Below are positions 1 to 64,000 of a stretch of 64,000 bases of DNA, in pieces. The stretch is from Bacteroidaceae bacterium (GTDB lineage Bacteria > Bacteroidota > Bacteroidia > Bacteroidales > Bacteroidaceae): the NCBI GenBank assembly GCA_017617235.1, contig JAFZWQ010000032.1:78901-142900 (forward strand). Reading direction: 5' to 3'. The notes beneath the pieces are model-generated. The model ran no database searches and was not told the DNA's origin. It saw nothing but the letters and a program-made list of their open reading frames with translations. Every line of letters starts with the position of its first letter. Positions within the stretch are counted from its first letter, which is position 1. Both the position numbers and the translations under genes were made by a program.

Positions 1-656
1 GCACTCACTACAGCCGAGAAGATTCGCGACTCCTGCGGTTTCAACTGGAAACTGCCCGTACCGTAAAGTTCGGATTCCACCACATAGGCACCATCCACGC
101 CCTTCGTCGAGTCACTGGTCATGCGGTGTTCCGTAGGATCGATACGCAGGGAAACAGGCCTGTCACCCAGATTCGTCAGGGTGTATTGCTCGACCATTGC
201 CGGCCATGTAGGTGAGGGAGCGAGCACGCGTTCCACACCGACAATGCCAAAACGGCTCCGGATCACCATCAAACCGGATTGCAGTGCAACCGTCTGCACC
301 TGCTCTTTGCAGTCTACTAGGCGGCTCTGCCCAACAAGTACACTCTCCAACGGGTTCCAGCCGACATAGCGAATAAAACTGGCGTGAGTATCGTTGGGTA
401 TGGTGCGCAACATGGGGAATACCAGGTGGCGTTCGCATGAAAAACTGCCTTCGGAACCGATGCCGTAGTGCAACACCACCGACATCCGTTTGCCCGACAT
501 CTCTATGTGATCGGTATGTGCCCGTCCATCGAAAGTCCAGGTGATTCCACCTTCGTCGTTCAGTGTCCAAAATGATTTCTCAGCCTCTTCCGCATAGGAA
601 GATAGGCAGAACAGCGCATTCAGCACCATTACAATTTCCCAAACTTTTGCTTTCAT
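1..656 (-). CDS. Secreted glycoside-hydrolase-like protein, N-terminal part (runs off the left edge)
   Basis: The reading frame opens at the ATG at 656 and stays open to base 1, giving about 218 residues of a longer protein. Residues 1-22 look like a Sec signal peptide (hydrophobic VMVLNALFCLSS, then YAEEAE). The rest is rich in beta strand and Trp/Tyr (TLNDEGGITWTFDGR, HLVFPMLRTIPNDTHASF), resembling the N-terminal beta-sandwich of Bacteroidetes six-hairpin glycosidases, but no catalytic residue lies in the visible part and the family is a guess. It lies downstream of nifJ on the same strand, separated by a hairpin terminator. No clear TAnnTTTG promoter is seen in the 25 bases between that hairpin and the ATG. 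Confidence 0.5.
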   Translation of the reverse strand, partial: MKAKVWEIVMVLNALFCLSSYAEEAEKSFWTLNDEGGITWTFDGRAHTDHIEMSGKRMSVVLHYGIGSEGSFSCERHLVFPMLRTIPNDTHASFIRYVGWNPLESVLVGQSRLVDCKEQVQTVALQSGLMVIRSRFGIVGVERVLAPSPTWPAMVEQYTLTNLGDRPVSLRIDPTEHRMTSDSTKGVDGAYVVESELYGTGSFQLKPQESRIFSAVVS

Positions 657-681
657 GATGTGTGTTTTTATCGTTTTCGAA

Positions 682-709
682 AAAGGAGCACCCAAACGGA
701 TACTCCTTT
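682..709 (-). terminator. Rho-independent terminator after nifJ
   Basis: AAAGGAG (682-688) pairs with CTCCTTT (703-709). Read on the minus strand the stem is followed by a run of T. It lies about 50 bases beyond the nifJ stop and just before the next minus-strand gene. Confidence 0.7.
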
Positions 710-760
710 AATTATGGAAGGTAGTCAGCGGCAAAGCCGCCGACCACACTAAATCTAATC

Positions 761-3700
761 TTAGTCCTCCCAATTTTCGGCAGCCTTGCGAAGGTAGCTC
801 TTGTAGCGGAGCTGGGCCATGCGCTGCGCTTCGGCGAAGAGCTCCTCGGCCTCGTTGGGGTAGGCCTTCTTAACAGAGAGGTAACGAACCTCGCCCATGA
901 GGAAGTCGTGGAACTTATCCCACTGGGGCTCCTTGGAGTCGAGGCTGAAGGGGTTCTTGCCCTCTTCGGCCAGAGCGGGATTGTAGCGCCATAGGTGCCA
1001 GTAGCCACACTCTACGGCCTTGGCCTCCTCGGCCTGGCTCTTACCCATACCGCCCTGGGCCTTCAGACCGTGGTTGATACAGGGAGCGTAGGCGATAACG
1101 AGAGAGGGACCGGGATAGGCCTCTGCCTCGCGGATAGCCTTCAGGCACTGAGCATTGTCGGCACCCATAGCAACCTGAGCTACATAAACGTAACCGTAGC
1201 TGGTGGCAATCATACCCAGATCCTTCTTACGGATGCGCTTACCCTGGGCAGCGAACTGAGCGATAGCACCAAGAGGAGTAGCCTTAGAAGCCTGACCGCC
1301 AGTGTTAGAGTAAACCTCGGTGTCGAGCACGAGCAGGTTCACATCCTCGCCGCTGGCGATAACGTGGTCGAGACCACCGTAACCGATGTCGTAAGAGGCA
1401 CCGTCGCCACCGATAATCCACTGGCTACGCTTGATGAGATAGTGGTCGAGGGTCTGCAGTTCCTTGCAAACGGGGCAACCCTTGGCTGCGCTCTCGGCGA
1501 TGCAAGCACGAAGCTTAGGAGCAATCTCCTTGGTCTTGTCGGCATCCTCGCAGTTGTCAATCCACTGCTGAGCCAGTTCCTTATATTCGGCGCTGGTCTT
1601 ATCGCTGCTAATCATTTCAGTAAGCAGCATAGCTACACGCTCCTTCATCTTCTTGTTACCGAGCACCATACCCATACCGAACTCGCAGAAGTCCTCGAAC
1701 AGGCTGTTGTCGAAGGCAGGACCCTGACCCTTCTCGTTCTTGGTGTAAGGAGTAGAGGGGATGGAAGCTGAGTAGATAGAGGAGCAACCCGTGGCGTTGG
1801 CGATGAGTTCGCGGTCGCCGAAGAGCTGGCTGATGAGTTTTACGTAAGGAGTTTCGCCGCAACCCGAGCAGGCACCGCTGAACTCGAACAGAGGCTGAGC
1901 GAACTGGCTGTTCTTCACGCTCTGACGGATGTCTACGAGATCCTGCTTCGAGGGAACCTTCACCAGCTTGTCCCAGTCGGCAGCCATCTTCTTCATGTCG
2001 GCCTTGTCGGGGTTGAAAGGAACCATCGTGAGGGCCTTGCCAGTCTTGGGATTGCCCGGGCAGACGTCGGCGCAGTTGCCGCAACCCAGACAGTCGAGAA
2101 CGCTGGGCTCGATGACGAAGTGCATGCCCTTCATAGCGGCGGGAGCCTTCATCTCGATGTTGTCAAGAGAGTCGAACTGAGCCAGTTCCTCGTCGGTGAG
2201 GACAAACGGACGGATGGCAGCGTGAGGACAAACGAAGGCACACTTGTTACACTGAATACAGTTGTCCTTGTTCCACATGGGCACGAAGGCTTCAACACCG
2301 CGCTTCTCGAAGGCGGCAGTACCGTTCATCCAAGAACCGTCGGTGGTGCCGTGCTTGGTGAAGTCGCTGACCTTCAGCAGGTCGCCGGCCTGAGCGTTGA
2401 TGGGACGAACCAACTCCTTCACGAATGCGGGAGCGTTGTCGGCCTTCTCCTCGTCGTCGGGCAGGTTGGCCCATTCGGGCTTAACCTCGAACTTCACGTA
2501 CTGGTCACCACGGTCAACGGCAGCGTAGTTCATGTTCACTACGTCCTCACCTTTAGAGCCGTAAGACTTCACGATGGCAGCCTTCATCTTCTCGACAGCC
2601 AGTTCTACGGGAATCACACCGGTGATACGGAAGAAGGCTGACTGCAGGATGGTGTTCGTGCGGTTGCCAAGACCAATCTCCTGAGCAATCTTCGTGGCGT
2701 TGATGGTGTAAACCGTGATATTGTTCTGTGCGAAGTAGCGCTTAACCTTGTTAGGCATAAACTTCTCGAGCTCGGCGGCGTCGAAGATGGTGTTCAGGAG
2801 GAACGTACCGTTCTTCTGCAGACCGCGAGTCACATCATACATGTGCAGGTAAGCCTGAACGTGGCAAGCTACGAAGTTAGGTGTAGTTACCAGGTATGTG
2901 CTGCGGATGGGGGTATCACCGAAACGCAGGTGAGAGCAGGTGAAACCGCCGGACTTCTTAGAGTCGTAGCTGAAGTATGCCTGGCAGTATTTGTCAGTGT
3001 TGTCACCGATAATCTTAACGCTGTTCTTGTTAGCACCTACAGTACCGTCGGCACCCAGACCGTAGAACTTGGCCTGGAACATGCCGGCACCGCCCATAGC
3101 GATTTCCTCTTCCTCGGGCAGCGAGGTGAAGGTAACGTCATCCACGATACCGACTGTGAAGTGGTTCTTGGGCTCGTTGAGGGCCAGGTTCTTGAACACA
3201 GCGATAATCTTGGCAGGAGTGGTATCAGCAGAACCGAGACCATAGCGACCACCAACGATGAGGGGCTTGTCCTCTACATCATAGAAGGCGCTCTTCACGT
3301 CGAGGTACAGAGGCTCGCCCTCGGCACCGGGCTCCTTCGTTCGGTCGAGCACAGCAATGCGCTTTGCCGTTTTGGGCACAGCAGCCAGCAGGTGCTTAAC
3401 GCTGAAGGGACGATAGAGGTGTACGGCAACCATACCCACCTTCTCGCCCTGAGCGGTCAGGTAGTCGATGGCCTCGCGGGCAGCCTCAGTGGCAGAACCC
3501 ATGAGGATGATGACGCGGTCGGCATCCTTGGCACCATAGTAGTCGAAGAGGTGATATTCGCGACCTGTGATTTTGCTTACCTTCTGCAGGTAGTATTCTA
3601 CAACCTCGGGCACCTTGTCGTAGGCAGCGTTGCATGCCTCACGGTGTGTGAAGAAGGTTTCGGGGTTCTCAGCAGTACCGCGAGTTATGGGACGCTCAGG

Positions 3701-4333
3701 AGAGAGAGCACGGTCGCGGAAACGCTTTACGTCAGCGGGATCAACCAGCTTGGCAACCTCTTCCTGATCCATAACCTCAATCTTGTGGTACTCGTGAGAG
3801 GTGCGGAAACCGTCGAAGAAGTTAACGAAGGGGATCTCCGTCTTCAGGGTAGCCAGATGAGGAACAGCGGTGAGGTCCATAACCTCCTGAACACTGCCAG
3901 AACAGAACATAGCGAAACCCGTCTGACGGCAAGCCATTACGTCCTGGTGGTCACCGAAGATACACAGCGAGTGAGAAGCCAATGTACGGGCACTTACATC
4001 GAATACACAAGGCAGCATCTCACCGGCAATCTTGTACATGTTGGGAATCATCAGCAACAGACCCTGAGAAGCAGTGAACGTTGTGGTGAGAGCACCAGCC
4101 TGCAGCGAACCGTGAAGGGCACCAGCGGCACCACCTTCCGACTGCATCTCCTGCACGCTTACGGTCTGGCCCCACAGGTTCTTGCGACCACGGGCAGCCC
4201 ATTCGTCAACATGCTCCGCCATTGGCGAAGACGGGGTGATGGGGTAGATAGCAGCAACCTCGGAGAACATATAGCTCACGTGAGCCGCAGCCTCGTTACC
4301 ATCACAGGTAATAAATTTCTTTGTTTTAGCCAT
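761..4333 (-). CDS. nifJ: Pyruvate:ferredoxin (flavodoxin) oxidoreductase, single-chain
   Basis: 1190 residues, the usual length of the homodimeric single-chain enzyme that oxidises pyruvate to acetyl-CoA and CO2 and reduces ferredoxin or flavodoxin in the cytoplasm of anaerobes. The N-terminal pyruvate-binding domain carries YPITPSSPMAEHVDEW. Two 4Fe-4S clusters are visible at about residues 690-705 (CIQCNKCAFVCP) and 745-760 (CLGCGNCADVCP). A further cysteine motif GACSGCGETPY precedes the thiamine diphosphate domain, where GDGASYDIGYGG (about 975) and SNTGGQ (about 1012) bind cofactor. Transcribed alone from the promoter at 4374-4404 and closed by the hairpin at 682-709. The identification is secure. 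Confidence 0.97.
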   Translation of the reverse strand: MAKTKKFITCDGNEAAAHVSYMFSEVAAIYPITPSSPMAEHVDEWAARGRKNLWGQTVSVQEMQSEGGAAGALHGSLQAGALTTTFTASQGLLLMIPNMYKIAGEMLPCVFDVSARTLASHSLCIFGDHQDVMACRQTGFAMFCSGSVQEVMDLTAVPHLATLKTEIPFVNFFDGFRTSHEYHKIEVMDQEEVAKLVDPADVKRFRDRALSPERPITRGTAENPETFFTHREACNAAYDKVPEVVEYYLQKVSKITGREYHLFDYYGAKDADRVIILMGSATEAAREAIDYLTAQGEKVGMVAVHLYRPFSVKHLLAAVPKTAKRIAVLDRTKEPGAEGEPLYLDVKSAFYDVEDKPLIVGGRYGLGSADTTPAKIIAVFKNLALNEPKNHFTVGIVDDVTFTSLPEEEEIAMGGAGMFQAKFYGLGADGTVGANKNSVKIIGDNTDKYCQAYFSYDSKKSGGFTCSHLRFGDTPIRSTYLVTTPNFVACHVQAYLHMYDVTRGLQKNGTFLLNTIFDAAELEKFMPNKVKRYFAQNNITVYTINATKIAQEIGLGNRTNTILQSAFFRITGVIPVELAVEKMKAAIVKSYGSKGEDVVNMNYAAVDRGDQYVKFEVKPEWANLPDDEEKADNAPAFVKELVRPINAQAGDLLKVSDFTKHGTTDGSWMNGTAAFEKRGVEAFVPMWNKDNCIQCNKCAFVCPHAAIRPFVLTDEELAQFDSLDNIEMKAPAAMKGMHFVIEPSVLDCLGCGNCADVCPGNPKTGKALTMVPFNPDKADMKKMAADWDKLVKVPSKQDLVDIRQSVKNSQFAQPLFEFSGACSGCGETPYVKLISQLFGDRELIANATGCSSIYSASIPSTPYTKNEKGQGPAFDNSLFEDFCEFGMGMVLGNKKMKERVAMLLTEMISSDKTSAEYKELAQQWIDNCEDADKTKEIAPKLRACIAESAAKGCPVCKELQTLDHYLIKRSQWIIGGDGASYDIGYGGLDHVIASGEDVNLLVLDTEVYSNTGGQASKATPLGAIAQFAAQGKRIRKKDLGMIATSYGYVYVAQVAMGADNAQCLKAIREAEAYPGPSLVIAYAPCINHGLKAQGGMGKSQAEEAKAVECGYWHLWRYNPALAEEGKNPFSLDSKEPQWDKFHDFLMGEVRYLSVKKAYPNEAEELFAEAQRMAQLRYKSYLRKAAENWED

Positions 4334-4373
4334 AAATACTTATATTTGGGTATATATAATTCAAATTCGGGCG

Positions 4374-4404
4374 CAAATGTAGTAAAAAACTTGCATTTTG
4401 CAAA
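4374..4404 (-). promoter_or_regulatory. nifJ promoter
   Basis: On the minus strand TTTG (4401-4404), 19 bases, then TACATTTG (4374-4381), an exact match to the Bacteroidetes TTTG/TAnnTTTG form. It leaves a leader of roughly 35 bases. Confidence 0.75.
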
Positions 4405-4466
4405 ATAGAGATGGCAAAAAATAGGGTAAATGCCTCATTTCGTATCAAGATGTAGGCTTTTTCGCG

Positions 4467-5645
4467 CTAATACAGAAAACCGAAGAGCCAAAGCGGGATT
4501 TGACGGTCGTCGCCACGACGGATTCCATCCATTGCATAATAGATACCAGCAAGTTGTCGCTTAGGCGGCTCGGAGACTATGCTGAAACGATATTTGCTAT
4601 TGACAACGAATGTACAGGCTCTATCGCCCACATTCACCAAATGACGCCCCCACAAAGCATTCTGGAAGAACGTTTCAATGGCCTCCTGACGCTCGACTTG
4701 ATGAGGTCGAATAGCATGAATGAGGTTAGGATTGTGCAACATAACCCGAGCAGGTTTCTTGGGTGCATTCTCTCCCAGCCGGTACAGGACATTCACTAAC
4801 CTAGCATCGGCCAGATACTTGATATAGTTTGTAACCGTAGCACGACTTGTCTGAATATCCGTAGCCAACTGACTGACATTGGGCACCTGCTGAGGGTCGG
4901 TTCCCAATAGATAAAACAACTGCTTGATTTTCGACAAATACTTCAGTTCTATCTGTTTGATGAGCAGGATATCCACCTCAATCATCATATTCATGGTCTT
5001 TACCAGATTCTCCGAAAAGTTGCGATGCTCTAAGAAAAAAGGATAGTACCCATGATGGATGTAGGCCGGGAAATGTTCGAGAGGATTCACTTTACGGCAT
5101 ATTTCCGCAGATATCTGCCCATGTTTACTCATGATTTCCTCAAGCGAATAGGATTTTAGGCGCAACCCAGTCTTCATATTCAGGTATTCACGGAACGAGA
5201 AACCACGCAGGTTATAGGATTTGACAATACCGTTCAGTTCGGGATTTTCCTCTTTCAGCCGCATTACGCTGCTGCCCGTAAACACAATGTGAAGACCTGG
5301 AATTTCGTCATAGCAACGTCGCAATTCTCGACTCCAATTGGGCTCCTTGAATACCTGGTCTATGAGCAATACGCGTCCACCGCTTTCGTAAAACTGATGG
5401 GCAAATTCCGAGATAGAATGTCCTTGAAAATAGAAGCTATTCATGTTGATATAGAGACACTTGCGCTCCTCGGTCTTAAAATATTCTTTGGCATATGAAA
5501 GCAGGAAAGAGGTCTTCCCCACCCCACGACTGCCCTTGATGCCAATGAGACGATCCTTCCAGTTTATTTCATCCATCAGGAGTCTTCTGACAGGCGCGTC
5601 GACATGTTCGACCAAATAAGCGTGTGTTCGAAAAAAAGCTTCCAT
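4467..5645 (-). CDS. AAA-type ATPase with C-terminal DUF4143-like region
   Basis: 392 residues from the chosen ATG at 5645. An in-frame ATG exists at 5681, but it lies upstream of the promoter -7 box at 5652-5659, so 5645 is preferred. Walker A is GSRGVGKTS at about residue 40. The Walker B strand reads VLLIDQVFKEPNW at about 93, where relatives usually have D-E; here the codon is CAG, so glutamine replaces the catalytic glutamate. A sensor-like VFTGSS follows, and the C-terminal third has the winged-helix look of the DUF4143 group (LATDIQTSRATVTNYIKYL). Such ATPases are common in many copies in Bacteroidales and their role is unknown. Monocistronic between gdhA and nifJ. Confidence 0.8.
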   Translation of the reverse strand: MEAFFRTHAYLVEHVDAPVRRLLMDEINWKDRLIGIKGSRGVGKTSFLLSYAKEYFKTEERKCLYINMNSFYFQGHSISEFAHQFYESGGRVLLIDQVFKEPNWSRELRRCYDEIPGLHIVFTGSSVMRLKEENPELNGIVKSYNLRGFSFREYLNMKTGLRLKSYSLEEIMSKHGQISAEICRKVNPLEHFPAYIHHGYYPFFLEHRNFSENLVKTMNMMIEVDILLIKQIELKYLSKIKQLFYLLGTDPQQVPNVSQLATDIQTSRATVTNYIKYLADARLVNVLYRLGENAPKKPARVMLHNPNLIHAIRPHQVERQEAIETFFQNALWGRHLVNVGDRACTFVVNSKYRFSIVSEPPKRQLAGIYYAMDGIRRGDDRQIPLWLFGFLY

Positions 5646-5651
5646 TCGCGA

Positions 5652-5702
5652 CAAAATTACATAAAAATCTCGAATATGCAAACTCGAGATGACAAAATCT
5701 CG
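5652..5702 (-). promoter_or_regulatory. Promoter of the AAA ATPase with overlapping inverted repeats
   Basis: Minus strand: TTTG (5679-5682), 19 bases, TAATTTTG (5652-5659); the ATG begins 6 bases after the box, so the transcript should be leaderless or nearly so. ATCTCG occurs at 5667-5672 and 5697-5702 with its complement CGAGAT at 5685-5690. The outer pair makes a hairpin with a 6-base loop just upstream of the -33 box and the inner pair brackets that box, a layout suited to an operator. Confidence 0.6.
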
Positions 5703-5726
5703 CTTTTTATATCGTTAAAACAAAAA

Positions 5727-5756
5727 GAGCGGAGCGCCAAATTGGCAACTCCGCCC
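5727..5756 (-). terminator. gdhA terminator
   Basis: GAGCGGAG (5727-5734) pairs with CTCCGCCC (5749-5756), with an inner CCAAATTGG palindrome. On the minus strand it is followed by TTTTTG. It lies about 45 bases past the gdhA stop. Confidence 0.75.
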
Positions 5757-5802
5757 TTCACACACATTATAAAGCAACTATTGTTTCTATTGGCTTTCTT
5801 TT

Positions 5803-7143
5803 TTATACGATGCCTTGAGCCATCATTGCCTTAGCAACTTTCATGAAGCCAGCCACATTGGCACCCTTCACGTAATTTACATAGCCGTCGGCCTCGGTAC
5901 CATACTTCACACAGTTCTCATGGATGTTCTCCATAATCCAAAGCAATTTAGCGTCAACCTCTTCCGAGCTCCAACTCAGGCGCTCAGAGTTCTGAGACAT
6001 TTCCAGACCACTGACAGATACACCACCGGCGTTGCTGGCCTTACCCGGAGAATACAGGATCTTAGCCTCCTGGAATACACGGATAGCACCGGGAGTAGAG
6101 GGCATGTTGGCACCTTCGGCAACAGCAATTACACCATTAGCAACAAGAGCCTTAGCTTGCTCCTCGTTCAATTCGTTCTGGGTAGCGCAAGGCAGGGCAA
6201 TATCGGCCTTCTCGAACCAGGGCTTGGCGCCATCGCCAACATACTTAGCTTTGGGGTACTGGTCTACGTACTCGCGGATACGACCACGATATACATTCTT
6301 CAGTTCCATAATATAATCGAGCTTCTCACGGTCGATGCCATCGGGATCATAAATATAACCATCTGAGTCACTCATGGTCATAACCTTACCACCCAACTGC
6401 AGCACCTTCTCAGCAGCATACTGAGCCACGTTACCTGCACCAGAGATAAGCACCTTCTTACCCTCAACACTATCACCCTTGGTCTTCAGCATAGCGCGGA
6501 GGAAATAAACCGTACCGTAACCGGTAGCCTCGGGACGAATCAGCGAACCGCCGAATTCCAAGCCCTTACCAGTGAGCACGCCAGAGAAGTCGCGAGTCAG
6601 CTTCTTATACATACCGAACATGTAACCGACCTCACGACCACCTACGCCGATATCACCAGCGGGGACGTCGATGTTGGGACCAATATGGCGGGTCAACTCC
6701 AGCATGAAGGCCTGGCAGAAACGCATAACCTCGGCATTACTCTTACCACGGGGGCTGAAGTCAGAACCACCCTTACCACCACCCATAGGCAGTGTGGTCA
6801 GCGAGTTCTTGAAGGTCTGCTCGAAAGCCAGGAACTTTAGGATACCCAGATTTACACTCGAGTGGAAACGAATACCACCTTTGTACGGGCCAATAGCATT
6901 GTTGTGCTGGATACGATAGCCCATGTTGGTCTGAATCTGACCTTTGTCATCCATCCAGGTTACACGGAACTGATAAACACGATCGGGAATACAAAGGCGT
7001 TCTATAAGGTTCACCTTGTCAAACTCGGGGTGTTTGTTGTACTCTTCTTCGATGGTGCCCAGCACCTCTTCTACTGCCTGGTGATACTCAGGCTCGTTGG
7101 GGAAACGACGCTTCAGGTCGTCTAAAACTTTTTTTGCGTCCAT
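5803..7143 (-). CDS. gdhA: NADP-specific glutamate dehydrogenase
   Basis: 446 residues, typical of the hexameric class I enzyme that makes glutamate from 2-oxoglutarate and ammonia with NADPH, the main ammonia-assimilation route in gut Bacteroidales. The substrate region PMGGGKGGSD at about residue 120 contains the active-site lysine. GDIGVGGREVGYMFG follows, and the nucleotide-binding domain has the Rossmann turn ISGAGNVAQYAAEK. C-terminal SGLEMSQNSERLSW is also characteristic. Own promoter at 7188-7219 and own terminator at 5727-5756, so it is monocistronic. Confidence 0.97.
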   Translation of the reverse strand: MDAKKVLDDLKRRFPNEPEYHQAVEEVLGTIEEEYNKHPEFDKVNLIERLCIPDRVYQFRVTWMDDKGQIQTNMGYRIQHNNAIGPYKGGIRFHSSVNLGILKFLAFEQTFKNSLTTLPMGGGKGGSDFSPRGKSNAEVMRFCQAFMLELTRHIGPNIDVPAGDIGVGGREVGYMFGMYKKLTRDFSGVLTGKGLEFGGSLIRPEATGYGTVYFLRAMLKTKGDSVEGKKVLISGAGNVAQYAAEKVLQLGGKVMTMSDSDGYIYDPDGIDREKLDYIMELKNVYRGRIREYVDQYPKAKYVGDGAKPWFEKADIALPCATQNELNEEQAKALVANGVIAVAEGANMPSTPGAIRVFQEAKILYSPGKASNAGGVSVSGLEMSQNSERLSWSSEEVDAKLLWIMENIHENCVKYGTEADGYVNYVKGANVAGFMKVAKAMMAQGIV

Positions 7144-7187
7144 AAAATATGAATATTGAAAATGTCAATCTTTTACCTTTTCGAGTG

Positions 7188-7219
7188 CAAAGGTAACAAA
7201 TTCGTAGCAAATGACCAAA
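7188..7219 (-). promoter_or_regulatory. gdhA promoter
   Basis: Minus strand: TTTG (7216-7219), 20 bases, TACCTTTG (7188-7195). The leader is about 40 bases. Confidence 0.75.
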
Positions 7220-7277
7220 TAATCTTACGAAAAAATATAAAAAGTAATGAAAAAATTAGAAATCGCAGAAAAAGAAA

Positions 7278-7311
7278 ACGCGCGCATAGATATATTTTCC
7301 CATGCGCGCGT
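7278..7311 (-). terminator. Terminator of the proS-to-PEP-binding operon
   Basis: ACGCGCGCAT (7278-7287) pairs perfectly with ATGCGCGCGT (7302-7311) across a 14-base A/T-rich loop. On the minus strand TTTTCTTTTT follows. It lies about 20 bases after the stop of the PEP/pyruvate-binding gene. Confidence 0.85.
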
Positions 7312-7332
7312 ATAAATTAAAAGAGGTATAAA

Positions 7333-10323
7333 TTAGCGGCAAATGATACCTTCTTTCTTCATACCGTCGACCTTAATTGTCAGGGGCTGCGGGAAACGCA
7401 CATGCCGAACATGGTCTGTTTCGTGGATAGCAGGCATCTGGTTTAGGACATCCTGACGATAAATACCATCTTGAAGGAAGTCGTTAACGGTGAAATATCC
7501 CACACCGAACGAGGTAAGATTCTGGAAGAAATGCGTACCCTGACTAGGATCGACACGATAGTTCTGCAGGCCGGCCTCAACGATAACCTTAGCAGCCGAA
7601 ATGGCAGGCCACTTAACAGGAACACCCAACCAGGAATCGCTTGATCCCCAACGGCCAGGTCCTACAAGAACGTAGTTGCGACCTTCGTCGAGGAATGTGC
7701 GGTTGATACGTTCTATCTCCTCGGCAATGGCGGGATTGCTGCCTGCCGAATAGGTCGTTTCGCCTGTTTCCAGATTCTGGGTTTTAACGTACACAATATC
7801 CTGGATATCTGTATGTATGCCGTGTCCAATGGCATTGTGCGAACGAATAAGAGCCTCTTCATCGGGAATCTCACGAATGTCCTCGTCGAGCTGCATCTTA
7901 TTATCTACCATTGGACGAATCTGCAACAGGTAGAATTCGCCCGTACGATCGGGATTCAGATTCACAGCCAACTCTATTTCTACGGCACGACGCATTTCCT
8001 GCTGACCGTACTTCATGGACAGGCTGAGTAATTCTGGTAACGGAAACACCCCATGCTGCAAAACACCACAAAAGGTGATAACCTTACGTCCGCCTTCGTA
8101 GATTCCGTCGCGTAGTACCTGATCATAGGGATCGAAAGTGGAAGCCAATCCTGCCAACGCACCGTCCTTATCAGCTTCACGCACGTTTAATTTCAAAAGG
8201 TTAAAACTGTCGTCCACACTAATTTCCGATGACATATTCTTCAGGTCTAGGGCATAGAAACGAGTCTGGGTCTCGCGCAGAGCCATATCCAATTCGCTGG
8301 TCTGCAATACTTTATCAGGATGGGCGGGGCAGACGCGGAGATTCAGTCCTCCGTCTACAATATACTTTCCCAAACCCAGCGCCAGGTTAACAACGCCTTC
8401 CTCAGCTTTCTCATCGCCAATGGGATAATAATTGACGGAACGAGCCACACCCGAAATGTGCGGATAGAAGCGGTCGCCATATTGTGTACCTACCACCTCC
8501 TGTAAGATAACAGCCATTTTCTCCTGGTCGATGACATTTGAAGTGGCAGTCATATAATCTTTTGAAGCTCTATAAAAGACGGATGCATAAACACCCTTGA
8601 TGGCACCCACAAGCATCTGCAGACGAGATTTGCGATCCTCGCTATAAGGAATCATGTAGGTACTATATATGCCCGCAAAGGGTTGATAGTGACTATCTTC
8701 GAGCAGCGAGGAAGAACGAATGGCAATGGGTTGCTGTACTACATCCAGTAGAGCCAGCAGGTCTTCCTTCAGACGGTCGGGCAACTTAGCTGCCAGGAAA
8801 TGCCTAAGTACTTCTTCGTCGCTCACATCACTCAAGGCGATGGGATAGAGCTCGTTACGCTCCATAAACTCATCAAAGACATCGGTACAGAGTACTACTG
8901 TCTTGGGAATCATCACTCGAGCCCCAGGGAATTGGTTCAGGTCGGGGTGTCGCTTAATGATGTGGTCGATAAAGGCGATACCACGCCCTTTGCCACCCAG
9001 CGAACCGTCACCGATGCGGGCAAAGTTAGAATAACGGTCGAAACGGTCGCGATGGAACACAGCCACCACACCCTGATTCTTCATCTTACGGTACTTCACA
9101 ATAGCATCGAAGATGATTTGGCGATGAGCATCGAGGTCGGGATTCGAATCCCATTTAATGCGTTTTAGAAAGTCGGCAATGGGAAACAAGGCACGCGAAC
9201 CAAGCCAACGCGACACATTGTTGTGCGACACGTGGTAGAGTAGCGAATCGGCTGGCACAGTAAAGATATTGTCCTGCAAGTCTTTCAGGTTACGCACCCT
9301 CACAACCTCCTTCATGGTCCTTGGGTCGCGGAAGATAAAGTCACCAAAACCAAAGTAATGATAAACAAGATGCTGGAGGTCTACATTCAACTTCTTGGAA
9401 TTCTTGTCGAGGAACGAAGCACCATAGTTACGGGCTTCCTTGGCAATATCGGGTTCCGACGATTCCATGATGAAAGGCAGGAATTCATCTTCGCCACGAA
9501 CGGCAGCCAGCAAATCGAGTCCGGCCCGTTCGTCTTTCACACCACAACGGGGGAAACGGCAGTCGCTGATAATTCCCAGCACATTATCCTTATGGTCCTC
9601 ATAAAGTTTCCAAGCCTCTTCATAAGTACGAGCCAGCACAATCTTTGGACGGCCTCGCATACGTAGAGTCTCCAGTTGCGAGTTTAATGCTTCTGTGGCA
9701 AACTCGAGGCTCTGCTGCAGCACAAACTTATATAGGTTGGGAAGAATAGAAGAATAGAAACGGATATTGTCCTCGACCAGCATAATCATCTGTACACCTG
9801 CTTCGGTATCGTGACGTAAGTTCATCTTATCCTCCATCAGTTTAATGATAGAGAGCAACAATTCCGTATTTCCCAGCCAGCAGAAAACATATTCAAAGAT
9901 GGAAAGGTCCTCGTGTTCCATGCGTTTGGTAATACCGTGCGAGAATGGTGTTAGCACCACAATGGGAACCTTCGAGTTCTTCTCCTTAATATTTCGGGCA
10001 ATACCGAACACATCGTTATTGTCCGTACCGGGCATACAGATTACCAGCTCGAAGCTAGTACGCTTCAACTCACGTTCTGCTTCCTCCTGTGAAGCTACCT
10101 GCACGAAGCGAGGGGGATAACGCAGGCCCAACTTGGCATACTCGTCAAAAATCTTCTCATCAACACGTCCGTCATCCTCCAACATAAAGGCATCGTAGGG
10201 ATTAGCAATAAGCAAGACATTAAAGATGCGACGCCGCATCAGATTAATGAACTGCGTATCCCGCAACTCCAGAGGGGCTTCCTCTGTAACCTTATTCATC
10301 TGTTTTGTTTCCATATTTTCCAT
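7333..10323 (-). CDS. PEP/pyruvate-binding (PPDK N-domain) protein with two receiver-like N-terminal domains
   Basis: 996 residues from ATG 10323, which lies 7 bases after the stop of the upstream transporter; a TTG six bases earlier is a less likely start. About residues 20-150 and 165-330 look like two response-regulator-type alpha/beta domains (NVLLIANPYDAFMLEDDGRV; MIMLVEDNIRFYSS with SDCRFPRCG). From about 430 the ATP-grasp PEP/pyruvate-binding domain follows, with GSLGGKGRGIAFID, IRSSSLLEDSHYQPFAGIYS and LQIRPM. The His-swivel and PEP-utilising domains of PEP synthase or pyruvate phosphate dikinase are not apparent, so it may phosphorylate something else or sense metabolites. Last gene of the operon starting at proS; the function is unproven. 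Confidence 0.8.
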   Translation of the reverse strand: MENMETKQMNKVTEEAPLELRDTQFINLMRRRIFNVLLIANPYDAFMLEDDGRVDEKIFDEYAKLGLRYPPRFVQVASQEEAERELKRTSFELVICMPGTDNNDVFGIARNIKEKNSKVPIVVLTPFSHGITKRMEHEDLSIFEYVFCWLGNTELLLSIIKLMEDKMNLRHDTEAGVQMIMLVEDNIRFYSSILPNLYKFVLQQSLEFATEALNSQLETLRMRGRPKIVLARTYEEAWKLYEDHKDNVLGIISDCRFPRCGVKDERAGLDLLAAVRGEDEFLPFIMESSEPDIAKEARNYGASFLDKNSKKLNVDLQHLVYHYFGFGDFIFRDPRTMKEVVRVRNLKDLQDNIFTVPADSLLYHVSHNNVSRWLGSRALFPIADFLKRIKWDSNPDLDAHRQIIFDAIVKYRKMKNQGVVAVFHRDRFDRYSNFARIGDGSLGGKGRGIAFIDHIIKRHPDLNQFPGARVMIPKTVVLCTDVFDEFMERNELYPIALSDVSDEEVLRHFLAAKLPDRLKEDLLALLDVVQQPIAIRSSSLLEDSHYQPFAGIYSTYMIPYSEDRKSRLQMLVGAIKGVYASVFYRASKDYMTATSNVIDQEKMAVILQEVVGTQYGDRFYPHISGVARSVNYYPIGDEKAEEGVVNLALGLGKYIVDGGLNLRVCPAHPDKVLQTSELDMALRETQTRFYALDLKNMSSEISVDDSFNLLKLNVREADKDGALAGLASTFDPYDQVLRDGIYEGGRKVITFCGVLQHGVFPLPELLSLSMKYGQQEMRRAVEIELAVNLNPDRTGEFYLLQIRPMVDNKMQLDEDIREIPDEEALIRSHNAIGHGIHTDIQDIVYVKTQNLETGETTYSAGSNPAIAEEIERINRTFLDEGRNYVLVGPGRWGSSDSWLGVPVKWPAISAAKVIVEAGLQNYRVDPSQGTHFFQNLTSFGVGYFTVNDFLQDGIYRQDVLNQMPAIHETDHVRHVRFPQPLTIKVDGMKKEGIICR

Positions 10324-10329
10324 TCCCAA

Positions 10330-11583
10330 TTAAGCCATTGTTTCCTGTTTTGATGGTAAATCGCGACGCACGAGTCCCGACACTACGAAAGTTACTATTG
10401 TGCACAAGCACACGTAGACGAAGAAATGGCGAAATCCCATACTGTCCGCCAACCAACCAGCCGCCATTCCCGGCAGCATCATCCCTAATGCTTGAAAAGC
10501 TGTGCAGAGGGCAAAGACCGACGTCGACTTCTCGCCTCGAGCAAAGTACACGAGAAACAGCATATAAGCCGTAAAACCAAAACCGTAACCCAGTTGTTCG
10601 ATAAAAACACAAGCATTGATAATCCACAGGCTATCAGGCTGCACATAAGCTAGATAAATGTAAACCACATCGGGCAACGAGATAGCCACAACCATAGGCC
10701 ACAGCCAACGACGCAACCCATGTTTCGACACCAGCCATCCACCCACGATGCCTCCTGCCAACAGTCCTATAACGCCAAGCGTACCATAAGCGAAGCCCAC
10801 TGTAGCCGTTCCAAGTTCCAGTCCGCCCTCCTCAGCCGCACGCAACATGAAAGGTTGTGCCATCTTGGCCAACTGAGCCTCGGGCAAACGGAACAAGAAC
10901 ATAAACAATATTGCTGCCCACAAATGCGGTTTTGCTGCAAAAGCCCTAATTGTCTCCACAAAAGGTCGAACAAGCGAGAACTGCTCACTTTTGGTTCTTA
11001 TTGTTTCACTTTTCGGCAATGCGACAGCATGCCAGCCGGCTAGTCCAACCATAATGGCACACATCAGCAACATAGTGATACTCCAGGCCAAAGGCACGGA
11101 ATAACGTTTCTCGAGCCAGCCTGCCACCATCACCAGGACACCCTGACAAAAAATGCTGCTAATGCGATAGAACGTACTGCGAATGCCTACATATAGTGCC
11201 TGATCCTCCTGCGAGAGAGACAAAATATAGAATCCGTCGGCAGCAATATCGTGAGTAGCACTACTGAATGCCATCAACCAGAAGAAGGCCAACGTAAGGC
11301 GCAACCACATGGCGGTGGGTAACGTCAGCGCAACTCCCGCTAACGAGCCGCCTACGAGTACCTGCATCGTCAGAATCCACCAACGTTTGGTTCGCCATTG
11401 ATCGACCAAAGGACTCCATACAGGTTTTATCACCCAAGGCAGATAGAGCCAGCTAGTGTAGAAGGCCAACTCCGTGTTCGACAACCCCAGGTTTGTGTAC
11501 ATGATTACACTTAAGGTCATTACCGCCATGTAGGGCAAGGCTTCGGCGAAATAAAGAGTGGGAATCCAAGCGTAGGGCTTCAT
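10330..11583 (-). CDS. MFS transporter, AmpG-like
   Basis: 417 residues with about 12 predicted membrane segments. The N-terminus (IPTLYFAEALPYMAV, LYLPWVIKPVWSPLVDQW) is typical of the AmpG-like major facilitator group, whose known members import anhydromuropeptides from the periplasm for cell-wall recycling. The substrate cannot be told from sequence. It is followed after a few bases by the PEP/pyruvate-binding gene and preceded, 12 bases away, by a related transporter. The boundary between the two transporters is made of 7-bp repeats (11585-11605). Confidence 0.8.
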   Translation of the reverse strand: MKPYAWIPTLYFAEALPYMAVMTLSVIMYTNLGLSNTELAFYTSWLYLPWVIKPVWSPLVDQWRTKRWWILTMQVLVGGSLAGVALTLPTAMWLRLTLAFFWLMAFSSATHDIAADGFYILSLSQEDQALYVGIRSTFYRISSIFCQGVLVMVAGWLEKRYSVPLAWSITMLLMCAIMVGLAGWHAVALPKSETIRTKSEQFSLVRPFVETIRAFAAKPHLWAAILFMFLFRLPEAQLAKMAQPFMLRAAEEGGLELGTATVGFAYGTLGVIGLLAGGIVGGWLVSKHGLRRWLWPMVVAISLPDVVYIYLAYVQPDSLWIINACVFIEQLGYGFGFTAYMLFLVYFARGEKSTSVFALCTAFQALGMMLPGMAAGWLADSMGFRHFFVYVCLCTIVTFVVSGLVRRDLPSKQETMA

Positions 11584-11584
11584 A

Positions 11585-11605
11585 TGGGTTAGGGTTTATG
11601 GGTTA
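11585..11605. repeat. Heptanucleotide repeat between the two MFS genes
   Basis: Units TGGGTTA, GGGTTTA, TGGGTTA in register. The array covers the stop codon region of the upstream MFS gene and ends at the next gene's ATG. Confidence 0.6.
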
Positions 11606-12849
11606 AGAATTGTTTTTTTGTTTAAGTAGAGATATAGCCATGCAATGGGAGCTGTGAGCACATCAACGAGGAAAAACAGGCGGAAGCCCAACAGCGTAAC
11701 CATCCATCCGCTCAGCGCCAAGGCTGGCAACATAACGGTAGCCACCAATGGAATATAGAGGAAGTTGATGGTGTTGCGATAACGCTCGCCACTGATATAA
11801 CGAACGAAATACTTCACGGCATTCAGTCCAAAGCCAAAGAAGAACTGGGCCTGAAACGTAGCTATGGAAAGAATCATCAGGGAGGTGGGCGGTTCGAACG
11901 ACATTACCAGGTAAACGATGGGAGACAGCCCCAAAGGTACGGCAAACCACCAGAACGTCTGTTTCCATGGAAGGCGTTTTCCCAGCAGCAATCCGATGCT
12001 GAAAGCAATCACCCCGACTGTGCCCTGTGCAAAGCCTATCTCCTGCATGGTGCAACCTAACCCGCCTTCGGCTTTGGGTAGATACAAGAAAAGTACACGG
12101 CTGTAGAACATCAGGCTCTGAGGCAAAAGCAATAGGGTCAATCCCAACACATAACGCAGCCAATGTTCCTTTTGGCGAATGCGCTCTATCACTTGCATCT
12201 CGTCCTTCACGGCCTCTATGGCACCGCCCCTGAGTCGCGGGTCTGCCACATTGGTACGACGCAGGGCAAACAGATGGTACAGAGCAAAGACAAGCACCAC
12301 GCCTGCCATCAGATAACACCCCTCGTTCCACGAACGAGGAATACGCCGATAGATAACCTGCAGGGCTCCAACGAACATTATCAACGCACCATAGGTAAGT
12401 ACCACAGCCGACTGCGAGGCTATGATTTTAGGAGTATTGTACACCTGCTGCCAATGAGGGCGAAGCATTCGTTCGTAATACATCCGTGCCGCCAGTTCGT
12501 GCCATGCAGAAAGCATCGACAAGACGAACAAACCCATGAAAATCCAAAAATGCTGTCGTGTATAGCGAAGGAAGGCAAAGGCCATTGCCATCATTGCTGC
12601 CACGATGGCCAACTCGATCCATTGCAACTGTCGACGGAAACGTCCGAAGGAACGCACCTGTCTGCGCAGAAATGACTTCAGCACCCAAGGCAGAAAGAGT
12701 AGGCCGCAATAACAGGTAGCCATTGTAGGCGAAGTATCGTATTGCAGGAACATCAACACAGCGACATAGGTAACAATGCTCGCAGGAATCTCTTCTGCTG
12801 CAAACAATGTTCCTATCCACAAGCGGGTGTTCTTTTGTCCTTCTCTCAT
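11596..12849 (-). CDS. MFS transporter, second AmpG-like paralog
   Basis: 417 residues, the same length and topology as the next gene downstream but clearly diverged (FAAEEIPASIVTYVAVLMF, LLFLPWVLKSFLRR in place of the matching AmpG-like motifs). About 12 membrane segments with a basic central loop (residues about 205-235). The pair may form two specificities or a heteromer; neither can be decided here. It starts 47 bases after nhaC and is presumably co-transcribed. Confidence 0.75.
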   Translation of the reverse strand: MREGQKNTRLWIGTLFAAEEIPASIVTYVAVLMFLQYDTSPTMATCYCGLLFLPWVLKSFLRRQVRSFGRFRRQLQWIELAIVAAMMAMAFAFLRYTRQHFWIFMGLFVLSMLSAWHELAARMYYERMLRPHWQQVYNTPKIIASQSAVVLTYGALIMFVGALQVIYRRIPRSWNEGCYLMAGVVLVFALYHLFALRRTNVADPRLRGGAIEAVKDEMQVIERIRQKEHWLRYVLGLTLLLLPQSLMFYSRVLFLYLPKAEGGLGCTMQEIGFAQGTVGVIAFSIGLLLGKRLPWKQTFWWFAVPLGLSPIVYLVMSFEPPTSLMILSIATFQAQFFFGFGLNAVKYFVRYISGERYRNTINFLYIPLVATVMLPALALSGWMVTLLGFRLFFLVDVLTAPIAWLYLYLNKKTILNP

Positions 12850-12896
12850 TGGGTTCTAATGTCCTCTGTTCTTTATTACTAACAACTACTTCCAGT

Positions 12897-14372
12897 TCAC
12901 ACGTCAACTCGTTCCATTTCACACGTGTCCTCATCCGAGTTCACGCATCTCCGTTTCTTTATCTTCCAGCCTGCGGCCGCAACCAGTATGCTCATGATGG
13001 GACTAAGGAGATTAAAGAAGCAATAGGGCAGATAGGTAAAGGTGGGGACACCAAGCACGGTGGATTGCGTCATACCGCAAGTATTCCAGGGAATCAGCAC
13101 ACTGGTAACAGTAGCTGCATCCTCTGTGGTACGGCTAAGCAAACGCGACTCATAGCCCTCCTTTTGAAATACCTCTTTATATATGTCGGCCGTAAGTACA
13201 ATGGATATAAACTGATCGCCCGTAGTTAGGTTCAGGAAGATGCCTGTGCCTACAGTTGACGACACCAAACTAACTCTGTTGCGGACAAAACGAAGAATCG
13301 TTCCCGTGATGCTGTCAATCATACGGCTGGCCACCATTGCTGCGCCAAAACACATGGCACAAAGGATAAGCCATACGGTGTTCAGCATACCCGCCATACC
13401 ACTGGTGGAGATGAGTTCGTTGAGTGAACTGCTACCCGTATCCACCGCCGTAGAGCCATAATAGGTAATGGCAAGCCCACGAACGAGCGTAGATGCAGAT
13501 GAAACCTCATCTCCAGCAACTTGGCAAAGGATGTGGGGCTGCAAAACAAGAGCCACGACACCCGCCATCAACGATGACAGGAACAGCACGATGAGTGACG
13601 GCACACGACGGGCGATGAGAATGCCCGTTAACAAAGGAACCAAAAGTGTCCATAGGGAAATATGGAACGTGTCAGCCAAACCCGTAGTGTATTCTGCTAC
13701 CTGCAAAACCACATCCCCTCTGCGTCCCAAACCTGCAAACAGGAAAATGAGGATGGTGATGAGGAAAGTGGGAATCGTGGTATACATCATGTAACGGATG
13801 TGTACAAAAAGGTCGGTTCCCGTAACCGAAGAAGCCAAGATAGTTGTATCGCTGAGGGGCGACATCTTATCGCCAAAATAAGCTCCAGAGATGATTGCAC
13901 CCGCCGTCCATGCTTCGGAAACGCCCAAAGCATGACCAATTCCCAGGAGGGCGACACCGATAGTAGCAACCGTGGTCCACGAACTGCCCGAAAGCAGGGA
14001 AACCAACGCACAAATCAGGCACGAGGAAACCAGAAAGAACTGTGGCGACATGATTTGCACCCCATAATAAATCAGGGTAGGTACAATGCCGCTAATAATC
14101 CACGAGCCAGCCAGCATGCCCACACAAAGCAGAATGAGCAACGTGATGCTGACCTCACCCAACGTGGTCTTTATCTGTCGTTCGAAAACACTCCAAGGAA
14201 CCCGATAAACCGCCATAGACAGGCAGACACATACCGCCATTCCCATCAACAGGGCTATCTGGCTGCCGCCACTGAGCGAATCGCTACCGAAAAGTGAAAT
14301 AACCAGTGCAAGGAATCCTATCAACACCGCTACCGGTATGATGGACACCAGAGGATGGGGAATACGATTCAT
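12897..14372 (-). CDS. nhaC: Na+/H+ antiporter, NhaC family
   Basis: 491 residues with about 12 membrane segments. Family hallmarks include SGSSWTTVATIGVALLGIG, GAIISGAYFGDKMSPLSDTT and the late LTTGDQFISIVL. NhaC proteins exchange cytoplasmic sodium for protons, and some relatives carry malate/lactate. The start MNRIPHPLVS lies 24 bases after the proS stop on the same strand, so it should share the proS transcript. The C-terminal tail is short and charged. Confidence 0.88.
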   Translation of the reverse strand: MNRIPHPLVSIIPVAVLIGFLALVISLFGSDSLSGGSQIALLMGMAVCVCLSMAVYRVPWSVFERQIKTTLGEVSITLLILLCVGMLAGSWIISGIVPTLIYYGVQIMSPQFFLVSSCLICALVSLLSGSSWTTVATIGVALLGIGHALGVSEAWTAGAIISGAYFGDKMSPLSDTTILASSVTGTDLFVHIRYMMYTTIPTFLITILIFLFAGLGRRGDVVLQVAEYTTGLADTFHISLWTLLVPLLTGILIARRVPSLIVLFLSSLMAGVVALVLQPHILCQVAGDEVSSASTLVRGLAITYYGSTAVDTGSSSLNELISTSGMAGMLNTVWLILCAMCFGAAMVASRMIDSITGTILRFVRNRVSLVSSTVGTGIFLNLTTGDQFISIVLTADIYKEVFQKEGYESRLLSRTTEDAATVTSVLIPWNTCGMTQSTVLGVPTFTYLPYCFFNLLSPIMSILVAAAGWKIKKRRCVNSDEDTCEMERVDV

Positions 14373-14396
14373 TGCACGTGGAAATAGGTTCCCTGT

Positions 14397-15878
14397 TTAA
14401 TAGGAACGGGCAATAAGCACACGAGCCACAGCAGGCTTTCCGCTTACCATATCGACACCAGGAGTCTGCTCGAAGCCGAAGGGCACACAGCGAATGGTGG
14501 CCTGGGTGTCTTCCTTAATCTTCGCCTCAGTATCAGCTGTACCGTCCCAATGACACAAGAAGAATCCGCCGTCCTTGACACGAACTTTGAACTCATCGTA
14601 ATTGTCACACTCGTAGATATGAGCATCGCGATAGGTCTTGGCCTTCTGGAAAATGTTCTGCTGTATGTCGTCGAGCAGTATGCGAACATATTCGGCTATG
14701 CCTTCCAATGGACGAGTTTCCTTCTCCAATGTGTCGCGACGCATCACTTCTACTGTACCGTTCTCCAAGTCGCGGGCACCCAGCACAAGGCGTACAGGAA
14801 CCCCCTTCAACTCGTAATCGGCAAACTTGAAGCCGGGACGACGATTATCGGCATTGTCATACTTAACGCTGATGCCCATCTGTCTGAGTTGTTCAATGAT
14901 GGGAGCCACAGCAGCATCAACAGCTGCCACTTGTTCGGGCTTGCCACCAATGGGAATGATGACCACCTGCGTAGGAGCCAAACGGGGAGGAAGTACGAGA
15001 CCATTATCGTCGCTATGAGTCATAATCAAGGCACCCATCAGACGGGTTGACACGCCCCAAGAGGTAGCCCAGGCATATTCCGCCTGATTCTCCTTGTTCA
15101 GGAACTGCACATCGAAAGCACGACCGAAGTTCTGTCCCAAGAAGTGACTAGTACCACTCTGCAGCGCCTTACCATCCTGCATCATAGCTTCAATGGTATA
15201 GGTGTCGAGGGCACCAGCAAAACGTTCTGTCTCACTCTTTACGCCCTGAACCACAGGAACAGCCATCACCTGCTCGGCAAAGTCGGCATACACCTTCAGC
15301 ATCATCCTTGCACGCTCCTCTGCTTCCTCACGTGTTGCATGGGCCGTATGACCCTCCTGCCACAAGAACTCGCTGGTGCGCAGGAACAAACGGGTACGCA
15401 TCTCCCAACGCATCACATTACACCACTGATTTACCACCAGAGGCAGGTCGCGATACGAGTGTATCCAATTCTTGAATGTATTCCAGATAATCGTCTCCGA
15501 GGTGGGACGTATGATGAGTTCCTCTTCCAACTTGGCAGCAGGGTCCACCACCACTCCGTCGTGTGTCTCATTCGTCTTCAGACGATAGTGGGTGACCACA
15601 GCACACTCCTTGGCAAAACCCTCAACATGCTCGGCCTCACGACTAAGGAATGATTTGGGGATGAGCAGAGGGAAATAAGCATTCTGTACACCAGTTTCCT
15701 TGAAACGGTCGTCCAGCAAACGCTGCATCTTTTCCCATATGGCATAGCCATAGGGTTTGATAACCATACAGCCACGTACATCACTCTGTTCTGCCAAATC
15801 GGCTTTTACCACCAATTCATTATACCATTTCGAATAATCCTCACTTCTTTTGGTGAGGAAGTCCAGTTCTTTTGCCAT
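14397..15878 (-). CDS. proS: Proline--tRNA ligase
   Basis: 493 residues, the shorter archaeal/eukaryote-like form without the bacterial editing insertion. Class II synthetase motif 2 is seen as [20 protein letters not shown], with the preceding proline-site [14 protein letters not shown]. The anticodon-binding domain begins near [13 protein letters not shown] and the C-terminal domain follows, ending in the conserved Tyr (ARVLIARSY). It charges tRNA-Pro in the cytoplasm. First gene of a five-gene minus-strand run; its promoter at 15909-15939 lies back to back with that of ompA. Confidence 0.97.
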
Positions 15879-15908
15879 ATATTTTGTATAAATTTATTAA
15901 TTTGCGTG

Positions 15909-15939
15909 CAAAGATAGCAAATTATTGTCAATTATCAGT
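15909..15939 (-). promoter_or_regulatory. proS promoter
   Basis: Minus-strand TATCTTTG (15909-15916) with a weak -33 box ACTG (15936-15939) 19 bases upstream. The -33 region overlaps that of the divergent ompA promoter. Confidence 0.6.
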
Positions 15940-15966
15940 TGTCAATTATCAATTAATTGTTAACTT
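15925..15966. repeat. Heptanucleotide repeat in the proS/ompA promoter region
   Basis: In register: TTGTCAA, TTATCAG, TTGTCAA, TTATCAA, TTAATTG, TTAACTT. The units build the whole -33 to -7 spacer of the ompA promoter. Confidence 0.6.
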
Positions 15967-15968
15967 TG
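15938..15968 (+). promoter_or_regulatory. ompA-like gene promoter
   Basis: GTTG (15938-15941), 19 bases, then TAACTTTG (15961-15968). The leader is about 40 bases. Confidence 0.65.
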
Positions 15969-16014
15969 CAAACGTAATGTTACATATTCATTCAATTTAA
16001 AACAAATAACAATT

Positions 16015-16743
16015 ATGAAAAGTTTGAAGATTTGGGCAAGCGTAATGAGCGTAGCTCTTGTTCTTGCAAGTTGTGGTGGTATGTCTAACACCGCTAAGGG
16101 TTCACTGATTGGTACTGCTGCCGGAGGTGCTGCTGGTACGGGCGTAGGTGCTCTGATTGGTCACTTGGTAGGTGGTTCAAGCGGTGCCAAGAAAGGTGCC
16201 ATCATCGGTGCTGCTGCTGGTGCTGCTGTAGGTGTTACCACAGGTGCTCTGATTGGTCACAAGATGGATAAGGCCGCTGCTGCCGCCAAGGCTCTCGAAA
16301 ATGCAAAGGTTGAATCTATTGAGGACTCTAATGGTCTGCCCGGTGTAAAGGTTACTTTTGACAATGGTATTCTGTTCACCGTAGGTAAGTCCGACCTAAA
16401 GGCTGCTGCTAAGACGACTTTGAAGCAGTTCGCTAATGATGTTTTGAACACCAACACCGACATCGACGTTGCTATTTGCGGTTTTGCCAGCAGCGATGGT
16501 TCTGAGGATACCAACCTGAAGATTAGCCAGAACCGTGCAGATGCTGTTAAGAACTATCTGACCGGCACTTGCAAGGTTGCCGGCAAGCAGGTAAAGAGTT
16601 CTACCGGTTATGGTGAGAATCCCGAGTTCCTCGTAAAGAAGGCTGATGGTTCTGAGGACGTTGAGGCCAGCCGTCGTGTAGAGGTTTACCTGTTGGCCAG
16701 CGACGAAATGATTAAGGAAGCCGAGGCTCAGGCTAAGAAGTAA
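16015..16743 (+). CDS. OmpA-family lipoprotein with glycine-zipper segment
   Basis: 242 residues. A lipoprotein signal ends at LVLASCGG, so the mature protein begins at Cys and should be anchored in the outer membrane. Residues about 30-85 are a Gly/Ala-rich zipper with two similar units (GTGVGALIGHLVGG and GVTTGALIGHKMD). Residues about 115-235 are an OmpA C-terminal peptidoglycan-binding domain (ICGFASSDGSEDTNL, ISQNRADAVKNYL, SRRVEVYL). Its job is probably to tie the outer membrane to the cell wall. Codon use is strongly biased, suggesting high expression. It is followed after 48 bases by mtgA. Confidence 0.9.
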   Translation: MKSLKIWASVMSVALVLASCGGMSNTAKGSLIGTAAGGAAGTGVGALIGHLVGGSSGAKKGAIIGAAAGAAVGVTTGALIGHKMDKAAAAAKALENAKVESIEDSNGLPGVKVTFDNGILFTVGKSDLKAAAKTTLKQFANDVLNTNTDIDVAICGFASSDGSEDTNLKISQNRADAVKNYLTGTCKVAGKQVKSSTGYGENPEFLVKKADGSEDVEASRRVEVYLLASDEMIKEAEAQAKK

Positions 16744-16755
16744 TGCCCCATTCTG

Positions 16756-16788
16756 CCTAGGACGTCCTAGGTTCCCTAGGATACCTAG
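16756..16788. repeat. Cluster of CCTAG(G) palindromes
   Basis: CCTAG occurs at 16756, 16766, 16775 and 16784. The first two form a perfect 16-bp palindrome, CCTAGGAC/GTCCTAGG. The cluster fills most of the gap between the OmpA gene and mtgA. Confidence 0.6.
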
Positions 16789-16791
16789 CCT

Positions 16792-17490
16792 ATGAAAAAA
16801 ATACAGAAATTATTAAGAAGGATTGTGCTCCTGTTCTTTGGGAGTACAATCCTTTTCGTTATACTCTATCGTTGGTGTCCCGTTTACGTAACGCCACTAA
16901 TGGTGATACGTTGCGTTCAACAAGTCTGGCATGGCGAGAAGATTCGTCTGCGTCACCATTGGGTTCCCATCGAGAAAATATCGCCCTCACTTCCCGTTGC
17001 TGTTATGGCCAGCGAAGACCAACGATTTCTTGAGCATCATGGATTCGATTTCGACGCCATAGGTCAGGCCATCAAAGAACGACAGCGGGGCAAACGACAG
17101 CGTGGTGCCTCAACCATCAGCCAACAAACAGCCAAGAACGTATTTCTGTGGCCGGGTGGAGGTTGGTTCCGCAAAGGGCTTGAAGTGTACTTTACTGGTC
17201 TCATCGAAATTGTATGGGGCAAGGAACGCATCATGGAAGTGTACCTAAACTCCATCGAGATGGGCGACGGTATCTATGGTGCCGAAGCTGTAGCACAACT
17301 GCATTTCGGATACGAAGCCAGCAGACTAACGCGAGCAAACTGCGCCTTGATAGCAGCCACGCTTCCTAACCCTCTTCGGTTCAGTTCAAAGAATCCCTCA
17401 GCCTATATGCTTAGGCGACAGACATGGATATTGAACCAAATGCGTTACGTAGAAAGAATGATAAAGGAGAAGGAGAAAGAGAAAAAATGA
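16792..17490 (+). CDS. mtgA: Monofunctional peptidoglycan glycosyltransferase
   Basis: 232 residues: one N-terminal membrane anchor ([16 protein letters not shown]) and a GT51 domain with no transpeptidase part. The catalytic region [14 protein letters not shown] and [17 protein letters not shown] are both present, as is [15 protein letters not shown]. It polymerises lipid II into glycan strands at the inner membrane. The last codons are an A/G-rich charged tail, and the stop overlaps the next start as ATGA, which implies translational coupling with the DUF1460 gene. Confidence 0.95.
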
Positions 17491-18332
17491 AACGTTTCAT
17501 ACTGCTTTCCTTTACATTATTCGTTTTTCATTTTGTGCTGGCACAAAACGACAGCATTCGCGTAGAGAACCTATTGGAACGCGGAAGGCACGAAGCCACC
17601 GCCCCACTCCACCTCTGGTACGCCCAACAACTCATAGGCACACCATACGTGGGACAAACGCTGGAAGTAAATAAAACAGAGCAACTGGTTGTAAATCTGC
17701 GTCAACTGGATTGTACCACATTTGTAGAAACGGCTATTGCTTTGGCTCTCACTCAACAGCAAGGCAGCACACGATATAGCGACTACAAACATAACCTAAC
17801 GACAATTCGCTATCGCGAGGGCATACTCGATGGTTACCCTTCACGCAATCATTACTTTACACAATGGATTGACAGCAACGAGCGACTCGGCATTGTTAAG
17901 GAAAGAACGGTACCCACAGCAATCAGCGCCATACAGGACATAAACCTCCACTACATGAGCCAGCACCCCGACCTCTATCCCATGTTGAAGAACGAGACAC
18001 ATGCACAGAAAAGAATCCGGGATTTCGAACAGGAATACGAAGGTCGGAAAGTACACTACGTGCCTCATTCCAAGCTCAATGGCACCAAGAACTCGGCATT
18101 GGGATTTGTGCAAGACGGCGACATTCTGGCTATTGTCACCAGGAAAGACGGTCTGGATACCTCACACATTGGCTTCGCCTTGTGGGGCAAGGACAAGCGT
18201 CTTCATCTCCTGAATGCCAGCCAAATACACAAAAAGGTGGTAATGGAACCCATGACGCTTTATCAGTATATGAGTAAACATCCCAGCCAGTTGGGGGTGC
18301 GAGTGATAGAGGTAAAAGGAAAGAGTGAATAG
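17487..18332 (+). CDS. DUF1460 protein (N-acetylmuramoyl-L-alanine amidase-like)
   Basis: 281 residues from the ATG that overlaps the mtgA stop; a longer frame from 17424 would lie inside mtgA and is not used. A signal peptide ([20 protein letters not shown]) sends it to the periplasm. The family has an NlpC/P60-like fold; the likely catalytic cysteine is in [14 protein letters not shown], and a histidine is in [11 protein letters not shown]. It probably cleaves peptidoglycan stem peptides, which fits coupling to a glycan polymerase. The substrate is inferred from the family only. Confidence 0.85.
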
Positions 18333-18399
18333 TGAAGAATTAAAAGGGAGTAATGACTTTTGGTCAGGGAGTAAAAATGGAAGTAAAAAGGAAGATATT

Positions 18400-19641
18400 A
18401 TGAAACGGCTGGTACTGTTAATTTTTCATTTTCTCATTCTCTCATTTTCTCACTATTTATTTGCGCAGCAGAACCGGATTTTCGTAGATAACGTCCGTTC
18501 TTTGCAAGTGATAATAGATGGAGACCCATTGGCTCCCCCCATCGCTGATATGGGTAAAAGACAAGAGTTGAACATTGAATTCGACGAGATGAGTCACGAC
18601 TACCACCGACTCATCTACCACATTCAGCATTGCAATGCCGACTGGACAGAAACAGAGGGATTGTTCGAAAGCGACTATCTATCAGGATTCAACGACCAAC
18701 CTATCGAGGATTACGAAAACTCTTTCAATACCACCCAACTCTACACCCACTACAGGCTCACGCTACCCAATGACGAAACACAGTTGCTGTTATCAGGCAA
18801 CTATTGCATAACGATTTACGAAGACGATGACCGCGATTCTCCCCTATTGCAAGCCGAATTCTGTATAGCAGAGTCCTCGGTTATGAGCATCATGGCTGAG
18901 ATTAGCGGCAATACCGACATCGACTTTAACCAGGAACATCAGCAACTATCGTACCAGATAAGTTATGGGAAACATCGCGTAATAGACCCTTTGCGTGAAA
19001 TCCATACCGTGGTGATGCAGAATCGAAGACTGGACAACCGTGTGGTAAACCTGGAGCCTAATATTCAACATGCCAACGGTATAGGATTCACTCACCAAAA
19101 CAAACTCATCTTCCCTGCTGGCAACGAATTCCACAAATTCGAGATTCTGGATGTACAAAAGCCAGGGCTTAATGTCGATAATATGCGCTGGTACGAACCT
19201 TATTACCATGCTACGTTATATGCCGACAAAGCCGCTCGCAACTACGAATACAACGAGGATCAGAATGGTGCCTTTGTTATGCGAAACGACGATGGAAATA
19301 ACGAAACAGAAAGCGAATACATCTGGGTGCATTTTACCTTTATGCCCAAAGAAGGCAAGGAATACGCCAACAACGAGGTTTACGTTTGGGGGCAATGGAG
19401 CAATGGTCCTCACGACCCCTCATGCCGTATGCAATGGAATCCGGAAAACAAAGCATACGAGGCCTCTGTCTTCCTTAAACAGGGCTACTACAACTACATG
19501 TATTTGCTGGATAATGGTAAGAATATCGACGGCAACTTCCACGAGACAGAGAACGAATATATCATCCTTGTCTATCACCGTCCACAAGGAGGACGCTACG
19601 ACAAGTTGGCGGGATATCGTGTAATGAGAACTGCGAATTAG
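18400..19641 (+). CDS. DUF5103 family, type IX secretion system plug-type protein
   Basis: 413 residues from ATG 18400, preceded by AAAAGGAAG; an in-frame ATG at 18325 overlaps the DUF1460 gene and would bury the signal peptide. Signal peptide LVLLIFHFLILSFSHYLFAQ. The body matches the DUF5103 pattern (NVRSLQVIIDGDPLAPP, HCNADWTETEGLFESDYLSGF, YVWGQWSN near the end). In Flavobacterium a protein of this family plugs the SprA translocon of the T9SS. That fits the two T9SS-type cargo proteins at 28-38 kb. It ends one base from the convergent PqqD-like gene. Confidence 0.8.
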   Translation: MKRLVLLIFHFLILSFSHYLFAQQNRIFVDNVRSLQVIIDGDPLAPPIADMGKRQELNIEFDEMSHDYHRLIYHIQHCNADWTETEGLFESDYLSGFNDQPIEDYENSFNTTQLYTHYRLTLPNDETQLLLSGNYCITIYEDDDRDSPLLQAEFCIAESSVMSIMAEISGNTDIDFNQEHQQLSYQISYGKHRVIDPLREIHTVVMQNRRLDNRVVNLEPNIQHANGIGFTHQNKLIFPAGNEFHKFEILDVQKPGLNVDNMRWYEPYYHATLYADKAARNYEYNEDQNGAFVMRNDDGNNETESEYIWVHFTFMPKEGKEYANNEVYVWGQWSNGPHDPSCRMQWNPENKAYEASVFLKQGYYNYMYLLDNGKNIDGNFHETENEYIILVYHRPQGGRYDKLAGYRVMRTAN

Positions 19642-19642
19642 G

Positions 19643-19906
19643 CTAAATCAAGCCAATTTCCTGCCACTGCTTGGCAATAGCCTCAGCATCATTACGGGCG
19701 GTTTCAGCATCCACCTCATATTCGTCGGTCAAGATTTTCACCATATCATCGATTCCGAAATCACGTTCCAGCAAGCCGCGCCACAAAAGTGCAGCACTCT
19801 CGTTCAGGCTGATAATCTTGGAGAAATCGATATTTTTAAGTCCTGTGGCAACAATCACATGTTCGCCACAAATGGTACGTAGTTCAAAACCTTCCTTAAT
19901 CTTCAT
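19643..19906 (-). CDS. PqqD-like peptide-binding (RRE) protein
   Basis: 87 residues, the length and pattern of PqqD: a short beta hairpin (FELRTICGEHVIVAT), then LNESAALLWRGL and a C-terminal winged-helix half ending KQWQEIGLI. PqqD-type domains bind the leader of a ribosomal precursor peptide and present it to a modifying enzyme. The start overlaps the stop of the S26-type peptidase gene as ATGA. No peptide precursor is seen next to it, so the partner is unknown. It converges with the T9SS plug gene one base away. Confidence 0.85.
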   Translation of the reverse strand: MKIKEGFELRTICGEHVIVATGLKNIDFSKIISLNESAALLWRGLLERDFGIDDMVKILTDEYEVDAETARNDAEAIAKQWQEIGLI

Positions 19907-20430
19907 ATGACAGCTTTATAGATAAACAACAAATATCGACGGATGGGCAACAAACGTCTCCACAAACGAATGCGGTGTTTCAAAACAGGGTCACTGGCCA
20001 ATATCGTACGACCAGGACGCAAATAGTGAGTAACAACACCTGCCACATCCCATCGTTTGCAGATTTCCGTACCTTGCAGATTGCCATCGCCCATCAGGAT
20101 GACATCGTCACCATCGAAATCTATGATTCGATGCAGCACATAGTGGTCAGGCGATATTTCAGCCAGCACAGCATCGCCCACCTGTAAAACATCCGGAGCA
20201 TCCAGAATAACCCTGTCACGCTGATGTTCCAAAAAAGGACGCATACTGTATCCCTTGACAGAAATCGTAGCCGTATGTCCCTCGCGTATCATATCGCGTG
20301 CCATACCCAACAGGACTGCATTGGGAATCTCCTTTTTTTCCTCTCCGCTTTCAACTCCATTACGACGGCGGTAGCTGGCACGAACAGGCGTCATCAGCCA
20401 TCGCAGAATCTTCATTGCCAATTTCTTCAT
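19903..20430 (-). CDS. S24/S26-type serine peptidase (signal-peptidase-like)
   Basis: 175 residues. The nucleophile region is ISVKGYSMRPFLEHQ (Ser at about residue 62), followed by GDAVLAEIS and YVLHRIIDFDGD, where a His stands where bacterial type I signal peptidases have Lys, as in the S26B (archaeal/ER) kind. MGDGNLQGTE supplies the usual GDN-like turn. No N-terminal signal anchor is evident; a weak hydrophobic tail ends the protein. Preceded by an unusually strong Shine-Dalgarno for this phylum (AGGAGGG, 6 bases before ATG). Probably trims a peptide handled by the neighbouring PqqD-like and kinase-like proteins. Confidence 0.75.
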   Translation of the reverse strand: MKKLAMKILRWLMTPVRASYRRRNGVESGEEKKEIPNAVLLGMARDMIREGHTATISVKGYSMRPFLEHQRDRVILDAPDVLQVGDAVLAEISPDHYVLHRIIDFDGDDVILMGDGNLQGTEICKRWDVAGVVTHYLRPGRTILASDPVLKHRIRLWRRLLPIRRYLLFIYKAVI

Positions 20431-20448
20431 CTGTTACCCTCCTGCAAC

Positions 20449-21339
20449 TTAGTCCTTTGCCTTAATTGTCCCATAGCACAAACGGGCGGCATCCGCATCG
20501 GGCAGACATCCCAGCTCGTATATCCCCACCTTGCTGATAAGTACGGACAACGTGTCACAAACGCCCAGATACACTCGTTCGTCCCATTTCATACTACTGG
20601 CAGCCGGCAATAACTGTGCCAAAGACTCCACAGGAGCCATCCGTCGAATCTCGTTTTTCTTGCGTTGCTGTATGCGTACAATGGCACCTACTGGAGCCTC
20701 GATGTTACGGTAGCATGGGGTTTTCCCGCTCCATGGAGTACCATATACCACAGGCGTACCATCCACAATACGCATCACAGGATTATCATCGTTCATCAGG
20801 TCACAACCTGGAATATTCTTATACCAGAGATAAGTATGTGTGCTCTTACCAGTTCCACTGGGGGCAGTCATCAGGTAGCCATAGCCGTCTTTACGGATTA
20901 CACTGGCATGTAGCAACAGGGTTTGCATGTTGGCCGTAGCAAAGGCATAGGCCATCATCAGAGCGTTATTCAGGGCAAAATTGCGATTATTGGTATCGGC
21001 AGCTAATAAGCGAACCCGGCATTGACGAAACTCCTTGTCGGCATACAGGATACCGCACAGCACCTGCATCGGGTTGCTCATTTCTATCATATATCCCCCA
21101 TCCGGAAACTGATAAACCCCGTAGTTGTTGCCACTGCCATCGAATTGCCCCACCTCAATACGTTCGGCATGAACATCGGCAGTTTCATCAACGGTCAATA
21201 CGAACACAGGATTCTCGTTCGCAGGAATATCATGTACAGTGAAAGGACTGAACGAGGGTATCAACGAATCGTCCGCACCTTCGTCCTTGTATTGAACTTG
21301 GAACAAATGTCCACCGACACGATAATGGGAAATCCTCAT
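20449..21339 (-). CDS. HprK-related kinase / PEP-carboxykinase-like P-loop protein
   Basis: 296 residues. The C-terminal half holds a P-loop TAPSGTGKSTHTYLW at about residue 160 and an acidic motif LMNDDNPVMRI about 25 residues on, the arrangement of HPr kinase/phosphorylase. The N-terminal 120 residues are unlike HprK. HprK-related kinases beside PqqD-like proteins are known in peptide-modification loci and in some lasso-peptide clusters, where a kinase phosphorylates the peptide. Its ATG overlaps the stop of the exported protein gene upstream, and the S26 peptidase follows after 18 bases. Substrate unknown. Confidence 0.75.
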   Translation of the reverse strand: MRISHYRVGGHLFQVQYKDEGADDSLIPSFSPFTVHDIPANENPVFVLTVDETADVHAERIEVGQFDGSGNNYGVYQFPDGGYMIEMSNPMQVLCGILYADKEFRQCRVRLLAADTNNRNFALNNALMMAYAFATANMQTLLLHASVIRKDGYGYLMTAPSGTGKSTHTYLWYKNIPGCDLMNDDNPVMRIVDGTPVVYGTPWSGKTPCYRNIEAPVGAIVRIQQRKKNEIRRMAPVESLAQLLPAASSMKWDERVYLGVCDTLSVLISKVGIYELGCLPDADAARLCYGTIKAKD

Positions 21340-21809
21340 TTCTTGACGTCGTTTTTCACGCTATCCGTTTTCTCCTCCTGCAGAAGAGAAGTCTCAATGA
21401 TTTCGCTGTCCACCCATTCTTCAGATTCAAAACGGAAGATGTCGACTCCCACGAACTGCAGGTCAAGATGACCGGATTCGCGATACTTTTTACGTACCTT
21501 TTGGAATTTTTTTTCAGCCTTTGCCTTGTTCTTGTCGAAAAAGACAGCACAGGTCATGTGTTCCCGTAACTGATTGGCCACTAAAAAGTTGTTGAACTGC
21601 AAGGTATACAACGAGCGGTCGGCCAGGAAGCCATTGGGCATCACATAGGCGTCCACGGCCTGTAAATCTGTCATCACTGCCACAGAGTCCGTGAACGACA
21701 ATGCAGCACCAAACATATAAACGCGCTGTTTCGTGGGCTTCGTAGTAGCCGCAAAAACTGCGGCAACAAAGCCGACCAACAGTATACCAAGGAAAAACTT
21801 CCTTATCAT
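21336..21809 (-). CDS. Small exported protein of unknown function in the rpoD operon
   Basis: 157 residues. An N-terminal segment [19 protein letters not shown] looks like a signal peptide or single anchor. The rest is soluble and charged ([20 protein letters not shown]) with an acidic tail. I do not recognise the family. It overlaps rpoD upstream and the kinase-like gene downstream, both as ATGA, so it is translated as part of that run and may be the sensor, substrate or scaffold of the cassette. Confidence 0.7.
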
Positions 21810-22666
21810 CCCAGATATGATTTCAGGAGTTTGTTCTTCGAATTCTGACGCAAACGGCGGATAGCCTTTTCCTTAATCTGGCGTACACGTTCACGAGTTA
21901 GATTAAATTCGTCACCGATTTCCTCGAGCGTCATTTCCTGACGACCAATACCGAAGAACATCTGGATGATGGCCTTTTCGCGTTCCGTCAGGGTATCCAA
22001 CGCACGGTCTATCTCGCGCGACAGGCTCTCGTTCACCAATGTGCGGTCTGCCATAGGCGAATCATCGTTAACCAGAACGTCAAGCAACGAATTGTCCTCG
22101 CCTTCCACAAAGGGAGCATCAACAGAAATGTGACGACCACTTACCTTCAGCGTGTCACTAATCTTATCTACGGGCAAGTCGAGTTCCTCGGCCAATTCAT
22201 CGGGACTTGGGCGACGCTCGTTCTCCTGCTCGAACTTACTATATGCCTTACTGATTTTATTCAGCGAGCCCACCTGGTTCAAAGGCAGACGCACGATACG
22301 GCTCTGTTCGGCCAATGCCTGCAAAATGGACTGACGAATCCACCAAACAGCGTACGAAATAAACTTGAAACCACGTGTCTCGTCAAACTTCTCGGCTGCC
22401 TTTATCAAACCCAGGTTACCCTCGTTGATAAGGTCGGGCAGCGAAAGGCCCTGATTCTGATATTGTTTGGCAACTGAAACCACAAAGCGCAAATTGGCCT
22501 TTGTCAGTTTCTCCAGAGCTGCACGGTCGCCCTTACGGATACGCTGGGCTAATTCCACTTCCTCCTCAACAACAATTAGGTCCTCGCGACCTATTTCTTG
22601 CAGGTATTTATCGAGCGACGCACTCTCGCGGTTCGTGATGCTTTTGGTGATTTTTAACTGCTTCAT
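21806..22666 (-). CDS. rpoD: RNA polymerase primary sigma factor
   Basis: 286 residues from ATG 22666 ([22 protein letters not shown]). An in-frame ATG at 22705 lies upstream of the -7 box at 22692-22699 and cannot be the start of the main transcript. No region 1.1 is present, as usual in Bacteroidetes. Region 2 has the core-binding and -10 segments ([30 protein letters not shown]) and region 4 the helix-turn-helix [17 protein letters not shown]. It reads the TTTG/TAnnTTTG promoters seen across this window. The stop overlaps the next gene, so four further genes are probably co-expressed with it. Confidence 0.97.
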
Positions 22667-22691
22667 TCTCTTATGTGCATAATAAACGGCG

Positions 22692-22723
22692 CAAATATAG
22701 CGCATTTCTTCGGAAAATTCAAA
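22692..22723 (-). promoter_or_regulatory. rpoD promoter
   Basis: Minus strand TTTG (22720-22723), 20 bases, TATATTTG (22692-22699). It fixes the rpoD start downstream at 22666, with a leader of about 20 bases. Confidence 0.75.
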
Positions 22724-22752
22724 TTTTTTGCCAAAATTATTTTCACAAAAGT

Positions 22753-22789
22753 ATGACGGAGCTTGAATCGTTCACGACCAAGCCCCGTC
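22753..22789 (-). terminator. htrA terminator
   Basis: TGACGGAGCTTG (22753-22764) pairs with CAAGCCCCGTCA (22778-22789) with one mismatch. On the minus strand TACTTTTG follows. It separates htrA from rpoD. Confidence 0.75.
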
Positions 22790-22813
22790 AGATTTAACTA
22801 AAAGAGTATATGT

Positions 22814-24295
22814 TTATTCGTTCAAATCCACCACGAAGGAAACCTTACGTCCACTGGGTTTCAAAGCCTTAATCCACAGGGCGCGGTCAGAAGACTGGTT
22901 GGCAGACTTCACTGCTTCTTCCCAATCGTCAACGGACAGCATCTTCTTATCGTTCACCTCCAGGATGATAGTACCCTTCGAGGCTCCGGCATCCATCATC
23001 TTTCCTCTGCGGATGGCACTAATGGTCAGACCATAGTTGATATTGAAGATCTGCTTTTCCACTTCGGAAACAATCTTCAGGTTTACACCCAACTGGTCGA
23101 GGTCCACTTCGGTCATCACCTTCGTGTTACCCTGAGCATTCCGCAAGGTTACACTCGTGGTCTTGGTCTTTTTATTGCGGATATAGGTAACCTCCACCTT
23201 GTCGCCCGGCTTGTGCTGGGCAATCTGCTCCTGCAGTTCCGTCATCTTCGTAACTTCCTTATTATCCATTTTGGTGATGACATCGCCTTGCTCCAAACCG
23301 GCCTCCTCGGCAGCACTACCATCGGTAACCTTGGCCACGTACACACCCGTTACGGTGCCCAAGTCGGGGTTATTACCCTTTGATTTCTCCATATCAATGT
23401 ACTTGTCGGCATCCTGTCCCTGAACGCCCAGAATGGCGCGCTGCACGGTACCATATACCTTCAGGTCTGCAACCACCTTGTTCATGATGGTAGTGGGAAT
23501 AGCGAAGCCGTAACCGGCATACGAACCCGTCTGACTGTAAATCATGGAGTTAATACCTACCAACTCGCCCTGTTCGTTCACTAATGCACCACCCGAGTTT
23601 CCTGCATTGATGGCAGCATCGGTCTGGATGAAGCTCTCGATATCGTTGGCACCCAGTCGGCGGGCCTTGGCCGATACGACACCTGCAGTAACCGTAGAGG
23701 TAAGGTTGAAGGGATTACCCACAGCCAGCACCCACTGACCCAGTTTCAGGTTGTCCGAGTTGCCAATCTTGATGGCAGGCAGGTTCTTGGCATCAATCTT
23801 CACAAGGGCCAGGTCTGTCGTTTCGTCCGTTCCAATTATACGGCCCTTAAACTCGCGACTGTCATTCAATTTAACGGTAATCTCATCGGCCTGACCAACT
23901 ACGTGGTTGTTCGTAACGATGTAACCGTCCGAAGAAATGATGACGCCACTGCCTGCACCCTGACGGTCGGGTTGCTTATACTCGCGCTGCTGAGGCTGCT
24001 GACGACGCTGGCCAAAGCCGAAGAAATCGCCGAAGAAATCCTCAAAGGGATCTTGCACCTGTACTTTCTGTGTCTTACCCTGAATGGTAACGGAAATATA
24101 CACCACGCTGTTCACAGCCGACTCGGCAGCATTGGTCAAGTCGACATAGGCACTGGGAACTGTCACAGGAGCCACAACAGGATTGGGCTCAGGCAATGTC
24201 TGCTGGGATTTCTTATTCACAACGGCAGCAGTCATCACGCTGCTACCCAAAACAAGGGCGATGGCGCCCATCCATGTCTTTGTTTGCTTATTCAT
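22814..24295 (-). CDS. htrA: Periplasmic serine protease, Do/DegQ (HtrA) family
   Basis: 493 residues. N-terminal signal/anchor (IALVLGSSVMTAAVV), a Gln-rich LA loop (FGFGQRRQQPQQREYKQ) and a trypsin-like domain with the triad in TNNHVVG (His), TTDLALVKID (Asp) and GNSGGALVNEQG (Ser). Two PDZ domains follow, the first around GVYVAKVTDGSAAEEAGL, the second near the C-terminus. These proteases degrade or refold damaged envelope proteins. The -7 box TAATTTTG at 24362-24369 has only a weak -33 partner, which could point to stress control. Monocistronic. Confidence 0.96.
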   Translation of the reverse strand: MNKQTKTWMGAIALVLGSSVMTAAVVNKKSQQTLPEPNPVVAPVTVPSAYVDLTNAAESAVNSVVYISVTIQGKTQKVQVQDPFEDFFGDFFGFGQRRQQPQQREYKQPDRQGAGSGVIISSDGYIVTNNHVVGQADEITVKLNDSREFKGRIIGTDETTDLALVKIDAKNLPAIKIGNSDNLKLGQWVLAVGNPFNLTSTVTAGVVSAKARRLGANDIESFIQTDAAINAGNSGGALVNEQGELVGINSMIYSQTGSYAGYGFAIPTTIMNKVVADLKVYGTVQRAILGVQGQDADKYIDMEKSKGNNPDLGTVTGVYVAKVTDGSAAEEAGLEQGDVITKMDNKEVTKMTELQEQIAQHKPGDKVEVTYIRNKKTKTTSVTLRNAQGNTKVMTEVDLDQLGVNLKIVSEVEKQIFNINYGLTISAIRRGKMMDAGASKGTIILEVNDKKMLSVDDWEEAVKSANQSSDRALWIKALKPSGRKVSFVVDLNE

Positions 24296-24361
24296 ATTCC
24301 AATCTTTTGTTTGTTAATATCACTTTTTGCCCATTGTTTCGGGCTTTTGCCTTTTCTGACA

Positions 24362-24394
24362 CAAAATTAGTGCAAAAGTTGTATCAGTAGACAT
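24362..24394 (-). promoter_or_regulatory. htrA promoter (weak -33)
   Basis: Minus-strand TAATTTTG at 24362-24369 is a full -7 match. About 21 bases upstream there is only ATGT in place of TTTG. Confidence 0.45.
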
Positions 24395-24460
24395 TTTGTC
24401 TGCCGTTTTTAAACCTATTTAATGCACAAAGGGACGGTTTTCACATTCGTTAAAACATTA

Positions 24461-24488
24461 TTTTCACTTTTCACTTTTCATTTTTAAT
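24461..24488. repeat. Heptanucleotide repeat upstream of rnpB
   Basis: In register: TTTTCAC, TTTTCAC, TTTTCAT, TTTTAAT. It covers the place where the -33 box of the rnpB promoter would lie. Confidence 0.6.
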
Positions 24489-24505
24489 TAAATGTTGTAC
24501 CTTTG
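24474..24505 (+). promoter_or_regulatory. rnpB promoter
   Basis: TACCTTTG at 24498-24505 is an exact -7 box about 7 bases before the RNA. The -33 position holds only CTTT, inside a 7-bp repeat. Confidence 0.6.
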
Positions 24506-24511
24506 CGGAGA

Positions 24512-24870
24512 AAGATGGAGAGCATGCCGGCTTGTCGCTGTCCCCTGAAGGGGAAAGAGGAAAGTCTGGGCAACAAAGGGCAATCCGCTTCCTAACGGGA
24601 AGAAGTCCGCGAGGGCTTGTCGATGCAGAAGAAAATAACCGCCCGTAAGGGTAAGGGTGAGAAGGTGGGGTAAGAGCCCACCAGGCGCATGGCGACATGC
24701 GTGCTGTGCATCCCGGATGTTGAAAGTTCATGTATACCGGCGTCTGAGGGCGGCCCGTCCGAGCCGGAGGGTAGAACGATAGAGGCCGACTGGTGACAGC
24801 GGTCGTAGATAAATGGCAAGCGGCAGCATTGCTGCGCACAGAACCCGGCTTATAGGCAAGCTCCCCTTCT
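24512..24870 (+). ncRNA. rnpB: RNase P RNA (class A)
   Basis: About 355 bases carrying the universal landmarks: GAGGAAAGTCTGGGCAAC near the 5' end and ACAGAACCCGGCTTATAGGC near the 3' end. P1 forms between GGAGAGCATGCC (from 24517) and GGCAAGCTCC (to 24864). It is the catalytic RNA that removes 5' leaders from tRNA precursors. The exact ends are estimated from P1 and from the promoter. The gene lies 18 bases before the YihY-type gene and may be read into it. Confidence 0.93.
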
Positions 24871-24887
24871 TTCTTAATATATAAGAT

Positions 24888-26201
24888 ATGGTAACATTGA
24901 ACCAAATTAAACGATTCTTCAGTCGCGATGTGTGGCGCATCTCAGACGAGAATCTCTCGTGGGGAGAGAAGCTATGGATAGGAACGGCACGACGTACCAT
25001 CATCACTATCGACGGCTTTCGCCAAAACAACCTCACCAGTTACGCCGCAGCCCTCACTTATAGCTGCATTCTGGCCGCAGTACCAGTGTTAGCCATCATC
25101 TTCGCCATTGCCCGCGGATTCAACTTTGGCACCGTTATCGAGGAACAGTTGCGTTCCAACCTCTCCATCAACGACAACATTGCCGACACCGTGTTTGGTT
25201 TCATCGATTCCTATCTCGAGCACACCCACAGCGGAATCTTCCTGGGTTTCGGCCTCATCATGTTGCTTTACACGGTGGTCATGCTGACATCGAGTATCGA
25301 GACCGCTTTCAATACCATCTGGCACGTGCGTTCGTCGCGCAACATTTATCGTCGCAGCATCGACTACGTCACGGTATTCCTCATCCTGCCCCTGCTCATC
25401 GTGGTTACCAGTGGTTTCTCTGTCTTCATGATTACGCTCACCAGCCTGTTCAGTGAATACGTCATCCTGAGCAACACGATGGAGTTTGTCATCCAGACAG
25501 CTCCCATGGTGCTTTGGTGCATTGCCTTCATCGCGCTCTACAAACTGATGCCGAACACCCACGTACGCTGGCGGGCAGCCATTGTGCCGGGCATAGTGGT
25601 GGGTGCCATCTTCCAAATCCTTCAGTACCTTTATATCCACTACCAGATTGTCCTTTCTAGTTACAACGCCATATACGGTTCGTTTGCAGCATTGCCAATG
25701 TTCATGTTGTGGCTGAACATTTCGTGGATTATCTGTCTGGTGGGTGCCCAGATGTGCTATGCCAACCAGAATGTGGACGAATATGCCTTCACCAAGGATT
25801 CGCAGCACATGTCAAGATGCGACCACGACACGCTTTGCATACTGCTTCTGAGCGCCATTGCCCACCGTTTCGCCGAAGGCATGCCTCCCCACTCTGTTCA
25901 CTCGCTGTCGCACGATAGCGGTTTGCCGCACACCATCATACAAGGGTTGATTTACGAACTGACTGCGGCTGGCTTGATTAGCGAGACGAACGACGATACG
26001 GGTCGTCGCCAGCATTATCTGCCCAAGCAGGATATTCACCGGATGACCATCAACAGCATCATCCACCGGATCGACACCCACGGCATTGGACGTATTCCCC
26101 TGAACTGGTCGGAAGGCAATGCCAATTGGAACGAAATACGTAAGATTCGGGCCAGCCTGACTGTAGCCAATGGCGAAACCACACTGGCAGACCTGTGTTA
26201 A
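24888..26201 (+). CDS. YihY/BrkB-family inner-membrane protein
   Basis: 437 residues. Six membrane segments are expected in residues about 45-290, with the family pattern NLTSYAAALTYSCILAAVPV, SSIETAFNTIWHVRSSR and YGSFAALPMFMLWLNISWI. The C-terminal 130 residues are soluble and look like a winged-helix-type domain (LLSAIAHRFAEGMPPHS, SGLPHTIIQGLIYELTAAGL). The family was once called ribonuclease BN; that activity belongs to another gene and the role here is unknown. Located directly after rnpB. Confidence 0.88.
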   Translation: MVTLNQIKRFFSRDVWRISDENLSWGEKLWIGTARRTIITIDGFRQNNLTSYAAALTYSCILAAVPVLAIIFAIARGFNFGTVIEEQLRSNLSINDNIADTVFGFIDSYLEHTHSGIFLGFGLIMLLYTVVMLTSSIETAFNTIWHVRSSRNIYRRSIDYVTVFLILPLLIVVTSGFSVFMITLTSLFSEYVILSNTMEFVIQTAPMVLWCIAFIALYKLMPNTHVRWRAAIVPGIVVGAIFQILQYLYIHYQIVLSSYNAIYGSFAALPMFMLWLNISWIICLVGAQMCYANQNVDEYAFTKDSQHMSRCDHDTLCILLLSAIAHRFAEGMPPHSVHSLSHDSGLPHTIIQGLIYELTAAGLISETNDDTGRRQHYLPKQDIHRMTINSIIHRIDTHGIGRIPLNWSEGNANWNEIRKIRASLTVANGETTLADLC

Positions 26202-26212
26202 TTCCCATCGAT

Positions 26213-27088
26213 ATGAAGAAGATATTTTTCCTGCTGGCTTCCGTGATGATACTGACAGCCTGTCAGAATGACAGCGAAGAGCAGCCCGCAACCAAAGGCG
26301 AGGGACGCCTGACGTTCCAAATCGTCAACTACGAACAGTTCAGTCTCGACGACGAGACCACACGTGGCACCGACGCCCTAACCATCGACTCACTCAGTTA
26401 TCTGGACATGGCTGTGTACGATGCTAATACAGATACGCTGGTCAGTCATCAGCATCAGGCGAAGGGTGCAAACGGCTACGCAACCTTCTCCGCCACCCTG
26501 CCCTACGGCAAATACAATGTTGTGCTGCTGGGCTACGAGGGAAGCCGTCAGGCCATCGTAACATCGCCGACAAACATCTGTTTCGCCGATGACTTTGTGC
26601 CGGACTTCTTCTACAAGACACTTGCCGTAACCATCGACAAGCCTGAAACGACAGCACAGAACGTGGCTCTGCAACGCTCTGTGGCAGCCTTCACCATCAA
26701 TAGTCAGGGACAGAACCCGGCGAACCTGGACTCGCTTGCCATCTCGAGTCAGGGCGGCAGCCACCATTTCAACGCCCTGACGGGCAAAGGCGCAACTGTC
26801 GAAGAGCGCACCTATACCTATAATATGTCCGGAAGGGCAGGAAAAAACTCGTTCCTCAACACGTTCTTCACGTTCCTGACAGAGGATGAATGCACCATGA
26901 ACTTCACGGCGACAGCTTATGATGCGCAGAAGAATGTGTTGCGCACACGCCAGTTCACGGATGTACCCATGAAGGTAAACCAACGCACACGCTACACGGG
27001 CAACTTCTTCACAGCCGACCAAAGCGCAGCCGGATTTACCCTGAGCCTCGACTACAAGAAATGGGAGGATAAAGACTTCAATTACTAA
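26213..27088 (+). CDS. FimB/Mfa2-family fimbrial anchor lipoprotein
   Basis: 291 residues from ATG 26213, 11 bases after the YihY stop. The lipoprotein signal ends in MILTACQNDSEEQ; acidic residues right after Cys fit surface display in Bacteroidetes. The body has the FimB/Mfa2 pattern (two beta domains, DSLSYLDMAVYDAN, TLPYGKYNVVLLGYEG, LQRSVAAFTIN). Such proteins anchor and limit short type V fimbriae. No FimA-like subunit gene is in the window, so it may serve a distant locus or have another surface role. Followed by two small linked genes. Confidence 0.85.
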   Translation: MKKIFFLLASVMILTACQNDSEEQPATKGEGRLTFQIVNYEQFSLDDETTRGTDALTIDSLSYLDMAVYDANTDTLVSHQHQAKGANGYATFSATLPYGKYNVVLLGYEGSRQAIVTSPTNICFADDFVPDFFYKTLAVTIDKPETTAQNVALQRSVAAFTINSQGQNPANLDSLAISSQGGSHHFNALTGKGATVEERTYTYNMSGRAGKNSFLNTFFTFLTEDECTMNFTATAYDAQKNVLRTRQFTDVPMKVNQRTRYTGNFFTADQSAAGFTLSLDYKKWEDKDFNY

Positions 27089-27093
27089 ACGAC

Positions 27094-27240
27094 ATGAGCA
27101 CCATACACTATATTTTGCTGGGTTGGCTGGCCTTCGATGCGTTGGTCTATGCCTACCTTTTCTACGACATCCACGCCGAGCATCTCGACATTCGCGGACG
27201 GGTGAATCGCATCTTCGAAGCCATCACCGAGGAAGAATGA
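27094..27240 (+). CDS. 48-residue single-span membrane protein
   Basis: ATG at 27094, five bases after the FimB/Mfa2 stop; it ends at TGA 27240, which overlaps the next start as ATGA. The protein has one membrane segment (IHYILLGWLAFDALVYAYLF) and a charged tail (HAEHLDIRGRVNRIFEAITEEE). I do not recognise it. Tight spacing on both sides and a sensible protein composition argue that it is real. Confidence 0.6.
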   Translation: MSTIHYILLGWLAFDALVYAYLFYDIHAEHLDIRGRVNRIFEAITEEE

Positions 27241-27785
27241 GCATTCCCAAGACACTGGGCCTTGCTTTCGCGTTCTGCATCCTCTACGCCTGCGAAAAAG
27301 TGGACGTAGATGCAGAGGATAACACCACAGACGTGGCATCCGTACGCCCCACCTCCCTTGGCGAAGGCACCCAGTCATCGCCCTACACCGTTCCGCAAAT
27401 CATCAACGAGCAAATCAGTACCGGCAACACGGTATGGGTCATCGGTTATGCCGTTGGCAGCACCTATCGCAGCATGAGTAATGCCCTGTTTGCTGCCGAA
27501 ACCACATACACATCGAACATACTGCTCGCAGAAAGCCCCTCGTGCACCAACACGTCAGCGTGCATCGCCATAGAGCTCACCACCACCGCCATCCAGCAAT
27601 CCCTCAGCCTTGCCTACCATCCCCAGGGATACCGCCAGTGCATCGTGGTATGCGGACAGATTGGACGCTATTTCGGACAACCCGGCATCCGTAACACAAA
27701 AAGCGGCTATTGGCTCCCCGACTTCGACACATCCGTTCTCGACCCCTCCCCTACCGAATGGGACGAGCAAGACATGCAATACTAA
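27237..27785 (+). CDS. DUF6359 lipoprotein (OB-fold-like)
   Basis: 182 residues from ATG 27237, which overlaps the stop of the 48-residue gene. The lipoprotein signal ends in CILYACEKVDVDAEDN, again with acidic residues after Cys as in surface-exposed lipoproteins. The body carries the DUF6359 signature SPYTVPQIINEQ and TVWVIGYAVGS. Function unknown; related domains resemble OB folds. It ends the three-gene group beginning with the FimB/Mfa2 gene. The 263 bases that follow hold a palindrome array and a terminator. Confidence 0.8.
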   Translation: MSIPKTLGLAFAFCILYACEKVDVDAEDNTTDVASVRPTSLGEGTQSSPYTVPQIINEQISTGNTVWVIGYAVGSTYRSMSNALFAAETTYTSNILLAESPSCTNTSACIAIELTTTAIQQSLSLAYHPQGYRQCIVVCGQIGRYFGQPGIRNTKSGYWLPDFDTSVLDPSPTEWDEQDMQY

Positions 27786-27854
27786 GCAACACAATACGCA
27801 ACCTCGTTCGAGACGACACTTCGCCTAAGCCGAAGCGACACATCGTTCGCAGCT

Positions 27855-27918
27855 GTGCCATACTATGGAACAAAGTTGTGCCATACTATGGAACAGATGT
27901 GTGCCATACTATGGCACA
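27855..27918. repeat. Three 18-bp palindromic units at 23-bp spacing
   Basis: GTGCCATACTATGGAACA occurs at 27855 and 27878, and GTGCCATACTATGGCACA at 27901, exactly 23 bp apart. The third copy, with the preceding T, is TGTGCCATA-C-TATGGCACA, a perfect palindrome around one base. The period is not a multiple of three, so this is not a protein repeat. Confidence 0.85.
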
Positions 27919-27993
27919 AACACACGCCACGTATGGCTCCTTCCTCCGCCAGCCGTGATTCCGCCGCAAGCTCGAACGAAGTTCAAAATGAGA

Positions 27994-28028
27994 GAATCCC
28001 ACGACTGCGAGAGGCGGCCGTGGGATTC
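27994..28028 (-). terminator. Terminator of the CotH/T9SS cargo gene
   Basis: GAATCCCACG (27994-28003) pairs perfectly with CGTGGGATTC (28019-28028). On the minus strand it is followed by TCTCATTTTG. It lies about 20 bases past the stop at 28049. Confidence 0.7.
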
Positions 28029-28048
28029 ATTGTTGGGACGGGGTGTGT

Positions 28049-31000
28049 TTACTTCACCATGACACTGCGGGTAGTGCCGTTGCTGTAGCGGATGATGTTG
28101 ATGCCACGCTGCATTCTGGGAATGCGGCGGCCGCTCATGTCGTAAATCTTGTATTCGACATTGTTGGCTATGACATTAATGCCATCCGTATAGCTGGCAT
28201 AGATGACGAGGTCGTGTGCCGGCATTGTCTCCGGAACATCCAGCCACTCTATCAGTGTGTAGCGCTCGCTGTTCAGGGATTCGGGCAGAGGAATTGCAGC
28301 ACCGAAGTCCACCGTAGCTGTTGTCAGCACCTCTTCGCCATACATAAATGTTACGGTATAGCTGTTGATGGCGAACGAGCCCGTTACGGTTACGTCGTTG
28401 GCAGGCATCGTGGCGGGAATCTCGCTCCAGCCGCTGAAGGTGTAACCCTCCTTAGTGGGTGCAGCCTCAGGAGTGATGGCTGCATTGTAGGCCACGCTAT
28501 CGGTCTTGTAAACCTCGCCATCCACCATATAGGTAACGGCATAGGTGTTGACGGTGAACGAACCCGTTACGGTTACATCGTTGGCAGGCATCGTGGCGGG
28601 AATCTCGCTCCAGCCGCTGAAGGTATAGCCTTCCTTGGTGGGTGCAGCCTCAGGAGTGATGGCACTACCCTCCTCTACATCGTAGCTCTTGTATTCAACA
28701 TCATCCACCTTGTAGGTCAGGGTGTATTCGTTGACAATACCCGTTGTGGCATCGAAGTAACGTTCATAGTCCTGTGCCTGATAGTCGGCAAAGGGCTTGC
28801 CTGCGTCGCGGCATGATGCTACGGCCAGGTCTTCAATCCAAGAGCGTCCACCAGAATCGTCGGTTGCATCGATTTCGAAGGTAAAGGTCTGTCCCTGCTT
28901 CAGTTTGACGAAGAAGTCCAGCGTCTGGGGCTCTTTTCCTTTGACACCGTCAATCTCCTTTGTGCCATAGGCTTTCTCGAACATGTAAGAGGCCTGGTTG
29001 CACTTAAACTTATTGTTCAGTACGCGACTGCGCATATACAGCGTGTTGGTCTGGTCGCTCTTGTCGCGGTGTACCGTCATCGTGGCAAAATAATAGCCGT
29101 CGGCAGGAGCCGTGAAGGCAATGGCGGGTGAAGCCTGATTCCCATTGGAGTTCAGAGGATGGATGTTACCCTTGTCCGTTACGAAGCAATATTCCACGTT
29201 GGTGTACCAAGCAGTGCCATTAGAGGATTTAGCCTTTGAGTTGTTGGTGTCGAAAGTGGTAAACTTGGTGTATTTGCCATCGGCAGCTGTGTAGCGATAG
29301 AAGCCCCAAGGCGTGTCGTTGTTCAAGGCGAAATCAGCAGCAGCTGTGGCATTGCTGGCACCCTCGAGCGTCTGGAACAGGTGATAGTTGCCTTCGGCAT
29401 CGAAATTGATGGGAGTATTATCGTCGTCACCACCTACAGCATCGAAGAAGCGCTCGTAAGCCTTGGCCTCGGCCAACGTGAAGGGGTTACCAGCGGTGCG
29501 GACAGATGCCACAGCCAGGTCTGTAATATACGAGCGGCCCGAAGCATCGGTTCCAGCCGTATAGTTCTCAAGCTCGATGGTGAAACGGGCACCCTGCTTC
29601 ATGCGGATGTAGAAGTCGAGTGTCTGAAGCCCTGTTCCATTACCACCGTCGATTGCAGGTGTACCAAAGGCTTTGGCAAACATGAAGCTATCCTTGCTGC
29701 ACGTCATCTCCTCGCCTTCCATATATCGACTGCGCAAATACAAATCTGTGTTAACACCCGACTTGTCGCGATGTATGGTGACGGTGGCAAAGTAAATGCC
29801 ATCCTGAGGAGCCGTGAAGGCTATAGCAGGCGAGGCCTCGGGCAGAGCGTGGATGTTACCGTTCTCAGACAAGAACACGTACTCCGATTTTGAATACCAG
29901 GAATTGCCATTGGCGGATTTTGCCTTTGAACTGTTGGCATCGAAGGTTGTGAACTTGGCATAGGTCCCATCTGCTACGGTGTAGCGATAGAAGCCCCAAG
30001 GCTGGTCATCGTTCTTCGAGAAATCGGCACTGGCAGTAGCCTTGCTGGCACCATCAAGCGTCTGGAACAAGTGGTAGTTACCCTCTGCATCGAAATCGAT
30101 GGGATCTACGATGATGCGGCTCTCCTCGACGGCCTTCCACGCACGTTCCATATAATATATATAGGTATGCATGAGGTTCACATTCAGCTTATTCGCCTCA
30201 ACTACAGCCTTGGCTTCGGCAATAATGGCAGCCAGTTTGTTCACACTGGCCTGACTAACCTGACCAGGAGCCGTACCTGCAGTTTCGCCAGCCAACAGTG
30301 CCTCGTATTTGGCAATCTCTGTATTCAGCACCTCGTAGATGTCACCCACATTCCAGACCTCGTCCGAATTGAAGTCGGCAGGCATGATAATCCACTGGCG
30401 GTTCTGACTGGTGTAGTTCTTCTCGTTGCTCTCCCAGTTGATGAGCTTGGTACCGGCATCGGAACTACCACCACTTACATTTGCCGTACATTCGTATTTC
30501 TTGTTGATGATGTTGTAGTAGCTGGATTCGTCGCTGGCCAGTACAATCTTCCACAGTTGCGCCTCGTCCTCAGCATTGGGCTGCACGATGTTCAACTGGG
30601 TGTTCAGATTGCCATCAGGAGCATTCAGCGCCAGTCCGCTGGCACGATTGATGAACTGGTAGGCATCGCCCACCTGACGGATGGCCCACTGTTGTGTCCA
30701 GCGGGTGGTATCGTTGGGCCACAGATAGGCCAAACTGCCCTCGGTCAAGGCTTCGTCTGTAACGTCGAACAACGTCTTTACACCCACGCTCTGAACACGG
30801 TAGTAGTTGTTGACATTCAGTTCGAACTCACGAGCGTCGTCATCATAAGTAGCATTGGCTCGCTCCGTCAGTTCCTTGTCCAGATAAGCGAAGTGCTGGG
30901 TAAGGAACGTCTTCAGGTCGGTAATGTACTCACCATAGGTGTCGTGCATCACCACTTCGTTATACACCTTGGTGTTGATGCCGTATTTCTCGAAATTCAG

Positions 31001-32104
31001 ATTGGCAGAAGGTGTCAGCAGCGTTTCCAGACTGTCCACAGCATGCAGCAGGTGAGCCTCGATGCCAGCCGTGCGCAGTTCGTTGTAGCGACGCAGGATG
31101 AGTTGACGGAACCAGGGGTCGCGCCACATGCGTGTGAACCACGAGCGGCAGACGCCCGTATTGATGTCCACAATCATGCGCTCGGTGGTATTGTTGCCAC
31201 GTGTGTCGTTGTTGTAGGCAATGTCATAGTCCCACAGCGGACCGAAGTACATCTTCTGGTCATTGGGACGTTTATAGAGATAAGTGCTCCAGAAGCCGTC
31301 GTAGTTGGCACTCATTTCCGTACATACATACAGGTTTGCCAACGAAACGGAATCCACCAGTTTGCGATAACCCTTTTCTTCGTCCTTGAAGTCCTTGCTG
31401 AACAGGGCCGATTCGAAGCTGTCTAACCATGATTTAACATAGTTGGCCTGTGCTGTCGTTACCTCGCCATCCTTGGGCTTGTGGATACGCACGGGTACGC
31501 TCTTAAGAGTAGTAGTCACGTATTTGTGGTCCTTCCATCCATCGGCCTCCAGGAAAAAGCCCTCGCTGGGTTCTTCGTCATCGCCCGGGGTCTCGATATC
31601 CAGTCGGCCCGACTCCACATCGGGATGGTCGGTAATCTGGTAGTTACCAATATATTCGCCGTTAAGCACCACATCCACGAAACGCGCACCTGGGCTGAAT
31701 TCCATGCCAGCAAAACGTCCCATGATGTCTGTGGTCAGCGCATTGCGAATCAGGCTCTTGTCGAAATGATTGGCCATCAGCACCCAGTTCTTGTCGGACA
31801 CGCCCTTTTCGCCCAGGAGGGCAACCTTATCCGAGAACTTCACGCGATAGGCTTTCTTCGTGGCACCAGCGTTGCTGAAAGTGGAGTTTCCACGGCAACG
31901 AATCTTCATGTCCGAAAGGACCTCTTTTTGTTCACCGTCTACCAACGTCCATGTACCATCGATAAACGTTTTCTTCGTTGTAACGGCTGCACCATTCTTG
32001 GTCTCGATATAGACCGTAGGCAGGTTCGTCAGTTGCTTATACTCCTGTGCAAACATGGGCAATGCCAAGAACATAAGCAGTAAGGAAAGTAAATGTCGTT
32101 TCAT
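28049..32104 (-). CDS. Large secreted CotH-kinase multidomain protein, T9SS cargo
   Basis: 1351 residues. Signal peptide (LLSLLLMFLALPMFAQ). Residues about 25-400 are a CotH-like kinase domain (GPLWDYDIAYNND near 290). About 430-540 look like a ricin-type beta-trefoil (WAIRQVGDAYQFINRASGLAL). Two similar modules of about 230 residues begin with NYHLFQTL near 675 and 903. Three InlB-type (Listeria-Bacteroides) repeats of 61 residues lie at about 1125-1305 (EGYTFSGWSEIPATMPAND). The last 40 residues (KIYDMSGRRIPRMQRG ... SVMVK) are a T9SS type-A sorting domain. It should be displayed or released at the surface, perhaps phosphorylating or binding glycans; the substrate is unknown. Single gene with its own promoter and terminator. 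Confidence 0.85.
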   Translation of the reverse strand: MKRHLLSLLLMFLALPMFAQEYKQLTNLPTVYIETKNGAAVTTKKTFIDGTWTLVDGEQKEVLSDMKIRCRGNSTFSNAGATKKAYRVKFSDKVALLGEKGVSDKNWVLMANHFDKSLIRNALTTDIMGRFAGMEFSPGARFVDVVLNGEYIGNYQITDHPDVESGRLDIETPGDDEEPSEGFFLEADGWKDHKYVTTTLKSVPVRIHKPKDGEVTTAQANYVKSWLDSFESALFSKDFKDEEKGYRKLVDSVSLANLYVCTEMSANYDGFWSTYLYKRPNDQKMYFGPLWDYDIAYNNDTRGNNTTERMIVDINTGVCRSWFTRMWRDPWFRQLILRRYNELRTAGIEAHLLHAVDSLETLLTPSANLNFEKYGINTKVYNEVVMHDTYGEYITDLKTFLTQHFAYLDKELTERANATYDDDAREFELNVNNYYRVQSVGVKTLFDVTDEALTEGSLAYLWPNDTTRWTQQWAIRQVGDAYQFINRASGLALNAPDGNLNTQLNIVQPNAEDEAQLWKIVLASDESSYYNIINKKYECTANVSGGSSDAGTKLINWESNEKNYTSQNRQWIIMPADFNSDEVWNVGDIYEVLNTEIAKYEALLAGETAGTAPGQVSQASVNKLAAIIAEAKAVVEANKLNVNLMHTYIYYMERAWKAVEESRIIVDPIDFDAEGNYHLFQTLDGASKATASADFSKNDDQPWGFYRYTVADGTYAKFTTFDANSSKAKSANGNSWYSKSEYVFLSENGNIHALPEASPAIAFTAPQDGIYFATVTIHRDKSGVNTDLYLRSRYMEGEEMTCSKDSFMFAKAFGTPAIDGGNGTGLQTLDFYIRMKQGARFTIELENYTAGTDASGRSYITDLAVASVRTAGNPFTLAEAKAYERFFDAVGGDDDNTPINFDAEGNYHLFQTLEGASNATAAADFALNNDTPWGFYRYTAADGKYTKFTTFDTNNSKAKSSNGTAWYTNVEYCFVTDKGNIHPLNSNGNQASPAIAFTAPADGYYFATMTVHRDKSDQTNTLYMRSRVLNNKFKCNQASYMFEKAYGTKEIDGVKGKEPQTLDFFVKLKQGQTFTFEIDATDDSGGRSWIEDLAVASCRDAGKPFADYQAQDYERYFDATTGIVNEYTLTYKVDDVEYKSYDVEEGSAITPEAAPTKEGYTFSGWSEIPATMPANDVTVTGSFTVNTYAVTYMVDGEVYKTDSVAYNAAITPEAAPTKEGYTFSGWSEIPATMPANDVTVTGSFAINSYTVTFMYGEEVLTTATVDFGAAIPLPESLNSERYTLIEWLDVPETMPAHDLVIYASYTDGINVIANNVEYKIYDMSGRRIPRMQRGINIIRYSNGTTRSVMVK
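28372..28660. repeat. Near-identical 183-bp InlB-repeat DNA
   Basis: The stretch starting near 28372 recurs 183 bp (61 codons) later with only a few silent-looking changes. It encodes the first two InlB-type repeats of the CotH protein and could recombine. Confidence 0.7.
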
Positions 32105-32160
32105 GATTAAAGTTAATTAAAAACCATATGTTTATTCGCGTTTTTTCGGTTTCCTGCACA

Positions 32161-32191
32161 CAAAGTTAACATATTCACCAGTCATATGCAA
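32161..32191 (-). promoter_or_regulatory. Promoter of the CotH/T9SS cargo gene
   Basis: Minus strand CTTG (TTG at 32189-32191), 20 bases, TAACTTTG (32161-32168). The leader is about 50 bases. Confidence 0.65.
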
Positions 32192-32208
32192 GAATGTAGA
32201 ACTTTTTA

Positions 32209-32240
32209 TTTGGCCGTTCTATCACTAATTCGTATTTTTG
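32209..32240 (+). promoter_or_regulatory. Promoter of the MBOAT-SGNH operon
   Basis: TTTG (32209-32212), 20 bases, TATTTTTG (32233-32240). It rules out the in-frame ATG at 32238 as the start of the MBOAT gene and supports ATG 32268. Confidence 0.7.
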
Positions 32241-32267
32241 CATTCTAAACAACTTCTACTCCCGTTC

Positions 32268-33671
32268 ATGGCTTTTACAAGTTTAACATTCGGTATCTTC
32301 CTGCCTCTGGTATTCGCGTTGTACTGGGCATTGCGCCATCGTCTGTGCTATCAGAATGTGTTGATAGTAGTGGCCAGCTATATTTTCTACGGATGGTGGG
32401 ATTGGCGCTTCCTTTCTCTCATCGCTATTACTTCTGCCGCCAGCTATGCCAGTGGTATAGCCCTAAGCCATTTTGATAAACGTCCTCGCACACGTCGCAT
32501 TATTACAATCAGTAATATTGTACTGAATCTCGGCATCTTAGGAGTTTTCAAATACTTCAACTTCTTTGCGGAATCCTTTTCCTGTCTGCTCACAGCTTTC
32601 GGCTTGAAGGCCGATACGCCCACCCTAAACCTTATCCTCCCCGTGGGCATCAGTTTCTACACTTTCCAGGCACTAAGTTACACCATTGACGTGCATCGTC
32701 GTCAGCTGAAAGCCACACGCGACATTGTGGCATTCTTTGCCTACATCAGCTTTTTCCCCCAGCTCGTAGCCGGTCCCATTGAACGAGCCACCCACTTGTT
32801 GCCTCAAATGCTTCAGCCACGCACCTTCAATCATACCATAGCCGTGGATGGTTTGCGTCAAATGCTATGGGGATTCTTCAAGAAAATGGTGGTAGCCGAC
32901 ACTTGTGCTATGGCTGTGGATATTATTTGGCAGTCACCTGGAGAACAGAGTGCGCTGGTTTTAGCCATTGGGGCATTCCTTTTCGCCATACAAATCTATG
33001 GTGATTTCTCAGGATATTCCGATATTGCCGTTGGCTGTGCACACCTCTTCGGTATCGACCTTATGCAAAATTTTCGAACACCGTATTTTTCCCGTTCGTT
33101 GGCGGATTTCTGGAGACGTTGGCACATTTCTCTAATGACCTGGTTGCGCGACTATGTATACATACCGCTTGGCGGCAGCCATTGTTCGCGAAAGCTTCAG
33201 TTGCGCAACACCCTGGTCGTATTTCTCTTAAGCGGACTTTGGCACGGAGCTGCATGGACATTCATCCTATGGGGATTATATCATGGCCTGCTCGTCAGTG
33301 TCGAAAAGGCGTTGTTTGGCCGCAAATCGTCCGTTCTGCAACTCCCCCTTACCTTCCTGTTGGTCTGTATCGGCTGGATTATCTTCAGAGCCGACAATCT
33401 GCAGACTCTTATGGACTATCTAACAGGCCTGACTTACTTGGAAACATTTACAGACATCCATAGCCTGACGATGGGTAAAACGGCCATACTGTGGAGCGTT
33501 TTCCTGCTGGCAGCAGAATGGTTGGGAAGAAAAGGCCGACATGCGTTAGACCTGACAAATCGCGGTATTCTCTCATACACAGCTGTGCGCTGGGCCGTTT
33601 ACTACCTACTGTTGATACTCATTGTCTTCTGGCATGGAGAGCAACAGACCTTCATCTATTTCCAATTCTAA
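32268..33671 (+). CDS. Membrane-bound O-acyltransferase (MBOAT, AlgI/DltB-like)
   Basis: 467 residues from ATG 32268, chosen because the promoter lies just upstream. About 11 membrane segments. Family hallmarks: IFYGWWDWRFLSLI, PVGISFYTFQALSYTIDVHR, YFSRSLADFWRRWHISLMTWLRDYVYIPLGG, and the catalytic histidine in SGLWHGAAWTFILWG at about residue 326. Members move acyl groups across the inner membrane to modify cell-surface glycans. The SGNH-type gene follows one base after the stop, giving the usual MBOAT plus periplasmic esterase pair. The acceptor glycan is unknown. Confidence 0.93.
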   Translation: MAFTSLTFGIFLPLVFALYWALRHRLCYQNVLIVVASYIFYGWWDWRFLSLIAITSAASYASGIALSHFDKRPRTRRIITISNIVLNLGILGVFKYFNFFAESFSCLLTAFGLKADTPTLNLILPVGISFYTFQALSYTIDVHRRQLKATRDIVAFFAYISFFPQLVAGPIERATHLLPQMLQPRTFNHTIAVDGLRQMLWGFFKKMVVADTCAMAVDIIWQSPGEQSALVLAIGAFLFAIQIYGDFSGYSDIAVGCAHLFGIDLMQNFRTPYFSRSLADFWRRWHISLMTWLRDYVYIPLGGSHCSRKLQLRNTLVVFLLSGLWHGAAWTFILWGLYHGLLVSVEKALFGRKSSVLQLPLTFLLVCIGWIIFRADNLQTLMDYLTGLTYLETFTDIHSLTMGKTAILWSVFLLAAEWLGRKGRHALDLTNRGILSYTAVRWAVYYLLLILIVFWHGEQQTFIYFQF

Positions 33672-33672
33672 T

Positions 33673-34614
33673 ATGAGACGCTTCCTTTTACGTTTATCTC
33701 TGTTCCTTCTCCCCATCTGCATCGTTACTGTCGCTGCCGAGATTTATGTGCGCCATATTCCAAACAGCTACCGTATCAAGCAACAACTTCTGGACAGTAT
33801 GGGTGACAGTGTGGAGACCATTATACTAGGCAACAGTCATGCCTATAGCGGTATACGCCCCGAACTTCTTCCAGGTATAAGCATCAATTTGGCGAATGTC
33901 TCACAAACTACAAATCTAGATTTGATTCTTCTAAAACAATGCATCCAACGTTACCCAAACTTGCATAATGTTATCGCAGTATTCGACAACTCAAATCTAT
34001 GCGACAAACACATGGAAGAGACTGACGAATGGTTCCGCATCACCTATTATACCTTATATATGAAACGGCTGGGCGGACACAATCCCTGGCTCTCGCGCTA
34101 CGGTCTTGAACTATTACATTTCCAAAGTTTCCAAGGCAAAATAAAAAAATGGCTTCAACAGCATCGCCCCGACTGTACTCCTCTTGGTTGGGATACCGAT
34201 AATAGTTGGGCTGCCCTCAGAGATTTGGAAGCAGAGCGTGCACAACATCAAACTGTGGCCGAATGGGATAGTCTGAGGACTTTAAACACTCTTGGTCGGC
34301 ACAAAATACAGGACGAATCGGCTGTCGAACAGAACATTTGCGACATCGAGCAGATAGCACAACTCTGCCAACAACATGGCATACGTCTGCTGCTACTCTG
34401 TACCCCCGTGCGGCCTGACTACGCTTCTGGGATTCCGGCTCGACAGCAACAGCTCATCCAGCAGACGCATAAGACCTGCAGCAAACGCTATGGTGCCATA
34501 TCCATTGACCTCAGCCGCGATACCACCTTTACGGATTCCGAGTACTTCGACCCCGACCATTTAACCCATGCCGGAGCAACACACCTTACCCGCATCCTGA
34601 ACAAAAAGATATGA
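33673..34614 (+). CDS. SGNH-type acyltransferase partner (DltD/AlgJ-like)
   Basis: 313 residues from ATG 33673; an in-frame ATG at 33622 lies inside the MBOAT gene. An N-terminal membrane anchor (LFLLPICIVTVAAEIYV) leaves the rest in the periplasm. The GNSHAYSGI motif at about residue 52 provides the nucleophilic serine and DPDHLTHAG near 296 the Asp/His pair, the SGNH pattern. It probably takes the acyl group delivered by the MBOAT protein and places it on the target polymer. Codon use is more A/T-rich than in the MBOAT gene. Closed by the hairpin at 34619-34650. Confidence 0.8.
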   Translation: MRRFLLRLSLFLLPICIVTVAAEIYVRHIPNSYRIKQQLLDSMGDSVETIILGNSHAYSGIRPELLPGISINLANVSQTTNLDLILLKQCIQRYPNLHNVIAVFDNSNLCDKHMEETDEWFRITYYTLYMKRLGGHNPWLSRYGLELLHFQSFQGKIKKWLQQHRPDCTPLGWDTDNSWAALRDLEAERAQHQTVAEWDSLRTLNTLGRHKIQDESAVEQNICDIEQIAQLCQQHGIRLLLLCTPVRPDYASGIPARQQQLIQQTHKTCSKRYGAISIDLSRDTTFTDSEYFDPDHLTHAGATHLTRILNKKI

Positions 34615-34618
34615 AAGT

Positions 34619-34650
34619 AAGAGGGTCGCAGCGAATGCCACGACCCTCTT
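34619..34650. terminator. Shared convergent terminator
   Basis: AAGAGGGTCG (34619-34628) and CGACCCTCTT (34641-34650) form a perfect 10-bp stem. It sits between the SGNH gene and the convergent gene ending at 34678 and can serve both strands, though T runs are short. Confidence 0.65.
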
Positions 34651-34677
34651 GCATATCCACAATTTGTGGGAGTTTCC

Positions 34678-37600
34678 TTACTTTATCATAAGTTTCTTGC
34701 CACCAACGATGTAGAGACCCTTAACAGCCTTTGCCACACGCTGACCAGCAATGTTGTAAATGGCAACAGGAGCCTTTGCGGTATCTGCATCCACGCCCTG
34801 AACGGCAACGGGAGCTTCCTCGTTACCAAGATAGAGGAGCTGGAAGTTGTCGAAGATGGTCCAGTCATCACCGATGTGCTGTTCCTTCAACAAGCCCAGA
34901 CGCAGGGTTTCACCGGCCTTAATCTGGAGGTTAACCTGGTTCCAATAGATGTCCATTTCGGCATATTCACCGAATGAGCTCATGGTGTTGGGAATATAGA
35001 ACGCTTCCTCATCTGCATAGGCGACAGAAATCTCGCCGTCAGTAGCCATCGAGCCAGTCTCCAGAACGCCACTTTCGTCCTCGCGCTGCAGAATATTCTT
35101 CAGGGCTGCACTATAGGAGGCAGACTCGGTGCGGGCATACAGGAGCACGTTCTTACCATAATCGGGATCAGCAGTCAGACTGTCGGCATTAGCCTTAGCC
35201 GCACCTGCACGATAGAAGCCCTGTACACGCAAGGTATAGTAACCCTCGGCCAGTCCCTTCAAAGTCTGGTAAATCTCGAAGTTGTTGTTGTTATAGAACT
35301 CACAAGCGGGATTACCATCCAAACCGCCTGTAGCAATACCATTGCCACCGTCGTAGGAATAAGTCCAACCAGCAACGCCCTTTTCATCCGTTGCAGGGTC
35401 GATGAATCCATTGTTGTAGATGGCTGCAGAAATGTCACCGGGTTCATCCAAGCTGGCGTTTTCCAGCACGGGATACTGCACGAATGCAGCCCAACCGTCC
35501 TTGATTCCGTCGATGTATTCCTGCATCTTAGCATTGCTTGCAATACCACCGTCGTCTTCATAATTCTCACCAATCTCGTCCATCAAAGCGGTATAAGCAG
35601 GCTCGTCACTCTCTACGTCGGCCATCAGCTCGCTATAAAGCTCGTAGCGCTCTACCAAAATCTGGTACAGGCTGTCGGACTGCTGGGCATAGGCAATAGC
35701 CTCTTCGTACTGAGCCATCACTGCCATCAAAGCATCCAGCGAGTTGACATCAGCATTTTCGTGAGCCGCCTTGGCAGCCTCAATCTTATTATCGGCCTCA
35801 GCCACCATCTTCACTTCATCCTGCAGGGCCTCAGCCTCTTCCTTCATAGCATCCAGTACATCAGCCACATCGGCGGCAGTAGGAGCATTATAGGTAATAG
35901 AGAAAGAGTACCATACCGTCCAGGCATTGCCCTCCATGTTGGCACCAGTGATACCGAAGGTGAGTTCGCCATTCTGGGGAACGACAGTGGATACAGACTT
36001 CTGAACCAAATCGGTGTACTTTTCGTCTGTGAAGATACCATAGGCGGCCTCCTGAGAGTTGGGCAGATATACAGATTCGTTAATAAGTGCCCACTTATCA
36101 ACAGCCTCTTCACTGGCCAGTACAGCCACATTGGTCAGGCCAGTCTTGGCAGCACCTGCAAACAGAGAAGCCTCAGGAGTATTGGTCTCGTCGTAGTTGG
36201 CAAGGTTCGTGGCATTATCGGCAGTACGGAAGAATGCTTTGGTGGTGAGGGTGTACTTACCCACGGGCAGACCGCTGATGGTGCGGCTTACCTTGAACGA
36301 GTTGACAGCACTACCCGACCATACCTCGGCCGTACCATACTGAGTCTTGAAGGTACCGTCGCCCTCCTTCGTCCAAAGCTTATCGGGAACATCACCACCA
36401 GAATAAGCTGTGGTACTATAGGTATAAGCCAACTGCTCGAAGAGCGGAGTGATGTCGAGGTCCTTTGTAAGTATCTGACCAGCTGCTACAGCAGCATCCC
36501 ATTGTTTCTGTACACCGTCCTTGATGGCGGGTTCCAGGCTGGCAATCTCTGCTTCAATCTCTGCAGTGGTCCAATCCAGATTATTCAGAGCGCTGTTCAC
36601 ATCATCGAGCATATCGCTCAACACCTTGTTTAACTCAGGATACTCCTGCTCGTTGTACTTCTTGTAAGCAGCTGTAAGCTCGTTATTGTAGAATGAACGC
36701 AGGTTGGCGTATGCTGCAATGCTGGCATTCACCTCAGGCAACAGAGCCTTGATGGCTTCCGTAGCGGCCTTGTTTGCCTCATCGTCGGTGCTCTGAGCAG
36801 AAACCAGTGCCTGACCAGCATCAACGGCATCCTCCAGCTGACGGCGCAGGTCAACATTGAACTCCTCGCTCAGCAACTTGTTGGCACCAGAAACGGTGGC
36901 ATTCAGGCTGAGCAGAGAGGCATTGATGCCAGTGCCCACATAAATCAGAGAGAAACCATCGACAAACAGGTGAGGCATGTTGCCAGAACCGGTGTTCGTA
37001 GATGTGTAACCCAGGGTGAAATGACCTGTGGTTTCATCATCCAACTCGAATTCAATGGTCTCGCTAGTCCACTTACCTACGGGGAACTTCTTGGTCGTGC
37101 CCAGATATTCCGTACCATCGCTGGTAATGAAGCCTATCAAGTTCTTCTCCACATCATTGGCACCACCGGCATTGTAATAGGAAATACCCACGGTGTACTT
37201 ACCGGCAGGAAGGGTAACATCCTGAGTGTACTGGGCCGTAGCCGTCCAGCAGGTTACAATACCCAGCAGATTACCTTCGGTGCGTCCATCGGACATTTCG
37301 TTGGGTACCAGGAACTGCTTACCACCCAAGAAAGCGCCACTACCAATAGCAAACACGCCACCGGCAGGACCGTCCTTCTTCATTACATTAGGAGTCCAAC
37401 CCTCTACAGGCAGCAAGCTGAAGTTATCCGTAGAAACCCCATTACCTGCACAGTCCTTACCATAGGTGCAGATGCCGCCCTCGACGGGTTCACCCTCAGA
37501 GAAGTGAGGATTGATAATAAATGCCTCGGACAGGTCAGTCAGACCAGCTTCGTTGCGTGCTTTCTGCTCTTCAAGGGCTTTCAGCACATCATCAAGTGTA

Positions 37601-38484
37601 GCATTGGGATTGTTATAGACGGTTTCGGCAGGAACTGTATCAACTCCATACATCTGGCCCAGTTCAATAGCTGCTAGCAGTTCTTCCTTGGCCTCATCGA
37701 TAGCCTTTTGGTCGATGTAAGTAGAAGAAATCTGATAAAGCTTTACATTATCAGCAAACAAATGGGGAACACTACCAGAACCAGCACCGAAACTCATACC
37801 CAGACATACCTGACCGGCAGTTTCAGCCGTAAGACGGAAGATAATGGTATCGTTCTGCCATTCGCTGGGGTTGAATGTCTTCTTCGTAGAAGTATACGAA
37901 GTACCGTTGGCTACGAAACCATTGTAGTTTGCCGTCAGCTCACCAGTACCCGAAGCATTGTAGAGCTTTACAATCATCATGTAGTCGCCAGCGGGCAGGG
38001 TAACATCCTGGGTGTACTTCATCTGAGCGCCCCATACGGCAATGTAACCCAAGCACTGACCATCCTCGGAAACCTCATCGCCATAGAAAGGAGCATAGTA
38101 TGCGCCACCCAAACCGGGCTGTTCATCGAGGTTTGCCTCAGGATCGAGATAAGCATAGATACCGCCAGCCTTGGCATTAGCTTCGTCCGTACGCTGAGTA
38201 GAGCCAGAATTCTGCATAACCTTGATGTTGTCGGAAGGGCAGTTTGCGGTCCAACCAATTACAGGCTGCATGCCAAACAAGCACTCGCCACCGGCTCCGG
38301 CACCTTCGTCGGCCATGTCGTAGTCATACGTGCAAATCTTCACCGTTACAGGGTCGCCCTGGCTGAAGTCAGCATTCTGGAGCTTCGAGGTAACGTCTGA
38401 AACGATGGTAGGTGCGTTCTGGCCGAAGGAAGCCATTGCACACATCCCAATGAACAGGGATACGAGTAGTCGTCTTTTCATCAT
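34678..38484 (-). CDS. Large secreted modular protein, T9SS cargo
   Basis: 1268 residues; starts ATGATG, so 38484 or 38481. Signal peptide LLVSLFIGMCAMASFGQ. Two beta-sandwich modules of about 200 residues resemble each other (near 33-260, NADFSQGDPVTVKICTYDYD, and near 325-515, NPHFSEGEPVEGGICTYG; both have YTQDVTLPAG). Helical FIVAR-like linkers (about 530-640 and 860-950) separate two further beta modules. The end (IYNIAGQRVAKAVKGLYIVGGKKLMIK split over the last 40 residues) is a T9SS type-A sorting domain. No catalytic residues are recognised; carbohydrate binding or adhesion is a guess from the fold pattern. Confidence 0.8.
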   Translation of the reverse strand: MMKRRLLVSLFIGMCAMASFGQNAPTIVSDVTSKLQNADFSQGDPVTVKICTYDYDMADEGAGAGGECLFGMQPVIGWTANCPSDNIKVMQNSGSTQRTDEANAKAGGIYAYLDPEANLDEQPGLGGAYYAPFYGDEVSEDGQCLGYIAVWGAQMKYTQDVTLPAGDYMMIVKLYNASGTGELTANYNGFVANGTSYTSTKKTFNPSEWQNDTIIFRLTAETAGQVCLGMSFGAGSGSVPHLFADNVKLYQISSTYIDQKAIDEAKEELLAAIELGQMYGVDTVPAETVYNNPNATLDDVLKALEEQKARNEAGLTDLSEAFIINPHFSEGEPVEGGICTYGKDCAGNGVSTDNFSLLPVEGWTPNVMKKDGPAGGVFAIGSGAFLGGKQFLVPNEMSDGRTEGNLLGIVTCWTATAQYTQDVTLPAGKYTVGISYYNAGGANDVEKNLIGFITSDGTEYLGTTKKFPVGKWTSETIEFELDDETTGHFTLGYTSTNTGSGNMPHLFVDGFSLIYVGTGINASLLSLNATVSGANKLLSEEFNVDLRRQLEDAVDAGQALVSAQSTDDEANKAATEAIKALLPEVNASIAAYANLRSFYNNELTAAYKKYNEQEYPELNKVLSDMLDDVNSALNNLDWTTAEIEAEIASLEPAIKDGVQKQWDAAVAAGQILTKDLDITPLFEQLAYTYSTTAYSGGDVPDKLWTKEGDGTFKTQYGTAEVWSGSAVNSFKVSRTISGLPVGKYTLTTKAFFRTADNATNLANYDETNTPEASLFAGAAKTGLTNVAVLASEEAVDKWALINESVYLPNSQEAAYGIFTDEKYTDLVQKSVSTVVPQNGELTFGITGANMEGNAWTVWYSFSITYNAPTAADVADVLDAMKEEAEALQDEVKMVAEADNKIEAAKAAHENADVNSLDALMAVMAQYEEAIAYAQQSDSLYQILVERYELYSELMADVESDEPAYTALMDEIGENYEDDGGIASNAKMQEYIDGIKDGWAAFVQYPVLENASLDEPGDISAAIYNNGFIDPATDEKGVAGWTYSYDGGNGIATGGLDGNPACEFYNNNNFEIYQTLKGLAEGYYTLRVQGFYRAGAAKANADSLTADPDYGKNVLLYARTESASYSAALKNILQREDESGVLETGSMATDGEISVAYADEEAFYIPNTMSSFGEYAEMDIYWNQVNLQIKAGETLRLGLLKEQHIGDDWTIFDNFQLLYLGNEEAPVAVQGVDADTAKAPVAIYNIAGQRVAKAVKGLYIVGGKKLMIK

Positions 38485-38535
38485 TAAATTAGTTTAATTG
38501 GTTAATAAATAGATTGTTTACATCATAAGTTTATT

Positions 38536-38952
38536 TCAAAATTGCCACCATGAGCGTTTCTTACTCTTGTGGCGGTATTCTTCGTCGCTGAAGAGGACCT
38601 CTTCCAGCGTCTTGTGTTTCTTTATAATCTCATAGATAGTTCCCCAATCGAGCATTCCACCCACGTTTCGGTCATCAATGAAAATATCAGCCTTTATTTT
38701 ACGACTGTAAAAAGGTTCGCTGCTGTCTTCTCCTGGATAGGTTTTGTTCACAGCATAGAATTCTACTCCACGTTCGCGGCACCAAGCAATAGCCTCCTCC
38801 AACTCCTTGCCTTGTCGCACGGTCCACAATACCAGTTGGTGTCCTTCGTTAAGTAACATCCGCAGCGTATCTGTAGCAAACGGCATCTCGTTACCAATCT
38901 GAGGATATCGGTCGCGTACTATCGTCCCGTCGAAATCTACTGCAATTATCAT
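38536..38952 (-). CDS. Small HAD-superfamily hydrolase
   Basis: 138 residues. The HAD motif I VDFDGTIV is at residues 5-12, motif II is in LVLWTVRQG, and DIFIDDRNVGG supplies the acidic motif IV. There is no cap domain. Probably a cytoplasmic phosphatase of unknown substrate. It begins 25 bases after the RNase Y gene and is likely co-transcribed with it. The C-terminal SKKRSWWQF is basic and aromatic. Confidence 0.85.
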   Translation of the reverse strand: MIIAVDFDGTIVRDRYPQIGNEMPFATDTLRMLLNEGHQLVLWTVRQGKELEEAIAWCRERGVEFYAVNKTYPGEDSSEPFYSRKIKADIFIDDRNVGGMLDWGTIYEIIKKHKTLEEVLFSDEEYRHKSKKRSWWQF

Positions 38953-38977
38953 GGATGTATTTGAATTTTACTATTTA

Positions 38978-40537
38978 CTATTTTGCATAACTTACAGAAC
39001 GGACCTCACGAATGACGGTAATCTTCACCTGTCCAGGATAGGTCATCTCGTTCTGTATTTTCGTTGCAATCTCACCCGACAGTTTCTCCGTATCCTGGTC
39101 GCTAATCTTATCGGCTCCCACAATGACACGCAGTTCACGTCCTGCTTGGATGGCATAGGTCTTAGTGACACCCGCATAAGACATAGCAATGTTTTCAAGG
39201 TCCTTCAGTCGCTTAATATAGGCTTCGGCGATTTCGCGACGGGCACCTGGACGAGCTCCGCTGATAGCATCGCACACCTGAACGATGGGAGCTATCAGGG
39301 TTTCCATCTCCATCTCCTCGTGGTGGGCACCGATGGCATTGCAGATATCAGGTTTCTCCTTGTATTGCTCAGCCAACTTAGCTCCATAGAGTGCATGTGG
39401 TGTTTCGGGGTCTTCATCGGGTACCTTACCTATATCGTGCAGCAGACCGGCACGCTTTGCCTTCTTAGGATTCAGTCCCAGCTCTGCAGCCATTACTGCA
39501 CAAAGGTTTGCTGTTTCACGAGAGTGCATGAGCAGGTTCTGTCCATACGAAGAACGATATTTCATCTTTCCAATCAGGCGAAGCAATTCAGGATGTAAAC
39601 CATGTACACCCAAATCGATGGCTGTACGCTTACCGGTCTCCATGATTTCCTCATCGATTTGCTTTTTCACCTTCGCCACGACCTCTTCGATGCGTGCCGG
39701 GTGAATACGACCATCTGCCACCAACTGGTGAAGAGAAAGACGAGCAATCTCGCGACGGACGGGGTCGAAACCACTGATTACAATAGCCTCTGGTGTATCA
39801 TCGACCACGATTTCAGTTCCTGTTGCAGCTTCCAAGGCACGGATATTGCGTCCTTCGCGACCAATTACACGTCCCTTCACATCGTCGTTATCCAAATGGA
39901 ATACAGTAACGCTGTTCTCGACAGCCGTTTCCGTAGCTACACGCTGAATGGTTTGAATGACGATTCGCTTAGCTTCCTTGTTGGCCGTCATTTTGGCCTC
40001 GTCCATAATATCGTTGATATATGCCTGAGCCTGTGTCTTTGCTTCATCCTTCAAGCTTTCCACCAGGCGTTCACGGGCCTCCTCGACACTCAAGCCAGAA
40101 ACCTCCTCCAGACGAGTACGCTCCTGTTCGACCAAGCTGTCCATGCGCTGTAACAGTTCCTGTTCTTTGTGTTCAAGAGCAGCCTGCTGATTTTCCAATC
40201 TCTGGCGAGAGCTCTCCAGTTCCTGCTTCCTGCGATTCAGTTCGTCCTGACGCTGGTTAAGGCTTTGTTCACGCTGCTTGATGCGGTTTTCGCCTTGCTG
40301 TATCTGCTGGTTGCGCTGCTGCACTTCCTTCTCTAATTCAGCTTTTTTATTGAGGAATTTCTCCTTTACTTCGAGAAGTTTCTTCTGCTTGATGACCTCG
40401 GCTTCGTTTTCGGCCTGCTGTCGAGCCTGACTTTCCAGACCCTTCATTTTAGCAGGTAAGAGAGCACGGAAGAAGTACACGGCCCATAATCCAACGATAA
40501 TCAAGGCGGCACTTACGGCTATTATTATTTCTACCAT
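38978..40537 (-). CDS. rny: Ribonuclease Y
   Basis: 519 residues, the standard length. An N-terminal membrane anchor ([20 protein letters not shown]) is followed by a long Gln/Glu-rich coiled coil (about 30-200), a KH RNA-binding domain ([17 protein letters not shown]) and an HD domain ([25 protein letters not shown] near 365). It is an endoribonuclease that starts mRNA decay at the membrane. It lies downstream of the coiled-coil and zapA genes on the same strand with a 133-base gap that contains no gene. Confidence 0.97.
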
Positions 40538-40670
40538 AATGTTTTTAAGTTGTTAATTTGTTAAAAACGCTCCCAACATAGACTTATAAGAACAGACGAG
40601 CTGCTCCAAAAAGCATGTGGTGCGTTGTAAATTGTTCTCAATTATTTCCATCGGCATCGAGGGCATTGTC
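40538..40670 (-). other. 133-base gap between zapA and rny
   Basis: No reading frame and no full TAnnTTTG box on the minus strand. The end before rny, GGGAGCGTTTTT on the minus strand, is T-rich, but I see no convincing hairpin. It may be the rny leader or hold a small RNA; nothing can be claimed. Confidence 0.3.
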
Positions 40671-40961
40671 TCAATCCAAAGCCTGCTCCACCTCTTCCAC
40701 AAGTGCAGCAAGAGCCTTTTGAATGGGCTCCGAGTCTGTTTCGTTTTCTATGCGCTTGAGGCGCACTGCAACATCCAGAGCCATCATAAGAAGGTACATC
40801 TCGTTACCTTGATGAGGATATTTCGACGCATAATAACTGAAACGGCTGTTTATGAGTTTTTCTGCTTCTCGGTAGATATACTCATCACTGCGCTCCACTA
40901 CCATTGGAAGTGTGCGCGTGCCAAATTTCAGTGTTATCGATAGAGGATCGCTCAGTGCCAT
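40671..40961 (-). CDS. zapA: Cell division protein ZapA
   Basis: 96 residues, the usual size. The N-terminal half has the ZapA pattern (ITLKFGTRTLPMVVERSDEYIYREAEKLIN) and the C-terminal half a coiled coil (ALDVAVRLKRIENE ... ALVEEVEQALD). It bundles FtsZ filaments at the division site. It lies 11 bases after a small coiled-coil gene, a pairing that recalls ZapA working with other coiled-coil division proteins. Confidence 0.85.
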   Translation of the reverse strand: MALSDPLSITLKFGTRTLPMVVERSDEYIYREAEKLINSRFSYYASKYPHQGNEMYLLMMALDVAVRLKRIENETDSEPIQKALAALVEEVEQALD

Positions 40962-40972
40962 AGTATTATTTT

Positions 40973-41266
40973 TTAGGCTTTAAGTAGAGCGATACATTTG
41001 TCCACTTCTCGCACCAGATGGTTCAACCGCTGACGGGCATTGCGTGTATCGCTGTCGCTCAACTCGAGCATGCGGGCCATCTTCAGATTGGCATATTGCT
41101 GCGCTATTTCCTCGCGTTCTTTTTCCAGTTTCCGGGCACGCGAGTCACGCTCATCGATTTGTTGTTTCAAGTCAGAAATTTGCTCTCGCAAACCCTTGTC
41201 TTGCAGAATAAGCTGCCGAACACGAGTTTCGAGTTTGTGCAATATCTCTTGTTCCTGATTCGTCAT
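40973..41266 (-). CDS. Small coiled-coil protein next to zapA
   Basis: 97 residues from ATG 41266; an upstream in-frame TTG overlaps the -7 box and is excluded. Almost the whole chain is heptad-patterned coiled coil (LETRVRQLILQDKGLREQI, RARKLEKEREEIAQQYANLK). I infer a role in division because it is directly upstream of zapA on one transcript, but sequence alone does not name it. Own promoter at 41294-41325. Confidence 0.75.
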   Translation of the reverse strand: MTNQEQEILHKLETRVRQLILQDKGLREQISDLKQQIDERDSRARKLEKEREEIAQQYANLKMARMLELSDSDTRNARQRLNHLVREVDKCIALLKA

Positions 41267-41293
41267 AATGTTTACTTTATGCCAATCCGCTGA

Positions 41294-41325
41294 CAAATAT
41301 AGTCAATTCTTTGCTTTTGACCAAA
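41294..41325 (-). promoter_or_regulatory. Promoter of the coiled-coil/zapA/rny group
   Basis: Minus strand TTTG (41322-41325), 20 bases, TATATTTG (41294-41301). The leader is about 25 bases. Confidence 0.75.
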
Positions 41326-41349
41326 TTTTTGCTCCAATTTAAGGCATTT

Positions 41350-41982
41350 TTATGCCTTTTCGTCCTCAATTTTGTTGCGGGGCTCCTTCTTGGCCAACAT
41401 TAATACGGTATGAGCGAACTCTACAATCCATGCTTCGCTATAGTTCAAGGTTCCCTGCGCCTTACGGATAGCCGCCACACTACGCTGCATTGCATTATCC
41501 TTCCAATTATTGCTGGTAAGCACATCATGAACAGTCTTTTCCGTCATCTGGCGCAATGCCTTGTGGAAGAATGAAGGAAGGCGCAATTTCCACTGCATGA
41601 GTTGTCCCATTGCCATCATTAGGTTCTGGCTAAAATCCTGGAATACAAGGAAATAGGTCTGCACATCCTGCGGAGTACGGCAACGCTTTTTTATGCTTTC
41701 ATCGATTTCCTGAAAGAACCCATCAGAAACTCCATACATCTCGTCGAGCATCTTTTGGGCACGTTTTTTCTCACCTACGCCCAATTTATTGTTCACCGTA
41801 GGAACCTTCAGGGTCTGCTTGAACACACGCAGGTCTGGGAATACTGCCAAATTGCTGATACCCAAACGGGAAGCCATAGTTGCCTGATAATATACACGGA
41901 TAAGTGTCATGAAGTCTTCCATTCCGCCAATCCGTATCTGCTCGGCCTGTTTGCGACCGAAAATCTTACTAAATATTGACAT
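41350..41982 (-). CDS. Conserved-looking cytoplasmic protein of unknown function
   Basis: 210 residues with no signal peptide or membrane segment. The chain is mainly helical (GEKKRAQKMLDEMYGVSDGF, VQTYFLVFQDFSQNLMMAMG, NYSEAWIVEFAHTVLML). I do not recognise the family. Its start overlaps the end of the upstream sugar-transferase-like gene by 14 bases, so the two are translated together, and it ends just before the promoter of the coiled-coil gene. Confidence 0.7.
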   Translation of the reverse strand: MSIFSKIFGRKQAEQIRIGGMEDFMTLIRVYYQATMASRLGISNLAVFPDLRVFKQTLKVPTVNNKLGVGEKKRAQKMLDEMYGVSDGFFQEIDESIKKRCRTPQDVQTYFLVFQDFSQNLMMAMGQLMQWKLRLPSFFHKALRQMTEKTVHDVLTSNNWKDNAMQRSVAAIRKAQGTLNYSEAWIVEFAHTVLMLAKKEPRNKIEDEKA

Positions 41983-42352
41983 CGTTATCGTTATTTATTT
42001 TTACGGGTTCTATAAATTCTTCTTTTTCCTCAAGTTCCTCAGAGGGCTTCGGCTCGCCCTCGTCTATAGAGACATTAATATGGATAGGCATTTCACCTCG
42101 TAGAATATTGATTATCTGAGGAATACGTGCAATAAAAGATTCTTCATCACGAAGTCGAAAGCGATAGGCTAGAAACTGTTTTCCATCCGTTTGTATTCGA
42201 GGCCGCATAACTATCGCCGGGCCAGGGCTACGCCGTTTGGCTACAACTGCCACTACGATATAGATGAATGGAAAAATTGCAAGTAGGAATAAGAGACTGA
42301 AAACAATCTCAACAAAACGCTCGAACAAGCGGTGTATTTTATCTTTTATCAT
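41969..42352 (-). CDS. Short protein resembling the N-terminal part of a sugar transferase
   Basis: 127 residues from ATG 42352, preceded by GGAAGAGAA; an in-frame TTG upstream is unlikely. The first 60 residues (RFVEIVFSLLFLLAIFPF, AKRRSPGPAIVMRPRI, KQFLAYRFR) mirror the membrane hairpin and start of the catalytic domain of undecaprenyl-phosphate sugar transferases (compare 53325-53918). The rest of the catalytic domain, with its Asp-Glu and PRPE motifs, is absent; an acidic tail takes its place. Either a degraded copy or a small regulator made from that fold. Its promoter (42385-42415) and partner gene suggest it is expressed. Confidence 0.6.
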   Translation of the reverse strand: MIKDKIHRLFERFVEIVFSLLFLLAIFPFIYIVVAVVAKRRSPGPAIVMRPRIQTDGKQFLAYRFRLRDEESFIARIPQIINILRGEMPIHINVSIDEGEPKPSEELEEKEEFIEPVKINNDNDVNI

Positions 42353-42384
42353 TTCTCTTCCGAACAATTATGCTTTTTAACACG

Positions 42385-42415
42385 CAAAATTAAACATAAA
42401 ACCCCATCCACACAA
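42385..42415 (-). promoter_or_regulatory. Promoter of the short sugar-transferase-like gene
   Basis: Minus strand TTG (42413-42415), 20 bases, TAATTTTG (42385-42392). Confidence 0.6.
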
Positions 42416-42463
42416 TATTTTTCCTTATAAATATTAATAAGGTATATGTTTTTCGTATTGTTG

Positions 42464-42495
42464 TTTTCGGAAATGCAATAAAAAACGTAACTTTG
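42464..42495 (+). promoter_or_regulatory. wzi promoter
   Basis: TTTT (42464-42467) in place of TTTG, 20 bases, then TAACTTTG (42488-42495), 12 bases before the ATG. Confidence 0.6.
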
Positions 42496-42507
42496 TACCA
42501 CAGCATT

Positions 42508-44019
42508 ATGAAAAAACAATTAATAGCCATATGCTTGCTGTCGTGGGTTGCGACAACAACATGGGCCCAGTTTAAACGGCTGGGTGAGAATATTCAATAT
42601 CAGGCCACCCTGCAGGGTACGGCAGGCACTGGTGATACAGCCCCATTTTGGTTTACCAACAATCGCTACGGTTTGGGCACAACAGAACCCAACAGCATGC
42701 TGGTGCGTGGCGCCATCGGACGCGATGCCAAGGCCGACAGTGCCCGCAACTGGCGCATCGGATATGGATTGGACTTAGTAGGTGCCGTCCATCACGATAG
42801 TTACTTTGTCATTCAACAAGCCTTTGCCGATTTCCAATACAAATCTATCCGGCTATCCGTTGGCCAAAAGGAACGCCCCGTGGAATTGAAGAATAACCTT
42901 CTTTCAACGGGTGATATGGTGTTGTCCAACAACGCCCGCCCCATACCGCAGATAAGACTAGAACTGCCCGAATTCTGGACCATTCCGCGCACCAAAGGGT
43001 GGTTGCATCTGAAAGCTCACATCGCCTTCGGAATGTACACCGATAACGGGTGGCAGGACGACTTTACTGCTGGCACCACAAACCTTCGTACACACAATTC
43101 ACTGTTTCATTCGAAGGCTGGTTTCCTGAAAATCGGCAACACCAAGAAATTTCCTTTGAGTATTACCGGAGGACTGGTAATGGCGGCGCAGTTCGGAGGT
43201 GAAGGCTGGAATCTGAAAGACCGTCCAGATCATACAGGGCCTTTCAACCCACATCAAAAAATGCCAAGCGGACTGAAAGCATTCTGGCATGCCTTTATTC
43301 CCGGTGGAAACGATGCCAACGATGGAGACTATGCCAATGCCGAAGGGAACCAGATAGGCAGTTGGCACCTGCGACTCGACTATCACGGCAAAGGATGGGA
43401 AGCATCGGTATATGCCGAGCACCTCTTTGAGGACCATAGCCAAATGTTCTGGCAATACCCTTGGAAGGATATGCTGTATGGTGGAGAGGTTCGTCTACCC
43501 AAGAATCCCGTAGTGCGCACCATCCTCTACGAACATATGCGCACCACAGACCAAAGCGGTCCCATCTACCACGATGCCACAGCAACATTCGACGAGAGCA
43601 TCTATGGTACTGACAACTATTACAACCACCAGATATATGGCGGATGGCAGCATGCAGGTTTCAGTATGGGCAATGCATTACTGACCTCACCCATTTACAA
43701 CCAAAACGGAATGATTGTATTTATGGACAGCCGTATCAAAGCTCATCATATTGGCATCGAGGGAAACCCCACCAATGAGATTGGATACCGTTTGCTATAC
43801 ACCCACGAAAAGAGCTTTGGTAGCTACTCCGCTCCACGTACAGACCCGACAAAGGGCGATTTCCTGATGGTAGAGGCTTCGTACTGCCCCCATCAGGTAA
43901 AGGGGTTAAAGGTCGGAGCTGCCTATGGACAGAACTGGGGAAAGTTGTTAGGTCAGTCCAAGGGAGTTATGTTGACGGCTAGTTACACAGGTTGGATTAA
44001 TAAGAAAACAAAGAAATGA
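42508..44019 (+). CDS. wzi: Capsule assembly protein, Wzi family
   Basis: 503 residues from ATG 42508. Signal peptide LIAICLLSWVATTTWAQ. The mature part is an outer-membrane beta-barrel pattern with many aromatic girdles, and the family segments TAPFWFTNNRYGLGT, SIRLSVGQKER and NELGYRLL-like EIGYRLLYTHEKSFG. Wzi-type proteins help attach or organise exported polysaccharide at the surface. It lies next to, and convergent with, the exopolysaccharide operon (44439-53918), which fits. Its stop overlaps the next start as ATGA. Confidence 0.85.
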   Translation: MKKQLIAICLLSWVATTTWAQFKRLGENIQYQATLQGTAGTGDTAPFWFTNNRYGLGTTEPNSMLVRGAIGRDAKADSARNWRIGYGLDLVGAVHHDSYFVIQQAFADFQYKSIRLSVGQKERPVELKNNLLSTGDMVLSNNARPIPQIRLELPEFWTIPRTKGWLHLKAHIAFGMYTDNGWQDDFTAGTTNLRTHNSLFHSKAGFLKIGNTKKFPLSITGGLVMAAQFGGEGWNLKDRPDHTGPFNPHQKMPSGLKAFWHAFIPGGNDANDGDYANAEGNQIGSWHLRLDYHGKGWEASVYAEHLFEDHSQMFWQYPWKDMLYGGEVRLPKNPVVRTILYEHMRTTDQSGPIYHDATATFDESIYGTDNYYNHQIYGGWQHAGFSMGNALLTSPIYNQNGMIVFMDSRIKAHHIGIEGNPTNEIGYRLLYTHEKSFGSYSAPRTDPTKGDFLMVEASYCPHQVKGLKVGAAYGQNWGKLLGQSKGVMLTASYTGWINKKTKK

Positions 44020-44438
44020 AATATCTCTTCTCTATTCTGCAAATTACTTTGTGCGTACTCGCCCTTTCCAGTTGCAAAATGGGCGATGAGAATGGCGACC
44101 TTGACGGAATGTGGCAGTTAACCGAATGGAACGACCGCGCAACGAACACATCCAAAGCGACAAAGACCGACCAGATTTTCGTCAGCTTCCAACTCAAGGT
44201 AATGAAGTTCGACCGAATGAATCAAAAACAATATTATTTGGCCAATTTCGCACACCGTAACGACAGCATCATTGTGGGAAAGACCATTGAATATCCTGCT
44301 GATACAATTGTTGCAATGGACACCCTGACAATGGGGTTTGCCGTGCCTGCCGACAGACGTTTCCACATCGACGAGCTCAGCAGTAGCCACATGCAGTTGA
44401 GCACGGCCTCAGACATCCTACAATTCCGTAAATACTGA
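44016..44438 (+). CDS. Lipocalin-like lipoprotein
   Basis: 140 residues. The lipoprotein signal ends in LALSSCKMGDENGD. The body begins LDGMWQLTEW and continues in short strands, the pattern of Bacteroidetes lipocalin-like domains. Ligand unknown. It is translationally coupled to wzi and ends immediately next to the stop codon of the convergent glycosyltransferase gene, with no bases between. It probably assists the polysaccharide system at the envelope. Confidence 0.75.
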   Translation: MKYLFSILQITLCVLALSSCKMGDENGDLDGMWQLTEWNDRATNTSKATKTDQIFVSFQLKVMKFDRMNQKQYYLANFAHRNDSIIVGKTIEYPADTIVAMDTLTMGFAVPADRRFHIDELSSSHMQLSTASDILQFRKY

Positions 44439-45206
44439 TTATATCAGGGCCTTGCGCACCCCCCTTACAGCATAGAACATGTAATAGTAAAGGGAACGGA
44501 AGAAACTGATGTGTTCTACTTCTCGATAAACTATCCACTGCCAAGGGACAATACGCAATTTGCTTGATGATACGGATGCTGGTCGCACACGATATAGGGC
44601 CAGCACAGTTTGTGTGCTGCGGGCAATATATCCGCTTTTCAATACAGACAGCCAGAATGCATAATCCTCGTGGTGAATATTCTTGAAGTAATATTTACCA
44701 ACCTTGCGAACGTCGTAGATGCCTGTCAGATTACCTATTACATTTCCGTAGAGGAGTTGCTGGTAGCTGGTCTTTCTCGGCGTTGAAACGACACGCGCCG
44801 AACGATGTCCTACATCATCAATTTTTTCATAGTCCGAGAACACCACAGCAGTTCGGTTGTCTCGCGAGAAATAAGGCAATTGCTGAGCCAGTTTTTCGCG
44901 CAACCACATATCATCACTATCCAGGAAAGCAATAAAATCGCCTTTTGCACGCTCAATACCATAATTTCGAGGAGCAAAAGGCATACCGACAGGGTTGTCG
45001 TTTATAAGAAGTTGAATGCGATTATCCTGACGGGCATAGGCACGTACCACATCACAAGAATGGTCGGTACTGCCATCATCTACTACCAATAATTCCCAAT
45101 AAGGATAAGTTTGACACATGACAGACTCAATGGCCTTGCCCACGAACTTTTCAGAGTTGTGCATGGGCATGATGACCGATACGAGATGCCGACCATGTTT
45201 AGTCAT
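44439..45206 (-). CDS. Family 2 glycosyltransferase
   Basis: 255 residues, GT-A fold. LVSVIMPMHNSEKFVGKAI opens the domain, LLVVDDGSTDHS binds the nucleotide sugar, FIAFLDSDDMW is the DXD region and HHEDYAFWLSVLKSG the acceptor/base region. It adds one sugar to the lipid-linked repeat unit at the inner face of the cytoplasmic membrane. Last gene of the exopolysaccharide operon; donor and linkage cannot be told. Confidence 0.9.
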   Translation of the reverse strand: MTKHGRHLVSVIMPMHNSEKFVGKAIESVMCQTYPYWELLVVDDGSTDHSCDVVRAYARQDNRIQLLINDNPVGMPFAPRNYGIERAKGDFIAFLDSDDMWLREKLAQQLPYFSRDNRTAVVFSDYEKIDDVGHRSARVVSTPRKTSYQQLLYGNVIGNLTGIYDVRKVGKYYFKNIHHEDYAFWLSVLKSGYIARSTQTVLALYRVRPASVSSSKLRIVPWQWIVYREVEHISFFRSLYYYMFYAVRGVRKALI

Positions 45207-45271
45207 ATAGCGCTATTTACACATTAATAACGCCCGTATCATGTACTTTATTGTATGGATATACATTATTT

Positions 45272-46066
45272 TTAGGCCATGTTCGCTTTTATGTCAACAA
45301 TGCCATGCATCGATGCCAGCAAGCGTGTTAGGTAGAAATAAGTGTTATAATGGCCAAAATGTCCGAAATAGAGTCGTGTATAAGCCCACGCAAGTCTGAT
45401 ATATTTCGAAAGATGCTTGCGGAGTTTCAGCCGATGTAAGCTACTCGTCCGTTTTCTCCAATAATAGATTGCATCGCTGGGCGTGAAGCACACCTTATCC
45501 ATTTTATCGGAAATCTCGAACATGAGTAATGCATCCTGTCCGCTGGGGAAACATTCATTGAAACGACGTGTACCGATAATATCCCTATGTATTAACTTCA
45601 TCCAAGGTACAGAAAAAATCTTCTTGGGACGAATGAAATATTGTTCCCCATTGCCTGCACAGCGTTCATACTCCAACGAATAAACATTCTTCTCCGTATG
45701 TCCATCATCGAACACGGAAAGACAATTACTGGCAGCAATGACATTTGGACGTGCCACACGCAAGAGTTCCTCCAGATAGGTAGGAGATACGGGATCATCG
45801 TCATCAACAAAGCAAATGTATTCTCCCTGAGCATTGTCTATTCCCATATTCCGAGAAGAGCAAGCCGAAGCGACGGGTGAATAAAGCAACCGTCCATTGG
45901 TGGGCATTGCTTGCTGAAGGAATTCCTCATATGGTTCACGCTCCCCGTTAAGGACAACCAGCACCTCGAACAATTCTGGTGAAAGGGTCTGCTGCCTTAG
46001 TGAATCCAGACACTCGAGAGTATGCTGCTGTGGGTGATAAGAGGGTATGATGACGCTGATTTTCAT
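45272..46066 (-). CDS. Family 2 glycosyltransferase
   Basis: 264 residues. ISVIIPSYHPQQHTLECLDSL at the start, ARN-like SSRNMGIDNAQGEYICFVDDDD as the donor/DXD region, and PSGQDALLMFEISDKM further on. It lies 17 bases after the previous gene and 65 bases before the next, all in the same direction, so it belongs to the exopolysaccharide operon. The sugar is unknown. Confidence 0.9.
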   Translation of the reverse strand: MKISVIIPSYHPQQHTLECLDSLRQQTLSPELFEVLVVLNGEREPYEEFLQQAMPTNGRLLYSPVASACSSRNMGIDNAQGEYICFVDDDDPVSPTYLEELLRVARPNVIAASNCLSVFDDGHTEKNVYSLEYERCAGNGEQYFIRPKKIFSVPWMKLIHRDIIGTRRFNECFPSGQDALLMFEISDKMDKVCFTPSDAIYYWRKRTSSLHRLKLRKHLSKYIRLAWAYTRLYFGHFGHYNTYFYLTRLLASMHGIVDIKANMA

Positions 46067-46083
46067 TCTCTACGATTTTGCTG

Positions 46084-46983
46084 CTAAAACAATGTATTTT
46101 GGTAGTATTTGTTTATCGCCTCTATCTGCTCATCGTTTTTGGATTGCAGTTGATTTTCGCGAAACAATTCCACATTATTATCACTATATACGGGCAAAAC
46201 ATCTCCGCCATTCCTAAGCATGATCATTTTCTTTCCAGCCATTCGAGCCATTGCGTTTAACCATATATCATCAGCTATGGGACAAAGACTTTGAGCTTTA
46301 TTCATATCTGTCAAGTCGGAGAACATTTCAGAAGGACGGAAAAGCGTACCGCCTCCAGAACCAAAGAATAAATCATCCGCTATAGAATTGTTCCATTCAT
46401 GAATCCACTGCTTATATGGTTTCAAGCTGCCATCATTATTACGCCCAATATGATACCCATAATTACAAATGATGGCTTCTGGATATTTGTCGTGTGCCTT
46501 CATCACCCGTTCTATGAGACGAGTATCGTAATAAATATCGTCATCAATGAGGAAAACGAGTGAGTCAGGACTCTCTTTTGCTATGTAGTAAAACTTCTTG
46601 TACGAACGGATGTCCCCGTCAACCATACGAATCTGGAACACTTCATCCTCTCTGGAACGAAGGGATTGCGGAATGCTATCGGGTGTCGGAAACTGTTCTT
46701 TGGACAGCCACAGATATATCTTTTCCGGCAAATAAGTCTGTCGACGCATACACTCCACGACCTGCCACACATTGTTAATACGTGCTGGGAAAGAGGTAAA
46801 TGAGACCGTTATCCCTGCTCGTTTTTTCGGCTTTGCAGTCTTGGGCTTTGCCAAGTACTTCGGCAATATTCTTTTCGCGCCCCAACGTACCAGTACACGA
46901 AATGGAGACAAGACCCTGACTGGAACCCCAGGATAGTTATGCAGACAGGCATAAGCCTTGACAAAGATATCCAATGCGTTCAT
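46084..46983 (-). CDS. Glycosyltransferase (GT-A type)
   Basis: 299 residues. The core starts after a basic linker (LAKPKTAKPKKRAG) with ITVSFTSFPARINNVWQVVE; VFLIDDDIYYDTR is the metal/nucleotide site and GSGGGTLFRPSEM and CPIADDIWLNAMA follow. The pattern resembles transferases annotated with glycan synthesis in other capsule loci. No signal peptide. It lies 16 bases after wzy and 17 before the next transferase. Specificity unknown. Confidence 0.8.
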   Translation of the reverse strand: MNALDIFVKAYACLHNYPGVPVRVLSPFRVLVRWGAKRILPKYLAKPKTAKPKKRAGITVSFTSFPARINNVWQVVECMRRQTYLPEKIYLWLSKEQFPTPDSIPQSLRSREDEVFQIRMVDGDIRSYKKFYYIAKESPDSLVFLIDDDIYYDTRLIERVMKAHDKYPEAIICNYGYHIGRNNDGSLKPYKQWIHEWNNSIADDLFFGSGGGTLFRPSEMFSDLTDMNKAQSLCPIADDIWLNAMARMAGKKMIMLRNGGDVLPVYSDNNVELFRENQLQSKNDEQIEAINKYYQNTLF

Positions 46984-46999
46984 ATCACTTACGCTTTAT

Positions 47000-48214
47000 T
47001 CACGCTATGCTGCGGTTATATCTTGAATCAACATATATATATACGGAAGCCAGAAACATCCATGTGGTGGCCTTCATAATGTAATTACTATCAATGATGC
47101 CCGCAAACAGGACGGCTGCTATGCAAAACAGCAACATATTGCGATTGAATGGAGTTCCCTTATGGAGTCCAATACGAACCAGACGGATAATCATCCCCAC
47201 AAAACCAATGGCTACAGGCAGCCCAAAGCACACTAACACCTCGAGAAACAAGTTATGTGGGGCTGGAATATCCACATGATAAATATCTCCCATAATCGTT
47301 CCATAATTGCCTATTCCTATCCCCATGCCGCCACTATCCAAAAACGCCTGGAAACCTTTGACAAGATTCTCTACACGTCCATCATCGCCCATTCCCAAGT
47401 CGGAGACCTTCTCTATAAGAAGTATAAAGAGTTCACCTAAGAAGTAGACTAAAGCTCCGATTGCCAACACCAACACTGAGATAAGAAGATATCGATTCCG
47501 CCCAAATTTGTAATAAGCATAAACATAGGTCGCTAGCATGATAACCAGACACATCATGGCTCCACGCGAAGCATTCGCAATGATAATAATTGAAGTCAGA
47601 GCCATCATAATCATACCTACGAGTTGTTCCCACTTACCGCGTGGATACAGGTTACACATAAACAAGCTGGGAAGCGCCCAACAAAGGACGGTATTGTAAC
47701 TGTTCAAATTACCGAAGGTAACAGAGGCGAATGGGCGCTCGATGTGGATACCATGAACATACATCGTATTACCGCTATCCTGGAACGACATACTTAGATG
47801 GAAGTCCGTCAGAAATTCGTATGCAGCCACAGGTATGGACATCAGGATGAAAGCCAGCCATCCATACTTTATGGCCTGCTGAGGATTCTTGGCCTTATTG
47901 GCAGCCCACAAAACTTCAAAGAAACCCAGGATGTGGACAGCAAGATAGATTACGCTCTTTATGTTTTCCGACTCATCTACGGCCTTGTAAAAGAACGCCA
48001 CAGCCCACAGGAACCAAAAAGCAAGGAAAAATGATTCGTAACGATAGTAATACAGACTCTTATGTGGACCTCTGAACACATCCACTATCATAAAAGGAGA
48101 AAGGGCAATAATAAACAGTCGCACTGGCTGTGCACCGTTTCCCACCATTCCGAAAACGAGCAAGGACATCAGTCCAAACAGAATGAGGTCGAATATGTAG
48201 CTTCCCTGTTTCAT
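47000..48214 (-). CDS. O-antigen ligase/polymerase-type protein (Wzy-like)
   Basis: 404 residues with about 11 membrane segments. The Wzy/WaaL-type large periplasmic loop holds GIGIGNYGTIMGDIYHVDIPAPHNLFLEVL (listed by its parts: GIGNYG, then HNLFLE). It probably joins repeat units of the exopolysaccharide in the periplasm; ligase function cannot be excluded. Its start overlaps the flippase stop by 4 bases. G+C is lower than in flanking core genes, as is common in such loci. Confidence 0.85.
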   Translation of the reverse strand: MKQGSYIFDLILFGLMSLLVFGMVGNGAQPVRLFIIALSPFMIVDVFRGPHKSLYYYRYESFFLAFWFLWAVAFFYKAVDESENIKSVIYLAVHILGFFEVLWAANKAKNPQQAIKYGWLAFILMSIPVAAYEFLTDFHLSMSFQDSGNTMYVHGIHIERPFASVTFGNLNSYNTVLCWALPSLFMCNLYPRGKWEQLVGMIMMALTSIIIIANASRGAMMCLVIMLATYVYAYYKFGRNRYLLISVLVLAIGALVYFLGELFILLIEKVSDLGMGDDGRVENLVKGFQAFLDSGGMGIGIGNYGTIMGDIYHVDIPAPHNLFLEVLVCFGLPVAIGFVGMIIRLVRIGLHKGTPFNRNMLLFCIAAVLFAGIIDSNYIMKATTWMFLASVYIYVDSRYNRSIA

Positions 48215-49659
48215 CTGCGCCGTATTTTATTCAAACATATCTCCTTTATCTCCTTGTATTCCGGCAAACCGATGATGGCATATATCACCACATATAACAA
48301 TATTGCAACAACCATCTGCAACAGGAACATCGGCAGGTAGGGTAAACTGGTGAGTGTCAGACACCATACAATAAGGGACACAACAACCGATACCACATAC
48401 ATCGGGCAAAGGTCCTTCACCTGCTGCCACGTGCCGTAACCCGTAAGCGAATAGGAATACCATCCATTGATAAAGAATTCGATGTAATAATACACGACCG
48501 CCGCCCAAATCATAAACTGCAGTTCAAAGAAGAAGCCTACAGCAATCACAGGGATGAACAGGAATTTCTTGATAATCTCCAATTTCAAGAAGCGATCGCT
48601 CCTCTTCTTCACGTTCAAGATATTCAGGTTCAGTTGCTGCAAAGGATAGATGGCAGCATATAGACTCATAATCTGCAACAAGTAGACTGATGGAAGCCAT
48701 TTTTCGCCAATCAGCGTCACAATGAGCGGCTTAGCTATGGCAGCCAGCCCAAACACAGCAGCAAAGGCAAACATGCCGATGTAACGCATCAATTTGCGAT
48801 AAGCGCTCCTAAGTCTTTCTGCATTGTCCTGTACCTGGCTGAGCGAGGATAGCGAAACTTTCTGCACTATCTGTCCAAAATTATTACTGAAAATCATGTT
48901 GAACTGGTCAGCACGATTATAATATCCCAAATCGCGAGCTGTATACATTTTACCTATGACAGCCAGGAACATATCCTTGTATAGAGAGTTTATGACATTG
49001 GCTGCCAACAATTTTGCTCCGAATCCAAAGAGCTCCTTAAAGCTCTGAATGGAAAAACGCAAAGCCGGAAGCCAATGATTGGCAATCCACAAACCCACCA
49101 TCATAAAAAACTGACGGGATATTTGCTGAACGGCAAGAGCCCATACGCCAAGCCCTTTGTATGCCGACGCAATACCTAGAACGCCGCTGACAACGGAACT
49201 CACGAGGGAAACGCAGGCCTGCGATTTGAAATCCAACCGTTTGACAAGTATGGTCTTCTGTATGAGGCTGCCAGCATTAAACAACAGAATGATGCTCATT
49301 GCCGGAAGCACACTGGAAAGTAGGGGTTGGCAGAAGAAAACGGCAATGGCATCTGCACCAAGACAAAGCAATGCTATCAGTACAACGGACACTAGTACGT
49401 TGACATAAAACACCGTATTATAGTCGTCCTGTGTAGCGTCGGGTTTACGGATAAGAGCCGTTGCAAACCCTCCATCGATGATTACAACGGACAGGTTTAT
49501 GAAGATGATGATAATTCCAAGTATACCGAATTCGGTAGGCGACAGTATCCGAGCCAGCACAAGTCCCACAAGAAAGGTGATGCCAGAGTTTGCAAGATTG
49601 TCCAGCAATCCCCATTTCATTCCGTTGAATGTCTTGTTTTTCAGGGAACTATCACTCAT
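48211..49659 (-). CDS. Polysaccharide flippase (Wzx-type)
   Basis: 482 residues with about 12-14 membrane segments. The N-terminus (NKTFNGMKWGLLDNLANSG, FLVGLVLARILSPTEFGILG) is typical of the WzxC-like group of the MOP exporter superfamily. It turns undecaprenyl-linked repeat units from the inner to the outer face of the cytoplasmic membrane. It follows the Wzz-like gene by 42 bases and overlaps wzy, which fits a Wzx/Wzy-dependent pathway. Confidence 0.9.
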   Translation of the reverse strand: MSDSSLKNKTFNGMKWGLLDNLANSGITFLVGLVLARILSPTEFGILGIIIIFINLSVVIIDGGFATALIRKPDATQDDYNTVFYVNVLVSVVLIALLCLGADAIAVFFCQPLLSSVLPAMSIILLFNAGSLIQKTILVKRLDFKSQACVSLVSSVVSGVLGIASAYKGLGVWALAVQQISRQFFMMVGLWIANHWLPALRFSIQSFKELFGFGAKLLAANVINSLYKDMFLAVIGKMYTARDLGYYNRADQFNMIFSNNFGQIVQKVSLSSLSQVQDNAERLRSAYRKLMRYIGMFAFAAVFGLAAIAKPLIVTLIGEKWLPSVYLLQIMSLYAAIYPLQQLNLNILNVKKRSDRFLKLEIIKKFLFIPVIAVGFFFELQFMIWAAVVYYYIEFFINGWYSYSLTGYGTWQQVKDLCPMYVVSVVVSLIVWCLTLTSLPYLPMFLLQMVVAILLYVVIYAIIGLPEYKEIKEICLNKIRRR

Positions 49660-49701
49660 CTTACGATTTTATGGAAAAGAAATGGATGTTATAGTTTAAG
49701 T

Positions 49702-50757
49702 TTATTTGATATCATCCTTTATCAAAAGGTACGACTTGATTGTTGAAACCAGTATCAGCATACCCAACACGAACAACATTCTTTTCGGACCGGCAGGTTT
49801 TATGGGAACCGTTGCACTCTTTAGGGTGGTGAATGCCGGTGTCTTTTCCTGTAATTTCACCTTCGTGGCTTGCAGTTGGGTCTCCATTGCTGTCAACGAC
49901 GTCTGTTTCAGAGAGAGCTCATTCTCCAACTTGTCACGTTCGCTTTGGTAACTCTGCAGAATGACGTTCTGATGGGCGTCGCAGTATCGGCTATACGCCT
50001 TCATAGCCTTGTCGTACTCGATTGCAGCGCTGTCACACATCTGTTGATAGTGAACGACATCCTCCTTCACCTTGCAAGTTCTGTACTGGATGATGAAATC
50101 CTGCAGGTGACGCTTAATGCTGTCTGTCATCGTGGCACATACGAGTGGGTCCTGATCCCTGACCTTGATGGTGACCACTGTGGTCTTCTTGTCTACAGCA
50201 CAGCTGATATTCTCGATGATGGACTCCATCAGCATGTAGTCTTTTCTGTTCATCCGAAACGGGTCGATGTCGCCAGCAGCTTCTGCCCGTGGAGTCTTGT
50301 CTTCCTCCTCGATGTAACTTTTCAGTTTCTTCATCGTCCAACGGAAAGGCCAGGTAAGAAGATTCTGCTTCTGGTGCGACTTCATGTAGTCGAAATAGGT
50401 GGTGGTCAACTTGCCATCTTTCGTCGTAACCTGAACATTATAGAGACCTACGATGAATTCGGGACTCTGGAAGAGGTCGGGATACAATTCGGGGTAGATG
50501 GCATCCTGTCCACCCAAACTGCCGAGATTGAATCCGAAAGACGAAGCCAGAGACGACAGTCCTCCACCTGCTGTTTCCCCGCTCTGTTCAGGTGCCAGCA
50601 TTACTTCACATTTGTAGAATCGGGGCTGGGGAAGAATCCAGATACAGGACAGGACAAAGGTAATTATCCAAATCTTGTAAAAACGTTTTTTGTTGGCCCA
50701 CAGTTTGCGGACGATTTTACCAAGGTCGAGTGTTTTCTGCTCTTTATTTTCTTCCAT
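49702..50757 (-). CDS. Chain-length determinant (Wzz-like)
   Basis: 351 residues. Membrane segments at about 28-46 (IWIITFVLSCIWILP) and 327-345 (MLFVLGMLILVS) flank a periplasmic region with a long coiled coil (about 215-310). The proline-rich stretch TVPIKPAGPKRM before the second segment is typical. It sets polymer length and contacts the outer-membrane export channel. No tyrosine-kinase domain is fused. It starts 10 bases after the Wza-like gene. Confidence 0.88.
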   Translation of the reverse strand: MEENKEQKTLDLGKIVRKLWANKKRFYKIWIITFVLSCIWILPQPRFYKCEVMLAPEQSGETAGGGLSSLASSFGFNLGSLGGQDAIYPELYPDLFQSPEFIVGLYNVQVTTKDGKLTTTYFDYMKSHQKQNLLTWPFRWTMKKLKSYIEEEDKTPRAEAAGDIDPFRMNRKDYMLMESIIENISCAVDKKTTVVTIKVRDQDPLVCATMTDSIKRHLQDFIIQYRTCKVKEDVVHYQQMCDSAAIEYDKAMKAYSRYCDAHQNVILQSYQSERDKLENELSLKQTSLTAMETQLQATKVKLQEKTPAFTTLKSATVPIKPAGPKRMLFVLGMLILVSTIKSYLLIKDDIK

Positions 50758-50767
50758 GATGGTGTTT

Positions 50768-53320
50768 TTATTTCTTGAGGAGACTGACGAGAGCTACAAC
50801 TACGCTAGCCAACGAGGCACCACCCGTACTGAGTGCTGCAATCTCGGCCGTAGACATGCGGTTCTTTTGTTTCTGCGTGGGTATCACGATTTCGCAACCC
50901 GGCTGTATATCGCTACTGTGCAAACGACGTATCTTTCTGGCCGATCCGCTCATGTTAATGGCATAGGCTCCCTTCTTGCGAGCACGGTTGCTGTAACCTC
51001 CGGCGCGATCGATATAGTACTTCAGTTTTTTACCCTCGACGTAACCCATGGAGACTGGGTACGTTACCTCACCACTCACTTTAACCGTGTTGGTAAACTG
51101 TGGAATCACCAGAATATCGCCTTCACGCAGTATAATGTCGGACTTGCTACCGGGATTGGCGATGGCCTCAGCCAGATTTATGCTCATGGGATAGGTGTCG
51201 CCAAGGTCCAGTTTCAGATTCATCAGCGAGTCGGCCTGTGCCATATCGTAGTTCTTTTCGCTCTGCATGGCTTCCTCGTACATTTGTATCTGTGCGGCAC
51301 GCACTGAATTCTCGCGCTGAATCTTCTCAGCCTCAGTCATCGTTCGGGTCAGTCGGGCGCCAATAGCATGTGCCAATGAAGTCAGTCCGCCAGCATCCCT
51401 CACAAGGTCACTAAGGCGATAATTCTTGGAACTCATAGCATAGTCGCCTTCAAAATTGATACAACCTTCCACACGTACAGTTTTCTGCTCGGCATAGGCA
51501 GGGCTCTTTCGAACCACGATGATGTCGTAGGGTTGCAGAGCTATACCTGTATCACCCGAGCGAAGTCCGTCGCTTAACGATACGCTGAATACCTCCGAGA
51601 GTTCTTCGGTGGCTTCCGTCGCATTCTTGTCTACAACACGACGATAGATGTCCACCTTAGCCATCGAAGCGGCTGGTGTCAGTCCTCCCGCCATAAGGAT
51701 AAGGTCCTCGACATTGGTATTTTCGGCATACTGATAATCGCCAGGATAAACCACCTCGCCACGGATGGAAAGAATCTGTTCACCTTTCATATCAACGGTA
51801 CTGGGTACGAAGAGGACATCACCTTTGCGTAGGGGAATATCTGCAACTGTGCCGTTTAAGATTCCTTCCACATCCACAGATATCATCTCCAACGTCAGGT
51901 CATCCTTTTCGCGATGCATGACGGCACGACTCTGGAAGGCATCTTCACGCAGTCCCTCGGCAACTTTCAGCAATCCTCGCACGCTTTGTATCTCACCGCC
52001 CAACTGGAACTGACCTGGATGCATGACGGCACCACGCACCTCAACCATGTTGCTGAAACGTGGGATAACGCTGTCGACAAAAAGCGAGTCACCGTCCATC
52101 AGGGTAAAGTTCGACATTTGGAACTCGTCGACTGTGTGCATGCTGTATTCGTTACCAGCCTTGCGCGTCAGTCGTACGTTCTTGGTGTATGCATCACCCG
52201 TAAAACCGCCGGCATCCCGCAACAACTGCTGAACGCTTTCTGTATGCTTCATCTCATAGAACATGGGACGCTTAACCTTACCTCGCACACAAACAAGAGC
52301 CTCGTAAGCATCCACCGTAATTACATCATTGTCCTGCAGGCGTACATCGCCCTTCGTGTTGCCATTCAACAAATAATCGTAAACATCGATGGTGGCAATC
52401 TGCCGGCCCTGACGATAAACACGGATGTTTCGCAAGGTACCGATTTCACTGATACCGCCTGCGGCATACAATGCATTGAAGGCGCTGGAGAGACTGGACA
52501 AGGTATAGGTACCAGGCATGCGAACCTCGCCGACCACCTGCACCTGTATGCTGCGGGTCTCACCAACAGCCAGGTTGATGTTACAACCGGAATAGTATTG
52601 TCCCAGACGACTGCGAACCACATTGGTGGCCTGACTGACGCTGAGTCCTCCCAACTTTATGGGGCCCACGCCTTCAATGACGACGAAGCCATCGGGAGAA
52701 ATCGCACCCTCGAATGTCTGCTGACTGGCTCCCCATACATCGATGATGACATTATCACCAGCGCCCAAGCGATAGTTGGCTGGTGTAGCCATATTCTGAT
52801 TGGGTTCGAAGGTGAGATAGGGGTTATTGAAGATATCGCGTCCGAACACCTGATTTTCGCGCTCTTTGTCGTCTTTCAACAAATTCTGATAATATACGAG
52901 CGAGTCAATGTCCATGAACCCGATTTCCTCGTTCAGGGCTTCGGTACGGTCTTTTTGTGTCATATACCGATAGTCGTTCTGTTGGCGCTGGGAACGTACC
53001 ATATACCCTTGTTTCTGGCGCAGTTCGTCCTCTGCCTTCTCCTTATTGGTACGCAGACGGTTGTCCGACTGTTTCGTATTCTTACCCGTTAGGTCTACAG
53101 CTCCGAACTGAGTCTTTTCGGCCTCGACCTTCTTGCGGATACGACGCAACTGTTCGGGTGTCACTCCCTTCTTCAGCAGCTTCTGCACAATATCCTGCTG
53201 GCTATGTCCTTCGGCCTGCTCCTTCTGTACAAACTGGATGACCTGGTCGTCGGTCATCGACTGGCTATAAGCACACAAGGTGCTCATAAGGAGCACCAAC
53301 ATTAACACATATCTTTGCAT
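50768..53320 (-). CDS. Polysaccharide export protein with SLBB repeats (Wza-like)
   Basis: 850 residues from ATG 53320, placed 4 bases after the sugar-transferase stop; an in-frame ATG at 53347 would overlap that gene. Signal peptide LMLVLLMSTLCAYSQ. A short helical N-domain (DDQVIQFVQKEQAEGHSQQD) precedes the poly-export domain (YRLGAGDNVIIDVWG) and about six SLBB repeats (for example VRGKVKRPMFYEM, SIRGEVVYPGDYQY, VSGEVTYPVSMGY). A C-terminal hydrophobic segment (ASLASVVVALVSLL) may anchor it. It forms the outer-membrane export path and is longer than E. coli Wza because of extra SLBB units. Confidence 0.93.
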   Translation of the reverse strand: MQRYVLMLVLLMSTLCAYSQSMTDDQVIQFVQKEQAEGHSQQDIVQKLLKKGVTPEQLRRIRKKVEAEKTQFGAVDLTGKNTKQSDNRLRTNKEKAEDELRQKQGYMVRSQRQQNDYRYMTQKDRTEALNEEIGFMDIDSLVYYQNLLKDDKERENQVFGRDIFNNPYLTFEPNQNMATPANYRLGAGDNVIIDVWGASQQTFEGAISPDGFVVIEGVGPIKLGGLSVSQATNVVRSRLGQYYSGCNINLAVGETRSIQVQVVGEVRMPGTYTLSSLSSAFNALYAAGGISEIGTLRNIRVYRQGRQIATIDVYDYLLNGNTKGDVRLQDNDVITVDAYEALVCVRGKVKRPMFYEMKHTESVQQLLRDAGGFTGDAYTKNVRLTRKAGNEYSMHTVDEFQMSNFTLMDGDSLFVDSVIPRFSNMVEVRGAVMHPGQFQLGGEIQSVRGLLKVAEGLREDAFQSRAVMHREKDDLTLEMISVDVEGILNGTVADIPLRKGDVLFVPSTVDMKGEQILSIRGEVVYPGDYQYAENTNVEDLILMAGGLTPAASMAKVDIYRRVVDKNATEATEELSEVFSVSLSDGLRSGDTGIALQPYDIIVVRKSPAYAEQKTVRVEGCINFEGDYAMSSKNYRLSDLVRDAGGLTSLAHAIGARLTRTMTEAEKIQRENSVRAAQIQMYEEAMQSEKNYDMAQADSLMNLKLDLGDTYPMSINLAEAIANPGSKSDIILREGDILVIPQFTNTVKVSGEVTYPVSMGYVEGKKLKYYIDRAGGYSNRARKKGAYAINMSGSARKIRRLHSSDIQPGCEIVIPTQKQKNRMSTAEIAALSTGGASLASVVVALVSLLKK

Positions 53321-53324
53321 TGTA

Positions 53325-53918
53325 TTAGAATTTCTTTCCATATCCAATTAACCTAACGGTGGTAAAAATTATTCTCAAATCGAGCCAGAGACTACGCTTC
53401 TGCAGATATTCCAAGTCCATCTGCAGTCGGATAAGCATTTTTTCCATCGTATCGGTATAACCGTTATAGATGGTCGCCATCGACGTGATTCCAGGCCGAA
53501 TTTGGTAGAGTTGCTCGTAATCAGAGTTCTCCTGCATAATTTGGTCGATAAAATACTGGCGTTCCGGACGCGGACCTACAAAGGACATATCACCGACAAA
53601 CACGTTCCACAATTGGGGTATTTCATCCAAATGATGCTCGCGCAGGAATTTGCCCACAGGGGTCAGTCTATCGTCTGTTTTCTCTGCCAAATGTGGAATT
53701 CCGTCCTGCTCTGCATCTACTCGCATAGTACGGAATTTCAGGATATTAAAAGGTTTCCCATGAAGTCCGATACGTTCCTGCCGGAAGATGACAGGTCCGT
53801 CGGCCTGTCTGCGCAGACGAAGGAAGACATAGAAGATGGCGGGAGACAACAATATCAATCCAAACAGGGATGCAACAACGTCGAACACACGCTTAATGCC
53901 TCGCTCGACACAGTTCAT
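53325..53918 (-). CDS. Undecaprenyl-phosphate sugar transferase (initiating)
   Basis: 197 residues from ATG 53918, which begins 7 residues before the family core. In-frame TTG 54008 and GTG further upstream would add up to 30 residues, and the true start is uncertain. The core has a membrane hairpin (RVFDVVASLFGLILLSPAIF), the catalytic region VIFRQERIGLHGKPF, LKFRTM, LREHHLDEIPQLWNV and the PRPE motif (FVGPRPERQYF). It loads the first sugar phosphate on undecaprenyl phosphate. First gene of the exopolysaccharide operon; its promoter is not clear in the A/T-rich 200 bases upstream. Confidence 0.9.
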   Translation of the reverse strand: MNCVERGIKRVFDVVASLFGLILLSPAIFYVFLRLRRQADGPVIFRQERIGLHGKPFNILKFRTMRVDAEQDGIPHLAEKTDDRLTPVGKFLREHHLDEIPQLWNVFVGDMSFVGPRPERQYFIDQIMQENSDYEQLYQIRPGITSMATIYNGYTDTMEKMLIRLQMDLEYLQKRSLWLDLRIIFTTVRLIGYGKKF

Positions 53919-54082
53919 CCCATCAACAAACTTTTTATCAGATGGTATCACTCGTATTTCGTATTTCGTTACTACTTTTTTATTCAATATATATATTATA
54001 ACTCGCAAACGGGCATTTTATTGTAAAACGGTGTACATTTTTTCCAAATCCGTCGATTGCATCATAAAATTTTTAATTTTAC

Positions 54083-54113
54083 TTGCACAAGCAAAGGAAA
54101 TGTTGTACCTTCG
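54083..54113 (+). promoter_or_regulatory. ssrA promoter
   Basis: TTG (54083-54085), 20 bases, TACCTTCG (54106-54113), one base off the TAnnTTTG form. The RNA begins about 15 bases later, so a short 5' leader is probably trimmed. Confidence 0.6.
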
Positions 54114-54128
54114 CGGCATCTTATCACT

Positions 54129-54528
54129 GGGGTCGACATGGATTTGACAGCAGGATGGGGTGCTCGGTAAGCACGCAGAGAGTTGGTGGCCGCTCTCTTT
54201 AATCAATGACCGTCGAACAATTAACTGGCGAAAACAATTACGCTCTCGCTGCCTAATCGAAGTATAGTAGATTAATGGCTTAATTGCGGCACCAGGTGCT
54301 GCAACGAGATGTCACTCAGAGGCTAACGCCCTGAAGCGCTCTGACAAAGTGGCACAGCAAAATCGGGGATAGTTGCAGGCGGCCTCGCGCTCGCAATGAA
54401 GTTTTAGAGGATAAGGCGACGGTTGGTGGCTTGGGTCTTGCCGCCGCACGAAAACGAAGACCAAGATAAGCGTGTAGAAAGCTCAGGACTTCCCTGTTTG
54501 GACGAGGGTTCAATCCCCTCCGGCTCCA
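54129..54528 (+). ncRNA. ssrA: tmRNA
   Basis: 400 bases. The acceptor stem pairs GGGGTCG (54129-54135) with CGGCTCC (54521-54527), and the T arm GAGGGTTCAATCCCCTC precedes it. The tag frame at 54227-54256 reads GENNYALAA followed by TAA, the Bacteroidales tag. CCA is not encoded (the genome reads ACTA), so it must be added later. It rescues stalled ribosomes and marks the partial protein for proteolysis. The pseudoknot-rich middle is not resolved here. Confidence 0.97.
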
Positions 54529-54532
54529 CTAA

Positions 54533-54567
54533 TTAAGGGTTAAGGATTAAGGGTGAAGAGTTAAGGA
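54533..54567. repeat. Heptanucleotide repeat after ssrA
   Basis: In register: TTAAGGG, TTAAGGA, TTAAGGG, TGAAGAG, TTAAGGA. A CTCGC-TT-GCGAG hairpin and a 12-bp-period TTTAACTCC repeat follow, up to the next gene. Confidence 0.6.
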
Positions 54568-54635
54568 TTCTTTCCCGCTCGCTTGCGAGTTTAACTCCCC
54601 CTTTAACTCCCTTTTTAACTCCTGATAGAAAAAAT

Positions 54636-55817
54636 ATGAAAGAATTGACATTGAAGTACGGGTGCAACCCGAATCAGAAGCCCTCACGCATCTACATGGA
54701 AGAGGGCGAGTTACCCATCGAAGTACTGAACGGCCGTCCTGGCTACATCAATCTGCTCGACGCACTGAACTCATGGCAGTTGGTAAAGGAACTGAAGGCC
54801 GCAACGGGTCTGCCCGCAGCTGCTTCGTTCAAACATGTTAGTCCTGCTGGTGCGGCCGTTGGTCTGCCCCTGAGCGATACTCTCAAGAAGATATATTTCG
54901 TCGACGACGCTCCCCTACCCCTCACTCCGATAGCATCGGCCTATGCCCGTGCCCGTGGAGCCGACCGAATGTCAAGTTATGGCGATTTCATCGCACTTTC
55001 CGACACTTGCGACGAGGCTACGGCACGTCTCATCAATCGCGAAGTCAGCGACGGTATCATTGCCCCCGACTACACGCCCGAGGCACTGGAGGTTCTCCGT
55101 AACAAACGTAAGGGAACATACAATGTCATTAAGATAGACCCATCGTATCGTCCTGCCCCCATCGAGCGGAAACAGGTCTTCGGCATCACCTTCGAACAGG
55201 GTCGTAACGAAATCAATCTCGCCGACCCCGCACTCTTCGAGAACATTCCCACCCAGAACAAGGAGTTCACACCCGAAGCAAAACGCGACCTCATCATCGC
55301 GCTCATCACCCTGAAATATACCCAGTCGAACAGCGTCTGCTACGTCAAGGACGGACAGGCCATCGGCATCGGTGCCGGTCAGCAGAGCCGCATCCACTGC
55401 ACCCGATTGGCAGGCAGCAAGGCCGACATCTGGTGGCTGCGTCAACATCCCCGTGTGATGGCCCTACCCTTTGTTCCCGGTATCCGTCGTGCCGACCGCG
55501 ACAATACCATCGACATTTTCATCGGTCCCGAACACGACGATGTACTGCGCGAAGGCGAGTGGCAGAAATTCTTCACCGAACGACCTGAACCGCTGTCGGA
55601 AGCCGAGAAAAGTGAGTGGCTTGCCAAGAATACCGACGTGTGCCTGGGTTCAGACGCCTTCTTCCCCTTCGGCGACAACATCGAACGCGCCCACAAGAGC
55701 GGTGTACGCTATGTGGCACAGGCCGGTGGTTCGGTTCGCGACGACCATGTCATCGAGACCTGCGACAAATACGGCATTGCAATGGCCTTCACCGGTGTCC
55801 GTCTCTTCCACCATTAA
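54636..55817 (+). CDS. Stand-alone AICAR transformylase (PurH C-domain-like)
   Basis: 393 residues. It matches only the formyltransferase part of PurH: the catalytic Lys-His pair is in SFKHVSPAGAAVG (about residue 66), with SYGDFIALSD, TQSNSVCYVKDGQAIGIGAGQQSR and SDAFFPFGDNI further on. The N-terminal IMP cyclohydrolase domain is missing. It should transfer formyl from 10-formyl-THF to AICAR in purine synthesis; cyclisation to IMP needs another protein. A complete purH elsewhere in the genome is likely and would make this a second copy. No clear promoter box; the 5' region is built of short repeats. Confidence 0.88.
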   Translation: MKELTLKYGCNPNQKPSRIYMEEGELPIEVLNGRPGYINLLDALNSWQLVKELKAATGLPAAASFKHVSPAGAAVGLPLSDTLKKIYFVDDAPLPLTPIASAYARARGADRMSSYGDFIALSDTCDEATARLINREVSDGIIAPDYTPEALEVLRNKRKGTYNVIKIDPSYRPAPIERKQVFGITFEQGRNEINLADPALFENIPTQNKEFTPEAKRDLIIALITLKYTQSNSVCYVKDGQAIGIGAGQQSRIHCTRLAGSKADIWWLRQHPRVMALPFVPGIRRADRDNTIDIFIGPEHDDVLREGEWQKFFTERPEPLSEAEKSEWLAKNTDVCLGSDAFFPFGDNIERAHKSGVRYVAQAGGSVRDDHVIETCDKYGIAMAFTGVRLFHH

Positions 55818-55820
55818 GAA

Positions 55821-55869
55821 ATTGAAGATTGAAGATTGAAGATTGAAAATTGAAGATTGAAAATTAATA
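55821..55869. repeat. Heptanucleotide repeat between AICAR transformylase and the 69-residue gene
   Basis: ATTGAAG, ATTGAAG, ATTGAAG, ATTGAAA, ATTGAAG, ATTGAAA, ATTAATA in exact register, starting 4 bases after a stop codon and ending 11 bases before the next start. The clearest of the 7-bp arrays in the window. Confidence 0.85.
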
Positions 55870-55880
55870 ATGGAAGAACT

Positions 55881-56090
55881 ATGGCAGACAAGTTTGCAGG
55901 CGACGACATAGATGATGTCATCCTCAACGGCATTACCTTCCGTGGAGGACCAAAGAAGGAAAGCGCACCTTCTGACGGGAAAGTACGCACCAAGGCACAA
56001 AAGAAGAAATACGTGACAGGTGCCCACGGCAGCGGTTCGGCCAAGAAAAAAGCCGACATCCGCAAGGCCCGTGCGAACCGACATAAGTAG
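55881..56090 (+). CDS. Small basic protein of unknown function
   Basis: 69 residues from ATG 55881, preceded by GGAAGAACT. The first 30 residues are acidic to neutral (DKFAGDDIDDVILNGITFRGG); the rest is very basic (RTKAQKKKYVTGAHG, AKKKADIRKARANRHK), suggesting nucleic-acid or ribosome contact. I do not recognise a family. It follows the AICAR transformylase gene across a 7-bp repeat array and may be co-transcribed. Confidence 0.6.
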   Translation: MADKFAGDDIDDVILNGITFRGGPKKESAPSDGKVRTKAQKKKYVTGAHGSGSAKKKADIRKARANRHK

Positions 56091-56531
56091 TAGCCTTTCT
56101 CAGATTCCCAACCCATCTTCTGTTCATTTTCTTTGGCACAAAGAAAAAGGAACCAAAAGAAATATCCACCCCCCAAGCCCCCCTATATGGGGGTTGTAAT
56201 TGATGTCGGGCACAAGTGCCTCTCCATCAAGGTTTTTGCATGATTCACGAAGCTTTCGCCCTACGGGTGAATCAAAGATTTTTTTAAAGACCACCCGGAC
56301 TTTTGAATGTCCGGGTTCCTTAGATGTAAGAGCGACCGGGGTCGCGGTTGGATGCCCTCCCTAGGAAGGGAGGGGGCCGGGGGTAGGTGGAAGCCCCTTC
56401 ATCGAAGGGGTTGGGGATGAGAAAAAAGATTAATTACCGATAAACTTAAATTTTGCAATTTTGAAAAGAGAAAGACAGGCGGCCTCCGGTGGGAGACCGC
56501 CTGTTTCTTTTTATGTACACAAGAAGGATTA
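56091..56531. repeat. 441-base non-coding island of hairpins
   Basis: No gene is seen. Perfect inverted repeats follow one another: TTTTCTTTG/CAAAGAAAA (56127-56147), CCCCC/GGGGG (56179-56193), TGATTCAC/GTGAATCA (56241-56274), ACCCGGAC/GTCCGGGT (56293-56316), CCCTCCC/GGGAGGG (56355-56374), CCCCTTC/GAAGGGG (56394-56410). The last hairpin (56476-56503) is a terminator. The stretch looks like several dispersed intergenic repeat elements joined together. Confidence 0.65.
56476..56503 (-). terminator. Terminator of the lipoprotein pair
   Basis: CAGGCGG (56476-56482) pairs with CCGCCTG (56497-56503), with inner CTCC/GGAG. It lies about 30 bases past the stop at 56532; T-rich sequence follows on both strands. 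Confidence 0.7.
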
Positions 56532-57152
56532 TTACTTGTTGTAATCCTTAATGTTGGACTCTTCTACAACAATCTTCGTTTCCAGCTTAGTGTCCTCATG
56601 CTTAAGTTCGCTGCTGCACTCGAACACGAACTTGCCGTTCTCGAGAGTGGCTTTCAGTGTACCAGACTTAAAAATAAAACCAGGTTGTATTTTTACTTCT
56701 CTCTCACCTATATAGCCATCGTAGTAGTTATAGGTGCCATCAGGGTCGTAGGTCTGGCTAAACTGCCAATTGTTGTTACCTGCATATACACTCAAGAACG
56801 AAGGAACATCGGGACTTAAAGCTTGAGAGTTGGTGAGGTCAATGGTCTTGCCCAGCAGATCCTCGCTGAATCTAAAGTTGTACATCCAATTCTCATTCTG
56901 ATCGGATACATACACAAGATACACCTTGGGGTTAGAGCCGCTGAAATACACGTACTTCTTCGCCTTGACCTTGTTACCGTTGATGGTGAAGTAGTTCTCA
57001 GTAAGCTCGGTAGTGGTGTTACCGCCGTTGCCACCGTTGTTGTCACCACCGCCGGGGGTAGTATTGTCATCGTCGTCACCACAAGAACTCAGAGCAGCAG
57101 CACCCATGAACATGCACAGGGCGAGGCTCATCAAATAGAAAAACTTTTTCAT
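56532..57152 (-). CDS. Surface-type lipoprotein, unknown function
   Basis: 206 residues. The lipoprotein signal ends in AALSSCGDDDDN; an acidic run after Cys is the export mark for surface lipoproteins in Bacteroidetes. A Gly/Asn linker (about 30-46) leads to a beta-rich domain (YVYFSGSNPKVYLVYVSDQN, YNYYDGYIGEREVKIQPGF). No family is recognised. Its first codons and signal peptide are identical in DNA to those of the gene just upstream, while the mature parts differ. Confidence 0.75.
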   Translation of the reverse strand: MKKFFYLMSLALCMFMGAAALSSCGDDDDNTTPGGGDNNGGNGGNTTTELTENYFTINGNKVKAKKYVYFSGSNPKVYLVYVSDQNENWMYNFRFSEDLLGKTIDLTNSQALSPDVPSFLSVYAGNNNWQFSQTYDPDGTYNYYDGYIGEREVKIQPGFIFKSGTLKATLENGKFVFECSSELKHEDTKLETKIVVEESNIKDYNK

Positions 57153-57154
57153 TG
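57070..57154. repeat. 85-bp signal-peptide repeat, copy 1
   Basis: Identical over 85 bases to 57496-57580. It covers the start codon, signal peptide, lipobox and first acidic residues of the lipoprotein gene. Confidence 0.9.
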
Positions 57155-57179
57155 TTTGTTATTTGCTAAAATAACGAAA

Positions 57180-57578
57180 TTAATCCTCATTGAACTCGTC
57201 AACGATGCTCTGGAAGTATGCGCGGATTTCCTCCTTGCTCTTGCCCTTATATTCGTCCGTACGATCGTAAATAATGGACTTACCATCCAGTGTAATCTTG
57301 GGATTACCTTTACCGCCCCACTCATATTCTTCTTTGGCTTCATCCTTGCTGCTGTAAGTTTCATACTCTAAGTACTTGATGCACTTGTCGTTGCTGTCGA
57401 AGGTAGCAACATACTTTGTAACGCAACCACCACCGTCGTACTGTACAGTCAGCGTGTTGGCTTTTGTGTCTTCACTGATAGTGGCAGGTACCAACTCGTC
57501 GTCACCACAAGAACTCAGAGCAGCAGCACCCATGAACATGCACAGGGCGAGGCTCATCAAATAGAAAAACTTTTTCAT
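57180..57578 (-). CDS. Lipoprotein, unknown function
   Basis: 132 residues from ATG 57578; the longer frame to 57671 crosses the promoter. The lipoprotein signal ends in AALSSCGDDELV. The mature part (TLTVQYDGGGCVTKYVATFD, CIKYLEYETYSSKDEAKEEYEW, EEIRAYFQSIVDEFNED) is a small alpha/beta domain that I do not recognise and is not similar to the second lipoprotein gene except for the shared signal peptide. It is transcribed from 57629-57660, with the 206-residue lipoprotein gene 27 bases downstream. Confidence 0.75.
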   Translation of the reverse strand: MKKFFYLMSLALCMFMGAAALSSCGDDELVPATISEDTKANTLTVQYDGGGCVTKYVATFDSNDKCIKYLEYETYSSKDEAKEEYEWGGKGNPKITLDGKSIIYDRTDEYKGKSKEEIRAYFQSIVDEFNED

Positions 57579-57580
57579 TG
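57496..57580. repeat. 85-bp signal-peptide repeat, copy 2
   Basis: Identical to 57070-57154, offset by 426 bp, which is 142 codons. Confidence 0.9.
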
Positions 57581-57628
57581 CTTTTAAAAGAATTAATAAA
57601 TTAAAATAAGTGTTATTAAAAACGGCGG

Positions 57629-57660
57629 CAAAGGTAACACAAAAGAAGTGTCTGGGCAAT
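57629..57660 (-). promoter_or_regulatory. Promoter of the lipoprotein pair
   Basis: Minus strand ATTG (57657-57660), 20 bases, TACCTTTG (57629-57636). Confidence 0.65.
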
Positions 57661-57706
57661 AGCTCAGACAACTTCGTAATGGTTTTAAGACAATTTCGTA
57701 ATGGTT

Positions 57707-59293
57707 TTAGGCCAGGTTCTGTGTGCGGTACTGAGTGGGGGTAAGCGTGAACCGTTTCTTAAAGTTGTCGATAAACGTGGCAGCACGAGAAAATCCGCTG
57801 GCCTCTGCCACCTCGGTTATGGAAAGGCTGGGGTTCTCGGTCAGCAATTTAGCCGCATAAAGCAGACGGCAGTCGTTGACAAATTCCGTAACCGATTTGA
57901 AAGGACTGCCCTGGGCGAAGGCGGCACCGACACGTTCTTTGGACAGCGAGAAGCGTTCTGTCAACATTTGGCGGTTGAGTGTGGGGTCGAGGAACAATTC
58001 GTCCCGCACCACCACCTCTCGGATATATTGGAACAACTCATCGTTATTGAGACTGTCAAGGTTGAAGTCCCCCGCCATCTCACCCGAGGGGGAGGGAAAA
58101 GGAGAATTCTCACTTATCACTTTTACTTCTTCCCTTAACTTTATAGCCTCGGCAATCTCGTGGGCCAGCACGCTGTTTTTGCGTTTAATAATCCTGTTTT
58201 GGCGGAAGAGGACTATAGCAAAAACGATAACAATCAAAGCAAAGAAGCCAAAGGCCGCGACTGCGATGTTGGCTCTGTAGGTAATAGCCTTTTGGCGCTC
58301 TGTCTCCATCTTCTGCTGCAAGGCATTGTAGCGAGCTATGTGTTCACGGGCTGTCGCTTCCGTAAAACTGTTCTCAATCTGTTTGTAAGCCTCGCTCATG
58401 TTGCCCAATTCGCCTAGCGAGGCGTAGGCTGCAGTGATGTAGCCCTGTGCCTGATTGCGGTAGTAGTTGATGTAGCCGGCTCTGCTGGTCGAATCTTTCA
58501 ACACACGCAGAGAGTTGTCGTTATAGTCGTCGGGATGCTGTTCATAATCGTCAAGGCGTTCGATGATGCGACGTGCTAATGGAAGTGTCTCCACTTCCTT
58601 CCCCTGTGCGATGAGTACAAAGATTTTGCGTTTCGAGGCGAGAATCAGGGCATCGAGTTCATTAAACTTGAACGAAGGACTTTCGTTTAAGAGGTTGATA
58701 ACGCTGTCGAGTTTAGCCAAGCCTTGCTGTTGTTGTCCTGCGAAATAGAGTGCTGCACCTATCTCAGCCTCAGTACGCAGTGCATCGGTTTCCTTTTCCG
58801 GTCCCATCTGGTGATAAACATCGACAAGTTCGCGCGAACGCTGTAGCCACCTGACGGTATCTTGTTGCTGTCGTGCGGTATAGACCAGTATGTCCAGCAC
58901 CTCCTGCTTGAGTTTGAGATTTGTTTTCAGGGAGTCGTGCTTCAGCAACTGCTCACCGATAGCCCTACCCTTTTCCAGTCCTGCACCTTTCTGACCTCCA
59001 AGCAGAGAATCCATCTGCTCGTTCACTTGCGTCAAGCTGTAAACCCTCGCCCTGTTCACTTCGGCCTGTACTTCCGACATATTACCCACGATAACTGCCG
59101 AGTCGATAATCTGCAGTGCCCGTTCTGGTTGATAGCCATAAACTTGCATAGCAGCCCGCCAGGTATAGAGTGTGTCGCTTGCTTGCGGCTCACGGCTGTT
59201 ACCTGTGTCTTTACCTTTTCCCGTGCAGCCAGCTATCGTCAGCATAGCGGCTACAACCATTCCTATATATGCTCCAACATGATGCTTCATCAT
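57707..59293 (-). CDS. Membrane-spanning TPR regulator with cytoplasmic AraC-type HTH
   Basis: 528 residues (ATGATG; start 59293 or 59290). The N-terminus has a lipobox-like LTIAGCTGKG. Residues about 40-320 are TPR-like helices, presumably periplasmic. One membrane segment (AVAFGFFALIVIVFAIVLF) lies near 345, then a short linker and a C-terminal AraC-type DNA-binding domain (about 425-528: NRQMLTERFSLSKERVGAAF, SITEVAEASGFSRAATFIDNFKKRF). Envelope sensing passed straight to DNA is the likely mode. Target genes are unknown; the lipoprotein pair just downstream is a candidate. It follows obgE. Confidence 0.85.
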   Translation of the reverse strand: MMKHHVGAYIGMVVAAMLTIAGCTGKGKDTGNSREPQASDTLYTWRAAMQVYGYQPERALQIIDSAVIVGNMSEVQAEVNRARVYSLTQVNEQMDSLLGGQKGAGLEKGRAIGEQLLKHDSLKTNLKLKQEVLDILVYTARQQQDTVRWLQRSRELVDVYHQMGPEKETDALRTEAEIGAALYFAGQQQQGLAKLDSVINLLNESPSFKFNELDALILASKRKIFVLIAQGKEVETLPLARRIIERLDDYEQHPDDYNDNSLRVLKDSTSRAGYINYYRNQAQGYITAAYASLGELGNMSEAYKQIENSFTEATAREHIARYNALQQKMETERQKAITYRANIAVAAFGFFALIVIVFAIVLFRQNRIIKRKNSVLAHEIAEAIKLREEVKVISENSPFPSPSGEMAGDFNLDSLNNDELFQYIREVVVRDELFLDPTLNRQMLTERFSLSKERVGAAFAQGSPFKSVTEFVNDCRLLYAAKLLTENPSLSITEVAEASGFSRAATFIDNFKKRFTLTPTQYRTQNLA

Positions 59294-59315
59294 CCTTGGC
59301 TAAAGATTAATTACT

Positions 59316-59336
59316 TTTGCCATTCGCCGTTTGCCA
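59316..59336. repeat. Heptanucleotide repeat after obgE
   Basis: TTTGCCA, TTCGCCG, TTTGCCA in register, ending exactly at the obgE stop codon. Confidence 0.5.
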
Positions 59337-60506
59337 TTATTCTATATCTTCGTACTCGAAGTCGTCGAGGTCTTCAATGTCCTCGATATCCTCGTCGTCG
59401 ATGAATTCGATGTCCTCGTCCTCACCCATGGCGGCCAGTTCTTCCTGCAGATAGGTGAGGTCTTTGTTGCGATGCACGATGCGTTCCTGATTCGTGATGG
59501 ACTCCAGTTTGTTGCTCTCGCTGTTCAGGGCGGCCCACAGCATATCCTTCAGTTCAGTCAACCCACGCTGTGCAACGGCAGAGATGAAGACATGTGGCAA
59601 GTCCTCGGGTAGGTCGTGACTGAGCATCTCCATCAGTTCATCGTCCAGCAGGTCGCACTTGGTAATAGCCAGCACCCGCTGCTTATCCATCATGTCGGGG
59701 TTGAAGGTGCGTACTTCGTTCAGCAGGATTTCATATTCCTTGCGAATGTCGTCCGTGTCTCCTGGTACCATGAAGAGGAGAAGCGAGTTGCGTTCGATAT
59801 GACGCAGGAAACGAAGTCCCAAACCACGTCCCTCGCTGGCACCCTCGATGATGCCGGGAATATCTGCCATGACGAACGATTGGTTGCCACGATAGCTGAC
59901 AATGCCCAACGATGGTTCCATCGTGGTAAAGGGATAGTTGGCAATCTTGGGACGGGCGCTGCTGAGACTGGCGAGCAACGTGCTCTTGCCTGCATTGGGG
60001 AAACCCACGAGACCCACATCCGCCAGCAGTTTCAGTTCCAGGATTACGGTGCGTTCCTGCATGGGTTCACCTGGCTGGGCATAGCGCGGAGCCTGGTTGG
60101 TGCTGGTGCGGAAGTTCCAGTTTCCCAGTCCTCCACGACCGCCTTTCAGGAGCATCACCACCTGACCGTCCTCGCTGATGTCGCACAGATATTCACCCGT
60201 CTCGGCATCATAGACAACGGTGCCGCAGGGTACGTCGATGTAGCGGTCTTCGCCATCGTGCCCCGTGCTGCGACTTTTGCCGCCGTTTCCACCATGTCCG
60301 GCAAAGACGTGCCGCTCGTAACGCAAGTGCAGCAACGTCCAGTAGTTGTGGTTTCCACGCAGATAGATGTGTCCGCCCCGTCCGCCGTCGCCCCCATCGG
60401 GACCGCCGTTGGCAATGTATTTGGCTCGGTGCATGTGCGCCGAACCTCTGCCACCCTTACCCGAGCGGCAACAAATCTTCACATAATCGACGAAGTTGCT
60501 CTCCAT
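59337..60506 (-). CDS. obgE: GTPase ObgE/CgtA
   Basis: 389 residues. The glycine-rich Obg domain fills residues 1-158 ([18 protein letters not shown]), followed by the G domain with G1 [11 protein letters not shown] near 168, switch [13 protein letters not shown]3 DIPGIIEGA and G4 TKCDLLDD. The C-terminal tail is unusually acidic ([20 protein letters not shown]) and there is no TGS or OCT domain. It acts in late assembly of the large ribosomal subunit and in growth control. Third gene of the hpt-adk-obgE run. Confidence 0.96.
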
Positions 60507-60523
60507 GCCTGGTTCTTTCTTCT

Positions 60524-60551
60524 TTTGCCCTTAGCCCTTAGCCTTTAGCCC
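60524..60551. repeat. Heptanucleotide repeat between adk and obgE
   Basis: TTTGCCC, TTAGCCC, TTAGCCT, TTAGCCC in register, within the 48-base gap. Confidence 0.65.
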
Positions 60552-60554
60552 TTT

Positions 60555-61127
60555 TTACTTCAAGGTATCCAGGAAGGCAAAGATATTGGCCAGCATCTTG
60601 TCCTTGCTGCCCTCCCAGGTGAAGGTATGACGGATACCTTCCTTCTGGAACCATGCTGCCAAGGGTTCCGTCTGGCTGTGATAAACGGCAAAGCGTTTCT
60701 TGATGGTCTCTTCGTTATCATCGGCACGACCCTGCTCGATGGCACGGTTCAGCAGACGCTTCATCAGCGTGTCCTCGTCGACAATCAGTTCAATCATCAC
60801 ACCCATCTCGTGCTTACGCTCGGCCAGCATCTGCTTCAGGGCCTCGGCCTGGGCAATGGTGCGGGGGAAGCCGTCGAAGATGACGCCCTTACCGGCAGGC
60901 AGACTGTCGTAGGTCTTTGCCAGGATGTCTATCATCAACTCATCGGGAATCAGCTGCCCATTGTCGATGTAACCCTTGGCCGTCTTTCCCAGTTCTGTAC
61001 CGTTCTTTATTTCAGCGCGCAACACATCGCCTGTACTGATGTGTCCCATGCCGTAACGTGCTACAATCTCGTCGCTGTAGGTGCCCTTGCCACTGCCCGG
61101 TGCACCAAAGATGATAATGTTCTTCAT
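60555..61127 (-). CDS. adk: Adenylate kinase
   Basis: 190 residues, the short form without the long LID insertion. P-loop IFGAPGSGKGTYSD, AMP-binding STGDVLRAEI, and DGFPRTIAQAEAL are present. It interconverts ATP, ADP and AMP in the cytoplasm. It lies between hpt and obgE on one strand; the 76 bases separating it from hpt contain a hairpin framed by 7-bp repeats. Confidence 0.96.
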   Translation of the reverse strand: MKNIIIFGAPGSGKGTYSDEIVARYGMGHISTGDVLRAEIKNGTELGKTAKGYIDNGQLIPDELMIDILAKTYDSLPAGKGVIFDGFPRTIAQAEALKQMLAERKHEMGVMIELIVDEDTLMKRLLNRAIEQGRADDNEETIKKRFAVYHSQTEPLAAWFQKEGIRHTFTWEGSKDKMLANIFAFLDTLK

Positions 61128-61133
61128 ATTTTA

Positions 61134-61203
61134 ATTTTCAATCTTCAATCTTCTAATCGAGCTTGCTCGCTTGCGTAGCGCAGAGGAGCAAGAATCTTCA
61201 ATC
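61134..61203. repeat. Heptanucleotide repeats flanking a hairpin, hpt-adk gap
   Basis: ATTTTCA, ATCTTCA, ATCTTCT (61134-61154), then CTTGCTC...GAGCAAG as an inverted repeat, then ATCTTCA, ATCTTAA up to the hpt stop. The core GCTCGCTTGCG is also found in the hairpin after ssrA (54576-54588). Confidence 0.55.
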
Positions 61204-61743
61204 TTAATCACACAAAGTGTATATATCCTTCGTGTTGCGTCCATAGCCGTCGTAGTCGAGACCATATCCTACGATGAAATCGTTAGGAATCTGCATGCAG
61301 CAATAACGGATGTCCAAGTCCACTTGCAGCTTGCCGGGCTTCAGCAACAGGGTGCAGATGTCCACCTTGCTGGGATTGTGTTTCTTCAGGGTGTCCAGCA
61401 TGTGCGCCATCGTCAGACCCGTGTCCACGATATCCTCGACAATGATGACAGGACGGTTCGTAACATCCACGCTCAAGCCCATAATCTCGCGAATCTCGCC
61501 CGTCGTCGACACACCCTGATACGAAGCCAGGCGCACGAAGGAAATTTCGCAGGGGATGGTGATTTCGCGCAACAAATCGGCAGCAAAGACAAACGACCCA
61601 TTCAGCACAGCCAGAAACACAGGCTCCTGTCCGGCATAGTCGCGATTAATCTCCGCAGCAACGCGTTTCACTTCCGATAAAATCTTCTCCTGAGGGATGG
61701 ATACGGCAAACGTCTTATCCTTAACTTGAATCTTATTGCTCAT
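61204..61743 (-). CDS. hpt: Hypoxanthine phosphoribosyltransferase
   Basis: 179 residues. The PRPP-binding motif is VIIVEDIVDTGLTM, and the purine-binding end has DFIVGYGLDYDGYGRN. It salvages hypoxanthine or guanine to IMP or GMP. It begins the hpt-adk-obgE run from the promoter at 61767-61797, grouping purine salvage with nucleotide balance. Confidence 0.95.
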   Translation of the reverse strand: MSNKIQVKDKTFAVSIPQEKILSEVKRVAAEINRDYAGQEPVFLAVLNGSFVFAADLLREITIPCEISFVRLASYQGVSTTGEIREIMGLSVDVTNRPVIIVEDIVDTGLTMAHMLDTLKKHNPSKVDICTLLLKPGKLQVDLDIRYCCMQIPNDFIVGYGLDYDGYGRNTKDIYTLCD

Positions 61744-61766
61744 AACATAACAATACTAATTTCCTG

Positions 61767-61797
61767 CAAAGATAATGAAAATTCATCTATTTATCAA
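61767..61797 (-). promoter_or_regulatory. hpt promoter
   Basis: Minus strand TTG (61795-61797), 20 bases, TATCTTTG (61767-61774). Confidence 0.65.
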
Positions 61798-61825
61798 TTT
61801 TTAATTTTTAATTTTTACTTTTTAA
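61798..61825. repeat. Heptanucleotide repeat in the hpt/nnrD promoter gap
   Basis: TTTTTAA, TTTTTAA, TTTTTAC, TTTTTAA in register, running into the -33 position of the nnrD promoter. Confidence 0.65.
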
Positions 61826-61845
61826 TTTAATTATCCTTAACTTTG
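61814..61845 (+). promoter_or_regulatory. nnrD promoter, start codon at the expected transcription start
   Basis: TAACTTTG (61838-61845) with TTTA in place of TTTG 20 bases upstream. The ATG at 61850 comes only 4 bases after the box, so the message should be leaderless. Confidence 0.55.
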
Positions 61846-61849
61846 TAGC

Positions 61850-62656
61850 ATGAAACTAAAAATCGTGGACATTAAGGTTGCAGATATGCGGGAATTGTGG
61901 CGTCCGCGTCCTGCCGATGGGCACAAGGGGACATTCGGGCACGCCCTTCTTGTGGCAGGCAGCAAAGGAATGGCAGGAGCTGCCGTTCTGGCGGCCGAAG
62001 CATGTCTGCGCAGCGGCATTGGCAAGCTGTCCGTGCAGACGCCCGACGACAACCGCATCATCCTGCAAATCTCCGTACCCGAAGCCATATTGGGCAGCCA
62101 GTCGCCCGACCTGTACGATGCTGTGGGAATCGGTCCGGGCATAGGTATCGACAGCGAACTCGTCCGTCTTTACCTGACCTCGGTGAAACGCCCTATGGTG
62201 CTGGATGCCGATGCACTGAACGTGCTGGCACAGGATGCCGACCTGCAGGCACTCATTCCCCCACACAGCATCCTCACCCCCCATCCGGGTGAGGCGGGTA
62301 GGCTCATCGGCAGCAGTCAGTTAGATGAGGTTGCCCGATATGCCCAAGAACGGCAGGTGTTCATCGTCTTGAAAGGACACCCGACACATGTCTGCATGCC
62401 AGACGGCACCATCATCCGAATGCCAGTTGGAAACTCGGGGATGGCCACAGCCGGCAGCGGCGATGTGCTTACCGGACTCATTACGGGCCTCGTGGCACAA
62501 GGTTACACACCACGCGAGGCTGCCCTGCTGGGTGTGTGGCTACACGGTGCGGCAGGCGATGCTGCAGCCCGCGAAATGGGCGAAGCCAGCATGTTGGCCC
62601 GCGACATCATCCGGCACCTTCCCGATGCCTTCAATGAATTAAAAAGTAAAAAGTAA
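61850..62656 (+). CDS. nnrD: ADP-dependent NAD(P)H-hydrate dehydratase
   Basis: 268 residues, only the C-terminal YjeF domain; the epimerase domain often fused to it is absent. RPADGHKGTFGHALLVAGS opens the ribokinase-like fold, TPHPGEAGRLIG follows, and NSGMATAGSGDVLTGLITG carries the catalytic aspartate. It repairs hydrated NADH and NADPH. The second ATG at 61886 is an alternative start. The last codons and the stop lie inside a 7-bp repeat array. Confidence 0.92.
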   Translation: MKLKIVDIKVADMRELWRPRPADGHKGTFGHALLVAGSKGMAGAAVLAAEACLRSGIGKLSVQTPDDNRIILQISVPEAILGSQSPDLYDAVGIGPGIGIDSELVRLYLTSVKRPMVLDADALNVLAQDADLQALIPPHSILTPHPGEAGRLIGSSQLDEVARYAQERQVFIVLKGHPTHVCMPDGTIIRMPVGNSGMATAGSGDVLTGLITGLVAQGYTPREAALLGVWLHGAAGDAAAREMGEASMLARDIIRHLPDAFNELKSKK

Positions 62657-62668
62657 AAATGTAAAAAC
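62641..62668. repeat. Heptanucleotide repeat over the nnrD stop
   Basis: AAAAAGT, AAAAAGT, AAAAATG, TAAAAAC in register. It encodes the last residues of NnrD and its stop codon. Confidence 0.55.
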
Positions 62669-62675
62669 GAAATAT

Positions 62676-63745
62676 ATGAAACGAATCGTACTTCTCATCC
62701 TCATTTTCAATTTTCAATTTTCAATTTAGCAAAGGCCCAAACCGAGGTCAGCAACTTCGTACCTGGCTCCACCATCGACGGAGTCAACTATTTCCTGCCC
62801 CAAACGGCACTGCGCATAACGGTCGTTGCCGAGAAAAGTGTCACCACACCTGGCGACCTGAACAAATACGCCTTCCGCTACCTGCGTTTGCAGGATGTGC
62901 CCACAGAATCCAAGACTTCGTGGAAAATCAAAAAAATCGACGTAGAACCCTATGGTGTGCCCGACAAATCGAAGGCATATAACATAAAACTGAAGAGCAA
63001 GACGGTAGCCCCGCTGGTATCCCTCACCCACGACGGAATCCTGCTTTCCATCAACACCGAAGCCGAGGAAAGCATACTGCCCGCACTGCCCCAGGGCATC
63101 CCTGCGCCACAGCCGCTGAATCCCAAGCAGTATATGAACCAGGAAATCCTGTCGGCAGGCAGTTCCGCCAAGATGGCAGAGCTCTGCGCCCAGGAAATCT
63201 ACGACATGCGCGACAGCCGAAACGCCCTGATTCGTGGCGAAGCCGACAATACGCCCAAGGACGGCGAACAGTTGAAACTGATGCTCACCCAACTCGACAC
63301 CCAGACACAGGCCCTGGAACAGCTGTTTGCAGGACACACCGAAACCAGCACCGAAGTCTTCAGCTTCAACTACGTGCCCCAGCAGGAAACGGAACGCGAC
63401 GTACTGTTCCGCTTCTCCCAGTTCTCGGGCGTTGTGGACAGAGACGACCTTTCGGGTCAGCCCATATACATCAGCATTCAGAACATGGGCAATCTGCCCC
63501 CCAAACAGGAAGACTACGAAGCCCTCAAGAAGAAAGCCAAGATGGTGCAGGGCATATACTATAATGTACCCGCACGCGAGGCCATCACCATCTTCGACAT
63601 CAACCAAACCCTGCTAAAGGCCGAATGCAACATGGGACAGTTTGGCTACACGGAAATCCTGAGCGACATCCTCTTCAACAAAAAGACCACCACCCGTGTC
63701 ACCTTCTACCAGGACAACGGTGCCATCAAGAAACTTGAACAGTAA
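62676..63745 (+). CDS. DUF4831-family exported protein, frame broken in a 7-bp repeat (phase-off)
   Basis: The ATG at 62676 opens a clear signal peptide (MKRIVLLILIFNFQFSI) that hits TAG at 62727. The mature protein (AKAQTEVSNFVPGSTIDG onward, then a DUF4831 pattern to TAA 63745) is open in another frame from 62729. The break lies in three tandem copies of TTTTCAA. One more copy would give one frame of 358 residues whose signal peptide continues FNLAKAQ; one copy in total would also work. Mature sequence has no internal stops or decay, so this looks like a switchable gene in its off state. A sequencing error is the main alternative. Function of DUF4831 is unknown. Confidence 0.75.
62704..62727. 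repeat. Heptanucleotide repeat inside a signal peptide
   Basis: TTTTCAA three times, then TTT, at the point where the reading frame of the DUF4831 gene is lost. Confidence 0.85.
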
Positions 63746-63746
63746 G

Positions 63747-63792
63747 AAAACTCAAATAAATTTGGTTTTTCGCTCGATTTGCACTATCTTTG
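63747..63792 (+). repeat. 46-bp promoter-bearing repeat, copy 1
   Basis: Identical to 63830-63875. It includes TTTG (63761-63764), 20 bases and TATCTTTG (63785-63792). Confidence 0.9.
63761..63792 (+). promoter_or_regulatory. Upstream tRNA-Thr promoter
   Basis: Exact TTTG-N20-TATCTTTG. A transcript from here would include a CGAG...CTCG hairpin before reaching the second promoter. Confidence 0.65.
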
Positions 63793-63829
63793 AGTTTCCT
63801 CGAGCCTCCAAGATAGGCGGCATCTCGGA

Positions 63830-63875
63830 AAAACTCAAATAAATTTGGTTTTTCGCTCGATTTGCACTATCTTTG
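63830..63875 (+). repeat. 46-bp promoter-bearing repeat, copy 2
   Basis: Second copy, 83 bp after the first, ending 20 bases before the tRNA. Confidence 0.9.
63844..63875 (+). promoter_or_regulatory. Proximal tRNA-Thr promoter
   Basis: TTTG (63844-63847), 20 bases, TATCTTTG (63868-63875). Confidence 0.75.
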
Positions 63876-63895
63876 CAGCCGTTTTGAGAAATGTT

Positions 63896-63967
<72 letters not shown>

Positions 63968-64000
63968 CACAAACAAAAGGCGCCATCCCCACCGGATAGC

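Follow-up and report, generated by a model that had tools for sequence, protein, structure and literature searches.

A DUF4831 gene with a signal peptide built from a heptanucleotide repeat, written one unit short of the in-frame form seen in its relatives

Repeats that set the reading frame of exported proteins from within the signal peptide have been described in Neisseria, where, according to the accessible parts of the respective papers, CTCTT repeats in the signal-peptide sequence of the opa genes are associated with documented phase variation (PMC4534519), and AAGC repeats are found in autA and autB, those of autB lying within the signal-sequence DNA (PMC5118866). A screen for phase variation has applied a cut-off of three units to repeat units as long as the one considered here (PMC5953494). 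Heptanucleotides are additionally known as long simple sequence repeats, in the form of intergenic TAACTGA arrays in Beggiatoaceae, cyanobacteria and some Bacteroidetes; the term "signal peptide" is absent from that paper's text in so far as it is accessible (PMC4679880).

We investigated a heptanucleotide array in the signal-peptide sequence of a DUF4831 gene, located in a 64,000-nucleotide stretch of a Bacteroidaceae genome assembly, here called the window. The features of the locus are:

61850..62656, + strand: ORF upstream of the DUF4831 gene, 268 aa
62676..62729, + strand: leader in the ATG frame as written, MKRIVLLILIFNFQFSI then TAG, 17 codons
62703..62727, + strand: exact period-7 run of 25 bases, with three TTTTCAA units at 62704-62724
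62726..63745, + strand: end of the signal peptide (LAKA), intact mature DUF4831 protein and stop, offset by 2 from the ATG frame

The ATG frame is closed by the in-frame TAG at 62727-62729, and the mature frame runs uninterrupted from 62657 to its stop at 63743-63745, with no ATG, GTG or TTG between 62657 and the mature part, so that an alternative start among these codons was rejected. The cleavage site of the signal peptide, ahead of the Q codon at 62738, is a guess by eye. The first-pass annotation had proposed that three TTTTCAA copies separate the frame of the leader from that of an intact mature protein, and that the gene would be on at 3n+1 copies; coordinates and a frame check confirm the former, and the arithmetic of the latter is correct, as the mature frame is offset by 2 from the ATG and the addition of one seven-base unit restores continuity. 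The locus shares with those of the opa/autB type a tandem repeat within the signal-peptide sequence whose unit is not a multiple of three. Adjacent TTTTCAA pairs occur twice in the window and in none of 100 dinucleotide shuffles, ruling out a chance origin of the repeat. The 3' end of the upstream ORF, which we take to encode an NAD(P)HX-dehydratase-like protein, carries a second period-7 array (TAAAAAG, 62636-62660). Downstream, between the DUF4831 gene and tRNA-Thr (63896-63968), an identical 46-base stretch occurs twice (63747-63792 and 63830-63875), presumably resembling a duplicated Bacteroidota promoter.

The mature part corresponds to DUF4831 (PF16115) across the whole profile (positions 2-318 of 318, E 4.6e-123, 410.8 bits against a gathering cut-off of 27); a PDB search with it gave no match, and a literature search for DUF4831 found no paper. 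The gene is near-universal in the genus, being present in 125 of 139 genomes and in 18 of the 18 that are at least 90% complete, and a contig scan yielded a single relative, L039, with 58% identity, in an uncultured Prevotellaceae assembly. Compared with seven relatives, the mature part has a dN of 0.14-0.19 and a dS that is at least 1.2 or saturated; the relatives differ among themselves by 0.15-0.20 for most pairs, one close pair apart, and the window's copy has evolved no faster. The mature frame is under purifying selection, which rules out an old pseudogene; an intact reading frame that stays under selection while off is also characteristic of opa/autB-type loci. The absence of decay noted by the first-pass annotation is borne out by these values, and selection upholds its use as an argument against a dead gene; its further use as an argument for switching is not supported, as arrays of this kind are mostly in frame.

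An in-frame signal peptide was found in all 30 DUF4831 orthologues whose starts were read (L039, and 29 drawn from the 124 further genomes that had a match). By a strict rule, five of 31 DUF4831 leaders, the window's own counted, have period 7 and three have period 8, every one of them among the 14 closest (0.1% in a codon-shuffle control), and octamer arrays lie in the signal-peptide region of some orthologues. The mixture of period-7, period-8 and non-repeat leaders indicates that the leaders of a single gene vary in both the presence and the unit of the repeat. Octamer arrays of the ATTTTCTC kind were also observed at 18421-18452 of the window, and in the leaders of L012, L020 and L022.

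As 7 and 3 have no common factor, every frame of TTTTCAA yields an identical hydrophobic heptapeptide cycle, FNFQFSI, which is free of stops; the opposite strand yields a polar cycle. With signal peptides called by eye and by simple rules, and not with SignalP, some period-7 arrays are predicted to constitute the hydrophobic core of signal peptides (examples being MKRLLLLLIFNFQFSIFNSFA and MKKFLFLLLTFNFQFSIFNFSYAQ). Across the genus, ATGAAR with two units was identified at 22 distinct places, 17 of which are signal-peptide genes by these calls; the array is in frame in 13/13 of these outside the window's genome, nine with perfect runs of 29-34 bases, and in 2/4 inside it. Fourteen places were examined in other genera of the family, of which ten are signal-peptide genes, all in frame, and a clear signal-peptide gene is absent at the other four. 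By raw count, ATGAAR with two units gives 28 rows for each repeat strand, and a strand bias arising from proximity to an ATG alone was dropped; none of the ten antisense places examined, from the 28 rows, is a signal-peptide gene, versus 17/22 in sense.

Ten proteins with repeat-built leaders were scanned for domains, and included an outer-membrane barrel, a porin, a KduI-like protein, peptidases of families C69, M16 and S41, an alpha-N-acetylglucosaminidase, a phosphoesterase, a protein with a nucleotidase domain, and one with sub-threshold BNR matches only. Among signal-peptide genes called by the simple rule, period-7 self-similarity was found in 5/65 in a sample of the window's genome (period 8, three; periods 4-6 and 9-11, none) and in 5/67 in genome G095 (other periods, at most three), and in none of the 35 in G110 (period 8, four) or the 31 in G125 (period 9, three). 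The period-7 share thus varies by species, and its surplus over other periods is small in numbers. The principle of a repeat within a signal peptide is already known from opa and autB; our literature searches found no paper on repeat-built signal peptides for this bacterial group, and signal peptides made of dispersed heptanucleotides would, as judged from sequence, be without a precedent that we could find there.

The window's genome (an assembly 85.5% complete, in 50 contigs) contains 42 period-7 arrays of many different units in 277,737 sampled bases, as opposed to 11 arrays at period 8 and at most five at each other non-harmonic period, an excess of the sort that defines long heptanucleotide repeats. 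Twenty stretches from relatives contain 41 period-7 arrays in 391,218 bases. The exact three-unit form of TTTTCAA occurs 13 times in the window's genome and has matches in 41 of the 139 genomes, with 241 matches in total versus 18 for a reversed control (hand-summed over the 139). Further period-7 arrays in the window, besides that at the end of the upstream ORF, were observed at 24460-24489 (TTTTCAC), 55818-55865 (ATTGAAG), 60524-60553 (GCCCTTA), 61121-61158 (TCTTCAA) and 61791-61828 (AATTTTT), several of this set sitting right upstream of ORFs.

Judged by eye, with unclear places excluded and additional porin and KduI orthologues not counted, 28/29 repeat-built signal peptides are in frame outside the window's genome and 5/7 inside it; the excluded places include L060 and L061, which are cut by contig ends, and L094, L095, L104, L119, L162 and L258. 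The in-frame cases in the window's genome are L001, L002, L004, L008 and L063, and the out-of-frame ones are the DUF4831 gene and L173 (contig C16, position 4852). The single out-of-frame case among the 29 is L108, a porin gene of genome G021. Each of the three out-of-frame arrays lacks one unit, four is the usual number in the in-frame relatives, and all 13 classified leaders of the genus outside the window's genome that have perfect runs of 28-34 bases are in frame. L173 encodes a putatively exported KduI-like protein (PF04962), and an in-frame signal peptide is present in all ten of its orthologues examined. KduI is usually regarded as cytoplasmic; judged by eye, L173 and its orthologues L336-L345 are members of the KduI/IolB family in this genus that carry clear signal peptides.

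The porin orthologues provide a series of unit numbers between species. L108, with three AATTTTC units, is out of frame; its orthologue in G104, 96% identical, carries one more, four, and is in frame. The leader is likewise in frame in G036 (L349; four units of another heptamer), in G050 (four mixed units) and in G123 (one unit; the match has one internal TGA), and the leaders in G016, G037, G090 and two distant orthologues are free of arrays. With four, four, four and one units in frame and three out of frame, the 3n+1 rule of the first-pass annotation is real between species. The series suggests that units, presumably through slippage, are gained and lost while the frame is maintained.

We additionally identified evidence that bears on the assembly itself. 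None of the 13 TTTTCAA arrays in the window's genome has four units, and no four-unit TTTTCAA array was found in G021, so that all three out-of-frame cases fall in two assemblies without one; such arrays occur in 17 of the 139 genomes, and G095 has 11 four-unit matches among about 28 arrays. Contigs of the window's genome end at period-7 or period-8 arrays at 6/57 unselected ends (of 100 in the assembly, the two preselected ends, on C34 and C38, being omitted), versus 20/4500 random interior places, which is about 24 times the chance rate (p 5.6e-7). In four genomes with four-unit arrays, 0/50 contig starts lie at arrays; with 30 contig starts from G018, G019 and G021 added to the ends of the window's genome and seven reading as N dropped, the comparison is 8/80 versus 0/50 (p 0.023, counted by hand; contig C1 of G018 was known beforehand to begin in an array). 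Among the matches listed, seven arrays begin within four bases of a contig start, all in genomes without a four-unit array (7/51 rows, versus 0/99 rows for the others; hand-counted), and contigs C34 and C38 terminate in arrays of one kind and overlap by 25 bases. A perfect run of at least 28 bases repeats its own 21-mers, so that full periods can be lost from it in k-mer assembly; the contraction required at the DUF4831 array would be from 32 to 25 bases.

Other observations go against such a contraction. The window's assembly does retain longer exact period-7 runs (28, 28 and 32 bases), so that a strict 27-base ceiling set by the assembly (k = 21) does not fit cleanly and was rejected, and some contig ends overlap by 114-131 bases, which points to the eventual use of large k-mers. 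In the window's genome, five signal-peptide arrays whose runs measure 23-28 bases keep the frame in the written sequence. Counted over all heptamers, long runs are weakly depleted (at least 28 bases in 2/32 unselected arrays here, versus 12/74 in three relatives). G036 has no four-unit TTTTCAA array, yet has the four-unit array of another heptamer in L349, indicating that a missing four-unit TTTTCAA is not a strict sign of contraction.

We propose, with a probability of roughly 55%, that the DUF4831 signal peptide is built on a repeat whose unit count is held by selection, and that its three-unit state is a contraction made by the assembler. The hydrophobic core would be a tandem heptanucleotide of the genome-wide type, serving as a core in every frame, with the unit count deciding the frame downstream; counts of 1 modulo 3 would give the exported protein, and in relatives selection would maintain such a count, mostly four. 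What is written here as three units would then be a one-unit contraction, the loss of one period from a perfect array of 32 bases, and probably arose in assembly rather than in the dominant genotype, so that the organism itself probably carries the gene in the on state. The first-pass annotation had itself named an assembly error, with four copies in the finished sequence, as an outcome that would overturn its view, and the frequent contig ends at arrays and the lack of four-unit TTTTCAA make this a serious possibility. We rate it no lower than, and on balance somewhat above, phase variation, in which slipped-strand mispairing would toggle DUF4831 and similar exported proteins and the sampled population would be mostly off. 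That explanation, which we regard as possible but doubtful, is consistent with the frame arithmetic, with the intact and selected mature part, with L173 as another out-of-frame gene of this genome, alongside the G021 porin, and with unit numbers that differ between orthologues; it has precedents in opa (PMC4534519) and autB (PMC5118866), and three units reach the published screening cut-off (PMC5953494). However, an in-frame share of 28/29 outside and 5/7 inside the window's genome far exceeds one third, the on and off phases are not both common across sequences, as would be expected at an opa/autB-type locus, unit numbers are mostly four with no spread over three phases, and the three failures all go in the same direction, leaving the switching of DUF4831 put forward by the first-pass annotation unsupported. 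Arrays of three or four units should moreover slip rarely, a view expressed on three-unit autB in the accessible part of its description (PMC5118866), and the contig ends at arrays also count against phase variation, although mixed unit numbers in a population could likewise break contigs.

A fixed loss of one unit, meaning a recent frameshift heading towards a pseudogene and no regular switching, would account for an array one unit below the usual in-frame form and, if recent, for the absence of decay; we consider it improbable, as the gene is near-universal, its 30 examined orthologues are all in frame, and two such losses would be required in one genome. Least credible, and very improbable, is that the three-unit gene is translated regardless, by way of a ribosomal frameshift or a non-standard start: no stop interrupts the mature frame back to 62657, but that frame has none of the three start codons ahead of the mature part, a classical slippery site was not seen by eye, and the frame is continuous in the relatives examined. 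Should switching nonetheless operate, one could speculate, with some reserve, that a commensal of the Prevotellaceae kind uses dispersed heptamers as ready-made, frame-independent cores, switching part of its secretome gene by gene through the gain or loss of one unit. This might tentatively be seen as an opa-like contingency system covering everyday exported proteins, its arrays emerging de novo and differing in unit from one species to another, and the part concerned could conceivably amount to the five of 65 signal-peptide genes here and, over relatives, to outer-membrane proteins, peptidases, glycan enzymes and DUF4831.

Whether or not switching occurs, signal peptides made of heptamers show that fast birth and replacement of export signals are possible, and illustrate the tolerance of hydrophobic repeats open in all frames at gene starts. 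In metagenome assemblies, the reading frame called at arrays of this sort may be unreliable, and apparent phase-off genes need read support.

In comparison with the known systems, as far as their descriptions are accessible, the DUF4831 locus resembles opa in that the repeat unit in the signal peptide is not a multiple of three and its count sets the frame of an intact mature protein (PMC4534519). It differs in that switching is documented for opa, whereas arrays of the DUF4831 type are short, mostly in frame, and found in several unrelated exported proteins. The array of autB has the same position and logic, with few units and a tendency towards the off state in meningococci, but its units vary from 2 to 10 within clonal complexes (PMC5118866), whereas the DUF4831 arrays were compared between species, each represented by one genome. 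Finally, the TAACTGA repeats are likewise dispersed heptanucleotides, many of them right upstream of genes (PMC4679880); they have one main unit and are mostly intergenic, whereas the arrays described here have many units, and their hydrophobic strand would form the core of signal peptides.
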